50,438 nucleotides of DNA from a virus: the IMG/VR virus record IMGVR_UViG_3300024518_002307, positions 1 to 50,438 of that record. One strand, 5' to 3'. Of this stretch, positions 1-50,438 are shown one piece after another. The position numbers were made by a program, and so were the translations under genes. The notes beneath the pieces were generated by a model. The model was not told the DNA's origin. It was given only the letters and a program-made list of their open reading frames with translations, and did no database searches. Each line of letters opens with the position of its first letter. Position 1 is the first letter of the stretch.

Positions 1-116
1 ACTACCAAGCCGTTCCACTCTTCTCTTACTTCCGTGTGGTAATAGTCGAAACCACAACGATCGCAGCAAACCCAATGAAGTCCTGATTTAAACCCTGGAT
101 TAGCCGAATGTGCCAT
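1..116 (-). CDS. Partial Cys-rich small protein, truncated by the window edge
   Basis: The gene starts at the ATG at 116 and reads off position 1 with no stop, so only about 39 residues are visible. They include a CC-x2-C cluster (WVCCDRCGF) followed by a REEWNGL segment. This resembles the short phage proteins with a zinc-finger-like N-terminus that sit next to tail-hub genes and normally continue with a second Cys pair and an RHPQ-type motif. That continuation would lie beyond position 1. The start lies inside the end of the preceding gene (17-bp overlap). Function unknown. The family likeness is recalled, not searched. Confidence 0.6.
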   Translation of the reverse strand, partial: MAHSANPGFKSGLHWVCCDRCGFDYYHTEVREEWNGLV

Positions 117-348
117 TACGCCCTCTATTCCTTCTACGTGGACTGCTCATCTTGTGGTTAGTACATAAATAATATACAGAAGGATCTGAAGGCTTGATGG
201 TAAGAATAACAGCATACAGATGTGCTTTATGTCTTCTGCTTGCTTCAGTGTCTGAATAACTTGGAGGATGTTCAAAGACATGAGCAACCCCCATAGGCAA
301 CGTAGTTCCTATTGCCGAAGCTCTTTTATCTCTTGAGTCTAGCGCCAC
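100..348 (-). CDS. Small conserved phage protein near the tail hub
   Basis: 82 residues starting with GTG at 348. The N-terminus (MALDSRDKRASAIG) matches a short motif often seen in small phage proteins encoded between head and tail genes, which supports the GTG start even though it overlaps the upstream gene by 23 bp. The C-terminus is basic (RRRNRGRNG). No enzymatic motif. It is probably translated together with its neighbours in the late operon. Role unknown. Confidence 0.65.
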   Translation of the reverse strand: MALDSRDKRASAIGTTLPMGVAHVFEHPPSYSDTEASRRHKAHLYAVILTIKPSDPSVYYLCTNHKMSSPRRRNRGRNGTFG

Positions 349-628
349 TAAATTTATCTACTATTGCTTGTGCTTCCGTCAATGTCTGAGGAATATAATA
401 TCTTAATTTCATCAATTGATACTGATACTGAAATACTAAGCCCTCTCGTCCTCTTATCATGCTATCAGTTAAATGTTTGTATGCCTTGTAGGGTCTATCG
501 GGTAAGTTGTCTTCGGACATAAGACGCGGATCGGTGATATGTCCCCAATAGCGATCCTTTAATTGCTGCTCCATGCTTATAGGTGCTTTGTCTCGAAAAA
601 TGTTTTTTACGAGAGATACTAAACTCAT
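326..628 (-). CDS. Hypothetical protein of the late operon
   Basis: 100 residues. The start ATG overlaps the stop of the upstream 425-residue gene (TAATG), an arrangement typical of translational coupling. The product is polar and rich in Tyr and Arg, with a helical C-terminal half (TEAQAIVDKFSGARL) and no signal peptide or membrane segment. Its place between a beta-rich virion protein and small tail-hub-associated proteins suggests a head-tail joining or virion role, but no family is recognised. Confidence 0.6.
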   Translation of the reverse strand: MSLVSLVKNIFRDKAPISMEQQLKDRYWGHITDPRLMSEDNLPDRPYKAYKHLTDSMIRGREGLVFQYQYQLMKLRYYIPQTLTEAQAIVDKFSGARLKR

Positions 629-1905
629 TATGTAAACTCTTGTCGGATGAAGGTTGTGCCATCATCCGATACTGTACTTGTGCCTACCGTAGTAGATTCG
701 TCGTCAGCTTTAAGCAACGTAGTTGTAGCTGTTTGTGTTATTCTATTTCTAGCAAGCATGTACAAGAATGTTATCTTTTCCTCTAACGTAGCAGTTGCTG
801 CAAAATCACTTGCTGCTGAATGCTCCGCATAATCAGTACCCGCTAAAGCAGTATCTACTTCGGCATTTACTTCAGCTGGGCCAAGTTCAAGATTACTTCC
901 AATAGAACCCGAAAGATTACCAGTAATATTTCCAATGATATTCATAGTCTGATTAGGAAGATTGATCGCAGTTAAATGATCACCGTCCCCGCCCGCCTCA
1001 GTGAGGTTAGTGCCGTCGGCTATATGATCACGAATTGCCATCAAGGAGTCCGTAGTGTTAACATAAGCACTCCAGTCAGCCGTAGCTCCGCTGTTAGCAA
1101 GCTTTGCTATAACAGAATCATCAACAACATCATCAGCATCAGCTACGGCAATCAAGTGATCTAGACTCAATGCCACCAGAGCATCATTAACCTCAGACTG
1201 TACTTCCGCATCCCATGCTGCATTCCAAGGGACAGTGCCATCAGTATTTACATCAAGAGAAGTACCTACAGTAGTACCGTTACCTGTAGCAGTTAGTGCG
1301 GGCATAAAAATAGATACGTTATCTGCCGCTGTTAAGGTGAAAATTCCAGGATCAGCCAATAGATTCACATGAGAGCCTGAGCCTGTATAATCCTCGACGA
1401 TTCCCCACTGCATTTGTACCGCACTGGCAACATCATGAAAGACAATACGACAACCATTATAGGCGTCGTCGTCTATACTAGCAGCAGTCAACGTAAAATC
1501 GTTGATGCTTGTATAAGCAGCAACAGTAGTATTTAGTATGGCACCAGGATAACCAATAGAGAAAGTAGCAGCAGCAAAATTCAACGTTGCACCATCCACC
1601 GTAATCGGACCCACAGTTACATAATAGTTAGATCCTGCAGCATAAAAACCAGCTGTCGCATTACTAGACAAATCAATACTAAATCCGTGAATACCCGTAG
1701 CACCGTCTATGTTAATACCATCTGTATCTAAAAGCACAACACCCGTAGTGCTGCCTCTTTCCGTCATAGAAGTTCCTTTATAAATCCCAATATCCGCTAA
1801 TGCGAAATCTGAAACAATTACGGAAGCGCTAGGGTCATTTGAATCAAACGCATTAAATGGAATTAGAATTGTAGACCCAGGTACAACCATTCCTAAATTA
1901 ATCAT
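628..1905 (-). CDS. Beta-rich virion protein (fibre or decoration type)
   Basis: 425 residues, low in Cys and Lys and rich in Thr, Ala, Gly, Asp and Ser, the composition of phage fibre and surface-decoration proteins. The first ~120 residues look like a beta-sandwich attachment domain (VPGSTILIPFNAFDSNDPSAS). The middle holds a helical stretch (WDAEVQSEVNDALVAL, about residues 228-243) that recurs in appendage proteins of environmental phages. It lies two genes downstream of a predicted beta-helix protein and is transcribed with the coat module. Which appendage it forms cannot be told from sequence alone. Confidence 0.6.
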   Translation of the reverse strand: MINLGMVVPGSTILIPFNAFDSNDPSASVIVSDFALADIGIYKGTSMTERGSTTGVVLLDTDGINIDGATGIHGFSIDLSSNATAGFYAAGSNYYVTVGPITVDGATLNFAAATFSIGYPGAILNTTVAAYTSINDFTLTAASIDDDAYNGCRIVFHDVASAVQMQWGIVEDYTGSGSHVNLLADPGIFTLTAADNVSIFMPALTATGNGTTVGTSLDVNTDGTVPWNAAWDAEVQSEVNDALVALSLDHLIAVADADDVVDDSVIAKLANSGATADWSAYVNTTDSLMAIRDHIADGTNLTEAGGDGDHLTAINLPNQTMNIIGNITGNLSGSIGSNLELGPAEVNAEVDTALAGTDYAEHSAASDFAATATLEEKITFLYMLARNRITQTATTTLLKADDESTTVGTSTVSDDGTTFIRQEFT

Positions 1906-1906
1906 A

Positions 1907-2089
1907 TTATAATCCTATTGGTCCTGCTATCGGTCTAGAGAGGGGCATGCCTAAAGGCCCTTTAGGATTCCCTCCCGCTACAGGCTCGGCAGGCTCTACC
2001 GCCCCTTTCCAGCCCTGAAATTCATTACCGCTTGGGCTTGACTCTGCGGGCTCTACCGCCCCTTTCCACCCTTGGAATTCGTTAGCCAC
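1907..2089 (-). CDS. 60-residue protein with a tandem internal duplication
   Basis: Starts with GTG at 2089, preceded by a TAAGG-type ribosome site. The first 36 residues are two near-identical copies of a 14-residue unit (NEFQGWKGAVEPAE), followed by a Pro/Gly-rich tail. The duplication is also clear in the DNA. Such short Pro-rich proteins between virion genes may be linkers or chaperones, but no family is recognised. The next gene starts right after its stop. Confidence 0.5.
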   Translation of the reverse strand: MANEFQGWKGAVEPAESSPSGNEFQGWKGAVEPAEPVAGGNPKGPLGMPLSRPIAGPIGL

Positions 2090-2136
2090 TTAGCCTTACC
2101 GCTGGTTCGTCGTAAGTCATTTCCTATTGTCCTCAC

Positions 2137-3174
2137 CTACTGCCCATCACCAAAATCTTCCGGTAATGAGCCTTCTTTAACTGAGCCTGTATCTACAGGT
2201 GAAAAATCCCCATTCGTTGCGTCAGTGAAAGGACTTGCTGAAAGCGTTTCATTCGTATCTGAAGATGCCCAACGATCCACATAATAACTTGGACCTGTAT
2301 AATGTGTAGCATTGTCGTAAGAGGCATTCGCAGTATATACATCTACACTCTGGTTGGTACCATTTAGGTCGTAACCTACCCCACCCGTGCCAGAAAATCC
2401 TTCTATAAGATTATTAGAAATCATTTGAATTTCGACGTTGTTAACTTGCGCAATACCTTGCCCGGTTCCCCCAGCAGACCATACAGAATTATGCATAATC
2501 ACTTGCCGATCAGTTGGATGAATGCCGTTACTAGCGCCATCGATTTTCACAATATTACGATAAACAACACCGGCATTACCCGCCCTAAGAGCTATGTCAC
2601 AATCATTCGTGCCATTCTCGATATAATTGAACATAATATTTCCAGAAAATACTATGCGTATCGCCTCACCTCCAACATTGTGAACATAGTTCCCTATAAC
2701 AAGTCCACGATCCACTTGGATTCCATTGCCCGAGGTATTATCTATCTCGCAGCGAAACACCCCACATTCGTCGTCTGTTCGAATTACAGTAGCCGATCCT
2801 GTATTGTGACAATGCAGATCAATAAAAAAAACATAATCAAATGCAGCATCATCATAAACTGAGACAGAACCCCCGCCAGATATGCCACCCTTGCCTCCAT
2901 CCCCAGCTGCCGTTGTATAGCCTTGAAAAATACAAGGTGTAGTTATTGTCGGTGCCCACGCCACAGTAGTACCAGTATCGGCCATAGCAGCAGATATTTC
3001 GACCGCCACAACTTCGTCCGTTCCAGCCTTAATGTTTACACGAGTACCGTTCGTTGTATCGAAGGTAGTTTGCTCAATTCCATATTCGAGATCCCCAAAG
3101 GGATCACCGACCGTTCCCGTACCACTATCTCCTGCAATCGACGGATCTACATAAATTTCTGATGGCTGTGCCAT
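2137..3174 (-). CDS. Right-handed beta-helix virion protein
   Basis: 345 residues with the features of parallel beta-helix proteins: an N-terminal YVDPSIAGDSGTGTVGDPF segment (the IYVDP/GDDxxDGT-type opening of pectate-lyase-like folds), then repeated short strands with Asn/Val/Ile ladders (GNYVHNVGG, FNYIENG, YRNIV, MHNSVWS). No catalytic triad can be assigned, so it may be a structural spike or a polysaccharide-binding or -cleaving appendage. A second protein with the same fold type lies upstream at 4121-5113. Confidence 0.65.
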   Translation of the reverse strand: MAQPSEIYVDPSIAGDSGTGTVGDPFGDLEYGIEQTTFDTTNGTRVNIKAGTDEVVAVEISAAMADTGTTVAWAPTITTPCIFQGYTTAAGDGGKGGISGGGSVSVYDDAAFDYVFFIDLHCHNTGSATVIRTDDECGVFRCEIDNTSGNGIQVDRGLVIGNYVHNVGGEAIRIVFSGNIMFNYIENGTNDCDIALRAGNAGVVYRNIVKIDGASNGIHPTDRQVIMHNSVWSAGGTGQGIAQVNNVEIQMISNNLIEGFSGTGGVGYDLNGTNQSVDVYTANASYDNATHYTGPSYYVDRWASSDTNETLSASPFTDATNGDFSPVDTGSVKEGSLPEDFGDGQ

Positions 3175-3179
3175 TATTT

Positions 3180-3608
3180 CTAATCTTTAATCGTACACTT
3201 AAGCGTAATATCGTACGTATCATTAGCTGCGACAGTACCAATAGTAGTAAAAATTATATCCCCATCGGCAACTGCCCCCGGAGTACCTGCCATTGTGTAA
3301 CCTCCGACATCTCTGAAATCTTTGTACCCATCGCCCGCACCACAATATGCGATAACTTCATCTGTCGCGTCATCGAATTCTATAAGCACGGCACTAAGAC
3401 CATCTGCTGTAGAATCCGCACTTTGTACACTCCACGTAATCTCATCTATTCTTATCTGAGGAGTAGTCGCAGAAGCAGCCCCTCCTCCCGGAGGTAAAAG
3501 AGTAGAACGATCAATTTTAACTACCGCTGCTTCATCATCCCCTATCATATGAAAAGTAGCAGCGTATTTGTTGCGCCCATTCACATGTACTCGGCTACTA
3601 ATTGCCAT
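3180..3608 (-). CDS. Virion-associated beta protein
   Basis: 142 residues, mostly short beta strands with Asp/Gly turns, no membrane segment and a C-terminal Thr/Lys strand (TYDITLKCTIKD). Proteins of this size and composition occur downstream of coat genes in many environmental podoviruses and siphoviruses and are presumed structural. It is separated by only 5 bp from the beta-helix gene that follows. Confidence 0.55.
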   Translation of the reverse strand: MAISSRVHVNGRNKYAATFHMIGDDEAAVVKIDRSTLLPPGGGAASATTPQIRIDEITWSVQSADSTADGLSAVLIEFDDATDEVIAYCGAGDGYKDFRDVGGYTMAGTPGAVADGDIIFTTIGTVAANDTYDITLKCTIKD

Positions 3609-3620
3609 CTTATTTATTCC

Positions 3621-3839
3621 TCATAATTCCGTCATGTTACTGCCGGGTATTCCCGCCACTAACTCCTCCATCGGCTGTTTAACATCTGGATGCGTTCTGT
3701 TGTGTCGGAAAGGGACAGACGATATCAAACGTCTTCCAACTCCACCACAAGAGCATTTTTCAGGATTGTTCCTTTCTGCCAAAGCGCATTCTCGCACCCA
3801 TAAGTTGGAACAACCGTCGCATTTGTATTCGTATATCAT
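3621..3839 (-). CDS. FmdB-type zinc-ribbon protein
   Basis: 72 residues beginning MIYEYKCDGC, the opening of the FmdB/CxxC-SSSS zinc-ribbon family. The Cys pairs CDGC (residues 7-10) and CSCGG (residues 29-33) would bind one zinc ion, followed by the family's RRLISS segment. Bacterial members are annotated as putative regulators; phage copies are common beside capsid genes and their role is unknown. Confidence 0.7.
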   Translation of the reverse strand: MIYEYKCDGCSNLWVRECALAERNNPEKCSCGGVGRRLISSVPFRHNRTHPDVKQPMEELVAGIPGSNMTEL

Positions 3840-3851
3840 TCCAATTCCAAC

Positions 3852-3873
3852 GAAGGGGGCAAAAGCCCCCTTC
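3852..3873. other. Strong hairpin between two late genes
   Basis: A perfect 9-bp stem (GAAGGGGGC / GCCCCCTTC) with a 4-nt loop lies just after the stop of the 80-residue gene. The U-rich tail (TTCTTTT) is on the plus-strand side, while the genes here run on the minus strand. It is therefore an intrinsic terminator only for antisense transcription. For the sense transcript it may be a stability or processing element. Confidence 0.5.
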
Positions 3874-3876
3874 TTT

Positions 3877-4119
3877 TCAAGGTACTACACTTAAAGTTAC
3901 TACGTTACGTTGTTCAGAGATACGCCATCGAGCCGTATATCCCGAAACAGGTTCTACCCAATCGTCGTCTGCCAAATATACTTCTACCTTTTCAACTTTG
4001 TACTCTGTACCATTAAGATGTACAAACTGGTCAACAACCGGCATGGTATATAAGTTACAAATATGAAAGAGGGTATCCCCTGTACCTTCCGCAACGAATT
4101 CTACGTTATCACCTGGCAT
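3877..4119 (-). CDS. Small hypothetical virion-module protein
   Basis: 80 residues starting one base after the stop of the upstream beta-helix gene. Predicted all-beta (NVEFVAEGTGDTLFHI, TEYKVEKVEVYLADDDW). No motif recognised. Tight spacing and co-orientation with coat genes suggest a structural or assembly role. Confidence 0.55.
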   Translation of the reverse strand: MPGDNVEFVAEGTGDTLFHICNLYTMPVVDQFVHLNGTEYKVEKVEVYLADDDWVEPVSGYTARWRISEQRNVVTLSVVP

Positions 4120-4120
4120 C

Positions 4121-5113
4121 TTAGGTCAACGCTATGGAATCACCAGCCGTACCCGCAGTAGCTCGTTCTGGTCCTGCGAAGTGTACGGAATCAGTTGTTC
4201 CCGAACAGAAGTTCGTGTGGTTCACCTGATAGCAGTCTTTCAGAACAACAAAGCCCTGTGTCTGTTCAGCGCCCATCTCAATAGCTTCTACCACTGCGGC
4301 AGATAGCTTGACATTATGGAATAGGCAGTCCTGCGCCCAGCACATACGTTCTATATCAGTTGCCCCTGGTATGCGCCAGTTGGCCGCTGCTGTTTGTGAT
4401 GAATTTAGAAGAAACACACAATTATCAAAGTAAGTATCACGCGCAACCTTGCCCGTGATTGTTTCTCTGGTAAATAACACGTTAGAGTGTGTAGTTGAAG
4501 TGTGCTGTGTTGCTGAAGAACCAATAGCACAATTCTTCATATAAGCTGTATCTCCATTCATCAAAACAGTAGCAGTATTAGCAGTTCCTAGAAGCGTGCT
4601 CTTAAAGAACTCGCAATTAGTGTACTGTGCATACTCTCCACCTTCGGCAACTACATAAAGGCTAGAAGTATTCGTATCAGAACTGTCGAACTTAATGTTA
4701 GTAAAAGTATTACCAACACCCGTGTTCTGTAGAACCGCAATAGCATCTGAATCTTCAGTTGTAGTAACGCCCATCGTCCAGCGAGAACGTTGTCCTTGAT
4801 AACGAGAACCACCACCAAGACCAACAAAATGTACGCGACCCTTAGTCAAAGTAGCTTCTATCTCTTCGTCTGCGGCACCGTTGCCTGTCTTGAGCCCACT
4901 ATTACCATGTAATAGAATTACATCGTGGTTTCCGGACACAGCTTTAGTTATGGCTTGCCCGATAAACTTATAGGGTTTCTTCATAGAAGAACCATTACCA
5001 AACGTCGAAGAGTCTGGATTTACAAAAATATAGTTACCGTAAGTAGTAGGTACTCCACTTGCTCCTACGGGCATACCTCCATTCTGGTAAACTTGATCAC
5101 CAAAAGTAGTCAT
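4121..5113 (-). CDS. Beta-helix capsid-module protein (head fibre or decoration candidate)
   Basis: 330 residues with a repeated-strand pattern typical of parallel beta-helices: an opening YIFVNPDSSTFGNGSSMKKP segment, then short strands such as YTNCEFFKS, YMKNCAIGS and YFDNCVFLL spaced by about one helical turn, with Asn/Cys ladders. It is the first gene after the coat protein, behind a terminator-like hairpin, so it may be expressed below coat level. Its position favours a capsid-surface or tailspike-like protein; no active site is visible. Confidence 0.65.
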   Translation of the reverse strand: MTTFGDQVYQNGGMPVGASGVPTTYGNYIFVNPDSSTFGNGSSMKKPYKFIGQAITKAVSGNHDVILLHGNSGLKTGNGAADEEIEATLTKGRVHFVGLGGGSRYQGQRSRWTMGVTTTEDSDAIAVLQNTGVGNTFTNIKFDSSDTNTSSLYVVAEGGEYAQYTNCEFFKSTLLGTANTATVLMNGDTAYMKNCAIGSSATQHTSTTHSNVLFTRETITGKVARDTYFDNCVFLLNSSQTAAANWRIPGATDIERMCWAQDCLFHNVKLSAAVVEAIEMGAEQTQGFVVLKDCYQVNHTNFCSGTTDSVHFAGPERATAGTAGDSIALT

Positions 5114-5126
5114 TTTAGTTTCCTTT

Positions 5127-5183
5127 TAAAAACTCCCTATCGCAGAGGATACTGCAGCAGCCCCACAACGGACCATAGGGAGT
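5127..5183 (-). terminator. Terminator-like hairpin after the coat gene
   Basis: Read on the minus strand, ACTCCCTAT pairs with ATAGGGAGT across a 34-nt loop that contains CTGCAG-type inner pairing, and is followed by TTTTTAAAA. It starts 17 bp past the coat stop codon and lies ahead of the beta-helix gene. It likely sets the coat transcript end or attenuates downstream genes. Confidence 0.6.
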
Positions 5184-5199
5184 CTAATTTAAGTTGTGA

Positions 5200-6111
5200 T
5201 TACGCTCCCGGTGATCCGAAGATCGCGCGAGGATCGATCCAGCCTGCGCTGTAACGCTCAGTAGCTTTGTACTTCGCGTTCTCCGTATCAAAGTCGTTGT
5301 CCACAGTAAAGGACATCGGACGCCTCTGATAGAAGCACATGCCGTTGTTGGGAAGATTAGAACGAAGGAACCACGCATCCGTATCGGTCAGGTAATGATT
5401 GACCTTAACGCCGTCTGGGAACTTACCCATCTGACGAATCGCGTTAGGATCATTATCTGCCGTGCCTACCCGGAAGGTAGCGTTAAGGATACGATGAGTA
5501 TCGAACTCGATATCAACAGGAATAACAATGCAACGAGGTCGAACCGCAACCTTCAAGCCACGATCATTCGTCCATTTTTCCATGTCGATACAAGCCTGCT
5601 CTAGCGCTGCTTCTGAAATATCAGCAGCGGTAGAAAGCTCATTCGCCCAAGTTCCGCCTGCGTAGTTAACGTGGGCCGCAGAACACATCTCAAGACCATC
5701 CCCACCAAGGTAGGAACCGTCAAATGCTCTGTTGTACACATTAGCTCCAACAGTTTCTTTAGTCTGCCTCATTGAGAAAGCAAGACCTTGGGAACGCCTT
5801 TCACCAACGACATCGTAGAGGTCGTCTTCTACCATTTCTTTGGTTATGATGAATCCAAGACCGTAGACCACATGCTGGAAGCGGGTCAAGAAAGCCTGGC
5901 TCTCGTCGTCATACGGAATGCTTGCGCCTTCCAACTTCTGAGCGGCCTGCCCAAATCCACTAACACCTACGTGCTCTTCGTATGCTCTCTTCGACGTTTT
6001 CACATCGAACAGGTCTGTGTATTCCACTTCGTGCTCGTTATACGCTTTACCGTACCAAGAACTAACTCCGGGGAATAGTGCTTTCGCGAATGATGATGAT
6101 GAAACAACCAT
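5200..6111 (-). CDS. Major capsid protein
   Basis: 303 residues of the Mu gpT-like/HK97-fold coat type. Supporting stretches are an N-terminal segment ending LFPGVSSWYGKAYNEHEVEYTDLF cut here to its key words (WYGKAY, EYTDLF), the helical REx-like middle (ITKEMVEDDLYDVV, RRSQGLAFSMRQTKE), the HVNYAGGTW turn and a C-terminal YSAGWIDPRAIFGS segment that closes many coat proteins of this group. It follows scaffold and decoration genes in the usual order and is followed by a terminator-like hairpin, consistent with high expression. No protease gene was recognised, so maturation may not involve cleavage. Confidence 0.85.
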   Translation of the reverse strand: MVVSSSSFAKALFPGVSSWYGKAYNEHEVEYTDLFDVKTSKRAYEEHVGVSGFGQAAQKLEGASIPYDDESQAFLTRFQHVVYGLGFIITKEMVEDDLYDVVGERRSQGLAFSMRQTKETVGANVYNRAFDGSYLGGDGLEMCSAAHVNYAGGTWANELSTAADISEAALEQACIDMEKWTNDRGLKVAVRPRCIVIPVDIEFDTHRILNATFRVGTADNDPNAIRQMGKFPDGVKVNHYLTDTDAWFLRSNLPNNGMCFYQRRPMSFTVDNDFDTENAKYKATERYSAGWIDPRAIFGSPGA

Positions 6112-6125
6112 ATTTTATTTCCCCC

Positions 6126-6698
6126 TTATGGTACTGCAGCGAATTCGTGAGTAGTAAACTTAACCCAATAACGACCAAACGCTAAAGTATGATCATTATC
6201 TGGAAGGTTAGGTATTTCTACAATAACTACATCGCCGTCGTTGGTAAGTGCATCGCCGTTTATTTCCATATCAGAAAGGCCCGTAGTAGTACTACCAGAT
6301 CCCACAATAATATCGTAAGCTTCGCCTACAACACCCGTTTCTGCGGTGTCGTCTACTTGCGCTTCAAAAATCATGTCATCTACGGGGTAATACCAAACTC
6401 CCCATTCTGTATGAGTGCTTGCTGAATCGTCGTAATATCGAGTCATTAAAGTGTCCGGGTTATAAGGACCGGAAAAGTTCTGCTCTCCTTTGGAGATCTT
6501 ACCAAAACCAGCCGCAACACCCACACACTCATCTTCCACAGTCAAACGCGCTGCAAGACCACTAGCAAGTTCCAATGCATCACCAACAAAAATATCCGCC
6601 GCGTCAGCTACACCAACGAAACGCAAAGTTGAATTGATTGGCGCACCAGATAATGTCTTGACCGGACGAAATCCGTTCGGCCTATCTACATTTGCCAT
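6126..6698 (-). CDS. Capsid decoration or stabilising protein
   Basis: 190 residues. It begins MANVDRPNGFRPVKTLSGAP, the signature opening (MAN..xGFRPV) of a phage protein family encoded immediately upstream of coat genes. The rest is all-beta and acidic, with Gly/Thr-rich turns. It lies 14 bp before the coat gene in transcription order. Family members are regarded as head decoration proteins; the exact role is inferred from position. Confidence 0.7.
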   Translation of the reverse strand: MANVDRPNGFRPVKTLSGAPINSTLRFVGVADAADIFVGDALELASGLAARLTVEDECVGVAAGFGKISKGEQNFSGPYNPDTLMTRYYDDSASTHTEWGVWYYPVDDMIFEAQVDDTAETGVVGEAYDIIVGSGSTTTGLSDMEINGDALTNDGDVVIVEIPNLPDNDHTLAFGRYWVKFTTHEFAAVP

Positions 6699-6714
6699 TT
6701 AAATTTACCTTATG

Positions 6715-7245
6715 TTAAGATTGATTGACGTATTTTAATTCTGTACTTACGTCAGTTTGCCCATATTGTCCCATCCCATCAGGCGACATATCCTTATCGG
6801 CTTTGAACGCCTTCCGTTCTGTTTCTTTAAGGGCTTTTTCCTTAGCACGTTGGTCCTCTTGGTAAAACTTCTTCTTTATTCTCATCAAGTATTGGTACTC
6901 ACCTTTACTTGCCTGGGTCTTACCTGCGGGGACTCTAATAATGCTTCCAACGTTTTCAGACTTATAAATGGCCATTTGCCCAATTTCTAATCCTTGTTCT
7001 GTGGTTGCAAATTCCCATGAGCCTTGCATGAATCGAAAAATACGGTGTCCATTCTCATCTGAGTCTACTACCCATCGATATTCGTAGTCTTTGTCTTTAC
7101 CCTTGACTGTTAGAATATCTCTGTTTCCAGATACGGGAATCCGTGTCGGTTTATTTTCGTCTGCTCTTGAAACTTCTTTACGAGGTCGCCCTCTCTTCTT
7201 TGGCCTTTTAACTACATCTTGTAATGTCAGCGTATTTTCACTCAT
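6715..7245 (-). CDS. Hypothetical head-module protein with basic AT-hook-like N-terminus
   Basis: 176 residues. Residues 14-24 (RPKKRGRPRKE) carry an AT-hook-like RGRP core, which suggests nucleic-acid contact. The middle (YEYRWVVDSDENGHRIFRF) is beta-rich and the C-terminal half is a charged helix. It sits between scaffold and decoration genes, a common place for small head proteins of unknown function. Confidence 0.6.
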   Translation of the reverse strand: MSENTLTLQDVVKRPKKRGRPRKEVSRADENKPTRIPVSGNRDILTVKGKDKDYEYRWVVDSDENGHRIFRFMQGSWEFATTEQGLEIGQMAIYKSENVGSIIRVPAGKTQASKGEYQYLMRIKKKFYQEDQRAKEKALKETERKAFKADKDMSPDGMGQYGQTDVSTELKYVNQS

Positions 7246-7263
7246 ATCTCTATATACCTTTCT

Positions 7264-8088
7264 TTATTGTTGACTTGACAGATCACCAAGATCTGCTAAT
7301 TGGTTTACGTATTCTTGCAAATCTTTGATTGCACCACTGTCAACAAAACTCTGCCCTATCTGTTTCTGCATATCGTTCAAATCGCCGGCAGTGTACTTAC
7401 TAGATTTGCTCTTCTTGTTAGCACCGCCCGCACCCGCTACCTTGTTAGGGGTATTAGAAGCATTCCCAAACTTGTGTGGGAATGCTTGCCTTATGCGGGA
7501 ATCTACCGTCTTGCACATCTCCGCCGGAGCAACTTTGCTGTTAAAGCATTCTTGTGCTACAGAATCTGCAAACAAGCGCATGTTCTCGTCTTCGTGATAC
7601 CACTTGTTAGAGGTATCTCCCATCCAATCTACGATCTCTGGAGCAAGCTGTGGAGTCTCGTCCACTGTCACCTCGGGAGCTTTCGCTTCCTTCAACTCAC
7701 TCATCTGCTCATCGAGTTCTACGACTTGATCGTGATCCGACTCTTCCAGCGCCTGCTTCTTTTGGCTCTTCAATTCGTCCATCTTGTTCTTTCGGTAAAC
7801 TTCTGCCAACTTGGCGTTGTGTTCACCCATCTCTTTCAGGGCGCGGGTAAGTTCGTCTACTTTGGCACCTTGTACCGTATTCGACTTACCTAGAGCATTT
7901 ATCTTTCCGAAAAGTTCGCTACGTCGATTGAACTCCGGCCAATCGAACCACTCCTGCGAATCCGCCCCTTCGTATTCATCCTGGGGTCTCCAACCATCTC
8001 CCCGAGCTTTCTCTTCTCCCGGCGATAGTTCTACAACCTCCTCCTTCTCTTCCTTTTTTTCTGGCTCTTCTTTTACTTCCTCGACCAT
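7264..8088 (-). CDS. Scaffolding protein
   Basis: 274 residues, highly acidic at the N-terminus (a run of E/K residues 2-20), with an ARGDGWRP-EYEG-W motif around residues 28-50 common to phage scaffolds of this type, then long helices (residues 60-150) likely to form coiled coils and a Lys/Ser-rich linker before a C-terminal helix that could bind coat. It is placed between portal and coat genes, as expected for an internal scaffold. Confidence 0.75.
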   Translation of the reverse strand: MVEEVKEEPEKKEEKEEVVELSPGEEKARGDGWRPQDEYEGADSQEWFDWPEFNRRSELFGKINALGKSNTVQGAKVDELTRALKEMGEHNAKLAEVYRKNKMDELKSQKKQALEESDHDQVVELDEQMSELKEAKAPEVTVDETPQLAPEIVDWMGDTSNKWYHEDENMRLFADSVAQECFNSKVAPAEMCKTVDSRIRQAFPHKFGNASNTPNKVAGAGGANKKSKSSKYTAGDLNDMQKQIGQSFVDSGAIKDLQEYVNQLADLGDLSSQQ

Positions 8089-8091
8089 TCT

Positions 8092-8430
8092 CTATTCCTC
8101 TTCTTTTATGATCACATTAACGTCTTCATCGTTAATCAACTTGTACTCTTTCTCAGTGTGTGGATCTAAGATAAACTTGCCTGCATACCTTGAATACCAG
8201 ACTCGATCCCCTACTTTAGCCCACGGCTTGCCGTTGCGCTCTTGTCCGTTGTCATCCATCATTCGGAAAGCTTTCCACGCATCGGGACCGATAGCGATTA
8301 TCGTTCCTATCTGCTGTCCTGCTTCCTCTAGCCTCTCGTCAAAAGAAACTAGCTGTAATCCCCAATCTGTTTCCTTCTCTACTTTATCCGGCTCAATAAT
8401 CAGTCGGTGCCCGCACGGTATCAGTGCCAT
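8092..8430 (-). CDS. GroES/Cpn10-like co-chaperonin
   Basis: 112 residues. The order GHRLIIEPDK, GTIIAIGPDAW, GKPWAKVGDRVWYSRYAG and YKLINDEDVNVII matches the Cpn10 fold (N-terminal strand, mobile loop, valine-rich core, closing strand). The 20-residue mobile loop region (ETDWGLQLVSFDERLEEAG) would contact GroEL. It may replace or help host GroES in folding the coat protein encoded just downstream. The ATG at 8430 overlaps the previous gene by 38 bp. Annotation as a GroES homologue rests on motif order, not on a search. Confidence 0.75.
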   Translation of the reverse strand: MALIPCGHRLIIEPDKVEKETDWGLQLVSFDERLEEAGQQIGTIIAIGPDAWKAFRMMDDNGQERNGKPWAKVGDRVWYSRYAGKFILDPHTEKEYKLINDEDVNVIIKEEE

Positions 8431-8725
8431 CTTCTTCCTCTCTTTGTTGCGCCTGTTCTGGTTCTTTTACCAGATCGGCTATGTATTCTATGTAAAGCGC
8501 CCTAGCTACATTCTGTGCTGTTACGTGGCCTACTAATTCCAAACTCATGCCCGCGGCAACGTGATCTACAATCTGTACTACTGAGGCTTGGTACTCATAG
8601 TCCAGTTGTTTAAGTAGCGCCTTCGTTACCGGGCTTTGCTTCCATGCATCTATGTAATCCCTGTCTATGTCATTCCACGCGCTTGAAGCTATACTCTCCA
8701 AACGATCCAAATTTTCCTTAATCAT
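8393..8725 (-). CDS. Hypothetical protein between portal and co-chaperonin genes
   Basis: 110 residues, predicted mostly helical, with an acidic Gln/Glu-rich C-terminal tail. It begins 2 bp after the portal stop and overlaps the GroES-like gene by 38 bp. No motif recognised; the conserved place in the head module suggests an assembly role. Confidence 0.6.
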   Translation of the reverse strand: MIKENLDRLESIASSAWNDIDRDYIDAWKQSPVTKALLKQLDYEYQASVVQIVDHVAAGMSLELVGHVTAQNVARALYIEYIADLVKEPEQAQQREEEDGTDTVRAPTDY

Positions 8726-8727
8726 CT

Positions 8728-10674
8728 TTACTCACTTGTTGGGGCGGCTGGCTTAGTTGCCGTGATCCTCTTTGTTACGGAATCAAACCGCTTGATTAGA
8801 CCTTCCCTTTCCTTGTCTTGCGCATCCACAAACTCCTTGAACTGCTCAAGGGTAATCTGCTGCTGCGCAAGCTCTGCTTCTTTGATTGTCTTATAGGCTG
8901 CGGCACGATCGCGCATAGCCTGCTCTGTCGTCTTTAGTGTTGCCAATTCAAGATTGGCATAGTCCATCTGTTGCTCGTGCTGGAACTTGTCCTGTTCCAT
9001 CTGCATTTCAAACGAAGGTTGGGCTGGAGGAATATCCATCAACTCTTTTATGTTCTCGTGCCCTTCCGCTTCGAGCTTACGGCGGAGGACGACTGCTTTG
9101 TTGAGGGGTGCCCCTGCAGCAGCGGATGCTTCAAGAGCCACTGCACGCATAATCTTTTCGATTTCCGCAACCATATCAGGATCAGCGGCAGGTACCACAT
9201 CAGTATTATCCCGAGTAAAATCCCTGTCAGGGAACGCAGTTGTATCAAGTATTTCCTGATACTCTTCCGCCCCGAGATACTTGTAATCCAAAACATAAAT
9301 CTTCTTATACTCGCGCTTAAGTGAGCGAAATATGCGCTTATAGATTTCATTGAACACCTTTAACCCTTGCTCCAACACCTTCTGTGTGGTTGCATACGGT
9401 TGGTTCTGTCCCGGATTCTTGCCCTGCATCATGTCGGAGACAGAGGTTAAATCACGGGCAGACTCCACCAGGAGTCCAAGCAATTGGAATAACACAGCAC
9501 TAGGTTCTTTCGCAGGGAGAGGTACTATGTTCTTGCGCATATCCTCGCCGGTCGATTGCAAGAGTTTCCACTCTCCCGGCTTAAATCTAAGTACTCCTCC
9601 CTTGTTTACTCTTACGCCTTTGCCTATAAACCCCGACTGAAGGACACTGTTATGTCCCGCATCGAGCAACTGGTTAATAATGGTATTGGCCGCTTCGTTG
9701 GTTGGTCCCAACAACTGACCAAACCCGAGTCCATAAATAGCACTGTCCGGATCAGGAAAGAACTTGAATACCGTGAAGTACTCCTCTGGTCTTATCTTTC
9801 CTACGCCCCCGTCGTCCCTGTAAGAAACGTCTAACGGTGTTTCCCATCGTGCTACTACCCGCAGCACTTCTCGTGACTGGCTATCGACCGTAACGATATA
9901 CGGCTCTTTGTACCCATCCTCGTCGAGGTCGTACCAACAGTGCGCCTCGTAGAGTTCGTGAGGAGCATCTGCATCCCCGACAGGAGACAACCCTTGAGCC
10001 TCATCCCTAGTGCCCTTAAACTCTTGAGGAGAGGGCTTACTCAGCGTTACTTGGCGGTACGTACCATCTGACTGCAGTTCGTAGATCTGATTCGCCGTAC
10101 GGTATATGCGATGAGTCTTAGTGGCTAGTTCAAAATTATCCGCATAGTAGTTAACAATAAGATCACGAGGGTGAACAAGTATCGACTGAATACCATGTGC
10201 AGAATCATAAAAGGTCTTCTTATATGCCATTCCAAGGATAGGTAGAATAAGAAATAGACGATCCATTTCATCTAACCAATCCTCCATCAACTCCGTTACC
10301 TGCACGGACATGAAGCGTGCTACACGATCTCCCCTGTCCGTCTTAGCCGGATCTGACTCGCCTATCTTGCGAGTCTTAACTACATTGGGTTTGCCGAGTA
10401 AGGCGGGAAAGGTTTCTGCGTGGAACTGAATAGCGGCGAGAGAAAGGATAGGGAACTTGACATTAGAAGCATTGGGCCACGGGTAGGACTTACCCTTAGT
10501 CAGCTGCTTCGCAAGCTCTATGTACTCGTCAATATTGGTTTCCCACTCTTGACGAGAACCGAGATCATCCTGGATCTCTTTGAACAGGGTATCTCCCATC
10601 TTCTCCCGAATCTCCTCAGAGATGAGTTCACAGATGTTTATGTGCCCTACTGCTTGTTCTAAATCTAGTGCCAT
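8728..10674 (-). CDS. Portal protein (P22-like)
   Basis: 648 residues. Features of P22-type portals include an N-terminal helical wing, YPWPNASNVKFPIL (residues 63-76), the LFLILPILGMAYKKTFYD segment and the stretch DPDSAIYGLGFGQLLGPTNEAANTIINQLLDAGH (only GFGQLLGPTNEAANT quoted as key), followed by a SDMMQGKNPGQNQPYATTQ loop and a long C-terminal helical barrel (residues 530-635). The portal dodecamer would form the DNA channel and motor docking site at one capsid vertex. It starts one base before the terminase stop region ends, so the two genes are tightly linked. Confidence 0.85.
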   Translation of the reverse strand: MALDLEQAVGHINICELISEEIREKMGDTLFKEIQDDLGSRQEWETNIDEYIELAKQLTKGKSYPWPNASNVKFPILSLAAIQFHAETFPALLGKPNVVKTRKIGESDPAKTDRGDRVARFMSVQVTELMEDWLDEMDRLFLILPILGMAYKKTFYDSAHGIQSILVHPRDLIVNYYADNFELATKTHRIYRTANQIYELQSDGTYRQVTLSKPSPQEFKGTRDEAQGLSPVGDADAPHELYEAHCWYDLDEDGYKEPYIVTVDSQSREVLRVVARWETPLDVSYRDDGGVGKIRPEEYFTVFKFFPDPDSAIYGLGFGQLLGPTNEAANTIINQLLDAGHNSVLQSGFIGKGVRVNKGGVLRFKPGEWKLLQSTGEDMRKNIVPLPAKEPSAVLFQLLGLLVESARDLTSVSDMMQGKNPGQNQPYATTQKVLEQGLKVFNEIYKRIFRSLKREYKKIYVLDYKYLGAEEYQEILDTTAFPDRDFTRDNTDVVPAADPDMVAEIEKIMRAVALEASAAAGAPLNKAVVLRRKLEAEGHENIKELMDIPPAQPSFEMQMEQDKFQHEQQMDYANLELATLKTTEQAMRDRAAAYKTIKEAELAQQQITLEQFKEFVDAQDKEREGLIKRFDSVTKRITATKPAAPTSE

Positions 10675-12201
10675 CTAATACCCAGTTACTTGACTAATGC
10701 CCCAATCCGTAGTACCGTACGCTTCTTCATATTCGTGATCGTACGCCTGTTCTTCTATTTCTTTGGTTGTCGAAACATCTACCATCTTGTTTATCATAAA
10801 AACCAACCAAGCAAACGCATCCGCTTGATCTAAGAATTTACTCTTGGGAAACTGTGATAGTTCCTCAAGAAGTTTTGGCCACCAAGAAGCATCTTGGTTG
10901 AATCTCACATCCCCTGCCTTAACCTTAGCTTGGGCAGGACGTGCTCTCTTCTCCTTATCCTTGATAGGAGGAAGTTCTTCTATGTTGATGTACGGATGTT
11001 TCTCATCCTTTCCCATCTCTTCTTTGATAATCGGACCCAAAGACTTTGCAATGTTCTCCGATTCAATTCCGAACAGCAAAGGCCCGTACCTGTACTGGAC
11101 GGCAAATAAAGCATTGATAATCTTACGGGAATCACGAGTTCGAAACCGTATGACATCTACGATGTCCAGCTTGCGCCCGTGAATAAGCTTACCTACGACA
11201 ATAACCGTGTAAGCTGCCTTCTCTTTCTCGGAAATTGCCAGATCCGCAGCAGCGTAGTAGTCGCCGTGGGCTTGAACATCTTCCTCCGGAATAGGCAAAA
11301 GATCGTCTACACGATAGAATGCATTTTCCAGATCTATGGGGTAGTTGAGATATTCCTGGGAGTACCCTTCCGGGTCGCCATCCTCTACAAACTCGTTTCG
11401 GATGTCTACCAATCTTTCTTTCGGGAACTTGTCGGGCCACAGCAACTTGGAGTAATCGGGATTGTGCGCTTGGTAGCGCACTGCCGTCCAAATCTTCTTT
11501 CTCGTGGACCAGAACTTAATGCCGTCTGTCTTGGTCTGTTCGTCAGTCCAAGAAGGCATGAATCTTTCAAGAAGGGAATCCATGTGCAGGATAGTTCCTA
11601 CTACACGAACATCGCAGGTATCTCCTCCGCATTGCATCAATGCTTTAAAGAACCACTTTCTAAACTTAGTTCGACGCTCTTCGCTTTCTACGATTTCGTC
11701 ATTCTCAAGATCGTCACCGACAATAAGATCCGGGCGCGTATTGCGCCACTTGATTCCCCTTAACTTCTGCTCACTGCCTTTGGCAATGATACGAAACCTC
11801 GGGATTTCCTTCTCATCTCCGCGTTTATGTAACTCAACTATTATTTGAGTTTCTTTGTCTTTTATTATTTTCTTGACCCCAAAGAGTTCTCGGAGGTCTT
11901 CGTTCTCTATAAGTTCTTTCTTGATGTCCCCTAAAAAGTCTACGCTTTGAGACTCCGTATCGGATATAAGTAGAACGTGCTTCTTTATTCGGAAGAGTAC
12001 ACAGGCAAGGATGAACACCAATGTGATTGCTGTGCTTTTCGCATGGCCGCGTGGCGCAGCGCATGCTACACGGGGACTCTCCGAGCAAGCCAGCTCCCAC
12101 AACTCATGGTGGAAGTCTGGTGTCTCTTTCGGATTATCGAAGTTCTTTAGTAGGAGACTACTGGAGAACCCGTGAATGGTGTCGGCATCTAGTCCTTGCA
12201 C
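10675..12201 (-). CDS. terL: Terminase large subunit
   Basis: 508 residues with a packaging ATPase N-domain and nuclease C-domain. The Walker A motif is APRGHAKST (about residues 48-56); Walker B is LIVGDDLEND (about residues 159-168) with the acidic pair DD. The nuclease domain opens with AAADLAISEKE (first catalytic Asp, about residue 295) and continues with the RNase-H-like strand TVIVVGKL. The first possible start after an in-frame stop is the GTG at 12201. The gene is separated from the small terminase by 6.7 kb of lysis, tRNA and GH9 genes, which is unusual. A CCGCAC/GTGCGG hairpin sits just upstream. Confidence 0.9.
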   Translation of the reverse strand: MQGLDADTIHGFSSSLLLKNFDNPKETPDFHHELWELACSESPRVACAAPRGHAKSTAITLVFILACVLFRIKKHVLLISDTESQSVDFLGDIKKELIENEDLRELFGVKKIIKDKETQIIVELHKRGDEKEIPRFRIIAKGSEQKLRGIKWRNTRPDLIVGDDLENDEIVESEERRTKFRKWFFKALMQCGGDTCDVRVVGTILHMDSLLERFMPSWTDEQTKTDGIKFWSTRKKIWTAVRYQAHNPDYSKLLWPDKFPKERLVDIRNEFVEDGDPEGYSQEYLNYPIDLENAFYRVDDLLPIPEEDVQAHGDYYAAADLAISEKEKAAYTVIVVGKLIHGRKLDIVDVIRFRTRDSRKIINALFAVQYRYGPLLFGIESENIAKSLGPIIKEEMGKDEKHPYINIEELPPIKDKEKRARPAQAKVKAGDVRFNQDASWWPKLLEELSQFPKSKFLDQADAFAWLVFMINKMVDVSTTKEIEEQAYDHEYEEAYGTTDWGISQVTGY

Positions 12202-12222
12202 TCTTTCTCATTATTGTTATCT

Positions 12223-12237
12223 CCGCACTTTGTGCGG
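12223..12237 (-). promoter_or_regulatory. Hairpin in the large-terminase leader
   Basis: CCGCAC-AAA-GTGCGG (minus-strand reading) is a 6-bp G+C-rich stem with a 3-nt loop, in the 46-bp gap before the GTG start of terL. No U-tract follows. It may lower or time TerL translation. Confidence 0.4.
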
Positions 12238-12247
12238 GATTCGTCTA

Positions 12248-12484
12248 TTATTTACTCCGCAAACGGGGCTTCTCTTCAAATGGTCGACTTATATGATAAA
12301 CAACTTCACAAGACTCGCACACCCAAATTTCAATTGGTGGATACATAAGCTTGATAAACCCTGTATCTGTTCCCGTTAAACCACAATTAGGACAATCTGC
12401 ATCGTTGTCATAATTATCGACATGCATAAAACGAGACATCATATCGTCGTATTTACGAAGTTTTTCTTTAACTTCTTCTTTCAT
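12248..12484 (-). CDS. Zinc-ribbon protein, copy A of a tandem pair
   Basis: 78 residues from the ATG at 12484, chosen because it forms an ATGA overlap with the stop of the upstream copy. Two Cys pairs (CPNC and CESC) form a zinc ribbon, spaced by GTDTGFIKLMYPPIEIWV. Helix, ribbon and C-terminal strand align along most of the length with the upstream gene at 12481-12696 (LRKYD, C-P-x-C, GFxK, PPxEWV-like), so the pair arose by gene duplication. Function unknown; location before terL suggests a DNA- or RNA-binding role. Confidence 0.65.
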   Translation of the reverse strand: MKEEVKEKLRKYDDMMSRFMHVDNYDNDADCPNCGLTGTDTGFIKLMYPPIEIWVCESCEVVYHISRPFEEKPRLRSK

Positions 12485-12696
12485 AATTTCGATACAACTT
12501 TCCAGTACCTTACCTTGCAATCGTCGCAGATCCAAACCTCAAGGGGAGGAGTCGTCACTTTGGTAAACCCCGTACCCTCCCCCTCTTGGTGGCATCTCGG
12601 ACACTTCGGTCCGTTGCCTCGATTGCGTACCCTTACGTATTCCTTCAGCTTCTTGTCATATTTACGAAGCTTCCGTTTTTGCTCCGGAGTCAGCAT
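12481..12696 (-). CDS. Zinc-ribbon protein, copy B of a tandem pair
   Basis: 71 residues from the ATG at 12696, chosen because GGAAGGAGT lies 7-8 bases upstream; a longer form from 12714 is possible. It carries the helix KLRKYDKKLKEYV and the Cys pairs CPRC and CDDC. Sequence order and spacing match the downstream neighbour, its paralogue. The C-terminus (VRYWKVVSKL) is basic. Role unknown. Confidence 0.65.
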   Translation of the reverse strand: MLTPEQKRKLRKYDKKLKEYVRVRNRGNGPKCPRCHQEGEGTGFTKVTTPPLEVWICDDCKVRYWKVVSKL

Positions 12697-12841
12697 TATT
12701 GGGACTCCTTCCAAAAGTAGATTGGGCTACAACATAATCCCTGATACGTATCTCCAAATCCACCCATGCTCTGGGGGGAATAAGTCCTACTTCAGGATGA
12801 TCCATCTGCCATCGAAGTAGTAAACTCAACGCATCTTTCAT
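12662..12841 (-). CDS. Small hypothetical protein
   Basis: 59 residues from the ATG at 12841, preceded by AAGGAA eight bases upstream; the longer form would need a TTG start. Predicted helical (MKDALSLLLRWQM), no membrane segment. It overlaps the zinc-ribbon gene downstream by 35 bp. Confidence 0.45.
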   Translation of the reverse strand: MKDALSLLLRWQMDHPEVGLIPPRAWVDLEIRIRDYVVAQSTFGRSPNNADSGAKTEAS

Positions 12842-12854
12842 ATTTGTATATTCC

Positions 12855-13067
12855 TTATTCAAAAGTCCATACCGCCCGTTCTAACTCTCGAATCTGCTGC
12901 TTGTGTTCCTTCAGTATTTCTTCCAACTCACCAATTCTGTAGTGTGCTACAGCAGCATTAGCAATGACGCTAACAACAAACACAATGATAGGCCAAGGTA
13001 CGACCATCCCGGCAATTCTAAATGATCCTGAGTTATTTCTTCCTTCTCGTTCATTTGAATCCGGCAC
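12855..13067 (-). CDS. Single-span membrane protein with C-terminal coiled coil
   Basis: 70 residues from a GTG at 13067 with AAAGGA nine bases upstream. A TTG at 13112 is possible but lies inside the tRNA. One hydrophobic span (VVPWPIIVFVVSVIANAAVA) is followed by a heptad-like helix (IGELEEILKEHKQQIRELE). This layout resembles small phage membrane proteins of lysis regions (haemolysin XhlA-like or i-spanin-like proteins), which is the best guess for its role. Confidence 0.6.
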   Translation of the reverse strand: MPDSNEREGRNNSGSFRIAGMVVPWPIIVFVVSVIANAAVAHYRIGELEEILKEHKQQIRELERAVWTFE

Positions 13068-13099
13068 ATTCCTTGGTCCTTTTGTTGTTATTCTAAATT

Positions 13100-13186
13100 T
13101 GGAGGAAGACAAAGGAGTCGAACCCTCAGCGGTTACGCTGGCCTAGTGTTCAAAACTAGTTGCTACCCTCGCAGCGCTATCTTCCT
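13100..13186 (-). tRNA. tRNA-Ser (anticodon UGA), class II
   Basis: Minus-strand cloverleaf: acceptor GGAAGAT/GTCTTCC, three-pair D stem GCT/AGC, perfect five-pair anticodon stem CTAGT/ACTAG around the loop TTTGAAC (anticodon UGA), a long variable arm AGCG-TAAC-CGCT, T loop TTCGACT and an encoded CCA end. The long variable arm supports Ser. Oddities are a U at the discriminator position, a weak T stem with wobbles and an unusual D loop. An intrinsic terminator lies directly upstream. Confidence 0.75.
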
Positions 13187-13193
13187 TTTTAAT

Positions 13194-13250
13194 AAAAAGC
13201 CGTTATACTAAGGATGTTATTCGTGCTCTACATTGTATCGCGTATAACGG
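13194..13250 (-). terminator. Intrinsic terminator upstream of the tRNA-Ser
   Basis: On the minus strand CCGTTATAC pairs with GTATAACGG (9 bp) across a 33-nt loop and is followed by CTTTTTATT. It would end transcripts from the 14-kb promoter before the tRNA-Ser and the large-terminase gene block. Confidence 0.65.
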
Positions 13251-13262
13251 GATCTAAACTAT

Positions 13263-13337
13263 AGTCTAAAAGGCTCTCTATCCGAAAACCCTTTAGACTA
13301 CCCCCAAAGTAATCATCCATGCGCATCTGGGGTAGTC
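13263..13337 (-). promoter_or_regulatory. Two overlapping, mutually exclusive stem-loops
   Basis: In transcription order GACTACCCC pairs with GGGGTAGTC (9 bp; 13337-13329 with 13304-13296), and AGTCTAAA pairs with TTTAGACT (8 bp plus two further G-C pairs; 13299-13292 with 13270-13263). The two stems share the four bases at 13296-13299, so both cannot form fully at once. They precede the terminator at 13194-13250, the geometry of an attenuator. No ligand-binding motif or leader peptide was recognised. Confidence 0.5.
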
Positions 13338-13364
13338 TCCTATCTCTTCTCTCAATCCATATAC

Positions 13365-13386
13365 AAACTTAAACTTGTTTAAGTTT
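13365..13386 (-). other. Perfect inverted repeat over a stop codon
   Basis: AAACTTAAAC-TT-GTTTAAGTTT is a 10-bp perfect inverted repeat that contains the stop codon of the upstream small gene. No U-run follows. It could be an mRNA 3' stabiliser or an operator. Confidence 0.45.
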
Positions 13387-13612
13387 TCCCTACACACGGG
13401 GCCCTGTCATATCCTCTTCCGCTGCCAGTATTCCTAGTACCCCGAAGGTACGCACCGCCGACAGCTCGGCATGTATTCTCAAGCCGAACAATCGCTCGGC
13501 ATTTAAAGTTTGCAACACGTTTTAACATCTTCATTCCTTCCGAACTTCTGATAAGAGCATTTATATCAACTACTCTTTCTCCTCCGGAAGTTACTGTAAC
13601 ATATTTACTCAT
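13379..13612 (-). CDS. Small basic hypothetical protein
   Basis: 77 residues if started at the ATG at 13612. Frame-open sequence runs to 13663, overlapping the upstream gene. Rich in Arg, Gly and Val (VVDINALIRSSEG, KCRAIVRLENTCRAVGG). No motif. Its stop lies in a perfect inverted repeat. Confidence 0.4.
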   Translation of the reverse strand: MSKYVTVTSGGERVVDINALIRSSEGMKMLKRVANFKCRAIVRLENTCRAVGGAYLRGTRNTGSGRGYDRAPCVGKT

Positions 13613-13626
13613 CTCCACATAACACC

Positions 13627-14028
13627 TTAGTCCAACGTACGAATGCCTGCTGCTTTCGCACAATCCTTCGATGCTATCATTGACATCGCACGGAACTGCG
13701 AATCGTCAATCATTCCCGTCATAAGATGCTGCCACAGATCATCTGTTATCATCAACCAAGTGTGACAAACCTTAGTTGGTCCCTCATCTTCAAGAAGAAT
13801 CCACCAAGGCTTCATAACCTCTGCTTCTTCAAACGTTCGCTTTACTACTTCATTCTCGTCAGCAGTTGGACCGTACACCCTATGCTTCCACAAATCTTTC
13901 CCCTCAGGCGTAATAAGGTAGTGATCAAAAGTAATTAACGGTTGCGCTTTTGCTTCCGGCCCGAAGGCCAAGTACAGCAAACCTAGTACAACCAAGCCTG
14001 CAAAGATCGTTAATAGCTTATCTCTCAT
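13627..14028 (-). CDS. Exported protein with signal peptide
   Basis: 133 residues. The N-terminus MRDKLLTIFAGLVVLGLLYLAFG plus PEAKAQ (residues 1-29) has a basic n-region, hydrophobic core and an A-K-A site, so export to the periplasm is likely. The mature part is acidic with several Trp residues and two Cys that could form a disulphide. It lies in the lysis-like interval, but no muralytic motif is seen. Function unknown. Confidence 0.6.
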   Translation of the reverse strand: MRDKLLTIFAGLVVLGLLYLAFGPEAKAQPLITFDHYLITPEGKDLWKHRVYGPTADENEVVKRTFEEAEVMKPWWILLEDEGPTKVCHTWLMITDDLWQHLMTGMIDDSQFRAMSMIASKDCAKAAGIRTLD

Positions 14029-14049
14029 ACGATGTAACCTCTTAAATCA

Positions 14050-14080
14050 GCCTCGGTCATTTGTTGATTCGCGCCGAGGC
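14050..14080. other. G+C-rich inverted repeat
   Basis: GCCTCGG and CCGAGGC form a 7-bp stem across 17 nt, between the exported-protein gene and the tRNA-like element. It has no U-run on either strand, so it may be a processing signal for the tRNA transcript. Confidence 0.35.
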
Positions 14081-14096
14081 TCGCGAGAAGTTAAAA

Positions 14097-14180
14097 AGTA
14101 CTTTGAACGGGAGTCGAACCCGCAACTCTACTCTCCCCGAAGGAAGGTTCTCCGTATACCTGTTCCGGCACCAAAGTACT
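14097..14180 (-). tRNA. tRNA-like gene with abnormal anticodon arm
   Basis: On the minus strand the ends are convincing: a seven-pair acceptor (ACTTTGG/TCAAAGT), U8-G9, D stem CCG/CGG with a GG-containing loop, and a T arm CGGG-TTCGACT-CCCG. The region between D and T arms does not give a standard five-pair anticodon stem. It folds best as CTTCC-UUCG-GGGAG, and a weaker alternative would place a UCG anticodon (Arg). No CCA is encoded. It is a degenerate tRNA or a tRNA-like RNA, transcribed from the promoter 20 bp upstream. Confidence 0.5.
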
Positions 14181-14182
14181 TC

Positions 14183-14350
14183 CTAGTCAAACTCTATCTT
14201 GAACTCAATTATAGGAGCGTCTCCTTCGTTTGTCAAGCGAGCTTCGATTCCTTCCTTCAACTCAACTTCCGCTCCTTTACGGACATCCAGTTTGAAGTCA
14301 TTGCCGAAGGTTGCTAAACCTACAAATACTCCTATTATGATCCATTCCAT
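14183..14350 (-). CDS. 55-residue hypothetical protein with N-terminal hydrophobic segment
   Basis: Reading from the ATG at 14350, it has a short hydrophobic start (MEWIIIGVFVGLATFG) and an acidic, beta-prone remainder ending IIEFKIEFD. A GGGAG sequence upstream lies in the 3' end of the tRNA-Gln. A consensus sigma70 promoter is embedded in the last third of the gene, reading in the same direction. Confidence 0.45.
   Translation of the reverse strand: MEWIIIGVFVGLATFGNDFKLDVRKGAEVELKEGIEARLTNEGDAPIIEFKIEFD
14208..14236 (-). promoter_or_regulatory. Perfect consensus sigma70 promoter
   Basis: On the minus strand TTGACA (14236-14231), a 17-bp spacer and TATAAT (14213-14208) match the E. coli consensus at all twelve positions. 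The start point would be near 14201, about 20 bp before the tRNA-like gene. It probably gives strong early or constitutive expression of the tRNA-like RNA and the exported protein. Confidence 0.8.
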
Positions 14351-14358
14351 GCTTTAAA

Positions 14359-14430
14359 GTCATCTCCCAGGACTTGCACCCAGATCTTCAGTCCCAAAAA
14401 CTGACGTACTGCTTGTTGTACTAAAGATGC
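14359..14430 (-). tRNA. Probable tRNA-Gln (anticodon UUG)
   Basis: Minus-strand cloverleaf: acceptor 5' GCATCTT against GAGATGA (six pairs with a terminal G-A mismatch), U8-A9, perfect D stem GTAC/GTAC, perfect anticodon stem TCAGT/ACTGA around TTTTGGG (anticodon UUG), four-base variable loop and a T arm CTGGG-TGCAAGT-CCTGG with wobbles. The D loop lacks the usual GG and the T loop has G instead of T at position 55, and CCA is not encoded. It may be functional or decaying. Confidence 0.5.
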
Positions 14431-14441
14431 ATAAATAAAGT

Positions 14442-14771
14442 TTAAAGGCCGTTGATATAAGACTTCATATCATTGGCACGAGCGTGTGCATTGTCGCCTA
14501 CGGCAACTGCATTCGCATCGAGGATGCCGATACCAAGTATAATCTTGTTGATTAGATCTACAAGGCCGTCCTGTTGATCCTGAGTAATACGATCCGTACA
14601 GTCGTCCAACCGACGATAAATCTCTTCGCACCCTTCGCCTATCGTAACACACGTAAGCATATTATCTTCGGCATAGGCTACTGCGTCATCGCAGACCAAC
14701 TTAGTTTCTGGTTTCAGAGCACACCCTGTAACCAACAGGGTTACAAAGAAGGCTATAAGTAAATTTTTCAT
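14442..14771 (-). CDS. Lipoprotein (possible o-spanin)
   Basis: 109 residues from the ATG at 14771. The signal sequence MKNLLIAFFVTLLVTGC ends in a lipobox (LVTGC, Cys17), so the mature protein should be lipidated and anchored in the envelope. The mature part contains two further Cys pairs and is acidic. It lies directly after a holin-like gene. Outer-membrane spanins of phages are small lipoproteins in this position, but this one lacks the Pro-rich stretch of Rz1, so the assignment is tentative. Confidence 0.65.
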   Translation of the reverse strand: MKNLLIAFFVTLLVTGCALKPETKLVCDDAVAYAEDNMLTCVTIGEGCEEIYRRLDDCTDRITQDQQDGLVDLINKIILGIGILDANAVAVGDNAHARANDMKSYINGL

Positions 14772-14776
14772 ATTAG

Positions 14777-15031
14777 TTAAAATCCGATTAGATCCTTGAT
14801 CCAATTTAGTATCATCTTGGCACCATCTGTGAGTTTATTCAACAGTATAAGAAATGCACCTACAAGTACGTTATAGATTGCAAAGCCACTATCCACAACA
14901 TCAAACAATGCATTGGATAGGTTCTGTGACAATTCCGTGACTAGGTCAAGGGGCAAACCAAAACCGAACAAAGATAATCCGCCCAATATAGTCACAAACC
15001 AACCTGTCAAAGCTACTCTAGTTAATTTCAT
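14777..15031 (-). CDS. Holin-like membrane protein
   Basis: 84 residues with two hydrophobic spans (about residues 8-28, TGWFVTILGGLSLFGFG, and 52-68, YNVLVGAFLILLNKL) and a positively charged end. AGGAAA lies ten bases before the ATG. Size, two spans and a lipoprotein gene following match holin-spanin cassettes. No holin family could be assigned. Confidence 0.6.
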   Translation of the reverse strand: MKLTRVALTGWFVTILGGLSLFGFGLPLDLVTELSQNLSNALFDVVDSGFAIYNVLVGAFLILLNKLTDGAKMILNWIKDLIGF

Positions 15032-15043
15032 AATAGATGTTTC

Positions 15044-15154
15044 CTACTTCTTAAACTTAATGTAATATCCGTAACGGCGCTTTTTCCAATACCAACCGAA
15101 ACCTAGAATTCTATTCTTAAACCAAAGGGAATTCCCTTTGCATACTATTCTCAC
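15044..15154 (-). CDS. 36-residue very basic peptide
   Basis: Begins at a GTG that overlaps the preceding stop (GTGA) and ends 12 bp before the holin-like gene. It has ten or more Lys/Arg and several aromatic residues (WFKNR, WYWKKRRYGYY). The cationic, aromatic composition suits membrane or nucleic-acid contact. Too short for family assignment. Confidence 0.4.
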   Translation of the reverse strand: MRIVCKGNSLWFKNRILGFGWYWKKRRYGYYIKFKK

Positions 15155-15378
15155 GTTAGCGTGTCATTGTAAGTTACGTGGTAAGAAAACTTGCCCCTAT
15201 CATCAAGATCCCACGTCTTATACCATGTCCAATAGGGTTCAAACTCCAAGGGATAAGAAGGTACTTTTCTCTTACCAAATAACTCATGTAAACCCTCGTA
15301 CAACTCGCGTGCTGCTTCAAGGGGTAGTTCTACTGCTTCGTCTTTCGTCAGCTTAATCTTAATAGATTCTATCGTCAT
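15151..15378 (-). CDS. Hypothetical protein
   Basis: 75 residues from the ATG at 15378, one base past the upstream stop; starts at 15390 or 15420 are also possible. The N-terminal helix (TKDEAVELPLEAARELYEGL) is followed by an aromatic-rich tail (PYWTWYKTW). No motif recognised. Confidence 0.5.
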   Translation of the reverse strand: MTIESIKIKLTKDEAVELPLEAARELYEGLHELFGKRKVPSYPLEFEPYWTWYKTWDLDDRGKFSYHVTYNDTLT

Positions 15379-15379
15379 G

Positions 15380-15568
15380 CTAGGGTCCATGTTCCTGTTC
15401 GTTCTTTGGATGTGCGGCATCTTTTAAGATTGCCTCTATGATATTGATCACACTTACGTTTCTATTTATCTTGCGGATCTCGTTGTAGTCCTTCGAATTC
15501 TCTATCTTCTCCAAGTGACGACGCTTCACTCGCATCGTTGCAGCAAGCAGCTTATCTATGTTCTCCAT
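15380..15568 (-). CDS. Small helical hypothetical protein
   Basis: 62 residues with AAAGGA about ten bases before the ATG. Charged and helical throughout (LLAATMRVKRRHLEKIENSK), with no membrane segment. Function unknown. Confidence 0.5.
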   Translation of the reverse strand: MENIDKLLAATMRVKRRHLEKIENSKDYNEIRKINRNVSVINIIEAILKDAAHPKNEQEHGP

Positions 15569-15868
15569 CTATAACGTTCCTTTAAAACTCAACAACGCTT
15601 GGGCAAGCAATGAACCTCGGAGATCTACTTCTTTCTCGTCGTGTTCGTCATTCCCTATTCCCATTGAACGCTGTACGGCATGCTCTAGCTCGTGACAAAA
15701 CGTCTGGAACTTCCGTGTCGGAGGTAACGTAGAACGTATAAGTATCTCGTTACGTTGTGCCACCCACGCCCCGTGTGCTCCTAGATCATCCAGAGTATCG
15801 TCTTTATCCTGCCTTACCGTTATGGTGTGACATACTATGTTAAACTTCTTTGGTATCTCGAACACCAT
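15569..15868 (-). CDS. HExxH zinc-protease-like protein
   Basis: 99 residues from the ATG at 15868, chosen for the AGAGGAAAAG ribosome site; upstream TTG and other codons are part of a promoter. The motif FCHELEHAVQ has the HExxH zinc-binding core, and a downstream E/D-rich helix (DEKEVDLRGSLLAQALL) could supply the third ligand, as in the ImmA/IrrE and related minimal metallopeptidases. Target unknown. It could act on a host regulator or in lysis. Confidence 0.6.
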   Translation of the reverse strand: MVFEIPKKFNIVCHTITVRQDKDDTLDDLGAHGAWVAQRNEILIRSTLPPTRKFQTFCHELEHAVQRSMGIGNDEHDEKEVDLRGSLLAQALLSFKGTL

Positions 15869-15881
15869 TAACTCTTTTCCT

Positions 15882-15910
15882 CTTATACCACACTCAGATC
15901 TAAATGTCAA
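15882..15910 (-). promoter_or_regulatory. Sigma70 promoter
   Basis: TTGACA (15910-15905), 17-bp spacer, TATAAG (15887-15882) on the minus strand. The start point would be near 15875, only about 7 bases before the ATG at 15868, so the message for the HExxH protein would be almost leaderless and its ribosome site would overlap the start point. Two hairpins lie just upstream. Confidence 0.6.
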
Positions 15911-15911
15911 G

Positions 15912-15948
15912 CGTTATCATAGATAACGTCGTACTTCGATAGAAGTAC
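15912..15948 (-). other. Two tandem perfect hairpins
   Basis: GTACTTC-GATA-GAAGTAC (15931-15948) and CGTTATC-ATA-GATAACG (15912-15928), each a 7-bp perfect stem with a 3-4 nt loop, separated by 2 bp. They follow the stop of the 38-residue gene and precede a promoter, so they probably mark a transcript boundary, though neither has a U-run. Confidence 0.5.
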
Positions 15949-15949
15949 T

Positions 15950-16066
15950 TTAGGCATTTTTCTTCTTGTACATCTTTGGTTTAGGAATAGTGGGTGCTTT
16001 AGGTTTAGGGGCAGCGGGAGCTGCCTTCTCATACGCTCTATGTGCCCTACTCTTCTTCTTTCCCAT
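15950..16066 (-). CDS. 38-residue Lys/Pro-rich peptide
   Basis: Begins 2 bp after the upstream stop and ends just before the tandem hairpins. It starts MGKKKSRAHRAYEKAA, followed by AAPKPKAPTIPKPK and a KKK end. It is strongly cationic and probably unstructured. RBS GAGAAGAAG upstream. Function unknown. Confidence 0.4.
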   Translation of the reverse strand: MGKKKSRAHRAYEKAAPAAPKPKAPTIPKPKMYKKKNA

Positions 16067-16068
16067 GC

Positions 16069-16290
16069 CTACTTCTTCTCTCTTCGCTTGAGCATTTCCT
16101 CAAGAGTACCGCTATCCTTTGACGAAGATGCGTATTTCTTATTCGCGGCAGCTTTCGCCTTAGAGCCTGTCGAATAAGAGCCTCCCGTACTTTCGCTTTT
16201 TGCGTGATCTCGGACATTATAGGAATCCCGTAACGGACGCATCCGTACTTCCGGTTTGTCAGATTCGAGCTTATTTTTAGTTGTTGGCAT
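16069..16290 (-). CDS. Small polar hypothetical protein
   Basis: 73 residues with AAAGGAAG upstream of the ATG. Rich in Ser, Lys and Gly, probably disordered, with a charged C-terminal helix (TLEEMLKRREKK). No motif recognised. Confidence 0.5.
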   Translation of the reverse strand: MPTTKNKLESDKPEVRMRPLRDSYNVRDHAKSESTGGSYSTGSKAKAAANKKYASSSKDSGTLEEMLKRREKK

Positions 16291-16349
16291 TCTAATATAC
16301 TTCCTTTTCGTAGTCGTTTACTTCTTAGCGTGTATTAACAAAACAGCGA

Positions 16350-18917
16350 CTATGGCAAGTACCACCTACCATATAGTGCGCCGGGTTCCTTGGGATTTTG
16401 CTCTATAATGAGCTGTTCCCGGAGCAGCATAGCTGCGGTAAAAATTAGCGACGAATTGGTTTCGTGTATGGTGAATTCACACTGTCCTGTGTTTAATCGG
16501 GGATGTATCATCCACCTACGCCAAAACGGGGGTGTACGCTGAGAAGCGTGGCTAACAAAATCAACCGTACCCCCGAGCGGGTTTGGAGACTCCCAGACGT
16601 CGTTACGAAAGGCCGAATAAATCGGACCACCTGTAATTCCAAAAAGAACAATGCCGGGAACTGGATCATCGATATCATCGATGTCGGAAGGCTTGTGCTG
16701 AATCTCTACAGGATAGGCGTACCCAATCCCTGTTGCCCACGATAAACCCATCGGATTCGCACCCAAGACATAATTAGCATTCGAAATCGCAGCATCACGG
16801 TACTTCGCATCTCCGGTCATCTCGTACGCAATGAAGAGCGAACGGTTGTAGTTCGTTAACACGGTATTACCCCAAGCCGCAAAGAAATCCTGCCGTCTAG
16901 GCCACGTCATGGCATAGGGTGCGTCATCTACATGTGCAACAAGCGCATCTGCGTCATTGATAAACCAAGTCGTCCATGTCGCAGCTAAAGAAGGTAACTC
17001 TTCGGCTGCTTCTATGATGCTGAAGAAAATCCACGGAGACCAGTCCTTATGCGTAAACTTCCACTCGAATGGAAAATGAGATGTGGACTCCAACTCTAGA
17101 ACACTTGGGGCATCGGTTAAGTATGACGTATCCTTGGTCAACAGGTAGAGCCGCAGCTTGGCGTGCATCAGGTACGGCGTGATGTATTCGTCCAATTCTG
17201 TCCACTCGATTGTATATGGAGTACCGGAACCTCGATTCTCGGCCGCGTGAATGATTGTCGCTCCCAGGGAGTTGGCAGGATTGTTCCCGAACGCGTAGGC
17301 GTCTTCTGCCGAGGCTCGATACAGTGCCGCGTCTGCAGCGTCGTAGGGGGCGACTAGCTGCGCGTACTGAGCTGCAGCAGCGGCAAATATAAGTGAAGTC
17401 CATCGAGTGCGCTGTGCGAACGCATAGTCAACTCTACCATTACCAGTTTCCGCATCGATGTCTGGATGCGTCCACGTCTCCAACATCCCTGAGACGCCAC
17501 CGTCTGCCTCCTGACTGAGCCGCCACAACTCCAATCCGTGGCGAACCTCATTCAAGATGTCGGGAATCCCATCTCCCGACTCTGGAATGTTGAGCTGCAT
17601 GTCCTGCAAACTTGGATTAAGGGCGAAGGCATGTAACAAATCGAAGACGATCGTATAATGGCCCTGGTTGGAGTCCCAATCAGCAGCATCGTGCCATCCT
17701 CCAGAAGCCTCAGGGGTGCTCCTCGTATAGTCGATGGAGGCACCGATGACATCGAATCTGTCGTAGCCGGGAGGGTTACCCGAATGCGGAGGAAACTGAA
17801 CGTGCTCTGATTCGTAGAACAAAGGCCCCCTCACCGCTTTACGACGTGGCCAATTCGTTCGCTCCTCCTCAATGGGCACGCCTGCCCGTTGCAGGTAGAG
17901 CCCCCGTGCCATCGTATGAAAAACAGGTGCATATGCCGACGCATCATGCCGAAACGGCCACGACCTTCCGATCCCCGGAACGCTGATAAAAAAGACACCC
18001 TCCTGGGTCATCGAAGTAAAGTCTGCGACGTAGACATCCTCGCCATACATCATATCAGTGTTTGTCGGCGGCTCAAACTGAGGATTGGCTTCAAGTAGTG
18101 ATATGTCACCGGTGAACACCACCTCGTGATTCGTCGCGTCTATCACCTCGAACGTGGTGGCGTGCGAAAGATCCAAGGGTCCAAACTGGTACAAGTATGC
18201 ACCCAGATACGCACGCTTCTGCCCAGCATCGGGCAAATATCCGACCTGGTTTACCTTGATGGCGCGCGACACAGTGTACAGACGGTCGAATAGAAAAGTG
18301 ACGCTCTTGTCTTCGTTCAAGGCAATCGTGTACGTCGCCCCGTCTTGCATTGGGGTTGGAAGTTCCAAATAGGCGTAGACGTTATAGTTCGCGGTAAATG
18401 TCCCACCATATTTCCTGTCATCACCTTCTGAAACATAGAGACGGTCTGCTAAAGTCGGCGCCACTGGCGCCACATAATTGTCGTCATCGACGCTCGTGAC
18501 CGTGTAGTGGCTGGTCTGACTCAACAAAAGCTCACCGACATCGAGACGAGCCTGTGCGATGTGCTCATCCCGCGTCGTCCACCTGCGGTTGTAGGCAGCC
18601 CAATTTGGGCTGGAGGTCTCCCGAGTACTGAGCCACATTTCGATATCCTGCACAAACAATCCATCAGAGGCGTTATCGATTTCGGCAACAAGTTCATCGA
18701 GCTTGTTCACAACAACGATGACCCAGCGCTCGTCTAAGACGAGCAGTTGCTCAACGCCGTTGAGAGTCGGCTCATGGAAATGAGGGACAGGGAACGCTAT
18801 TGGTGGGGGCGTAGGTGGTTGTACTGGTGGACTGATCACAATTAAGGAACAGGCATAAGAAGCAACAACAAGCAGAACAGATACAACTATATACTTGATT
18901 AAATCTCTACATCTCAT
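16350..18917 (-). CDS. Exported glycoside hydrolase family 9 (cellulase-type) enzyme
   Basis: 855 residues. Residues 1-23 form an export signal ending in Cys (LLVVASYAC), possibly a lipoprotein signal, followed by a Pro-rich linker. Residues ~219-320 match the Ig-like cellulase N-domain (IKVNQVGYLPDAGQKRA). The catalytic (alpha/alpha)6 domain shows GGWHDAADWD (406-415; family GGWxDAGD with the catalytic Asp pair D410/D413), GDGIPDILNEV (448-458), GANPMGLSWATGIG (719-732), IHPR (804-807) and CEFTIHETNSS with the likely acid Glu814. It should cleave beta-1,4-glucan or a related polysaccharide. The start is supported by AGGAAA upstream. It sits between TerS and the lysis block and looks richer in G+C than its neighbours, suggesting recent gain. 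Confidence 0.85.
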   Translation of the reverse strand: MRCRDLIKYIVVSVLLVVASYACSLIVISPPVQPPTPPPIAFPVPHFHEPTLNGVEQLLVLDERWVIVVVNKLDELVAEIDNASDGLFVQDIEMWLSTRETSSPNWAAYNRRWTTRDEHIAQARLDVGELLLSQTSHYTVTSVDDDNYVAPVAPTLADRLYVSEGDDRKYGGTFTANYNVYAYLELPTPMQDGATYTIALNEDKSVTFLFDRLYTVSRAIKVNQVGYLPDAGQKRAYLGAYLYQFGPLDLSHATTFEVIDATNHEVVFTGDISLLEANPQFEPPTNTDMMYGEDVYVADFTSMTQEGVFFISVPGIGRSWPFRHDASAYAPVFHTMARGLYLQRAGVPIEEERTNWPRRKAVRGPLFYESEHVQFPPHSGNPPGYDRFDVIGASIDYTRSTPEASGGWHDAADWDSNQGHYTIVFDLLHAFALNPSLQDMQLNIPESGDGIPDILNEVRHGLELWRLSQEADGGVSGMLETWTHPDIDAETGNGRVDYAFAQRTRWTSLIFAAAAAQYAQLVAPYDAADAALYRASAEDAYAFGNNPANSLGATIIHAAENRGSGTPYTIEWTELDEYITPYLMHAKLRLYLLTKDTSYLTDAPSVLELESTSHFPFEWKFTHKDWSPWIFFSIIEAAEELPSLAATWTTWFINDADALVAHVDDAPYAMTWPRRQDFFAAWGNTVLTNYNRSLFIAYEMTGDAKYRDAAISNANYVLGANPMGLSWATGIGYAYPVEIQHKPSDIDDIDDPVPGIVLFGITGGPIYSAFRNDVWESPNPLGGTVDFVSHASQRTPPFWRRWMIHPRLNTGQCEFTIHETNSSLIFTAAMLLREQLIIEQNPKEPGALYGRWYLP

Positions 18918-18919
18918 CT

Positions 18920-19528
18920 CTAGTTTCCTTCATCATTCACAACCCCAATTCCATCTACAACCGTTGCCTCGCCTACAATAATAGGTTTCTTAGCCTTGAT
19001 ATCCTTTGACAGTTCCTTGAACGCATCCGTGAGTTCCTTCATCTTGGTCGGAGTATCCGTCTTACCGCTTATGCTCGTCGGATCTCCTCTGATCAGATTA
19101 CGCTTATCATACAGTATTCCGAGTGTTACTGTCAACTCCCTTAGCGACAGCGGCTTGTGAGCAAACCCATCCTCGGTACTCTCATCCGGCATGGGTATGC
19201 CGTCTACGTAGATAATCTCTCCGAGAGCGATTCTATCGCTTACCTTCTCGATAGCTGTGTGAATGATGTTTGTCATCACACCATCCAGCTCTTCCTGCTT
19301 CTCTCGTCGGCAAGCCTCTGCTGCCTCGTCCCACCAATCCGATTGCTTCCAGCAACGGATTTTATCAGCGGATACGCCACAAAGCCTCTCTGCCTGGAAG
19401 GATGTACCCGTTAGTACAAATGCCATCACTGCGGCTATCTTCTGCTCTGGAGTGTACGTACTCCGGGGATGGTGAAGAGAGTCCAAATCCATGTTCTTGA
19501 GCAGATTACTCTGCTTCTTCTTAGGCAT
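18920..19528 (-). CDS. terS: Terminase small subunit
   Basis: 202 residues. After a basic start, residues 23-70 form a helix-turn-helix of the small-terminase type (EQKIAAVMAFVLTGTSFQAE, LCGVSADKIRCWKQSDWWDE). A helical oligomerisation part follows (IHTAIEKVSDRIALGE, LSLRELTVTLGILYDKRN) and a Lys-rich end. It would recognise the packaging site and recruit TerL. Its ATG overlaps the end of the 53-residue gene upstream by 8 bp. Separation from terL by 6.7 kb is noteworthy. Confidence 0.8.
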   Translation of the reverse strand: MPKKKQSNLLKNMDLDSLHHPRSTYTPEQKIAAVMAFVLTGTSFQAERLCGVSADKIRCWKQSDWWDEAAEACRREKQEELDGVMTNIIHTAIEKVSDRIALGEIIYVDGIPMPDESTEDGFAHKPLSLRELTVTLGILYDKRNLIRGDPTSISGKTDTPTKMKELTDAFKELSKDIKAKKPIIVGEATVVDGIGVVNDEGN

Positions 19529-19682
19529 TCGTAGCTTCTGCCCTTTCTTTTAGTCGGGTCAGAATCTGGAGTACAACCTTTGTTGGTATTTCGTCAGTTC
19601 CGCTTTCGCTCACTGCCTTAATCGCTGCTTCTATTGCCTGCTCAGCACTTAGATTAGACCACACACCTTCTCTTATCTTCAT
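19521..19682 (-). CDS. 53-residue hypothetical protein upstream of TerS
   Basis: Good ribosome site (AGAGGAAA, nine bases before the ATG). Helical and charged (SAEQAIEAAIKAVSE, VVLQILTRLKERAEA). It overlaps terS by 8 bp and the upstream 38-residue gene by one base (TAATG), so the three are probably translated together from the promoter at 19.9 kb. No family recognised. Confidence 0.6.
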   Translation of the reverse strand: MKIREGVWSNLSAEQAIEAAIKAVSESGTDEIPTKVVLQILTRLKERAEATNA

Positions 19683-19798
19683 TAGGCTTTTTCCTCTTTC
19701 AATCGGGTACTCTTCTTAAAAACTCTATGTTCTACTGTACCTCCAACACTTATGACCCGTGTGTTGTCGGTACCGAGTACCTTAACAGATTTTACCAT
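19682..19798 (-). CDS. 38-residue first ORF of the late transcript
   Basis: Starts at the only ATG after an in-frame stop and ends in TAATG shared with the next gene. It is beta-prone and basic (VKVLGTDNTRVISVGG, HRVFKKSTRLKEEKA). The ribosome site is weak (AGAGTGA). It is the first poss ible product of the leftward promoter at 19.9 kb, with a leader of about 95 nt holding a TACTCC-TGAG-GGAGTA hairpin. Confidence 0.45.
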   Translation of the reverse strand: MVKSVKVLGTDNTRVISVGGTVEHRVFKKSTRLKEEKA

Positions 19799-19850
19799 AA
19801 AAGTAAAATCACTCTGTTCGAATACTCCTTCGGTCGGTTTCGGCGTTGCC

Positions 19851-19866
19851 TACTCCCTCAGGAGTA
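19851..19866 (-). promoter_or_regulatory. Leader hairpin
   Basis: TACTCC and GGAGTA form a 6-bp stem with a 4-nt loop in the leader of the leftward transcript, about 50 nt before the first ORF. GGAG in its arm resembles a ribosome site that would be hidden in the stem. Confidence 0.35.
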
Positions 19867-19898
19867 TGTACATAGCCACTCTTAAGAGCAGACAGTAC

Positions 19899-19927
19899 CT
19901 TATACTACATTTCTCGTATCAAGTCAA
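19899..19927 (-). promoter_or_regulatory. Leftward sigma70 promoter for the terminase/late block
   Basis: TTGACT (19927-19922), 17-bp spacer, TATAAG (19904-19899) on the minus strand; the start point would be near 19892. It is the only clear promoter upstream of the small ORFs, terS and the GH9 gene. A perfect TGTGA-N6-TCACA operator is centred about 60 bp upstream of the start point, the position used by class I CRP activation. Confidence 0.75.
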
Positions 19928-19944
19928 CGACTTTCTTCTCGAAA

Positions 19945-19960
19945 TGTGAAGTACCTCACA
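19945..19960. promoter_or_regulatory. Perfect CRP-type operator (TGTGA-N6-TCACA)
   Basis: The sequence AAATGTGAAGTACCTCACAA contains both CRP half-sites without mismatch and with the standard 6-bp spacer, with a flanking A-run as in the consensus. Centre 19952.5. It lies between two divergent promoters: about -60.5 from the leftward start and about -75 from the rightward start. Binding by the host cAMP receptor protein is inferred; a phage-coded regulator could use the same palindrome. Confidence 0.6.
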
Positions 19961-19990
19961 ATAACAAGGCATATCTGTACTCTAAAACCC

Positions 19991-20021
19991 TTGACACCCT
20001 CTATACCCTAGAGGGTATATT
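19991..20021 (+). promoter_or_regulatory. Rightward sigma70-like promoter with overlapping palindromic operators
   Basis: TTGACA (19991-19996) and TATATT (20016-20021) are separated by 19 bp, two more than ideal. The spacer is filled by CCCTCTA-TACCC-TAGAGGG (19997-20015) and by the interlocked palindrome TATACCCT-AG-AGGGTATA. GGGTATAT is repeated downstream. A long spacer plus an operator within it suggests a promoter that needs a bound activator (MerR-type geometry) or is blocked by a repressor. Transcription would run into the structured region. Confidence 0.6.
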
Positions 20022-20069
20022 CGGGTATATATGTACTAAATCTAGCCGAAGGCACCTCAGTTTGCCGCG

Positions 20070-20091
20070 TATATTAGAGTTTGCTAATATA
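20070..20091. repeat. A+T-rich inverted repeat
   Basis: TATATTAG and CTAATATA, 8-bp perfect arms around 6 bp, just downstream of the rightward promoter. It could be a repressor operator, an origin element or an RNA hairpin. Confidence 0.5.
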
Positions 20092-20113
20092 CTAAATTAT
20101 GTATATACCTCTG

Positions 20114-20311
20114 GGGCGGGAGCAAGTAGGTGCTCCGCGCCCGTCCTCCGTGCTCGCCGCCATACAAGCGGCTGCCTGCACGGAGTAGCGCTAGGGCGCT
20201 GTGTTAGGGCCTACGCTGTAGGGTGGGAACTAATATACGGCTTCACTTCGTTCCAGGCGTATGCCGTGCTGCGCACGGGGTTACGATCCCAGATTGGGTA
20301 GGATCATACCC
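20114..20311 (+). ncRNA. Candidate structured noncoding RNA: train of G+C-rich hairpins
   Basis: Within about 200 nt the plus strand contains at least six stems: GGGCG..CGCCC with GAGCA/TGCTC inside (20114-20142); CTCCGTGC/GCACGGAG enclosing GCCGC/GCGGC (20146-20185); AGCGC-TAGG-GCGCT (20187-20200); CCTAC-GCT-GTAGG (20210-20222); CCGTGC-TGC-GCACGG (20264-20278); GGGTA/TACCC (20296-20311). No start with a ribosome site or coding pattern is seen. The second stem recurs at 20848. The strand is assigned from the promoter at 19991; a DNA role (origin, packaging site) is the alternative. Confidence 0.5.
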
Positions 20312-20700
20312 ATAATGAGCATTTGAATAAGTGTACTTGTTTTTCAGGATTTTTCAAAAAAATAAAAATTGTGTGCAAGTATGTTCTGGTGGCTTCCCCC
20401 CCAATTCTTCTCTTCTTCTCCACTTTGGGGAAGGGGGCGTAGGGTCTCTAAAAGGAAAGCATTCTTTCTGCGAACCATTATCATCTGTACTTGTGTTGCA
20501 GTGCAGCATCCCCTCTGTCTACATGAGAATGAATCGCATGTACCTACCCCATGCATGCGTGCCTGATTGCAGGCTGTACCAAGGTAGGCAGGGGTAAGTG
20601 TACTTAGTACACTATTAGGTTGATGAGCGTTGAGGAGAGGGGGAGAGACGCACATAGAATAAACTAATGCCTATCATCAATATCATTAATAGACAATAAG
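20312..20700. other. Gene-free stretch with minor hairpins
   Basis: No open frame here has a ribosome site or a plausible product. Visible elements are an A-rich tract (20356-20370), CTTCCCC/GGGGAAG arms flanking a C/T-rich run (about 20390-20432), GCCTG-ATTG-CAGGC (about 20560), and AGTGTAC-TTA-GTACACT (20597-20613). The role is unclear. With its flanks it may form part of a replication or packaging origin. Confidence 0.4.
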
Positions 20701-20737
20701 TGTCAGGATGTGACACAACAGCTTGTCACAATGTGAC
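20701..20737. repeat. Array of TGTCA/TGACA half-sites
   Basis: TGTCA (20701-20705), TGACA (20711-20715), TGTCA (20724-20728) and TGTGAC (20732-20737) alternate in orientation; the last two form the perfect palindrome GTCACA-A-TGTGAC. The array lies about 90-130 bp upstream of the predicted sigma54 start point, the usual place for enhancer-binding activators, but could be an iteron-like replication site. Confidence 0.5.
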
Positions 20738-20754
20738 CATTTGTGTCCGTTGCG

Positions 20755-20776
20755 CATACACAACAGCATACACAAC
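20755..20776 (+). repeat. Direct repeat CATACACAAC, 12-bp period
   Basis: Two exact copies (20755-20764 and 20767-20776) next to the half-site array. Regularly spaced direct repeats on one helix face are typical of regulator or initiator binding. Confidence 0.5.
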
Positions 20777-20802
20777 GCACGTTCTGATTACCTTTCCCGA
20801 AC

Positions 20803-20818
20803 TGGCACGGGGAATGCT
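20803..20818 (+). promoter_or_regulatory. Sigma54 (RpoN)-type promoter
   Basis: TGGCACG-GGGA-ATGCT matches the -24/-12 consensus TGGCACG-N4-TTGCW with one mismatch and the strict GG-N10-GC spacing (GG 20804-20805, GC 20816-20817). The start point would be near 20829, ahead of the second copy of the conserved stem-loop and the plus-strand operon that begins at 20914. No sigma70 promoter of similar quality was found for this operon. Confidence 0.55.
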
Positions 20819-20847
20819 TGGATATTAAGTGAGACGAAACAAACACT

Positions 20848-20881
20848 CTCCATGCTCGCCGCAGAGCGGCTGTGCGTGGAG
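20848..20881 (+). promoter_or_regulatory. Leader stem-loop, second copy of the conserved element
   Basis: CTCCATGC-TC-GCCGC-AGA-GCGGC-TGT-GCGTGGAG. It has the same layout as 20146-20185 (outer 8-bp stem, TC bulge, inner GCCGC/GCGGC) but a shorter loop. One outer pair changes from G-C to A-T on both sides and another from U-A to U-G, so pairing is kept. It lies 32 nt before the ATG at 20914; GTCC just after it can pair with the GGAC of the ribosome site. Confidence 0.55.
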
Positions 20882-20913
20882 TCCGCGCTACCGCACGGAA
20901 AGGACAAACATAA

Positions 20914-21081
20914 ATGACCTATGCTCGAGAACGTGACGCACTACTCGATAGCCCGTGCACACACGATAGCCTTAAACAGGCAATCCGACTGCTCGACACT
21001 GTCGATTGCGTAGACGCAGCAATGAATGCCGATATACTGGCTCAACTGATGAAACGTCGAGTAGACGAGGCTTTCGCATGA
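20914..21081 (+). CDS. 55-residue first gene of the rightward operon
   Basis: AAGGA lies ten bases before the ATG. Helical, acidic product (DSLKQAIRLLDTVDCVDAAM, LAQLMKRRVDEAFA) with no motif. The stop overlaps the next start (ATGA). Expression may be controlled by the leader stem-loop. Confidence 0.6.
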   Translation: MTYARERDALLDSPCTHDSLKQAIRLLDTVDCVDAAMNADILAQLMKRRVDEAFA

Positions 21082-21332
21082 AGTACCGACACAACAAACC
21101 AATTTACAATCGTCAGGACTGGGTTCTTTGTACTTGCGATGATTGCGGCGAATACAATTATGTAGAGCCGCATGGAACTACTGCCGAGTGTAAATGTGAT
21201 TCTAATCAAGAGACGGAGCATTCAAACATCCCATATAGTTGCCGTGACATAAGCGGTTGCTACCTGGTCAGCCGCGTTGCCATGCCACAAAGAGCGGTTT
21301 GCACGCGGACAAAATGCCCTATACGCTGCTAA
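21078..21332 (+). CDS. Cys-rich zinc-finger-like protein
   Basis: 84 residues from the ATG at 21078 (ATGA overlap). Nine Cys: CTCDDC, CKC, then single Cys and CTRTKC near the end, consistent with one or two zinc sites. No known family recognised. Small zinc proteins are common among early phage regulators. Confidence 0.55.
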   Translation: MKYRHNKPIYNRQDWVLCTCDDCGEYNYVEPHGTTAECKCDSNQETEHSNIPYSCRDISGCYLVSRVAMPQRAVCTRTKCPIRC

Positions 21333-21359
21333 TTGAGCAGTTAATCGAGCGAGACGATA

Positions 21360-21608
21360 ATGCCTATTAAAACATTCGAACTTTCACTGCCAACGCATTG
21401 GGCTTCCTACCTGATCAACGGCGATGCCTCAAGCTTTAGCTTGTATGATGATGGTGATGATGAAATTGCACGCATAGACGCACTAATAAACGATTGCGGA
21501 GGCTATTGCATAGACGTTAGCGAAGAAAGTGAATTTCGGCATGCATCTTACGATGCTCCGGGGGAACTGGCAAACGACTACGCAACCTATACATTTATCG
21601 AGAATTGA
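21360..21608 (+). CDS. Conserved small protein (THWASYLINGD family)
   Basis: 82 residues. The segment LSLPTHWASYLINGDASSF followed by an acidic aspartate-rich stretch and a C-terminal YTFIEN matches a small family widespread in phages and plasmids (recalled as DUF6926; not searched). Predicted beta-rich. Function unknown. Confidence 0.65.
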   Translation: MPIKTFELSLPTHWASYLINGDASSFSLYDDGDDEIARIDALINDCGGYCIDVSEESEFRHASYDAPGELANDYATYTFIEN

Positions 21609-21611
21609 ATT

Positions 21612-21851
21612 ATGAACACACTAAAACGTAAGCTTTTATTGGAAGGTGCCGTGATGAACATTCAACGTGCAAACTACGCAGCGGCACGAGGTAAAGTAAC
21701 CCATGCAAACCAGCACCCTTCCCGGTTGCGTGCCTCCGGTACTAAGCGCGGCGATCTCATGAATGAATGCCGTACAGCTAAGCGGGAGCTTAGGGCACAG
21801 TGTGTGCGCGTACATGTGCTGTTAAGGACAATCCAAGGGGTGCGGACGTGA
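21612..21851 (+). CDS. Small basic hypothetical protein
   Basis: 79 residues rich in Arg, Lys and Ala (MNTLKRKLLLEGAVMNIQRA, KRELRAQCVRVHVLL), pI clearly high, possibly nucleic-acid binding. It starts 3 bp after the upstream stop and its own stop overlaps the next GTG start. Confidence 0.5.
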   Translation: MNTLKRKLLLEGAVMNIQRANYAAARGKVTHANQHPSRLRASGTKRGDLMNECRTAKRELRAQCVRVHVLLRTIQGVRT

Positions 21852-22105
21852 TCTGCTTCAGCAACCTACCCAAGTTCGAACATGATTGCGATCATTGCAT
21901 CTTTTTAGGTCACGTGTGCGACCATGATCTGTACTACCACGCAGGTACGCGAACGAGTAAAAACACGTATCCAGGCGAAACCGTAATTGCTCGCTGGGGA
22001 AATTCGGGAAGTGAGTATTCCTCAGGTAGAGAATTTGCCAAAGGTATACACGCACATCTAACTATTGCACTCCAGCTTGCACGCATAGGAGGCCATAAAA
22101 CGTGA
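21848..22105 (+). CDS. Conserved small phage protein
   Basis: 85 residues from the GTG at 21848, chosen for its GTGA overlap with the previous stop. Contains LPKFEHDCDHCIFLG and TVIARWGNSGSEYSSG, the pattern of a small family (FEHDC..C.FLG) found in many phages and mobile elements. Function unknown. Confidence 0.65.
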   Translation: MICFSNLPKFEHDCDHCIFLGHVCDHDLYYHAGTRTSKNTYPGETVIARWGNSGSEYSSGREFAKGIHAHLTIALQLARIGGHKT

Positions 22106-22374
22106 GTAGGTTATGCGAAGCGTACACACGCGGCGGCGGTACTCAACTTGTAACATTCGACCGTGGTTCACTTGTTGCCAATAAATCAGCGTTACACACA
22201 CTCACAAAGGAATATGGGCTACCGTCCGTTGATCTGTCAACGCTGCGTATGCGGGAATACTATCCGCGCTATATCAAGGACCAAGAAGCGACGAGCGCAG
22301 CACAAAAGGAGCGGGAGCGTACCCCCGCCCTTGAGGGCGGAACACTCGCGCAGCAAAGCGAGCAAGTGTTATGA
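22102..22374 (+). CDS. Hypothetical protein
   Basis: 90 residues from a GTG that overlaps the upstream stop (GTGA). Polar, helical C-terminal half (DQEATSAAQKERERTPALEGG). No motif. The stop overlaps the next start (ATGA). Confidence 0.5.
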   Translation: MSRLCEAYTRGGGTQLVTFDRGSLVANKSALHTLTKEYGLPSVDLSTLRMREYYPRYIKDQEATSAAQKERERTPALEGGTLAQQSEQVL

Positions 22375-22478
22375 TAGTCACAGCTATCACAATCTGCGCC
22401 TTCACCGTCGTAATGCTCAGCGGCGAAATCATTAAATACTATCGGCCGGGATTACTTCGACCTGCCAGCAAGTTATAA
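22371..22478 (+). CDS. 35-residue membrane peptide, last gene of the operon
   Basis: One hydrophobic span (IVTAITICAFTVVMLSG) followed by a short basic tail. ATGA overlap with the upstream gene and a terminator 25 bp downstream support it as a real gene. Confidence 0.45.
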   Translation: MIVTAITICAFTVVMLSGEIIKYYRPGLLRPASKL

Positions 22479-22502
22479 CCCTTCCTTTCCTCCTCCTTTT
22501 AG

Positions 22503-22525
22503 CCCCATTCTGATATGGGGTTTTT
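22503..22525 (+). terminator. Intrinsic terminator of the 20.9-22.5 kb operon
   Basis: CCCCAT-TCTGAT-ATGGGG followed by TTTTT and CTTT. A 6-bp G+C-rich stem and U-run in the correct orientation. Confidence 0.8.
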
Positions 22526-22648
22526 CTTTGCCTATCTTTCCCCAATTCGATCAGATCGTAGCCTTAACACCTAATTCTTGCTCGTCTAAGCTCGCCTGAG
22601 CACTTATCTCGACCTACCCCTACCCTTACCATTGCCCAAATCACAGGC

Positions 22649-22675
22649 AAAAAGAGCCCCGCTCAAGGCGGGGCT
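22649..22675 (-). terminator. Intrinsic terminator of the leftward 25.4-22.7 kb operon
   Basis: On the minus strand AGCCCCGC-CTTGA-GCGGGGCT (8-bp perfect stem) is followed by CTTTTT. Together with the rightward terminator 120 bp away it closes two convergent operons. The bases between them hold nothing else notable. Confidence 0.8.
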
Positions 22676-22700
22676 AAGGTTGGTGCGCTTGTCGAAACTG

Positions 22701-22880
22701 TTAACTGTTGTAAGATTCCGCGCAGCTATCTTCGCAGAATCGTTGGCCTTTCTCTTCTGGCTTAAATTTGGAACCACACCATTTACACTCTACGCTGTAA
22801 TCCTGCCAAGCTATCGGACATCCGTGCTCGTGGCAGTAAATGCCGTTTATCATTAAAGCTTCACATTGTGTGCACATCAT
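22701..22880 (-). CDS. Zinc-finger protein
   Basis: 59 residues starting directly after the upstream stop (TAAATG, GGAG five bases before). Cys/His pairs: CTQC, CHEHGC, CKWCG and C-x4-C near the end, in the order of a small phage family with the KWCGxxFKPEEKGQ segment. Probably two zinc sites; function unknown. It is the last gene before a terminator. Confidence 0.6.
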   Translation of the reverse strand: MMCTQCEALMINGIYCHEHGCPIAWQDYSVECKWCGSKFKPEEKGQRFCEDSCAESYNS

Positions 22881-23087
22881 TTACTCCATTACTGTTCTGC
22901 GACTGGTGTTACAGTACAACGGTTGCTCGTGTACCCGTTCATACCCTTCGAACCATACACCAGGGCACAGAGTATTCGGATGTGAGCAGTGAGCTTGTGC
23001 TTGTTCCAGGGTTAACCCGCGATGCATTACTTTCCGACGCGCCAGACCACCATGCTTGTAAAAGGAATATCTGATTATCTGATACAT
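22881..23087 (-). CDS. Conserved small phage protein (GLTLEQAQAHC family)
   Basis: 68 residues with MYQIIRYSFYKHG at the start, RGLTLEQAQAHCSHPNT in the middle and WFEGYE near the end, a pattern common to a small family in environmental phages. Function unknown. The stop is immediately followed by the next start. Confidence 0.65.
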   Translation of the reverse strand: MYQIIRYSFYKHGGLARRKVMHRGLTLEQAQAHCSHPNTLCPGVWFEGYERVHEQPLYCNTSRRTVME

Positions 23088-23371
23088 TATTCTATATCCT
23101 CCAATAGAGCTTGCGCAATCTCATACCAATTTACCTCATGCAGCGCACCATTGAATATATCAGCGAAAAAGGAAGCTTGATCAGGCATCCATTCTTCCGC
23201 TAATTGTTCAAAATACTGCTCTATCTCTTTGCCCAAATCATAAGCATTCGCACCATTGGCCGCTTGATGCTGTGCCATTTCCTGGAAATAGTGATAACTG
23301 CCTTCATCGTTATCCATCCACAGCTTGCAGTTCCACGTTTCGTAATTAGTCCAGCCGTTGTATCTACTCAT
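23087..23371 (-). CDS. Conserved protein with NGWTNYETWN motif
   Basis: 94 residues from the ATG at 23371 (ATGA overlap). The opening YNGWTNYETWNCKLWMDND is the hallmark of a small family widespread in phages, plasmids and archaea (recalled as DUF7249). The rest is helical and acidic. Function unknown. Confidence 0.7.
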   Translation of the reverse strand: MSRYNGWTNYETWNCKLWMDNDEGSYHYFQEMAQHQAANGANAYDLGKEIEQYFEQLAEEWMPDQASFFADIFNGALHEVNWYEIAQALLEDIE

Positions 23372-23601
23372 TTCCAAGTGTCCATTGGATAAAACTGCAT
23401 ACGATAGACAACAAACTCCCCTTTCCTTTTCATTAACTTATTTTGTTTGTTCATTACGTCGCGTGCTTTCCACGCGGCCTTTTGTGTTGCGTGTGTTTCG
23501 ACAGCACGAGCAAACAGATCATTGAATTTGATAGCGACGATATAATCATCGTTTGCATTGCAAGCATTCTCGTTTATATCAAGTGGCATGTTTATATTCA
23601 T
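23368..23601 (-). CDS. Hypothetical protein
   Basis: 77 residues, mixed alpha/beta, basic middle (KAAWKARDVMNKQNKLMKRK). It sits between the beta-solenoid gene and the NGWTNYETW gene; no motif recognised. Confidence 0.5.
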   Translation of the reverse strand: MNINMPLDINENACNANDDYIVAIKFNDLFARAVETHATQKAAWKARDVMNKQNKLMKRKGEFVVYRMQFYPMDTWK

Positions 23602-23633
23602 ACACTGGTATTCCTTTTTAATAGCAGGGTTAC

Positions 23634-24338
23634 TTACAAGCCTAAAGCTCCAAGAACTTTTATTAGCTTTTCGAAATCATTCCAATTACCACCCATATTC
23701 TCAATTTGCTCGCGTGTAAACGCTCGCCATTTTTTTGCGGTATATTGCTTACATCCTATCGATACATACTTATCCCCTACAATTACAGTATAAAAAGGAC
23801 CAGTGATAACAATGGGGGATTTTTTGCAGTTTTCATCCCCAAACACCTCAGCATTCCCAAACACCCGAGCATCCCCAGACACCCGAGCATCCCCATACAC
23901 CCGAGCATTCCCATACACCTCAGCATCCCCAAACACCCAAGCATTCCCAAACACCCGAGCATTCCCATACACCTCAGCATCCCCAAACACCTGAGCATCC
24001 CCAAACACCTCAGCATCCCCAAACACCTGAGCATTCCCAAACACCCGAGCATCCCCATACACCCGAGCATCCCCAAACACCTGAGCATTCCCAAACACCC
24101 GAGCATCCCCATACACCCGAGCATCCCCATACACCCGAGCATTCCCATACACCTCAGCATCCCCAAACACCCAAGCATTCCCACTTTGATTTAAATTGTT
24201 TTCACTTTCGACAAAACCTCCAGTCTCTCCTTTTTTCACTGTACCAAAAGAAATCAAAGCACGAATTCTGTAAAGCGTTTTTGTACCAAAGACAATTTTG
24301 GTTTCACTCGTAAGTTCGTATTTATTAGGTGTATTCAT
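23634..24338 (-). CDS. Left-handed beta-helix (hexapeptide-repeat) protein
   Basis: 234 residues. An N-terminal beta domain ([20 protein letters not shown]) leads into about 18 copies of a six-residue unit of the form V/A-x-G-[DN]-A-x (for example [12 protein letters not shown], residues 54-165), the pattern of a left-handed parallel beta-helix. A C-terminal domain ([18 protein letters not shown]) follows. Phage proteins with the [18 protein letters not shown] opening are common and of unknown function. The repeats make the coding DNA highly repetitive, and copy number probably varies between relatives. Confidence 0.7.
23826..24183 (-). repeat. Tandem 18-bp repeats within the beta-helix gene
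   Basis: About 20 imperfect copies of an 18-bp unit (plus strand CCCAAACACCTGAGCATC-like) encode two turns' worth of hexapeptide motif each. Variation is limited to a few positions (TAC/AAC, CGA/TGA/TCA), so unequal crossing-over is likely. Confidence 0.8.
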
Positions 24339-24628
24339 ATTTTATCCCCTACAAATGTAGATATGAAATGATTAGATGACAGCATTGTTGCCGTGTAGTT
24401 ATCCAGGGAGATAAGGAACGCGGGACAATCCCTTCCGTTAAGTTGTGTGTATTGAGGCAATCGAGCAGTAGCCTGTCTCAGGTTGCTCGGTTCACTTCCG
24501 TATAGATACAAATGAGCAGCGGGATAGACAATACCCGTATAGATCAATGCTCGCGACTGGTTGGTAAGTTGCGGAACATTACTTACCAGAGATAGTGCGA
24601 GTTTTACTTGCTTTTCTAAGTTATCCAT
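24335..24628 (-). CDS. Hypothetical protein
   Basis: 97 residues, soluble, helical N-terminus (LEKQVKLALSLVSNV) and Tyr/Leu-rich middle. It joins the downstream gene by an ATGA overlap. No family recognised. Confidence 0.55.
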   Translation of the reverse strand: MDNLEKQVKLALSLVSNVPQLTNQSRALIYTGIVYPAAHLYLYGSEPSNLRQATARLPQYTQLNGRDCPAFLISLDNYTATMLSSNHFISTFVGDKI

Positions 24629-25349
24629 TATGTGTGGCTCTTACCATGCGCACTAGTCGTGCGTTTTGTTTAGACTCCGCAGCAGACTCCGCAGCAAACT
24701 TCGCAGCAGACCCCGCAGCAGACCTCGTAGCAGACCACGCTGCAGACTCCGCAGCAGACTCCGCAGCAGACCTCGTCGCTGCAGACCACGCTGCAGACCA
24801 CGCAGCAAACTCCGCAGCAAACTCCGCAGCAGACTTCGCAGCAAACTTCGCAGCAGACCACGCAGCAAACTCCGCAGCAGACCACGCAGCAGACTCCGCA
24901 GCAAACTTCGCAGCAGACCACGCAGCAAACTCCGCAGCAGACCACGCAGCAGACTCCGCAGCAAACTTCGCAGCAGACCCCGCAGCAGACTCCGCAGCAA
25001 AATCGCCCCTAAGCCATTGAAGCACTATCGATGGACAATCCCAAGCATCTACAACATCCAACGCACATAACCGCGCAAACTTTCGTAACAACTCCTCACC
25101 ACCGACACGCCATAAAATAGTGCGGTAACCACACACTAATTTATCGTTACCCTTTTCCATAATGGTATCGCAATCAACCCGGCAGATTGTAGAACCGGGT
25201 GCGTATTTCAAAGCATCGATTAATCTTATTGACGCATGTAACCCCGATTCACACATCTTGATATTGCCGTTATAGGCAAGCAATTCCCCATCGGCAGGGA
25301 TAGGGCCACCATTGCGAAGTGTGTCGCCAACAAAATGCCAAGCCTTCAT
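24621..25349 (-). CDS. Conserved phage protein with Ala-rich pentapeptide-like repeats (DUF7666 type)
   Basis: 242 residues. The N-terminal ~110 residues (MKAWHFVGDTLRNGGPIPAD, CESGLHASIRLIDALKYAPG, EELLRKFARLCALDVVDAWD) match a widespread phage domain recalled as DUF7666. The C-terminal half is a long run of five-residue units of the form [FS]AA[EWKG]S (residues ~117-225). Such repeats may form a regular solenoid or helical rod. Function unknown. The DNA is strongly repetitive. Confidence 0.75.
   Translation of the reverse strand: MKAWHFVGDTLRNGGPIPADGELLAYNGNIKMCESGLHASIRLIDALKYAPGSTICRVDCDTIMEKGNDKLVCGYRTILWRVGGEELLRKFARLCALDVVDAWDCPSIVLQWLRGDFAAESAAGSAAKFAAESAAWSAAEFAAWSAAKFAAESAAWSAAEFAAWSAAKFAAKSAAEFAAEFAAWSAAWSAATRSAAESAAESAAWSATRSAAGSAAKFAAESAAESKQNARLVRMVRATHNG
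24674..25005 (-). repeat. Tandem 15-bp repeats within the DUF7666-type gene
   Basis: About 22 copies of a 15-bp unit around GCAGACTCCGCAGCA on the plus strand, with longer 60-bp blocks repeated almost exactly (about 24,835-24,970). The unit length keeps the reading frame, so this is a coding repeat and not a CRISPR array. Confidence 0.8.
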
Positions 25350-25411
25350 CCGAATACCTCATCTTGGCAGATCTGACACATTCCCAGCGATTTGTTACTA
25401 GACTCAGCCAT
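25346..25411 (-). CDS. 21-residue CxxC micro-ORF, first gene of the leftward operon
   Basis: A perfect ribosome site (AAGGAG) precedes the ATG, and the stop overlaps the next start (ATGA). The peptide contains CQIC. It may be a leader peptide for translational coupling or a tiny metal-binding protein. Confidence 0.45.
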   Translation of the reverse strand: MAESSNKSLGMCQICQDEVFG

Positions 25412-25452
25412 TAGAATTCTCCTTCATTTCAATTAGTTACCTCAGCTCGCGA

Positions 25453-25482
25453 ATTATAACACACGCTATTGATTCCCGTCAC
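25453..25482 (-). promoter_or_regulatory. Leftward sigma70 promoter
   Basis: TATAAT (25458-25453 on the minus strand) preceded by TG-rich sequence and a -35 GTGACG at 18 bp. It would drive the 25.4-22.7 kb operon, giving a leader of about 40 nt. Confidence 0.6.
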
Positions 25483-25505
25483 CTGTTCATTTCACATCCC
25501 CGTTC

Positions 25506-25520
25506 ACAAGTTAAACTTGT
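25506..25520. promoter_or_regulatory. Palindromic operator candidate between divergent promoters
   Basis: ACAAGT-TAA-ACTTGT, 6-bp perfect arms, flanked by repeated TTGTTCA/TGAAC sequences. It lies between the leftward promoter and the rightward promoter at 25561, where a single regulator could control both. Confidence 0.45.
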
Positions 25521-25560
25521 TCATTTCTAACAAATCCAAACATTGAACAAAGCTCCAGGG

Positions 25561-25589
25561 TTGACAAAGCCGCTCGAATCTGAAATTAT
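25561..25589 (+). promoter_or_regulatory. Rightward sigma70 promoter of the replication module
   Basis: TTGACA (25561-25566), 17-bp spacer, AATTAT (25584-25589; four of six -10 bases). The start point would be near 25596, about 70 nt before the first gene. Confidence 0.55.
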
Positions 25590-25604
25590 CGCGTTTCGGT
25601 TCCT

Positions 25605-25658
25605 ACCGTTTTTAAGGTTTTTAAGGAAAACGGTAAGAATTCATACCTTTTTAAGGAG
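25605..25658 (+). promoter_or_regulatory. Leader hairpin with three TTTTTAAGG repeats
   Basis: ACCGTTTT and AAAACGGT form an 8-bp stem whose loop carries two overlapping TTTTTAAGG copies. A third copy provides the real ribosome site (AAGGAG) eight bases before the ATG at 25667. The upstream copies look like decoy or standby ribosome sites. Confidence 0.45.
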
Positions 25659-25666
25659 CTGTGATT

Positions 25667-25870
25667 ATGATACCTAAATATCCCGATGTGGTAGTACAAT
25701 TAACAGGAGAAGATGGCAATGCTTTTAGCATTATGGGAACAGTTTCCCGAGAACTGCAAAAACAAGCCAAAGTAGACCAGTCTGTTGTAGATGATTACAT
25801 GGAGGAATCTATGGCTGGCGATTACTATAGTCTGTTAAAAACTGCTATGAAATGGGTAACAGTACTTTAG
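25667..25870 (+). CDS. Conserved small phage protein (LTGEDGNAF family)
   Basis: 67 residues from the ATG at 25667, chosen by the AAGGAG spacing over a GTG at 25661. The segments YPDVVVQLTGEDGNAFSIMG and AGDYYSLLKTAMKWVTV match a small family very common in phages and prophages. Function unknown. First gene of the rightward module. Confidence 0.7.
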   Translation: MIPKYPDVVVQLTGEDGNAFSIMGTVSRELQKQAKVDQSVVDDYMEESMAGDYYSLLKTAMKWVTVL

Positions 25871-25873
25871 AAC

Positions 25874-26110
25874 GTGAAAACTTTGTACACTTTCGATGAA
25901 CTGATCGTAGAGTTTGGTAGCGATTGGTTCTCATCTTTAAACCCTCACTTTACCGATTCATATATCCTCCAGCACGCATACGAGCGCTACTGGGGCAGGA
26001 CTATGCCCTACAGTGAACTTATGCGTGTTTGGGAAGTAGGTTTATCTGATGACGTGTGGCCGAGGTACTTGGATCTGTGGTGGGAAAAATGCGGCGTACT
26101 TGTCGCCTAA
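25874..26110 (+). CDS. Hypothetical protein
   Basis: 78 residues from a GTG three bases after the upstream stop. Aromatic-rich and acidic (ERYWGRTMPYSELMRVWEVG). No motif recognised. Confidence 0.55.
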   Translation: MKTLYTFDELIVEFGSDWFSSLNPHFTDSYILQHAYERYWGRTMPYSELMRVWEVGLSDDVWPRYLDLWWEKCGVLVA

Positions 26111-26131
26111 CTAAAGCAAAGGAGTACTTAT

Positions 26132-26338
26132 ATGTTAACTAAACGAGAAGCGGCAATAATCTCTGCCTATACAGGATTTTTGTTAGGAGATTTCAGTGAT
26201 ATGCATAAGTATATAAAACAGATTATGAAACGATCTGTTTGGACTGTTTGGACTCATGACATGGGCAACAAGAAAGTCTGGGAAGAGATCCAAGCAACAG
26301 CAAAGCCTGACTTTGTAGCCTTGGAGATAGAAACTTAG
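26132..26338 (+). CDS. Conserved small phage protein (LTKREAAIISAYTG family)
   Basis: 68 residues with AAGGAG eight bases upstream. The opening MLTKREAAIISAYTGFLLGD and the end WEEIQATAKPDFVALE define a small family (recalled as DUF7736) found in many phages. Function unknown. Confidence 0.7.
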   Translation: MLTKREAAIISAYTGFLLGDFSDMHKYIKQIMKRSVWTVWTHDMGNKKVWEEIQATAKPDFVALEIET

Positions 26339-26398
26339 ATATTGCAATCAGATAGAAGGCGTGCTAAAATAGCTATTTGCTTCGCTTTCGCTACGCAA

Positions 26399-26432
26399 GC
26401 GAGCATCATAAAAATGCTCGCACTAGCTTTTT
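26399..26432 (+). terminator. Hairpin with delayed U-run (possible terminator)
   Basis: GCGAGCAT-CATAAAA-ATGCTCGC, 8-bp perfect stem, followed after six bases by TTTTT. An upstream arm (CGCTT..AAGCG, about 26382-26402) shares bases with the stem and could form instead, which would allow read-through into the next genes. Confidence 0.5.
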
Positions 26433-26474
26433 CGACGTGATTCACGGGAGTCTCTTTCTATAGGAGTAGAGATT

Positions 26475-26681
26475 ATGAGTACAATTTGTTATGTTATTTG
26501 CTGTAACGATAGCGTTGAGGCTTGTACTACAAACAAAAGTCTAGCCAAAAATTGGCTAGAGGTACTAGCCACAGAGCATTACTTAAGATACAAAGTGAAT
26601 TTTCCCCCTATGACCTACGAAGAATACAGAAAACGTTTGTACTGGCACATGCACGAGACTCCCTTTAAGGAAAAACTATGA
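26475..26681 (+). CDS. Hypothetical protein
   Basis: 68 residues with AGGAG upstream. It begins STICYVICCNDSVEACTTNK, resembling small phage proteins that start with a YVICxNDxxE strand. The stop overlaps the next ATG (ATGA). Confidence 0.55.
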   Translation: MSTICYVICCNDSVEACTTNKSLAKNWLEVLATEHYLRYKVNFPPMTYEEYRKRLYWHMHETPFKEKL

Positions 26682-26872
26682 CAGAACTAAGAAATCCAAC
26701 AGTTGACGATCTGATAGAGGAACTAGCCTTAGACGAGTTCTCGTTGTGCCCCTACTGTGGTGCTAATCCTGAAGAAGAGGAGTATATGTGTACCCAAGAA
26801 TGCGATGTATTCTCTCTGCGTGATGAGAATACTCCTTTCCCTTTAAACTTTGATGAAGACATTTTCCTGTGA
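26678..26872 (+). CDS. Acidic protein with CPYC zinc-binding motif
   Basis: 64 residues, strongly acidic. CPYCG and a later C-x3-C (CTQEC) could bind zinc. Joined to both neighbours by overlaps (ATGA, GTGA). Function unknown. Confidence 0.55.
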   Translation: MTELRNPTVDDLIEELALDEFSLCPYCGANPEEEEYMCTQECDVFSLRDENTPFPLNFDEDIFL

Positions 26873-27072
26873 GAAACCAAGGCATCGAAGAGATATTTGT
26901 AGATGTTACACAGGCGCGTATCTTTATTGCTCAAGCAAAAGCAACAGTGGTGTGGCAGGAGTACATAGATAACCTTTCCCGTAAAAGAGTAGGTACTGCT
27001 ACTTACTATCTGCACCATAAGCAGATACAAGAAGAGTTGAAGAGGATTGACAAGGCGTTGGTAAAGGTGTAA
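26869..27072 (+). CDS. Small helical hypothetical protein
   Basis: 67 residues from the GTG overlapping the upstream stop. Helical and charged (RIFIAQAKATVVWQEYIDNL, KQIQEELKRIDKALV). Last gene before the tRNA-like element. Confidence 0.5.
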   Translation: MRNQGIEEIFVDVTQARIFIAQAKATVVWQEYIDNLSRKRVGTATYYLHHKQIQEELKRIDKALVKV

Positions 27073-27082
27073 TCTGTTTTTG

Positions 27083-27172
27083 GTGTTGTTTGGAACGGCA
27101 ACCGGACACTAGAAGTCACAGGGTCATGCCTACTTGGTGTCACTTCACGTTCGACTCGTGGGCAACACTCCA
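27083..27172 (+). tRNA. tRNA-like gene with an enlarged anticodon arm
   Basis: It fills most of the gap before the primase gene. The ends are canonical: acceptor GTGTTGT/GCAACAC, U73, encoded CCA, and T arm CACG-TTCGACT-CGTG. A five-pair stem GACAC/GTGTC sits where the anticodon stem should be, but encloses 27 nt instead of 7, with an inner AAGT/ACTT stem. No anticodon can be read. It may be a decayed tRNA, a tRNA with a 20-nt insertion, or a tRNA-mimicking regulatory RNA. Confidence 0.45.
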
Positions 27173-27226
27173 CTTTTACTTAGGATTTTATCGTGACTCG
27201 AAAGAACATCATAAAAGTAGTTTTCC

Positions 27227-28078
27227 ATGAAACGTAACATCATCTCCGAGATCAAACTACTTGCACTCGATCTCGCCATTGCAGACTCCCTTCGGGGAGT
27301 CTGCCCTTTTTGTAACGCACGAGAACATTCCTTTACGATAACTCGCAACGAAGAGGGGTTGTTGTACAACTGCTACCGTGATAGCTGTCCCCCAGAAGAT
27401 TCTTCTGGATTCATAGGTACTATGCCTCAGAATGTTCTGGACGTATCTTCTTTCAAGAAGGAGAAAAAGTTTAGGGCTAAACCTTTCAAATACCCTACTA
27501 CCGGCCTTCCTTTAGATATGGAAGAGATACTTTACTCGTTGTACGGATTCATTCCAGTATGTAAATGGGATACGGGCCACTTCCGTCTGGTTTTCGAAGC
27601 ACGAAACTACGAAGGATATACTTACGGCTATGTAGCTAAAGCATTGTCAGGATACACCAGATGGAAGGGACCGAAGTCCGTTAACTACTTCGATACTCCC
27701 GGACCCCACTTGTATTACCCTCCTTTTTTTAAGTCTCCGACAGTACATCTAGGTCCTGGAGGATATCTAAATACTGAAAGTGTAACGATAGTAGAGGACT
27801 GTATCTCTGCTCAGAAAGTGAATGGAGTAGCGTTGCTTGGTACTCACATGACAGATGAGCAAGCGTTAAGCTTGCGTAAACATTTCAATCGCCTTATAAT
27901 AGCGCTTGATCCCGACGCAGCCGCTGCTGCTCAAAGAATATACCGAAAGTACAACCTGTATTTTGATAATATTAGAATACTGGATTTGGACAAAGACCCC
28001 AAGGACACATCCTACGAAGAATGGAACAAAAAATACTCTCAGCATCAATCGACTCCCGAGAAGCCTACGAAACTCTAG
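27227..28078 (+). CDS. DNA primase (TOPRIM) with zinc motif
   Basis: 283 residues. An N-terminal zinc finger is formed by C26, C29 (CPFC), C49 and C54. The TOPRIM domain shows the conserved Glu in VTIVEDCISA (Glu190) and the DxD in IIALDPDAA (Asp228, Asp230). It would lay RNA primers for the family A polymerase encoded 1.2 kb downstream. The size fits compact phage primases without a helicase part; the helicase is a separate gene whose start overlaps this gene by 58 bp. Confidence 0.85.
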   Translation: MKRNIISEIKLLALDLAIADSLRGVCPFCNAREHSFTITRNEEGLLYNCYRDSCPPEDSSGFIGTMPQNVLDVSSFKKEKKFRAKPFKYPTTGLPLDMEEILYSLYGFIPVCKWDTGHFRLVFEARNYEGYTYGYVAKALSGYTRWKGPKSVNYFDTPGPHLYYPPFFKSPTVHLGPGGYLNTESVTIVEDCISAQKVNGVALLGTHMTDEQALSLRKHFNRLIIALDPDAAAAAQRIYRKYNLYFDNIRILDLDKDPKDTSYEEWNKKYSQHQSTPEKPTKL

Positions 28079-29178
28079 AACACTTCGCCATAGGCGAATA
28101 TCTAAGCGACGCAGGCGGCATAATCTGGGAAGAGATCTCCAAATACTACACACAAGATCAAGCCATACAAACTGCTGATACGGATATACTCAAGGACAGA
28201 CTTGAGAAGAACTATCCGAAACACTTCGAAGCACTCAAAACCTTTGTTTTCAAGGAAGCAGTTTCCCTCCCTAATCTAATCACGCAGATTGAAGATCTGC
28301 AGAGCGAGGTAATCCGCAACAAGATTGCCCTCGCCTGTCGTACCGACGATCCCCAACTAACTACACTCTTTGAAGAGTTTCACCAGATCAAGCAACGATC
28401 GCGCGAGAAGCGTACGCTGCGTGTTGATGATCTGAACGAGCTGTTGACAACCTCTGGCAAAAAGATTAAGGTACTGCCCTCTATTTTGAACAGACAGTTG
28501 GAAGGAGGTGTAAGCCGCAAGCACCATATCATGGTGTTCGGATTAGGAGAAATAGGTAAGTCTCTGTTTATATTGAACATGGCATACGGCTTTGTGAAAC
28601 AAGGATTGAAGGTGGGTTTCCTCGACAACGAGGATAACCCCGAGGATGTACTCAAGCGCTACGTAGTACGAGCAGCGGGTACAACCCTTCAAGATTTTAA
28701 GCTAGGACCAGAGCCTCACATAGAGAAGGCACTTGCATTAAAGGGAGAGTTCATCTTCAAAGAGATAACTCCCGGCACACCCCACGAGATAAGGAAGTGG
28801 GCTAAGGACAATAAGCCGGATGTGTTGATTGTGAACCAGATACGTAATCTAAGGATCACGGGGGTACAATCGCCTGAGCAACAACGAGAACGAGCATCTA
28901 TGTTCATGCGTACGTTAGGTAAGGAGTGTAACCTTGTACCTGTAAGCGTTACGCAAGCCTCTGCTACTGCCCAGGATAAAATGTACATAACTCAGAACGA
29001 TATGGACTATAGTAAAGTAGGATGTCCCGCCCAATCCGATCTTTTGATTGGCATTGGAGGTACAGTGGAGTATATTAATGGGGGTCAGAGGATGTGTAGC
29101 GTGATACGCAACAAGATTTCCGGCATCCACTTACCCTTCCGAACAACGTTCGATACACAAAGAGTTAAGGTTGAATAG
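28021..29178 (+). CDS. Replicative DnaB/RecA-fold helicase
   Basis: 385 residues. An N-terminal helical part (1-130) precedes a RecA-fold ATPase with Walker A GLGEIGKS (174-181), the H1a-like acidic LDNEDNPEDV, a Walker B strand DVLIVNQIRN and the downstream PVSVTQAS strand (sensor-like Gln). The Walker B Asp is replaced by Asn272 (IVNQ), which is uncommon. Catalysis may rely on the acidic LDNEDN residues. It overlaps the primase gene by 58 bp, so primase and helicase are probably produced together. Confidence 0.75.
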   Translation: MEQKILSASIDSREAYETLEHFAIGEYLSDAGGIIWEEISKYYTQDQAIQTADTDILKDRLEKNYPKHFEALKTFVFKEAVSLPNLITQIEDLQSEVIRNKIALACRTDDPQLTTLFEEFHQIKQRSREKRTLRVDDLNELLTTSGKKIKVLPSILNRQLEGGVSRKHHIMVFGLGEIGKSLFILNMAYGFVKQGLKVGFLDNEDNPEDVLKRYVVRAAGTTLQDFKLGPEPHIEKALALKGEFIFKEITPGTPHEIRKWAKDNKPDVLIVNQIRNLRITGVQSPEQQRERASMFMRTLGKECNLVPVSVTQASATAQDKMYITQNDMDYSKVGCPAQSDLLIGIGGTVEYINGGQRMCSVIRNKISGIHLPFRTTFDTQRVKVE

Positions 29179-29180
29179 AT

Positions 29181-29291
29181 ATGAAAGAATTTATTATCAA
29201 TGCCCTCTACCATATTGTGATTATCGCAATAGGCATAGTAATAGGACTCCAAGCTAACGGATGGCTTATTCATTGGACAGTAGGAAATTAA
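29181..29291 (+). CDS. 36-residue membrane peptide
   Basis: One hydrophobic helix (YHIVIIAIGIVIGLQANGW) between helicase and polymerase genes. Starts 2 bp past the helicase stop. Small membrane peptides in phage replication operons are often toxic or take part in exclusion, but nothing specific can be said. Confidence 0.45.
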   Translation: MKEFIINALYHIVIIAIGIVIGLQANGWLIHWTVGN

Positions 29292-29292
29292 C

Positions 29293-29529
29293 GTGAATGA
29301 ACGGCAGGAAGAAAGACTCTACGAGAAGTTTGCCCAAATTCTTAACGAACTTAGATCCATCAATCTATCTCTCCGAGAACTATGTGATAGTAGATGTGGA
29401 GACAACGAGATTGGAAGGGATGTGGAAGAACCCCGACAATCGCCTTCTGAGCGTCCAGTTCTGTTTAGGTCCGGAGCATCCCCAGAGGAAGAGATTTGGG
29501 GACCGGAACGTCATCATAAAGGGAAATGA
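29293..29529 (+). CDS. Possible 78-residue ORF overlapping the start of the polymerase gene
   Basis: A GTG at 29293 (AGGAA six bases upstream) opens a frame whose first 32 residues form a credible amphipathic helix (ERLYEKFAQILNELRSINLS). The polymerase frame over the same bases (to about 29380) shows no conserved feature until YVIVDVETT. Beyond residue ~35 this frame looks less protein-like. It is either a short out-of-frame gene or the remnant of one. Confidence 0.3.
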   Translation: MNERQEERLYEKFAQILNELRSINLSLRELCDSRCGDNEIGRDVEEPRQSPSERPVLFRSGASPEEEIWGPERHHKGK

Positions 29530-31243
29530 ATATGAACAGTCTTATTTCATTGATAGCATCCTCAGTACTGCTGATTTCTTTGTGGCACATAACACTAAAT
29601 TTGAACTCGGATGGTTTACACGATGCGGTTGTGTTTTGGATCAAATTCTCTCTTATTGTACTATGCTTGGTGAATATATTATACTTGGCAATCGTAAACA
29701 GCCCATTAACCTTGATGATACTCTCCACAGGTATGGGTTAAATGGTAAGGAGAATCACGTTGCTAATATGCTCAAAGGGGGGATGTGTCTAAGTGAAATA
29801 CCTTTTGAATACTGGCAAGGCTACGCTGCGCAGGATGTGGGTCAGCTTCACAAGCTATTTCTTGAGCAGCGAAGGTACCTTGATGATAGCGGGCTATTGC
29901 CTGTGGCTTTTGTGCGTAATGTTTTTACTCCTTGTTTGGTCGATATCGAGCCGAATGGGATGACCCTTGACCCTGAACGGGTAGGGAAAGTAACAGCTAA
30001 GATATCGAACAGGCTGCGAGAACTTGAAACAGAGTTTTCCGCCATCACAGGAGGGGCGAATCCTAAGTCCGTTCCTCAGATGCGCAAGGTTATGTTCGAG
30101 GATCTCAAATTCAAGCCTGCGTACGATCCGTACAAGCGACCGATCCTTACACCCGCAGGCGTAGAGTTACGTAAGCAGCATGCAACGTTTGATGAGACAG
30201 AGTACTACGCAGTTAATGCTGACGTAGTAAGGGTGTTAGTCTGTCGGAATCAACGGCAACGTAGATTCAAAGAGATAAAGATGGAGATCGGAAAGCTTAA
30301 GGATAAGCGATCGAAGTACCTTAACAACATGCAGGCGTGTATTGACGGAAACGGAGGGACGCTTTATGCGTCCATTCACCAGACACGTACTAAGACTCAC
30401 CGTACTTCCAGTAAGGGAGAAAAGTACAAGCTGCAGTTTCAGAACCAAGACAACGAACTTAAGCCAGTGTACAAGGCAAAGTACGGACACTTTGTAGAAG
30501 TAGACTACTCTCAACTTGAGTTTAAGATGGCAGCAGTACTTACCCAGGACGAACCAACACTAGAATTAATACGGAGCGATTATGATATCCATCGATACAC
30601 TGCGTCAGAAATGTATTCAAAAGATGAAGGAGATATTACCGAAGAAGAAAGAAGGCACGCCAAACGACACACCTTCAAACCACTTTATTATGGTAGATCC
30701 GGAACCCCCGAACAGGTTGCTTATTACCTTGGTTTTAAGTCCAAGTACAGAGGAATCGCAGACACTCAAGATAGATGGTGTGGAGATGTCCTTCGATCAG
30801 CTAAAGATTCTCTCACGATTGCTAGCGGACTTAGGTTTTATTTCCCAGGAACGAGGTTAGGAGGGAATAGTAAGAGTCCGTTCGGACCTTACATAACGAA
30901 CGGTGCGAACATATATAACTTTCCGATACAAAGTATCTGTGGTGCAGATGTGGTGCCGATGGCACTTACGATCTTGTGGCACAAGATGAAGGCACGCGGG
31001 ATGAAATCCCGGATCATAAATACGATCCACGATTCTATCCTAAGCGAAGTTTCGGATGAAGAACTAGAGGAATATCAGACGCTTGTAAAGCAGTGTTTGA
31101 CAAAGCATGTCGTTGCTGCTATGCTCAAACTCTACAAGTTGGACATAAACATCCCACTTGTTGTAGACTTCAATATAGGAAGTCATTGGCACACTTCTAA
31201 AGATTGGGAAGACAAATGGCTTTCTACTACAGCGACGACGTAA
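29297..31243 (+). CDS. DNA polymerase, family A
   Basis: 648 residues. The 3'-5' exonuclease domain has VIVDVETT (Asp33, Glu35), AHNTKFE (Exo II) and YAAQDV (Exo III Asp180). The polymerase domain has motif A VEVDYSQLEFK (Asp403), motif B RRHAKRHTFKPLYYG (Lys456, Phe460) and motif C TIHDSIL (Asp579). Phe at the Pol I 762 position is associated with virulent phages. Motif C has Ser instead of the usual Glu after HD, and motif A has FK instead of LR. No 5' nuclease domain; that activity is encoded separately at 32389. The start is uncertain because of the overlapping frame. Confidence 0.88.
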   Translation: MNGRKKDSTRSLPKFLTNLDPSIYLSENYVIVDVETTRLEGMWKNPDNRLLSVQFCLGPEHPQRKRFGDRNVIIKGNEYEQSYFIDSILSTADFFVAHNTKFELGWFTRCGCVLDQILSYCTMLGEYIILGNRKQPINLDDTLHRYGLNGKENHVANMLKGGMCLSEIPFEYWQGYAAQDVGQLHKLFLEQRRYLDDSGLLPVAFVRNVFTPCLVDIEPNGMTLDPERVGKVTAKISNRLRELETEFSAITGGANPKSVPQMRKVMFEDLKFKPAYDPYKRPILTPAGVELRKQHATFDETEYYAVNADVVRVLVCRNQRQRRFKEIKMEIGKLKDKRSKYLNNMQACIDGNGGTLYASIHQTRTKTHRTSSKGEKYKLQFQNQDNELKPVYKAKYGHFVEVDYSQLEFKMAAVLTQDEPTLELIRSDYDIHRYTASEMYSKDEGDITEEERRHAKRHTFKPLYYGRSGTPEQVAYYLGFKSKYRGIADTQDRWCGDVLRSAKDSLTIASGLRFYFPGTRLGGNSKSPFGPYITNGANIYNFPIQSICGADVVPMALTILWHKMKARGMKSRIINTIHDSILSEVSDEELEEYQTLVKQCLTKHVVAAMLKLYKLDINIPLVVDFNIGSHWHTSKDWEDKWLSTTATT

Positions 31244-31250
31244 ACGACAA

Positions 31251-31268
31251 CTATCTTGGAAAAGATAG
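31251..31268 (+). promoter_or_regulatory. Hairpin in the leader of the ssDNA-binding protein gene
   Basis: CTATCTT-GGAA-AAGATAG, 7-bp perfect stem with a GGAA tetraloop, just past the polymerase stop. It may block ribosomes or exonucleases to set the expression ratio of the two genes. Confidence 0.4.
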
Positions 31269-31308
31269 TACATATACATATGACTATTTAAAGAGGAATA
31301 GAAAGACG

Positions 31309-31878
31309 ATGACACAACATTCTGGCCGAGTAAGCCACGTACAAAAGAACGACCACGGGTGGTTCTGGTTCATCCTCGATGGTGAAGAGAAACTCTACTA
31401 TAGGATGAAAAAGAAATCCGAAGGTTTGCAAAAAGGAGATAATGTTCAGTTCAACTATGAACTGACTAAGAGAGAGGCTAACGGAACGATCTACGACAAT
31501 TTGGACGTAGACGTTGATACGATTAAGAAGGTAGAAGCTCCTGCCCCTTCTACCAAGAGCAACGGCAAAGCATCACAGAGTAGCAGCGGATGGGATGTCA
31601 AAGACATGCGTATCCGTTATGCCGGCGCTCTTAACACAGCTACTTCTCTTGTGTTGTTTCTTGTGGAGCACGGGCATATTAAGGTAGGTGCTAAGGCCAA
31701 GAACGTGAAAGATATGGGTGTCTTGGAAGCAACAAAGAGTCTTATCCACAAAGTAGCGGACGACTATTACCAGGCTATTACGGTAATCCCGGAACGGGAT
31801 TGGGAAGAAGAGGAAGCGCCTCCGGTAGTCCTTGAAGCTGTGGATGCAGAAGACGATGATGGTTTCGATGATGACTAA
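31309..31878 (+). CDS. Single-stranded DNA-binding protein
   Basis: 189 residues from the ATG at 31309 (AGAGGA upstream); the open frame extends 35 codons further into the polymerase gene. The N-terminal ~75 residues form an OB-fold-like set of strands with aromatics (HGWFWFILDGEEKLYYRMKK). A linker rich in Ser/Lys and a helical segment follow, and the C-terminus is an acidic tail (AEDDDGFDDD), the typical partner-binding end of SSBs. Its place after polA supports the call. Not a classical Ssb family match. Confidence 0.6.
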   Translation: MTQHSGRVSHVQKNDHGWFWFILDGEEKLYYRMKKKSEGLQKGDNVQFNYELTKREANGTIYDNLDVDVDTIKKVEAPAPSTKSNGKASQSSSGWDVKDMRIRYAGALNTATSLVLFLVEHGHIKVGAKAKNVKDMGVLEATKSLIHKVADDYYQAITVIPERDWEEEEAPPVVLEAVDAEDDDGFDDD

Positions 31879-32392
31879 CGAGCAATCTCGTCCGTGGATC
31901 ACTACGAATAGTGGTATTCAATTCTTCTTCCCCCGCTATGTGGGGGAGGAAATTGATCCCGATACGTTGGATATCTACGATATTGCCCATTCTTTGGCAC
32001 AACTTACCCGTTTCAACGGGCACTTGTACCAGCCTTACAGCGTTGCACAGCACTGCTGTCTGGTGTCGGACCTGGTAAGTGATTATCCCTTAGAAGGCCT
32101 CTTGCACGACGCATCAGAGGCGTATACGGGAGACTTTCCTACTCCTATCAAACACCTTATTCCTCAAATCTTCGATTTGGAAGAGAGTATAGACAAGGCA
32201 GTGGCTAAGAAGTACAATCTTGAGTATCCTATGCCTCCTACTATACGCAAAGCGGATAAGGAAATACAAGCTATAGAGGCTAAGATGTTTGACCCTCCCG
32301 TACACGGAGGGATAGTCCCTTGGGATTGGAGGAAAGCAAAGGCCGAGTTTTTACAGCGTTACCACACTTTGATTATGGAAGGTGTCTTTTGA
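31871..32392 (+). CDS. HD-domain phosphohydrolase (YfbR-like)
   Basis: 173 residues from the ATG at 31871. The metal-binding HD signature is present in order: YSVAQHCCLVSDL (His), EGLLHDASEAYTGDFPTPIKH (HD pair plus downstream Asp and His). Members hydrolyse deoxynucleoside monophosphates and help set dNTP pools, which fits the ribonucleotide reductase nearby. The start overlaps the upstream stop, and the next gene begins at its stop. Confidence 0.75.
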   Translation: MTNEQSRPWITTNSGIQFFFPRYVGEEIDPDTLDIYDIAHSLAQLTRFNGHLYQPYSVAQHCCLVSDLVSDYPLEGLLHDASEAYTGDFPTPIKHLIPQIFDLEESIDKAVAKKYNLEYPMPPTIRKADKEIQAIEAKMFDPPVHGGIVPWDWRKAKAEFLQRYHTLIMEGVF

Positions 32393-33225
32393 CAACAGCA
32401 CTAATAGACCTTGATCCTATTGTGTACTCTTCCGGCTTTGTCGGAGAGCATCACATGTACTACATCACAATCAAAGGAGAGGAGTCTCCACGTACTTCTT
32501 TCGAGACTAGGACAGAAGCCCACCGATGGGCGGAAGATGTAGGCTTGGAAAAAGACTCTTACGAACTTGTCGATGAAATGTGGACAGAGCCTTTGGCTAA
32601 CGTACTACATACGGTCAAGAAAAGAATAGAGTCTATCCTTGAGAATACCCGTGCAACTTCCTTCCGGGGATTTCTTACCGGAGGGGATCAGTTTCGAAAG
32701 GAAATCTATCCTGCGTACAAGGCTAATCGTAAATCTCCTCGTCCCGTATACTACGATGAGATACGTGAGTATATGATTACCCAACACGGTGCGGAAGTGA
32801 TAGATGTGTACGAGGCAGATGATGCCCTCGCTACGTGCCAGAAGGATACTACGGTTATTTGCACTATCGACAAGGATCTGTTGCAAGTGCCGGGTACCCA
32901 CTACAACTATGATACAGGAGAGCACATAGAGGTAGAGGGTTTCGGAACTCTTGCTCTATCGAAGGATAAGAAAACATTGAAGGGGACGGGATTGAAGTTT
33001 TATCACGCTCAGATGTTGATGGGAGATGGTACGGATAACATCAAGGGAGTTCCTAAGATGGGACCGAAGGGTACCTACGATCTCCTTAATCGTGTTACTG
33101 ACAAGAAAGAGTCTTCCAAAATCGTGCGTAAGCAATATGAGAAAGCCTTCGATATCGAATGGAAGACACAACTAGATCTACATCGTAAACTCTTATGGAT
33201 GCACCGCGACGTGCCGGGATTATGA
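32389..33225 (+). CDS. 5'-3' exonuclease (FEN/T5-type)
   Basis: 278 residues from a TTG at 32389, chosen because TTGA overlaps the upstream stop and GGAAGG lies six bases before it. Metal-ligand clusters: LIDLDPIVY near the start, YEADDALATC, ICTIDKDLLQV and GDGTDNIKGVPKMGPKG (helix-hairpin-helix). It would remove RNA primers and degrade host or recombination ends, supplying the 5' nuclease missing from the polymerase. Confidence 0.8.
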   Translation: MTTALIDLDPIVYSSGFVGEHHMYYITIKGEESPRTSFETRTEAHRWAEDVGLEKDSYELVDEMWTEPLANVLHTVKKRIESILENTRATSFRGFLTGGDQFRKEIYPAYKANRKSPRPVYYDEIREYMITQHGAEVIDVYEADDALATCQKDTTVICTIDKDLLQVPGTHYNYDTGEHIEVEGFGTLALSKDKKTLKGTGLKFYHAQMLMGDGTDNIKGVPKMGPKGTYDLLNRVTDKKESSKIVRKQYEKAFDIEWKTQLDLHRKLLWMHRDVPGL

Positions 33226-33488
33226 AAATGGATGTTGAAACAATCTGGAATCTAGAACTTGATCCTGTTTATAAAGAAAGTGATACTTCGTGGAGGCACG
33301 GAGAATACCGAACAGAAGTGTATTACGAAGAAAATACACGAACTTATTGGATGACTACCTATCAGCTTTCAAACGATGGCGAAACCAATGACCTCCGAGA
33401 AGGTAGTGCAGTATTTGATCAGTGCTGGCCTGTGGAAACAAAAACAATAGAATTTACATTATGCGATCCAAATTCGAAGCAAGAATAG
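33222..33488 (+). CDS. Small conserved protein, copy 1 of a paralogous pair
   Basis: 88 residues from the ATG at 33222 (ATGA overlap). The central segment LELDPVYKESDTSWRHGEYR, YQLSNDGETN and QCWPV recurs almost unchanged in the protein at 35934-36182, so the two arose by duplication. Predicted alpha/beta, no catalytic motif seen. Role unknown. Confidence 0.6.
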   Translation: MKMDVETIWNLELDPVYKESDTSWRHGEYRTEVYYEENTRTYWMTTYQLSNDGETNDLREGSAVFDQCWPVETKTIEFTLCDPNSKQE

Positions 33489-33868
33489 CAAGACAGCTCA
33501 CGGCTAACAAAATAGAGTACAGGTACGAACCTTTCTCTCTTGCCTACTACGTAGCGGTACCTAACTACAAGTGCTTACAATGTGATAGCTCTCTTATCAT
33601 AAAGCCTCGTAAGTATATACCGGACTTCGTAATAGGTAATATGATAATAGAAGCTAAAGGAATCTTTGATTCCGCAGAGAGAACGAAGGCACGCTCACTT
33701 AACATCCAGTTGGTAGAGTGGGACTTTAGAATGGTATTCATGTATGACAACTGGATAACAAAGAAGCACAAATCAAAGTATAGCGATTGGTGCGAGAAGA
33801 ATGGAATCACGTATGCAATAGGGAAAATACCTAAAGCTTGGTTTAAAGACTTAAGGACTAACCAATGA
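33461..33868 (+). CDS. Endonuclease I (Holliday-junction resolvase, T7 gp3-like)
   Basis: 135 residues from the ATG at 33461, inside the previous gene. Shows SKFEARIARQL (first acidic ligand), YRYEPFSLAYYV, the PD-x(n)-ExK core PDFVIGNMIIEAK and a basic KKHKSKYSDWCEKNGI segment, all in the order of T7-type endonuclease I. An extra CLQC pair could bind zinc. It would resolve branched DNA before packaging and help degrade host DNA. Confidence 0.8.
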   Translation: MRSKFEARIARQLTANKIEYRYEPFSLAYYVAVPNYKCLQCDSSLIIKPRKYIPDFVIGNMIIEAKGIFDSAERTKARSLNIQLVEWDFRMVFMYDNWITKKHKSKYSDWCEKNGITYAIGKIPKAWFKDLRTNQ

Positions 33869-34080
33869 AAAGTAAAGGAGACTTGGGTAAGATTACCGCA
33901 TGCTTTAGATGCGGTACGATCAAGCCGGAAACAGAAGAGTTAGAACGAGGGATAAAGTGTAATTCCTGTGGAGAGATAAGTACCGTAGTCACTTTGTACG
34001 AATTGATGGATCTCATCAACTTCGTCTACCTTCACTTGGATAAAGTAGACCTGTTGAAAGAGATGGAAGAATGGAAATGA
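33865..34080 (+). CDS. Zinc-ribbon protein
   Basis: 71 residues, ATGA overlap upstream. CFRCG and CNSCG form a four-Cys ribbon in the first 40 residues, followed by a helix (LYELMDLINFVYLHLDKVDL). Function unknown. It could be a small transcription or recombination factor. Confidence 0.6.
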   Translation: MKSKGDLGKITACFRCGTIKPETEELERGIKCNSCGEISTVVTLYELMDLINFVYLHLDKVDLLKEMEEWK

Positions 34081-34271
34081 AGTATCATCATGCGCCAGCT
34101 TACAAGGGCCAAATAAGAAGATGTATAACTAAACGTAATTGGTTAGGAGGTTGTACATATTGGTTAGAACAAGCAGATTTGCATGAAGATGGCTTTAATC
34201 TGAATTGGTATGTAATTCCTGTTCTACAAAACGTACCAAAAGAAAGGTATTATAAGGCAAAAAGAAAATGA
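34077..34271 (+). CDS. Hypothetical protein
   Basis: 64 residues from the ATG at 34077 (ATGA overlap). Aromatic and basic (YWLEQADL, YYKAKRK). No motif. The stop overlaps the next ATG. Confidence 0.5.
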   Translation: MKYHHAPAYKGQIRRCITKRNWLGGCTYWLEQADLHEDGFNLNWYVIPVLQNVPKERYYKAKRK

Positions 34272-35005
34272 GAGAACCCAAGATCTTAATGCTCGATACG
34301 GAATTCATGCACCCTAAAGCATGGCGAGGATTCTCCACTGACGTAGGTTTAATCTACTGCATGTGCTCCAAGTGGTACGGTAACACAAAAGTTACCACGC
34401 AAAGAGTAGACGATTACGGATCTAACTTCTTCACAGCAGAGAAGCGTATGCTTAAAGATATGAAAGCAACGCTCATAGATGCCGACATATGGGTATCTTG
34501 GTACGGCATAAAATGCGATATTCCGGGAATTAATACACGTCTGATGCACCACGGGTTAGGCATCCTGCCTAACATAAAACACATCGACCTTTGGAGAACG
34601 TGCAAGAATAAGCTCGCTCTCGGGTCCAATTCGATGAAGAATGTATCGGAGTGGTTAGGCTTCGCGGAGCGTAAGACTCCGCTCAAATTGCAGGAGTGGT
34701 ACCTCGCTCTCCACGGCAACAAGAAAGCGATGAACTCTATAGTACGACACTGCGTAGCAGATATTAAAGTATTGGAAGAAGGGTACGATGCCTTACTCCC
34801 CTTAGTATCTTCTCGTATTTCGTTGAATTCCATAACAGGTAATGAAAGTGCTTGCCCCAAGTGTGGGACAAGTGGTAAGATACAAAAGAGAGGTTGGAAC
34901 TACGCACAAGTGATGCGTACCCGACGATTACAATGTACCAGTTGCGGAAGCTGGTTAACAGGCGAAAGAGAACGGGTGTTACCCGTAGGAAGTGTGAAAG
35001 CATGA
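34268..35005 (+). CDS. RNase-H-fold 3'-5' exonuclease with C-terminal zinc ribbon
   Basis: 245 residues. The opening ILMLDTEFM gives the DxE of exonuclease motif I. SWYGIKCDIPGINTRL fits motif II (the (N/Y)xxxxDxP pattern of PolB-type proofreading domains), and HCVADIKVLEE the motif III Asp. The last ~50 residues carry CPKCG and CTSCG, a zinc ribbon. It is a stand-alone proofreading or processing nuclease in addition to the exonuclease of the polymerase. Substrate unknown. Confidence 0.7.
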   Translation: MREPKILMLDTEFMHPKAWRGFSTDVGLIYCMCSKWYGNTKVTTQRVDDYGSNFFTAEKRMLKDMKATLIDADIWVSWYGIKCDIPGINTRLMHHGLGILPNIKHIDLWRTCKNKLALGSNSMKNVSEWLGFAERKTPLKLQEWYLALHGNKKAMNSIVRHCVADIKVLEEGYDALLPLVSSRISLNSITGNESACPKCGTSGKIQKRGWNYAQVMRTRRLQCTSCGSWLTGERERVLPVGSVKA

Positions 35006-35085
35006 AAATGGTAGCAGTTTTACTTTTGGGTATAGTAGGAAACGTAATTTTGTGGTGTGGTTCTCAAGGATGTACATCAATATGA
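35002..35085 (+). CDS. 27-residue hydrophobic peptide
   Basis: ATGA overlaps on both sides. The sequence (KMVAVLLLGIVGNVILW then CGSQGC) looks like a minimal signal or membrane anchor ending in Cys. Possibly a tiny lipoprotein or membrane toxin, low certainty. Confidence 0.4.
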   Translation: MKMVAVLLLGIVGNVILWCGSQGCTSI

Positions 35086-35366
35086 ACTGGCAAGAGAAAG
35101 CCGCAGCACTAAATGCATTGGCTCCTATTCAAATTCTCATGAGAGGTATTGAGAATTGGTACGTGCAACAATCCGCAGAAGTAAAAGAAGGTGCTATGCT
35201 TAAGGGTAAATACGGAAACGGAACTACTCCAGAATTGGCAATAGAAGATCACTGGAATCAATTAACAGACTTAGTTGGACGTGAAAAATATATTGTGATA
35301 GGTGCCATGAGTAACCGCAGAAGGCAAGTCAAGTGGAATGGTTATATGTGGAAGGATGTGATATGA
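35082..35366 (+). CDS. Hypothetical protein
   Basis: 94 residues from the ATG at 35082 (ATGA overlap). Helical N-terminal half (NWQEKAAALNALAPIQILMR), basic C-terminus (SNRRRQVKWNGYMWK). No motif recognised. Confidence 0.5.
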   Translation: MNWQEKAAALNALAPIQILMRGIENWYVQQSAEVKEGAMLKGKYGNGTTPELAIEDHWNQLTDLVGREKYIVIGAMSNRRRQVKWNGYMWKDVI

Positions 35367-35560
35367 GCAAAGAACTGGCACAAGTAGAAGCACTTAAGAC
35401 GCTTATGATTATATATGCACAAGATGGTATGCAGCTTCGAGGCGGAGGAGGTATCCTTACTCGCGAGAAACAGGACGAGCTGGATGTACTTGAGGGCAAA
35501 CTCGATGAGATAATGAAGAAGATAGAAGAGTTGGCAGGCATAGGATATACGTTACAATGA
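35363..35560 (+). CDS. Small coiled-coil protein
   Basis: 65 residues from the ATG at 35363 (ATGA overlap). Heptad-like helix in the second half (EKQDELDVLEGKLDEIMKKI) preceded by a Gly-rich turn (RGGGGILT). Function unknown. Confidence 0.5.
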   Translation: MSKELAQVEALKTLMIIYAQDGMQLRGGGGILTREKQDELDVLEGKLDEIMKKIEELAGIGYTLQ

Positions 35561-35931
35561 AATGTATAATAGCTGGTTCCAGATCCATAAGTGATATGCA
35601 TCATGTAGAGAAGGCAATACGCTTATCAGGATTCGATATAACCCAAGTAGTATGTGGAAATGCACGAGGAGTAGATACTCTCGGTGCTTCTTGGGCAAAA
35701 ACACAAGGGGAATATATAGAAAATCCTCGTAACGTTTCGGTTAAGTACTTCAAACCCGATTGGGAACAAGGTAAGCACGCAGGCTTGTTGCGTAATGCAG
35801 TGATGGCAGAATATGCTGATGCTCTTATAGCAGTATGGGATGGTACTTCCCGAGGTACGAAGCATATGATAAAGGAAGCGAAGGATAAAGGCTTAAAGGT
35901 ATTCGTATATAAACCATTCAAAAGGAACTAA
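35557..35931 (+). CDS. SLOG/DUF2493 (YAcAr-like) protein
   Basis: 124 residues. The pattern IIAGSRSISD, VVCGNARGVDTLGASWA, F-PDWEQGKHAGLLRN, ALIAVWDGTSRGTKHMI is that of DUF2493, a member of the SLOG nucleotide-binding superfamily. SLOG proteins sense or process nucleotide-derived signals in conflict systems and are common in phages. A role in counter-defence or NAD/nucleotide metabolism is inferred only. Confidence 0.75.
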   Translation: MKCIIAGSRSISDMHHVEKAIRLSGFDITQVVCGNARGVDTLGASWAKTQGEYIENPRNVSVKYFKPDWEQGKHAGLLRNAVMAEYADALIAVWDGTSRGTKHMIKEAKDKGLKVFVYKPFKRN

Positions 35932-35933
35932 AC

Positions 35934-36182
35934 ATGTTTAAACCTTCTTGTGAAGAACTTCTTGAATTAGATCCTATTTATACAGAATCTGATACGTCAT
36001 GGCGCCATGGAGAATACCGTACAGAAGTTTATAAGGTAGACGATAAATTTTGGATGGCTCAATATCAACTGAGCAATGATGGAGAAACAAATGCTTTAAG
36101 GGAGGGTTGGGCAGATATTCAACAGTGCTGGCCTGTGTCAGTGACAAAAATCCAATATACAACAGTTAAGCCAGGGAACTAA
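35934..36182 (+). CDS. Small conserved protein, copy 2 of a paralogous pair
   Basis: 82 residues starting 2 bp after the SLOG gene. LELDPIYTESDTSWRHGEYR, YQLSNDGETN and QCWPV are shared with the protein at 33222-33488. The ends differ. It precedes the ribonucleotide reductase gene by 5 bp. Confidence 0.6.
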   Translation: MFKPSCEELLELDPIYTESDTSWRHGEYRTEVYKVDDKFWMAQYQLSNDGETNALREGWADIQQCWPVSVTKIQYTTVKPGN

Positions 36183-36187
36183 TTGTG

Positions 36188-38092
36188 ATGGGTGAACTAC
36201 CTACCCAATACCAACACTACATTCACTTGTCCCGCTACGCTCGCTTCCTTACAGAAGAAGGACGTAGGGAAACGTGGGACGAGACAGTAGACAGATACAT
36301 AACCTTCTTCCGTAATATATACGGAAAGAAGCTAGACAATAAACTATGGACAGACTTACGTAACGGAATACTTGACTTAGAAGTGATGCCTTCGATGCGC
36401 TGCCTGATGACAGCAGGCAAGGCGCTCGAACGCGACAACGTTGCCGGATACAACTGCGCATATGTCGCAGTAGACCATCAACGAATTTTCGATGAGATCC
36501 TCTACGTGCTCATGTGCGGTACGGGAGTAGGCTTCTCTGTAGAAAGACAGCATATCCAGAAACTCCCCGTTGTAGCTGATAAGCTATATCCGACAGACAC
36601 AACCATTGTCGTATCCGATTCTAAGATCGGATGGGCAAAGGCAGTACGGGAACTTATCTCTATGCTTTACAGCGGACAGATACCGAAGGTAGATGTCTCG
36701 CGTGTACGTCCTCAAGGGTCCGTACTTAAAGTTTTTGGTGGAAGGGCTTCGGGAAGTGCCCCTCTCCTTGATCTGTTCGAGTTCGCAACTGTTACCTTTC
36801 GTAACGCTGAAGGAAGAAAGCTCCAATCGATAGAGGTTCACGACCTCGTTTGCAAAATAGCAGACATCGTTGTGGTCGGAGGCGTCCGGAGAAGCGCTCT
36901 CATCTCTCTTTCCAACTTATCGGACCTACGTATGCAGTCTGCTAAAAGTGGTATGTGGTGGGAGACAGAGCCTCACAGGGCATTAGCCAATAATAGCACC
37001 TGTTACACCGAGAATCCGGACATAGGTGTGTTCATGCAGGAATGGCAACGCTTGTACCAGAGTAAGTCCGGAGAGCGGGGCATCTTCAATCGGAATGCAG
37101 TTAATCAGCATGTACAACACTTAGATAGAAGGGAGTGGGAGAGTCAAGAATTTGGCACCAATCCCTGCTCTGAGATAATACTTAGATCCCGTCAATTCTG
37201 TAACCTCTCTGAAGTAGTGATACGTCCTGATGATACCCTAAATGATATTCATCGTAAGGTTAAGCTGGCAACAGTACTCGGTACGCTGCAGTCCTCGTTA
37301 ACGGACTTCCGCTACCTGCACTCCTCATGGCAGAAGAATACAGAAGAGGAGCGATTGCTTGGTGTAAGCTTGACGGGGATAATGGACCATCCGGAGATGT
37401 CCGGCAGGCAGTGGCACAAAGAACTAGGGCACAGGCTGGAACAGCTACGCGATGATGCTGTTACGACGAACAAGACAACGGCGGCTAAGTTAGGCATTGA
37501 TCCTTCCGTAGCCGTTACGTGCGTTAAGCCTTCCGGTACGGTGTCTCAACTGGTAGACAGTGCCTCCGGCATACATCCCCGGTACAGCCCTTACTATATA
37601 CGAACTGTTCGCAGTGACAAAAAAGACCCTCTTACAATGTTCCTCCAAGCTGAAGGTGTACCTAACGAACCGGATGTTACCAAGCCGGATAGTACGGTAG
37701 TGTTTTCATTCCCGGTAGAGGCTCCGAAAGACTCTGTTATGCGAGATGCGATGACTGCAATCGAGCAGTTGGAACTATGGAAGATATACCAGGAGCATTA
37801 TTGTGAACATAAACCGTCTATAACGGTGTATGTGAAGGAACACGAATGGATGGAAGTAGGAGCGTGGGTATACAAACACTTCGACATTTTAAGTGGTGTA
37901 TCCTTCTTACCCCATACAGATCATGTGTATAAGCAGGCTCCTTACCAGGAAATAACGAAAGAAAAGTATAAAGAAGCAGTGAAAGCATTCCCCGAAAACT
38001 TGAAATGGGAAATGCTACAACAGTACGAACAAACGGATACAACTATAGGATCACAGGAGTATGCCTGTGTATCGGGGACTTGTGAAATATGA
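36188..38092 (+). CDS. Ribonucleotide reductase, class II (adenosylcobalamin-dependent, monomeric type)
   Basis: 634 residues from the ATG at 36188; a GTG at 36185 is possible. It shows the N-terminal redox Cys in GYNCAYV, the finger-loop NPCSEI (Asn, radical Cys, Glu), QFCNLSEVV, the PSGTVSQLVDSASGIHPRY segment and a C-terminal redox pair (C-x4-C, CVSGTCEI). The lack of an NrdB gene nearby and the length match monomeric B12-dependent reductases, as in Lactobacillus and some phages. It makes dNTPs for phage replication without oxygen dependence, but needs host cobalamin. Confidence 0.85.
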   Translation: MGELPTQYQHYIHLSRYARFLTEEGRRETWDETVDRYITFFRNIYGKKLDNKLWTDLRNGILDLEVMPSMRCLMTAGKALERDNVAGYNCAYVAVDHQRIFDEILYVLMCGTGVGFSVERQHIQKLPVVADKLYPTDTTIVVSDSKIGWAKAVRELISMLYSGQIPKVDVSRVRPQGSVLKVFGGRASGSAPLLDLFEFATVTFRNAEGRKLQSIEVHDLVCKIADIVVVGGVRRSALISLSNLSDLRMQSAKSGMWWETEPHRALANNSTCYTENPDIGVFMQEWQRLYQSKSGERGIFNRNAVNQHVQHLDRREWESQEFGTNPCSEIILRSRQFCNLSEVVIRPDDTLNDIHRKVKLATVLGTLQSSLTDFRYLHSSWQKNTEEERLLGVSLTGIMDHPEMSGRQWHKELGHRLEQLRDDAVTTNKTTAAKLGIDPSVAVTCVKPSGTVSQLVDSASGIHPRYSPYYIRTVRSDKKDPLTMFLQAEGVPNEPDVTKPDSTVVFSFPVEAPKDSVMRDAMTAIEQLELWKIYQEHYCEHKPSITVYVKEHEWMEVGAWVYKHFDILSGVSFLPHTDHVYKQAPYQEITKEKYKEAVKAFPENLKWEMLQQYEQTDTTIGSQEYACVSGTCEI

Positions 38093-38313
38093 AATGTTAT
38101 ATGCTACGACTTAAAGAACCCTATCGTTGGGATACTCGCGCAGAGTATAGTGCGGGTGATGCTAATGCTGTTATATCGGTTATGGCAGTATCGGAACAAC
38201 AGGCCCGCGACTTGGCTAGCGAGTTTACTAGAGGCTTTCCCGAACGTTGGGAAAAAAATAGTAATGCGTCATGTAAAGTGATAGATAAGCCTGGAGTCGT
38301 TGGAGTGTTTTAA
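38089..38313 (+). CDS. Hypothetical protein
   Basis: 74 residues, ATGA overlap with the reductase gene. Alpha/beta (VISVMAVSEQQARDLASEFT, CKVIDKPGVVGVF). Possibly a small accessory factor, no family recognised. Confidence 0.55.
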   Translation: MKCYMLRLKEPYRWDTRAEYSAGDANAVISVMAVSEQQARDLASEFTRGFPERWEKNSNASCKVIDKPGVVGVF

Positions 38314-38483
38314 TGATAACCTGCACGTCAAAGAAGTTGACAACGGAAGAGATACGACGTAAGCTCTTACACTGTGAAAAGTTACTTGTACTACATCCTA
38401 GAACTAACTACGCGGAACAGTACGTTCCGCTGTTCTCGGTGAAAGCTACTATGTTGTATGGAAAGAAAAGAGTGCAAATATGA
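38313..38483 (+). CDS. 56-residue basic hypothetical protein
   Basis: Starts in a TAATG overlap and ends in an ATGA overlap. Basic, helical (TTEEIRRKLLHCEKLLVLH) with a C-terminal KKRVQI. Below the usual length cut-off but clearly in the operon's overlap pattern. Confidence 0.5.
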   Translation: MITCTSKKLTTEEIRRKLLHCEKLLVLHPRTNYAEQYVPLFSVKATMLYGKKRVQI

Positions 38484-38677
38484 TAATCAGAATTCCTTAC
38501 TCTGCTCTTGCTGGTATTACTACCTTGCTTGAACGCAACGAAGTATTGCGAGAATATCGAATAGATCCTAATCGTAAGTTTAAGTGTGTCGAGACTGCGA
38601 CGATAAAAGAATATTTTATTTTCGAACAGGCAGACCACGATATACTGCCAATACAAAAGGAAGAAGAGGATGACTAA
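38480..38677 (+). CDS. Hypothetical protein
   Basis: 65 residues, ATGA overlap upstream, overlaps the next gene by 8 bp. Acidic C-terminus (KEEEDD). No motif recognised. Confidence 0.5.
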   Translation: MIIRIPYSALAGITTLLERNEVLREYRIDPNRKFKCVETATIKEYFIFEQADHDILPIQKEEEDD

Positions 38678-39281
38678 TACCAATCGGAGCAAAGCGACGA
38701 CTGGCGAACTGGCGCAGTGGTTGGGCGATGAAAACATTTTCCGTGGCGAGGGCAAAGGTATTCGTGAAGAAGCCGCCGCCCGCCTGCTTGATCTTGAGGA
38801 AAAAGTCATAATCCGCGCAGACTTCTTAATAAGCAACAATGAAAAATTCAGCGCCATCGAAAAGGAACGCGACCAACTCAAAGCCGAGAACGAGCGCAAG
38901 GATTCTGACTTGGTGGATCTGAATGCGGAACTGGAGCGGTTTCAGGTGCGTAACGGGCGACTCAAAGCCGAGAACGAGCGGCTGCAACACGAACTGAATC
39001 AGTGGACTGAGGTAGGGCATGATTTGACGCGCACCGTCGAGCGGCTGCGGGGCAAACTAACTGCCGCGCGTGGCCAGATGACAGACATGGCGCTCTACAT
39101 CGAGGCGAAAGAAGTTAAGCGGCTGCGGGTTGCGCTGGTGGAGCGCGATCAATGGTGGCTGGATAATGTGATATTTGAGGCAATAGGCAATTGGGGTGGG
39201 CCAGAACATGAATTATTCAACGACGCTATCACCCGGATAGCCGATCAATTCAAAGCCCTGGAGTACCCCGATGACAATTAA
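38670..39281 (+). CDS. Coiled-coil protein in a compositionally distinct block
   Basis: 203 residues. Residues ~60-140 form a long coiled coil with repeated LKAENER units (QLKAENERK, RLKAENERL), flanked by helical ends. The DNA (and the next three genes) looks richer in G+C with different codon preference than the rest of the module, suggesting a separate origin. Function unknown; may be a scaffold for protein contacts. Confidence 0.6.
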   Translation: MTNTNRSKATTGELAQWLGDENIFRGEGKGIREEAAARLLDLEEKVIIRADFLISNNEKFSAIEKERDQLKAENERKDSDLVDLNAELERFQVRNGRLKAENERLQHELNQWTEVGHDLTRTVERLRGKLTAARGQMTDMALYIEAKEVKRLRVALVERDQWWLDNVIFEAIGNWGGPEHELFNDAITRIADQFKALEYPDDN

Positions 39282-39453
39282 ATATACCTTGGACAGCAAA
39301 AGCATCAATCCAATAGTCGAAGTGACGCTGGACAAATTGATTACGATGGCCAAGCAATCGCACATCGCGGATGTGGTGCTGCGTTTCAACGGCAAAGATC
39401 ATCGTGTAGAGGCTGACTGGATCAAATATCTGGAGAAGGTCGATGAAAGTTAA
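39271..39453 (+). CDS. Small hypothetical protein
   Basis: 60 residues overlapping both neighbours by about 11 bp. Alpha/beta (IVEVTLDKLITMAKQS, VVLRFNGKDHRVEADW). No motif. Part of the G+C-richer block. Confidence 0.5.
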   Translation: MTIKYTLDSKSINPIVEVTLDKLITMAKQSHIADVVLRFNGKDHRVEADWIKYLEKVDES

Positions 39454-39649
39454 AGAGTTTGTTTTCCGGGCGGTTGGCTATCGACGCTATGAGCGTGTGC
39501 GGTTGCCGGGATTCGGTGGCTACGTTGACACTCCACAGCGTGTTGCCCAGCACATGGCAGACGATGAAGCTCCCGACGAGTATGAGGTAGAAACCGTTTG
39601 GTTAACGCAGGCACAGTTCAACGCCTTGCCAGAATTTCAAGGATGGTGA
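39443..39649 (+). CDS. Small hypothetical protein
   Basis: 68 residues. Beta-rich start with aromatic residues, acidic middle, ending LPEFQGW. In the same block and overlapping its neighbours; no family recognised. Confidence 0.5.
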   Translation: MKVKEFVFRAVGYRRYERVRLPGFGGYVDTPQRVAQHMADDEAPDEYEVETVWLTQAQFNALPEFQGW

Positions 39650-39654
39650 TTCCG

Positions 39655-39897
39655 ATGAAAGTTATTGACGCGGTGGCGTGGAACGTCACACAAGCGAACG
39701 ATATTCGATCAAACTGTAGCGGCGATGAAGATGAGTGGCAGGATGTGGCCAACACTCACATGGCAATCGCTTTACTGCTCGAAGCCCAGCAGACTGCGTT
39801 GGAGAAGTATGGGCGGCATGACTTAAAATGTCCGCACGCACAAGTTCGTTCGCAGTTGTTTTCTTGCACCTGCGGCTACGCGGAGAATTTGAAATGA
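39655..39897 (+). CDS. Hypothetical protein with C-terminal Cys/His cluster
   Basis: 80 residues from the ATG at 39655 (GGTGA upstream; 39643 also possible). C-x2-H...C-x-CG near the end (KCPHAQ, FSCTCGYAE) may bind zinc. Helical middle (HMAIALLLEAQQTALEKYG). End of the G+C-richer block. Confidence 0.5.
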   Translation: MKVIDAVAWNVTQANDIRSNCSGDEDEWQDVANTHMAIALLLEAQQTALEKYGRHDLKCPHAQVRSQLFSCTCGYAENLK

Positions 39898-39959
39898 ATA
39901 GTATTCGCTACCCGCGAAGCGGAAACCGCCCGCACGCCGAAGACGGAGGACGGTTATGA
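39894..39959 (+). CDS. 21-residue micro-ORF
   Basis: Starts and ends in ATGA overlaps. Basic, polar peptide. It may only couple translation to the exported protein downstream, whose GGAGG ribosome site lies inside it. Confidence 0.3.
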   Translation: MNSIRYPRSGNRPHAEDGGRL

Positions 39960-40276
39960 AACAATCTACACAGATAAACTTGATATTCGTAGTTGCTCTT
40001 GTAATACTACTTGGGACAGCTTCCGTCGCATATGCCGGTAACTTCTACGCTTCTGCGGGCGTAGGACGTACTCGGGGAGATACTACAAGTATCTACGATC
40101 ACAACGGTAATTCGTTACAGGATGATTGGATAGGTAAACTAGCAGCAGGCTACGAACATTACTATCTGGGCAGTAACGTAGAAATGCACATAGGTATTGA
40201 GCACTTCTCTTCTGCGGAAAGGGAAGATCCGGGGTTTAATTGGGGTGGTGTAGAATTAAGGGTGAAGTTTTGGTGA
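39956..40276 (+). CDS. Exported small outer-membrane-type protein
   Basis: 106 residues. A clear signal peptide (INLIFVVALVILLGTASVAYA, residues 7-27) is followed by alternating strands with aromatic ends (GNFYASAGVGRT, WIGKLAAGYEHYYLG, VEMHIGIEHFSS, GVELRVKFW), like a short beta-barrel or lipocalin-like fold. The end in Phe-Trp fits outer-membrane insertion. Phage-encoded outer-membrane proteins can block receptors and cause superinfection exclusion, which is a plausible role. Confidence 0.6.
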   Translation: MKQSTQINLIFVVALVILLGTASVAYAGNFYASAGVGRTRGDTTSIYDHNGNSLQDDWIGKLAAGYEHYYLGSNVEMHIGIEHFSSAEREDPGFNWGGVELRVKFW

Positions 40277-40296
40277 TAAGAGGAACGAAGCGAGTC

Positions 40297-40497
40297 ATGA
40301 ATGAGAAGTTAGCAAAAGGAATACGCAGGTTAGCGAGACACCAAGTGAAAGAACGTAATCTGCAGGAACGTACTACGTACCGTCCTGTAGATCGTCCTCA
40401 TACACATAGACCTTACAAGATACGTCAACTGATAGTAGAACCCCTGTGCTTTAGAGGGGTGTACCGAGAGATGAAGAAACATGAGTATACAAACTGA
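40297..40497 (+). CDS. Small basic hypothetical protein
   Basis: 66 residues from the ATG at 40297 (AGAGGA 13 bases upstream); a GTG at 40273 overlapping the upstream stop is an alternative. Highly basic (KGIRRLARHQVKERNLQERT). Similar short Arg-rich proteins are common in phage early or middle regions. Possibly nucleic-acid binding. Confidence 0.5.
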   Translation: MNEKLAKGIRRLARHQVKERNLQERTTYRPVDRPHTHRPYKIRQLIVEPLCFRGVYREMKKHEYTN

Positions 40498-40792
40498 ACT
40501 AACCCAAGAGATCGTCGATCTCGAAACTGCCCTTGAGAGGGAAAGAAAGCATAAGGATCACTACCAACTCCTATCTCTTGTATATTACCAAGAAATAAGG
40601 AATGCTCACAAGGGTATAAGGAGATTGAAGAACGGGAATGCTAACTTAAGAAAGCAGTTAGCTTTGCAAGAACCTCTTGCTCCTGTAGAAGTAGGAGACG
40701 GGCATGGTACTGAAGAAGATCCTTGGGGAGACGATCAAAAAACGTATAACAAATACTTCAATAACAGCTTCTCTGACTTCGCCTCTGGTTGA
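40481..40792 (+). CDS. Coiled-coil hypothetical protein, last plus-strand gene
   Basis: 103 residues. Helical first 70 residues (TQEIVDLETALERERKHKDH) with an acidic C-terminal tail. It ends 13 bp from the convergent virion gene, and no intrinsic terminator is visible in the gap, so transcripts may overlap. Confidence 0.55.
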   Translation: MSIQTELTQEIVDLETALERERKHKDHYQLLSLVYYQEIRNAHKGIRRLKNGNANLRKQLALQEPLAPVEVGDGHGTEEDPWGDDQKTYNKYFNNSFSDFASG

Positions 40793-40805
40793 AGAGTGGG
40801 AATAA

Positions 40806-43800
40806 CTACCGGTTACCCCGCCGCAATCCCGAACTTTTCTTCTTCTTAGACTTGTACATAGCTTCCAACTCTTCAAGCAATTGCTGCTTGCCGGGATAGC
40901 CTCCACCAAGGGAACGAACAACGGCACGGGACAACGGTCCCGCTGCCTCTTTTGAGAACACAGAGTGTTCAATTGCCTTCTTCGAAGACATGCGCATACC
41001 TTGTATCAGATTAAATATATCTCCACCGACTGGTCCTGCAATAGTACCTAATACACGACCGCCATAAGGGCTTGTCAATCCGAGTGCTGCATCGAGAGCG
41101 ATTCCCATTCCGCCGATAGATCCCCACGCACGTAATAGTTGCTCCGTCTTCGTAAACTCTCTGTCATCCATTGCTACCCACCTGCGCAGCTGATCGGCAC
41201 TCCAACCAAGGGGAGAGCCTACCGCAACGAAAGTAGCAAGTGGTTTGAAGTTACCACGGCGCATGGGCTTTACTACATTATCCACCATAAAACCCCCAAA
41301 GTGGTAGCTAAAAGACTTGAACTTAAATCCTAATCGAAGATAGGGATTAGATCTCCACCACAACGGTAGTTTAGTTACATCATTAACGAAGTTAACCTTA
41401 TCAGAAAATATAAGTCCGGCGTGCTCCGCATCCAATTCGTTGTAGTACTTGCCTAGTTCTTCTTCGGGTATGGGTTTCTTTTCGTACCTTCCTCCTGCAG
41501 AGAAAGTATCTTCCTGCCACACCTTCTTACTAGTGGGCAGTCCCATCTCTTCCATTGCTTCGTTGAATTTACGAAGCTCGATTGCTTCTTTGCGAGGAGA
41601 GAACCCTCCCGCCTCTATCTTTACTTTCTTGGCTAGCAAAGATTCGAAGTGTGCCTTGCCCATATTAGCACCGACAATACGGTTCATTTTCTCTGTATTT
41701 ACAAACTGAATGACACGAAGAAACTTAGCCGGATCGTTGAGCCAATCCAATGCCTTCCACGCGCCTTGCAATTCCTTCCCTGTCATAGCACCCCATACCG
41801 TGTGGGTAATAGCACTCTCCCCAAGTACTTGCATCAAGGAAGTCTCGAAAACTGCCGCTGTACGCATAGCATAATCCTGCCCTTCCTTTGTCATAGAGGA
41901 AGCAATACCTTTATGCCAGTTGCGTGCAACCGTATGCAAAGGCAAGGACTTAGCCATATAGGAAGGACCAAGAATGTGTACTTGGGTAACGTTGAGGATA
42001 GGAGCAAGCGTAAGCTTCCACGTAGCTACAGCATTGAGTGCTCCGGTAATCCTTTTATGTGTATCGGAAAACCCTGCCTGATTACGTAACACTGCGGATT
42101 TGGAAGTATCTCCTGCTGCCGTATAGTATGTCTGATAGGCATGATCTCCCGCACCCCATGTAGGATGTAAGGCATCAACTTCTTCTCTTATAGTTTTGAT
42201 GGCCGCTTCGGCGAACTCGTCTTTGATTCCGAACTTCTCTACAAACGCAAAACGTTTGGACACATCATAGGAATATTCTGTAATTACTTTCTTAGGATCT
42301 TTGATAAGAAAAGGTTCTAATACTTCATATGGAAAATTGAGCGTTCGAGGACGTTCAAGATGATGAGAACGTTTCATATCCGTAGCTTTCCTACGTGATA
42401 CCAACAGACGTTCCGCCGCTTCGCGGCTCAGAAGATACTTATCCCCTCGTCGGGTAACGAAGTCACGCAGCTCATCCATGAGATCCTTTTGACCATACAG
42501 GATATGACCGAGAGCAGATTCCAACTCTTTCATATCGTCCCATCCATGTTCCGATAGCTGTTTGATCCACAATTCTTTACCTGCGTTGGTTTGCAAGAAC
42601 TGCTCATCATAGATGCGGGGCCAATATCCTTTGGCCTTTAATGTCTTACCTTGCTCTAGCGTGTAGATACCTTTACGTACAGCCATATCTACAACTTGAT
42701 CCATCTCCGTCTTAAGGAACTTCGCTACCTTTGCGACGCGAGGATTCATAGCCTTAACGGTACCTTCCATCACTTGTGCAATGTTCTTCCACTCTCCTGT
42801 TTTTTCTAAGAGTCTGGGTTTGCTGTCTTTACCAAATGCTTTAAGGCTTTTTTCGAGTTTGTTATAACGATAAAGAAAACCGTTTGCCATCTTACGGGTA
42901 TTTACTTCTGCTTCTTGGATTGCAGCAGAAAATCTACGAGAAGTTTCACCTAACGCATCCATTCTTACTGAAGGTCTTGGTGCGATACTTCCCCACTGAC
43001 GATCCCGCAATAGGGCATCGTTGGCGCGTCCCGGTGCGTCGGCTATTGTCGTACCTAGTTCCCGCGCTCCGTGACTTATACGTGTGCCCATTCCAATGGG
43101 TTGTACTGCCATTGCTTGTGCAGCACCTACACTACCTCCAGCTTCCGTTACACCCTCCCCAAACTTGCCTACAGGCTTGTACAAGAATCTAGCACCTACA
43201 GGCAGCATACCCCCGATACCGGCACCTATGATTGCACCCATTACAGGATCTTCCGGATCTAAGGCACCGCCAATCAATGCGCCTGCACTCGCTCCTCCCA
43301 TGTGCATCAACAGTTGGCGGTTAATATTCCCTATTTCTCTTACCAATGCTCGCTGGATAATAGGATCTTCTTTAATAGAAGCTTCTGCTATTTCATTTTG
43401 TAGGAAATCCCTTTTTTCCTGCATCTGTTTGCGGGCTTCTATTTTTTCATACGCTGCCTCTCTCCCTGCTGCCGCTTCACGGGCAGCGGCGGGACGGGAT
43501 ACACCTTCCTGTTCTGCGAAGGCTTCTGCAATCTCTCGCGCACGAGTACCCTCATCTACTCGTGCGGCACCTGTAAGCTTGCCTTGCTTTCCCATTGCTT
43601 CAAGGCGCTTCTGTAGTTTAGTTGCCCATTGGATATCGTACTCAGCTTGCCCTACGGGCATCCCGTACAGGTCATAAGGATTAATGGGATGTTCTATGGT
43701 ACTGGTAACAGGTACGGGAGTACCTTCTACTTGCTCGTTCAGCTTCGTTGCAAGCGCTTCCGGATTGTCAATATCTACGTTATGCTGTCTTCCCTGCTCC

Positions 43801-44567
43801 AGCAGTTCGTCCGGAGTAACCTTGGAACGATTAGCTATCTTGCCCTTGAACCACGTAAGGAATGTACCCCCGCCGGCTACAAACAAAGGCAGTGCCGCAC
43901 CAGCGGTGATCATCACTGCGGCATCAGTGCCGCTGATCTCTCCCTTAGAAACCATTTGACGCAAGCCAATATCAAATCCTGTAATACTACCGCCTATCAT
44001 TGCGTTACCGAGCATACGCAAGCCGTTCGTAGTCTTCCAAAAAGGAACAATCGTAAGAGGGTCAGTTAAGTACTTGCCGAAGCTACCGGCAATAGCGGGA
44101 CCACTCGTTGCCCACTCCGTACCGTAGATATCCCTATACTCTTTCTGCAGATAGTCCTCACGCGCCGCCATGCGGCTTTGCTGCAACTTCTCCTGCTCTG
44201 CTACAACCTGCTGCTCTCTCTGCGCACGCTTCTGTTCGACCATTTTCATGGCACGCTCGTAGGTGAAGTCCTTGAGCGTACCATCTTCCATCATCTTGAA
44301 GATTTCCTGTCGCATCTCCCCTTGAACTTCGTCCATAGACTTGGTACGTAGTTCTTGTTCGTCCATGCGATTCAGCATCTCTTCTATGCCGTAGGCAATA
44401 CGATCATACCCGAATTTAAAGCGACGACCCTTTGAAGGGTTGTAGAAGTCCGGACCCATCTCCATATCTCTCTTCTCCTTCTCGTCTTGGATCTGAGTGT
44501 ACAACAACTCCCGCTGCTGCGGAGACATCCTCCCGATGAATTCTTTTTGTTGGTCAGTTATGGCCAT
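40806..44567 (-). CDS. Large internal virion (DNA-ejection) protein, gp16-like
   Basis: 1253 residues, the largest protein. Highly charged helical N-terminus (1-150), then hydrophobic, Gly/Ala-rich stretches (SGPAIAGSFGKYLTDP, AAVMITAGAALPLFVAGGG, GGASAGALIGGALDP) that could span the inner membrane, and a long helical C-terminal half. Size, composition and place at the end of the tail-gene series match ejection proteins of P22-like podoviruses, which leave the capsid and form a channel across the cell envelope. No lytic transglycosylase motif was seen. Confidence 0.65.
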   Translation of the reverse strand: MAITDQQKEFIGRMSPQQRELLYTQIQDEKEKRDMEMGPDFYNPSKGRRFKFGYDRIAYGIEEMLNRMDEQELRTKSMDEVQGEMRQEIFKMMEDGTLKDFTYERAMKMVEQKRAQREQQVVAEQEKLQQSRMAAREDYLQKEYRDIYGTEWATSGPAIAGSFGKYLTDPLTIVPFWKTTNGLRMLGNAMIGGSITGFDIGLRQMVSKGEISGTDAAVMITAGAALPLFVAGGGTFLTWFKGKIANRSKVTPDELLEQGRQHNVDIDNPEALATKLNEQVEGTPVPVTSTIEHPINPYDLYGMPVGQAEYDIQWATKLQKRLEAMGKQGKLTGAARVDEGTRAREIAEAFAEQEGVSRPAAAREAAAGREAAYEKIEARKQMQEKRDFLQNEIAEASIKEDPIIQRALVREIGNINRQLLMHMGGASAGALIGGALDPEDPVMGAIIGAGIGGMLPVGARFLYKPVGKFGEGVTEAGGSVGAAQAMAVQPIGMGTRISHGARELGTTIADAPGRANDALLRDRQWGSIAPRPSVRMDALGETSRRFSAAIQEAEVNTRKMANGFLYRYNKLEKSLKAFGKDSKPRLLEKTGEWKNIAQVMEGTVKAMNPRVAKVAKFLKTEMDQVVDMAVRKGIYTLEQGKTLKAKGYWPRIYDEQFLQTNAGKELWIKQLSEHGWDDMKELESALGHILYGQKDLMDELRDFVTRRGDKYLLSREAAERLLVSRRKATDMKRSHHLERPRTLNFPYEVLEPFLIKDPKKVITEYSYDVSKRFAFVEKFGIKDEFAEAAIKTIREEVDALHPTWGAGDHAYQTYYTAAGDTSKSAVLRNQAGFSDTHKRITGALNAVATWKLTLAPILNVTQVHILGPSYMAKSLPLHTVARNWHKGIASSMTKEGQDYAMRTAAVFETSLMQVLGESAITHTVWGAMTGKELQGAWKALDWLNDPAKFLRVIQFVNTEKMNRIVGANMGKAHFESLLAKKVKIEAGGFSPRKEAIELRKFNEAMEEMGLPTSKKVWQEDTFSAGGRYEKKPIPEEELGKYYNELDAEHAGLIFSDKVNFVNDVTKLPLWWRSNPYLRLGFKFKSFSYHFGGFMVDNVVKPMRRGNFKPLATFVAVGSPLGWSADQLRRWVAMDDREFTKTEQLLRAWGSIGGMGIALDAALGLTSPYGGRVLGTIAGPVGGDIFNLIQGMRMSSKKAIEHSVFSKEAAGPLSRAVVRSLGGGYPGKQQLLEELEAMYKSKKKKSSGLRRGNR

Positions 44568-44570
44568 ACG

Positions 44571-45779
44571 TTAGGGATTAGGGGTCTGTTGTCCCGAAGA
44601 TAAATTAAGAGCCGTTTGTGTTCTTAGTTGTTCAGCGCGTTCTTGTTCTTCCTCATATACAAGATACTGTTCGAGACTTAAAATGTTTTCGTTTGTAGTA
44701 CTTGCTAGCTGAAAGCCTACGTTAAGATTGTGCTTGTTGTCGAAGGCTATCTGCTCTTCTAATGTCGTAGGTATATACTTAATTGTATCAGGTTTAAAGG
44801 GATTTAAACTTCCTTGTCCAATGATTTCAAATCCTTCAACATGCACTTCTTTCCAATTGCGTTCGATTCTTTGTGCTGTTTTCTTATGATCTCTAAACGT
44901 ATCTGATTTAGGATCTTTAAGTAACGTTCTATAATTCAATTTCATACTATTATAACTATCCCAATCAATATCACTTGTATCAGGATCGAAGTTAGGGGAT
45001 TCTATTTTCCGTACTCCAGGAAAAATGTCTACAAGAGTAGTCTTCATTTCCTTTTCGTCGCCTTCGCGTTCTTCCAAAGCTACCCGTTGTCTGAATTTCA
45101 TCAGACCTTCTTCGGCTATCCCGTAAGCTAATTGATCTCTATTTGCTGCGGCCTTGTTCATATCAGAAACAAATTGAGTTTCTGTTCTTTGGTATTTAGG
45201 ATTTCCAGATACGCCCGCTGCTTTGGTTCTTGCTTTTGCAGCCTCCATCTGTAAGGCTTGTTGATGCTCACGCAGATCGCGTATTCGCTCCTGTTGTTCC
45301 CCTACAGTATTTAATACTTTGCTGCTGAGGGCCGCAATAGACTCCTTATTGTACTCCGGCCCTATCCCATTAGGTTTAAGCCAATCGCGTTCGAATTCCT
45401 TCGGCGTCAAGCCGGGAGCGAACTGCTGCTTAAGTGCGGCTAGCCTCTGGTCGTAGTCCTGCTGTCCTGCGGAATCGCGCAAGGCCATGAACACTCGTTC
45501 CTGTCGTTCCAGATTAGTCTTGATCTCAACATTTTCTAACGCGGCTTTGTCGAGCTTCTTTTGTACGCTGCGTTTCCTTAAAGTTTCGGGACGATCTTCC
45601 AGCAAGTGATCCAATAGTGTACGGGCACGTTCGTTCCCCAGAACTGCAGACTCCATCTGTAGATTAACTGCTTGCTGCCGCTGTACTTCTGCTGCTCGTG
45701 CCTGTCGCTGCTGTAACCCTTGGTAATAGTTACCAATGTTTACTTGCTTAGGATTTGCTATTTGATCTAGGATACCCAT
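44571..45779 (-). CDS. Internal virion (ejection) protein, helical
   Basis: 402 residues, predicted almost entirely helical and rich in Gln, Arg and Glu (GLQQRQARAAEVQRQQAV, RIRDLREHQQALQMEAAKAR). It lies 3 bp upstream of the 1253-residue gene. Order and composition match the gp20-like ejection protein of the P22 type. No enzymatic motif. Confidence 0.6.
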   Translation of the reverse strand: MGILDQIANPKQVNIGNYYQGLQQRQARAAEVQRQQAVNLQMESAVLGNERARTLLDHLLEDRPETLRKRSVQKKLDKAALENVEIKTNLERQERVFMALRDSAGQQDYDQRLAALKQQFAPGLTPKEFERDWLKPNGIGPEYNKESIAALSSKVLNTVGEQQERIRDLREHQQALQMEAAKARTKAAGVSGNPKYQRTETQFVSDMNKAAANRDQLAYGIAEEGLMKFRQRVALEEREGDEKEMKTTLVDIFPGVRKIESPNFDPDTSDIDWDSYNSMKLNYRTLLKDPKSDTFRDHKKTAQRIERNWKEVHVEGFEIIGQGSLNPFKPDTIKYIPTTLEEQIAFDNKHNLNVGFQLASTTNENILSLEQYLVYEEEQERAEQLRTQTALNLSSGQQTPNP

Positions 45780-45785
45780 TATGAT

Positions 45786-46577
45786 TTACCCGTAAACACT
45801 TCCCATTCCGGGACCATACCCTGGACCTCCCCCGCCTGTCGGAAAATAAGGAGGCGTGCCTACTCCGCCGGGAGTTTGACTCCCGTCGAACCATCCCGCA
45901 TTCCCTGCAACATTCAAAGCACTGTTTATACCACCAGCCCAAGCATTGTTTTGTCCCATTATGCCTGCAGCACTATAGCCTGCCATGCTCTGGCCTACGT
46001 TAGCTGCTGTCACTGCTCCTTGGTTTGCGGAGGTTTGTCCCATCCCTGCTGCCGCTGCGTACCGATTAGCATTATCGGATTGGAATCCGTAGTTAGCCAT
46101 AGAGCTTTGCAGTTGCCGTTGGTACTCATTCTGGTATTCTTGTGAGGCGTAGTTCTGCCCGTACTGCATCATATCTACCGCCATGCCTCCGGATTGGCGC
46201 ATGCCCGAAGCACGCATACCTCTCATCATATTTTCGCTACCTTGCTCCAATCGGAACTGATAGCCGGGAGTATTCTCTACTTGACTCGGATCAAAGTCAA
46301 AAGAATAATCCTCCAATCCCCTGATAGCATTTCCGTAATTACCCAAGTTCCCTGCTGAGAACTCACGCCAAGGCGCGGTGTCTTCTCTTCCCTGCTGGTA
46401 CATCTTCCACTGCTGCTCATTTGCCGCCTCTGATGCGCGCCCAGAAGCGCGTCCTGCATCCATTCCGCCACCAAGAGACATTCCGATACCAGCTCCTACC
46501 GGCCCGCCAAGCATAAAGCCTCCGACTCCCCCGGCAATCGTACCTATGTTGTCTGTAACAAAATCAAACATTCCCAT
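45786..46577 (-). CDS. DNA transfer/injection protein, gp7-like
   Basis: 263 residues. Gly-rich N-terminus (GTIAGGVGGFMLGGPVGAG), VENTPGYQFRLEQGSE and MRASGMRQSGGMAVDMMQYG followed by YQNEYQRQLQ are typical of podovirus DNA-injection proteins. The C-terminus is Gly/Pro-rich. It would be ejected first with the genome and help the DNA cross the envelope. Confidence 0.75.
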   Translation of the reverse strand: MGMFDFVTDNIGTIAGGVGGFMLGGPVGAGIGMSLGGGMDAGRASGRASEAANEQQWKMYQQGREDTAPWREFSAGNLGNYGNAIRGLEDYSFDFDPSQVENTPGYQFRLEQGSENMMRGMRASGMRQSGGMAVDMMQYGQNYASQEYQNEYQRQLQSSMANYGFQSDNANRYAAAAGMGQTSANQGAVTAANVGQSMAGYSAAGIMGQNNAWAGGINSALNVAGNAGWFDGSQTPGGVGTPPYFPTGGGGPGYGPGMGSVYG

Positions 46578-46595
46578 ATTATTTTTTCCTATCCA

Positions 46596-47387
46596 TTACC
46601 CACAATAACCTAAGTAAGTAAGAGTAGCCGTGACCGTTGCTGCAGCCGAAGTCCAAGTTACATCAAACTGCTGACTACTATTCAAAGGTACTATGATAAA
46701 ACCTATATGACTGGTGTCATCGGTTCCCGCATCAGCACTGGTTACAAACTCAATTTGGGAGGATTGTGCCTCGGACCACGAAGTTCCTGTTGGTCTGAAT
46801 GATACCTGATTAAGAAAGTTTCCCGCTTCGTTGGTATTTCCTATTTCAACATTGAGCATAACCGCAGTTGCGGTAGAACTAATACTGTCTAGCGCGGTCC
46901 ATATATTAGTTGCTCCACTTCCTGTTTTACCTACTGATTCAAAAGTACTCTCGGTAACGTCAGTAGCAATATCCAATTGCCCGACAGCAACAGGTGCCGT
47001 TGTACCTGCATATATATGGATACTGGGTGCCCAAGGATTAAGCAATCTAAAATTGGTACCATTGTAAAGAAATAAAGCCGTTTGTCCGTCTACTAACTCT
47101 CCCCCTACAAGCGCATCTCCCGCGACAGTCTGTACTGCTGTTGCAGCAAGCCCGTCGATGGCAAGAGTAACCGCACCTGTATTCGTACCTCCTATCTGAT
47201 ACTCGTATACGTGATTCGTTTCGTACGCTCCCTCTGTGGGATCATCCGACACTGTAACCGTATTGGTTCCACTTGTAGTGGCGGGTACGGATGCGAACTT
47301 GCCTATGTTGAGGTTATTGATATTGGCATCCATCTCCCCGTGAGTAAGGGCAGATCCTTTACCTGCTCGTGTTACAACTGTTACCAT
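46596..47387 (-). CDS. Tail fibre or appendage protein
   Basis: 263 residues beginning VTRAGKGSALTHGEMDANINNL, an opening shared by many phage tail-fibre and tailspike proteins. A Thr/Ala/Gly-rich beta region follows and the C-terminal domain (NLQVSFRPTGTSWSEA-like) resembles a beta-sandwich receptor-binding module. Probably part of the host-recognition apparatus. Confidence 0.65.
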   Translation of the reverse strand: MVTVVTRAGKGSALTHGEMDANINNLNIGKFASVPATTSGTNTVTVSDDPTEGAYETNHVYEYQIGGTNTGAVTLAIDGLAATAVQTVAGDALVGGELVDGQTALFLYNGTNFRLLNPWAPSIHIYAGTTAPVAVGQLDIATDVTESTFESVGKTGSGATNIWTALDSISSTATAVMLNVEIGNTNEAGNFLNQVSFRPTGTSWSEAQSSQIEFVTSADAGTDDTSHIGFIIVPLNSSQQFDVTWTSAAATVTATLTYLGYCG

Positions 47388-47400
47388 TCTCTGTTATCTC

Positions 47401-47799
47401 TTAATTTACTGATCTGCTTACTTCATACCAACTGGTGTTATCAAATACTAGTTGAAGTACTGTATCATCTGCTGATGTAAATGCAGCAGACAGATCAATT
47501 GTATTTGTCGTGTGTCCTGCTGTATCTGTAATTGTTACATTTCCATCTACGAATATGAGAGTAAGGAATTGTCCGTTATCCCCTTCGGTGATAGTAGCTA
47601 TGGTATTACCCCCACCATCTCCCGTTATTGTCATTAGATTAGAAGCGGCTTTAAAAGTTGTAGCGCTTGCTGCTAAGGTGTGTGCTGTATTTTCGTTTTG
47701 TGAATTTAGCCATTCACCTAAGTCGCCTAACCATCTACGCCAGCGCTCCGACCATGCCTCATCGTCGGAAGGTGCTCCACCTGGAAACTTAAGTGCCAT
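47401..47799 (-). CDS. Short tail appendage protein
   Basis: 132 residues. A helical N-terminus with four Trp (DEAWSERWRRWLGDLGEWL) is followed by a beta-rich part ending in TWYEVSRSVN-like strands (FDNTSWYEVSRS), the kind of beta closure seen at ends of fibre trimers. It probably forms an adaptor or a short fibre with the neighbouring gene product. Confidence 0.55.
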   Translation of the reverse strand: MALKFPGGAPSDDEAWSERWRRWLGDLGEWLNSQNENTAHTLAASATTFKAASNLMTITGDGGGNTIATITEGDNGQFLTLIFVDGNVTITDTAGHTTNTIDLSAAFTSADDTVLQLVFDNTSWYEVSRSVN

Positions 47800-47854
47800 T
47801 AAAAGAAGACCCCGTCTCTTTTAAAAATATGGGACGTAGTTTCCATATTAAAAG

Positions 47855-49426
47855 TTAACTTCTGCCTTCGCGTACAAACAGCTCCACAGCTTCTGGTCGG
47901 ATAATATCTGCATTGGAATACAGCAATTCCCAACTACGTCTGTTGAACGAACCGTTCATCTTGATACTAGCCTGTCTCCCAAGGTTGATGCTTCTTGAGT
48001 ACGTAGAGTACGTACTGTGATCTCCATCCGACCATCGTATGGTCGCGTTGTTGGAGTCTGTGTCCGTGAAGTCTCCAATAACCCTAAGCTCCGATACAAA
48101 CTTGCGATTGGATGTACCTCCGTCCTGATGCCCTGTTCTTATCTTGAACTCGATGTTGGTATCCGTACCTGCCGTATCCGAGAAGTAATCCGTAGCTATG
48201 TACGCATCACTGTCTATAAGATATGCCAACTCTCCGTAAGTATCCGTAGGGGTAAGATCATTACTGACAGTAAACAACGCCCCATTAGCCATAAGACCTT
48301 CACCAATTCTTGGTGCGGTTCCTGTGTACAGCGCCCAATCAACCATCGGAAACTCCCCGTTGGCATCTAGCACTGTCATGTTCTCCGTACCCCACGTCAT
48401 CCAGACATTACGGGTAACATCGTATACAAACGACTGTGTAGAATTTATGTCATCTGGAGTAGTGTGTATCGTGAGTATGTAGAACATACGACCATAGGCA
48501 CTAAAGCCACTACCTACCGCGCTATACAAAGTACTGTCTATAAGAACATCTGTAAGAAATGCATCCATGCCATACGGTGATACTTTAGACAGCTTAAAGT
48601 TCTCAAGCTTGTATACTGCCATACCCCCGGAACCATCGGTTCCGACGAACATAGTACGATCTCCACTAGTCCACACACTTTCACTGGACGCACACCCTAT
48701 GGTGTAATAGAGATCTGAGCGACGTTGCAGAGGAGATGCAGGAGAGGCAATAGCTGCGTCGTAGAAAAACTCAAGAGAGTAAGCGCCGAGAAAAGCAATG
48801 TGATCATGGTGCTTAAGTATGTGGGTACCACCATCTACATTCCGCTCTGCGGAAACAAACCCCGTAGATCTCCAGGCAGTAGCATCTCCATTGTCTGAGT
48901 TATAGATCCTACCGTTGGTTGTCCCTACAAACATATACCCGTTAAGAGTAACATTCCCACCACACAACGTTAAAGAAGCTGTAGCTTTCGGAGGAAAGTC
49001 TACATCTGTAATCTCGGTGGGTGTCCCTGTACCACTTATAGTCCACCCTTGATTATTCTCTGAATCCACAAGAGTAACATTTGTGTCCAGCTCTTGTAGA
49101 TGGACTTTCTTAGTACCTCCTCCTATCGTACCCAAGGAAGTATCATAACCAGGGCTATATACCTCGTTACTGTTTACAATGTAACGAGTGTTGCTCGATC
49201 CTTTGTAATACAGTCCACGCCCTTTGGTATTCCCTACAGAAGAATCTGCAGGGTCCATGAACTGATAAACGGAAGGACGTTGTGTTACAAACGTCTTCTT
49301 ATCCGGCTCGGCGTCGTCATCTGCTATGACTCCGTTGTGTACAAACGAAGAAAAGCGAGAGACAGAGCCACTGGCGTGCTCATCGATGTTCATCGCTACC
49401 GCAAGAGGTATGCGTGTCTTAGCCAT
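47855..49426 (-). CDS. Tail hub/stabilisation protein, P22 gp10-like
   Basis: 523 residues, all-beta with repeated Trp/Tyr-rich strands, as in P22-type packaged-DNA stabilisation proteins. Supporting segments are the N-terminal LAVAMNIDEHASGS, VTQRPSVYQF (close to RPG/RPSVY motif of the family), HHDHIAFLGAYSLEFFYDA and the C-terminal LFVREGR. Located after the gp4-like gene, as in P22. It would plug the portal channel and attach fibres. Confidence 0.7.
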   Translation of the reverse strand: MAKTRIPLAVAMNIDEHASGSVSRFSSFVHNGVIADDDAEPDKKTFVTQRPSVYQFMDPADSSVGNTKGRGLYYKGSSNTRYIVNSNEVYSPGYDTSLGTIGGGTKKVHLQELDTNVTLVDSENNQGWTISGTGTPTEITDVDFPPKATASLTLCGGNVTLNGYMFVGTTNGRIYNSDNGDATAWRSTGFVSAERNVDGGTHILKHHDHIAFLGAYSLEFFYDAAIASPASPLQRRSDLYYTIGCASSESVWTSGDRTMFVGTDGSGGMAVYKLENFKLSKVSPYGMDAFLTDVLIDSTLYSAVGSGFSAYGRMFYILTIHTTPDDINSTQSFVYDVTRNVWMTWGTENMTVLDANGEFPMVDWALYTGTAPRIGEGLMANGALFTVSNDLTPTDTYGELAYLIDSDAYIATDYFSDTAGTDTNIEFKIRTGHQDGGTSNRKFVSELRVIGDFTDTDSNNATIRWSDGDHSTYSTYSRSINLGRQASIKMNGSFNRRSWELLYSNADIIRPEAVELFVREGRS

Positions 49427-49428
49427 AA

Positions 49429-49572
49429 TTACTTCTTAGTTATAAGTAAATCTAAAAGATTTTTTTGCTTTTTGGCTTCTGCTAATGCTTTCTTGATCCT
49501 TTTAGAATCTCTTTGTATTTCTGCAGCTCGCTGAAGCGTTCTAACATCCTCTTCTATTTCCCATTTATTCAT
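49429..49572 (-). CDS. 47-residue helical protein between tail-hub genes
   Basis: Read from the ATG at 49572. A single charged helix with heptad character (EEDVRTLQRAAEIQRDSKRI, ALAEAKKQKNLLDLL). It lies 10 bp after the gp4-like stop and 2 bp before the gp10-like start. Possibly a connector or chaperone peptide. Confidence 0.5.
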   Translation of the reverse strand: MNKWEIEEDVRTLQRAAEIQRDSKRIKKALAEAKKQKNLLDLLITKK

Positions 49573-49582
49573 ATTCGTACTA

Positions 49583-50438
49583 TTATCCACTTACATCTCG
49601 GTGATTAGGTTGAAAGTATATTGTCTCTCCCCTGTCAAAGCCTTCTGCTTCCTCCAAGGCATCCGTCGCCTGCATCGTGATCTCACGAGCAGTGGTATAC
49701 GGTACCCCGTACTTGGGTATAAGAGCCTTGGCTAGTCCAAGAGACAGTGCCCAATACCACTCTTGGGGATAGTCGGCATCATCCGTACCTGAGTCAAAAT
49801 CATCTACTTGATTTTGTACGTACAAGATATGTGCAGAATCTACTACGCTCTCCTGTGGCCACACATGCCAGACAGGAGCCGCCTGCTGCCTGTCAAACCA
49901 CCCCTGTAGGGCGATACCATCACTGGTCTTGTTAGGCAGGGAAACGTACTCGTAGGACTCCCAGACGTGCCCCGGAGTCTCCGTCCCTCCTGAGTTACGA
50001 TGCAGCATGTGGATTACCCTCATCGGCAACTCCGTAGTAGCCGTGTAGAAGTACACGACAGCGTTATCCAACGCTGCACTTGCCAATCCTGTGGTAAGGG
50101 TCACTGTCGTGCCCGTCGGAGAACCACTGATCACATCCCAATGCATCGTACCATCGGCGAGCTTGATGCCTATCTTGTCCGAAGCAACCATGCCCGTGAT
50201 GGAGTCTACCGTCATCGCGGTAGCGGAAGCTGCCTGTGCTCCGTTAAGGGCAGTAAATCCGTAGTTATATCCCCATCGGTCGCTGGACGATCCCCCTAGT
50301 ATGTAATCGTTCTTATCCTTAGATAAGAACAATGCTGACGCCTTCAAACGGAAGATATTAAGTCCCCTTCCCTGCCACGCCTTTACTAACATGTTCAATG
50401 TTCGTGTGCAAGAAGTAAGATCGTTAGCTGTGGGAGAT
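49583..50438 (-). CDS. Head-tail connector/stabilisation protein, P22 gp4-like (5' end beyond window)
   Basis: At least 284 residues are open to the window edge; a TTG at 50398 is only an internal candidate start. The N-terminal part (TANDLTSCTRTLNMLVKAWQ, GLNIFRLKASALFL) matches the family in which ALRLIGV..TPSAxDLxxALRxLNxMVKSWQ precedes a beta domain, so about 15-25 residues appear to be missing upstream. The C-terminal part (DYPQEWYWALSLGLAKALIPKYG) is the closing helix of the family. It would bind the portal after packaging. Confidence 0.7.
   Translation of the reverse strand, partial: SPTANDLTSCTRTLNMLVKAWQGRGLNIFRLKASALFLSKDKNDYILGGSSSDRWGYNYGFTALNGAQAASATAMTVDSITGMVASDKIGIKLADGTMHWDVISGSPTGTTVTLTTGLASAALDNAVVYFYTATTELPMRVIHMLHRNSGGTETPGHVWESYEYVSLPNKTSDGIALQGWFDRQQAAPVWHVWPQESVVDSAHILYVQNQVDDFDSGTDDADYPQEWYWALSLGLAKALIPKYGVPYTTAREITMQATDALEEAEGFDRGETIYFQPNHRDVSG

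Follow-up and report, generated by a model that had tools for sequence, protein, structure and literature searches.

The window analysed here, a stretch of 50,438 nucleotides of viral DNA, covers nearly an entire phage genome. Its two ends are bridged by contig L085 (99.98% identity over 9.8 kb); according to this join 1188 bases are absent between the end of the window and position 1, and the closed circle would measure about 51.6 kb. Leftward from positions 19799-20913 lie the late genes, including a small-terminase-like gene and those for the large terminase, portal and major capsid proteins. Rightward lie the early genes, encoding primase, a DnaB-like helicase, a family A polymerase, an exonuclease and ribonucleotide reductase. 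The interval itself is a non-coding gap between these divergently transcribed modules, that is, a divergent early/late junction. By capsid identity the nearest named relatives of this phage are Alcaligenes phage vB_Af_QDWS535 (58%) and MW202796 (49%).

Features of the junction and its borders, in window positions:
18920-19528, minus strand: small-terminase-like gene, used as synteny anchor; homologues adjoin the junction in L083, L084 and IMG/VR relatives
19521-19682, minus strand: first clear late-side ORF (53 aa, codon-model gene caller), left border
19682-19798: borderline 38-aa ORF, preceding the 53-aa late-side ORF and finishing at the left edge of the junction
19799-20913, no strand: the divergent gene-free control junction as a whole, largest coding gap, with syntenic junctions in 12 relatives
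19899-19927, minus strand: predicted late-directed sigma70 promoter PL, TTGACT-17-TATAAG, sequence match
19945-19960, no strand: CRP-type core TGTGA-AGTACC-TCACA, between PL and PR
19991-20021, plus strand: predicted early-directed promoter PR, TTGACA-19-TATATT, sequence match
20002-20019, no strand: operator-like palindrome TATACCCTAGAGGGTATA, inside the PR spacer and extending into the -10 element
20025-20108, no strand: A+T-rich inverted repeat with inner hairpin 20069-20092, directly downstream of PR
20114-20142, plus strand: G+C-rich hairpin 1 (region 20110-20190, folding z -3.8 on the plus and -4.5 on the minus strand)
20146-20185, plus strand: G+C-rich hairpin 2 (CTCCGTGC...GCACGGAG), within the same region, with the same z values
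20396-20402, minus strand: run of seven G, unique in the window among runs of seven G or C, lying where the relatives carry their poly-G element (406 bp from the early -35)
20469-20483, no strand: Fur-box-like site TGCGAACCATTATCA, 2 mismatches
20524-20538, no strand: Fur-box-like site TGAGAATGAATCGCA, 2 mismatches
20702-20714, no strand: dyad GTCAGGATGTGAC, possible enhancer site, in 0 of 85 genome tiles
20725-20737, no strand: dyad GTCACAATGTGAC, which repeats the first after 23 bp, in 0 of 85 genome tiles
20754-20776, no strand: direct repeat GCATACACAAC, two copies with a 12-bp period
20803-20818, plus strand: sigma54-like promoter TGGCACGGGGAATGCT, early direction
20848-20881, plus strand: G+C-rich hairpin 3 (z -3.6 on the plus strand), with a 15-nt arm resembling hairpin 2
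20882-20899, plus strand: hairpin 4, directly preceding the ribosome-binding site of the 55-aa early ORF
20914-21081, plus strand: first early-side ORF (55 aa, coding score 8.4, with a ribosome-binding site), right border

The original prediction held that positions 19799-20913 contain no credible gene, and our analysis agrees. With a codon-model gene caller based on codon usage, the longest gap of the window is 19683-20913 (1231 bp, versus 712 bp for the next). ORFs in the interval score about zero or below, the exceptions being the borderline 38-aa ORF at the left edge and a 46-aa ORF (20344-20484) that scores 5.9 and is not preceded by a ribosome-binding site. No homologue of any of these ORFs turned up in the relatives retrieved. 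When the same genome was cut into 85 tiles of equal size, the sigma54-like, CRP, Fur-like, seven-base-run and dyad features were found in none of them, thus the interval is unusual beyond chance. Likewise, it carries four distinct inverted repeats with 8-bp arms, compared with a mean of 0.44 per tile.

Several further genes of this genome deserve mention. An 855-aa protein encoded at 16350-18917 (minus strand), next to the small-terminase-like gene, is cellulase-like, with a Glyco_hydro_9 domain (E 3e-29) and a CelD_N domain behind a lipoprotein-like signal. A GroES-like co-chaperonin gene (8092-8430, minus strand) sits between the portal and capsid genes, as it does in the named relatives, and a weak IrrE/M78 peptidase-like match lies at 15569-15910 (minus strand). 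The rightward early module includes an island of minus-strand genes (23087-25349), among them one for a DUF7666 protein and one for a YdcK beta-solenoid protein; positions 22375-23086 form the coding gap that ranks second in the genome.

Predicted promoters and regulatory sites

A leftward sigma70 promoter, a rightward promoter with an operator in its 19-bp spacer and a CRP-type site had been claimed for the interval, and a match to each lies there. PL reads from 19927 to 19899. In PR the 19-bp spacer is suboptimal; its counterpart in relatives is TTGACA-17-TATAAT-like and stands in the same place. The palindrome in the PR spacer is one of the four inverted repeats with 8-bp arms. Judged by their sequence and by the enrichment of such sites across the clade, PL and PR qualify as predicted outward promoters of the junction.

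The -35 elements of PL and PR are 63 bp apart, with the CRP core in between. This core (TGTGA-N6-TCACA) is the sole perfect one in the 50 kb of the window, and only 0.2% of shuffled versions of the interval contain one. Class I CRP sites are expected at about -61.5 of a promoter, the alternative position being -41.5. The centre of the core, 19952.5, is about 60 bp upstream of the probable PL start, a spacing that suggests a candidate site for CRP regulation of PL. Across the 13 junctions examined CRP cores are not enriched (1 versus 0.6 expected), the one core being that of the window.

Sigma54 promoters were recognised by a -24 GG and a -12 GC with 10 bases between them (consensus TGGCAC-N5-TTGC). 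A sigma54-type promoter had been predicted here, and TGGCACGGGGAATGCT, with one mismatch in 11 scored positions, is the window's single match at the one-mismatch threshold; it is a predicted sigma54-dependent promoter by a consensus that is proteobacterial and may not be the host's. Both dyads lie 66-101 bp upstream of it, where enhancer sites usually lie, making them putative enhancers. Neither the window nor 10 relatives encode an AAA+ sigma54 activator; therefore the activator would have to be supplied by the host. The array of TGTCA half-sites that had been described did not hold as such, since TGTCA alone is not enriched (p 0.2), whereas the two GTCA-N5-TGAC dyads are.

Searching with the 7-1-7 Fur box pattern returned the two 2-mismatch sites in the window, and perfect boxes in the junctions of L084, L108 and L173. 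The direct repeat, described earlier as one of 12 bp, comprises 11 exact bases (GCATACACAAC), and 12 bp is its period.

Junctions in related phages

Similarity searches with the DNA of the interval returned nothing among phage records, and its exact patterns are absent from IMG/VR. Relatives were therefore reached through their proteins: capsid homologues were collected in IMG/VR, and the strand switch upstream of the terminase was then located. The 12 relatives comprise OK172329, MW202796 and 10 IMG/VR contigs, and with the window they make a set of 13 junctions. A divergent gap opens at the switch in every contig where it could be located; it measures 0.76-1.8 kb, or about 2.4 kb in L100, where the stretch contains one predicted ORF. 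The edges of these gaps depend in part on the gene caller, and a few very small annotated ORFs in the L083 and L084 gaps were rejected. The DNA of the relatives' junctions is largely not alignable to the window, which shares a single weak 25-bp match with one of them, and similarity between junctions is patchy.

Together the 13 junctions hold 25 near-consensus sigma70 sites (at least 10/12 matches, 17-bp spacer) versus 2.5-3.75 expected; each junction has at least one, and in most of them the sites stand back to back near the late end. The strict sigma54 pattern occurs eight times versus 0.11-0.17 expected (p 1.9e-11), in 4 of the 13 junctions, the window included; a reversed control pattern occurs once versus 0.26 expected. 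Fur-like boxes (5 versus 0.42 expected, p 8e-5) and exact DnaA boxes (5 versus 0.33 expected, p 2e-5) are enriched as well; twelve patterns were tried, and these two p-values should be weighed accordingly. DnaA boxes lie in 3 of the 13 junctions (L084, L153 and L162), and in that of L173, outside the set. This out-of-sample junction also has one sigma54 site and one perfect and one weaker Fur box. Two others, in L169 and L170, are partly covered and have no sigma54, Fur or DnaA sites in the part available. The set of sites thus varies among relatives. An extreme case is the 0.9-kb junction of L108 (750-1628), where three perfect sigma54-type promoters point toward the early genes and one points the other way, accompanied by a perfect Fur-like box; beside its late sigma70 promoter no early one is recognisable.

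These comparisons support the original prediction of a control hub. In relatives with the same gene order a long gene-free stretch persists between the divergent modules, its promoters follow one scheme, and sites for sigma54, Fur-like proteins and DnaA are overrepresented in it. The combination, which the original prediction did not recognise from described podoviruses, is not unique to this phage; the window has one variant of a junction found across the clade.

Most relatives share a further element, which reads on the strand toward the late genes: G4-6, one to three other bases, G5-9 and AAA(A). It was found in L083, L112, L120, L130, L141, L153, L154, L162, L168-L173 and others. The exact pattern occurs in 12 of 51 records, at one place in each, and in none of 30 control records; where the early -35 was also seen, the two are 294-429 bp apart. 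The tract is followed by AAAACTT, with a T-rich stretch about 50 bp on, at one place per genome. In a leave-one-out test, a profile of the element recovered it as the best match in 16 of the 17 relatives, 15 of them with E <= 0.0025. In the window the best matches of the profile are at noise level and located elsewhere, so the window has at most a degenerate counterpart, and we rejected it as a family member. Four matches to the motif in bacterial genomes, none with phage genes, were taken as chance. We also looked for a promoter directed from the early side toward the tract, as for a mitochondria-like primer; 7 were found versus 7.4 expected, and this candidate was dropped.

Interpretation of the junction

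What we observe at the locus is the absence of genes, the position, the synteny, the promoter pattern and the enrichment of sites. The reading that we favour, with fair confidence, is that the interval is an early/late divergent control junction at which the host's RNA polymerase and regulators act, with an origin probably lying there too. PL would drive the structural operon leftward, and PR the replication operon rightward through an untranslated leader of about 0.9 kb. The CRP-type site between the promoters and the palindrome inside PR could make both adjustable. Near the first early gene, the sigma54-type promoter with its upstream dyads may provide a second rightward start, an arrangement that fits host RpoN and an enhancer-binding protein. 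Host CRP and the enhancer-binding protein, possibly together with a Fur-type regulator, would then set the balance of early and late expression. These roles of CRP, Fur-type and RpoN/enhancer proteins are deduced from proteobacterial consensus sequences, which may not be those of the host. Likewise, we infer the timing of the promoters and the start of replication at the junction. If an origin is present, it would probably open near the A+T-rich tract next to PR, a proposal based on the relatives rather than on the window.

A serious competitor, though somewhat short of an even chance, is that the interval is mainly a replication origin, with an initiator and an opening region, and that the promoters are secondary, as at the primary origin of T7. 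The primase, helicase and polymerase genes lie on the early side, and several relatives (e.g. L083, L112 and L130) have an A+T-rich tract beside the early promoter. Exact DnaA boxes occur in the junctions of L084, L153, L162 and L173, and the poly-G element is conserved in most relatives. The window itself argues otherwise: its junction has no DnaA box with up to one mismatch, no 11-base repeat exceeds two copies in the window with one mismatch allowed, as iterons would, and its A+T-richest 60 bp (0.78) are no richer than elsewhere in the genome. The earlier suggestion of an origin is plausible from the relatives, with their DnaA boxes and A+T-rich tracts, rather than from the window. A search for iterons shared across the clade returned none. 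GC skew in the window tracks gene direction and was left out of the evidence on origins. A search for a single-subunit RNA polymerase gave no match in the window, and since its controls were silent too, it is uninformative.

It is unlikely that the interval encodes a structured noncoding RNA, as had been proposed, whether a large phage RNA of the GOLLD/ROOL kind or a regulatory leader. Folding is strong on both strands: positions 20000-20912 (913 nt) fold better than 20 of 20 shuffles on the plus strand (z -9.3), and 973 nt on the minus strand give z -7.0 (20 shuffles). A long untranslated leader would also lie downstream of PR. However, the two strands fold alike, as expected of inverted-repeat DNA, and several relatives with no alignable sequence have a similar mean folding z. 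Rfam gave no match at its gathering threshold, and the matches below it look like chance. RNAalifold found no consensus pair in 13 aligned leaders, an alignment that is poor and of limited power, so the conserved folding proposed as a check of the RNA locus did not appear.

Of the at least six G+C-rich hairpins claimed, four stand out (20114-20142, 20146-20185, 20848-20881 and 20882-20899; z between -3.6 and -4.5 for whichever strand folds better), whereas 20190-20290, 20385-20445, 20535-20620 and 20690-20760 individually fold no better than shuffles. The common arm of hairpins 2 and 3, which are 702 bp apart, is 93% identical over its 15 nt. The claimed A+T-rich inverted repeat is present at 20069-20092, and its fold is no better than shuffles.

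Slightly less probable again is a packaging (pac/cos) region. The interval adjoins the small-terminase-like gene, and some relatives' contigs end close to the poly-G element; in L168, L171 and L172 the end lies 46-112 bp from the tract, on its early side. These offsets differ, however, other contigs run through, and the join between the window and L085 falls at the ends of the window, away from the junction. A lambda-like lysis/lysogeny switch with phage operators, the decision region of the original prediction, is very improbable despite the divergent promoters and the operator-like palindrome in PR: searches with working controls detected no integrase and no HTH_3 repressor in the window, which lacks 1188 bases of the genome, no repressor gene was recognised beside the junction, and the relatives' junctions carry near-consensus promoters.

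Returning to a control junction for host factors, the host-regulator sites of the relatives suggest that these phages adjust expression, and perhaps the start of replication, to the condition of their host cell. Descriptions of phage control regions usually centre on phage operators, and the literature searched contained no mention of a sigma54 promoter at the early/late junction of a phage. A bolder and speculative proposal is that this clade, which has no recognised lysogeny switch, wires its junction to RpoN/sigma54, CRP, Fur and a CSB 2-like poly-G origin element; the timing of infection and the onset of replication would then respond directly to the nitrogen, carbon and iron status of the host. 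Across the clade, sites for the host's sigma54 RNA polymerase, and probably for Fur, are overrepresented in the control junctions, the CRP core being unique to the window. Should the sites be functional, the length of the latent period or the burst would depend on host nutrition in these environmental phages. Furthermore, the conserved poly-G element offers a small, clear target for origin mapping.

Comparison with known systems

At the T7 primary origin, transcription and an A+T-rich stretch start replication. The junction resembles it in having a promoter that adjoins an A+T-rich tract ahead of replication genes. The predicted promoters here are host sigma70 promoters, whereas T7 uses those of a phage RNA polymerase, and the divergent early/late arrangement is particular to the junction.

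The poly-G element can be compared with human mitochondrial CSB 2, whose layout is G5AG7 (PMC5027508). The relatives' tracts (e.g. G5TG6) have the same layout with a T-rich stretch downstream, a likeness that we offer as analogy only (PMC5027508). In contrast to CSB 2, an early phage transcript would read the C strand, no promoter directed toward a G-rich RNA was found, and the element is unmatched in the window.

Among named phages, vB_Af_QDWS535 (OK172329, junction 47599-48894) shares with the window the order of modules, a gene-poor stretch of about 1.3 kb between divergent modules, ahead of a small-terminase-like gene, a sigma70 consensus promoter and an A+T-rich tract. It differs in having the poly-G element, in having no DNA similarity to the window and in that no sigma54 or Fur-like site was found. 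The junction of MW202796 (an uncultured phage from Manatee Spring, 17979-18920) likewise has a divergent gap with a consensus late promoter, and carries one sigma54-like site, a perfect Fur box and one DnaA box. Unlike in the window, ATATAAGACAT occurs four times there, one tract is very rich in A+T, and there is no CRP core. L108 (3300022221_000002) and L173 (3300042691_008087) share early-direction sigma54 sites with the window, and their Fur-like boxes are perfect. They differ from it in that three perfect sigma54 sites point in the early direction in L108, where the late sigma70 promoter has no recognised early partner, and in that L173 has two DnaA boxes.
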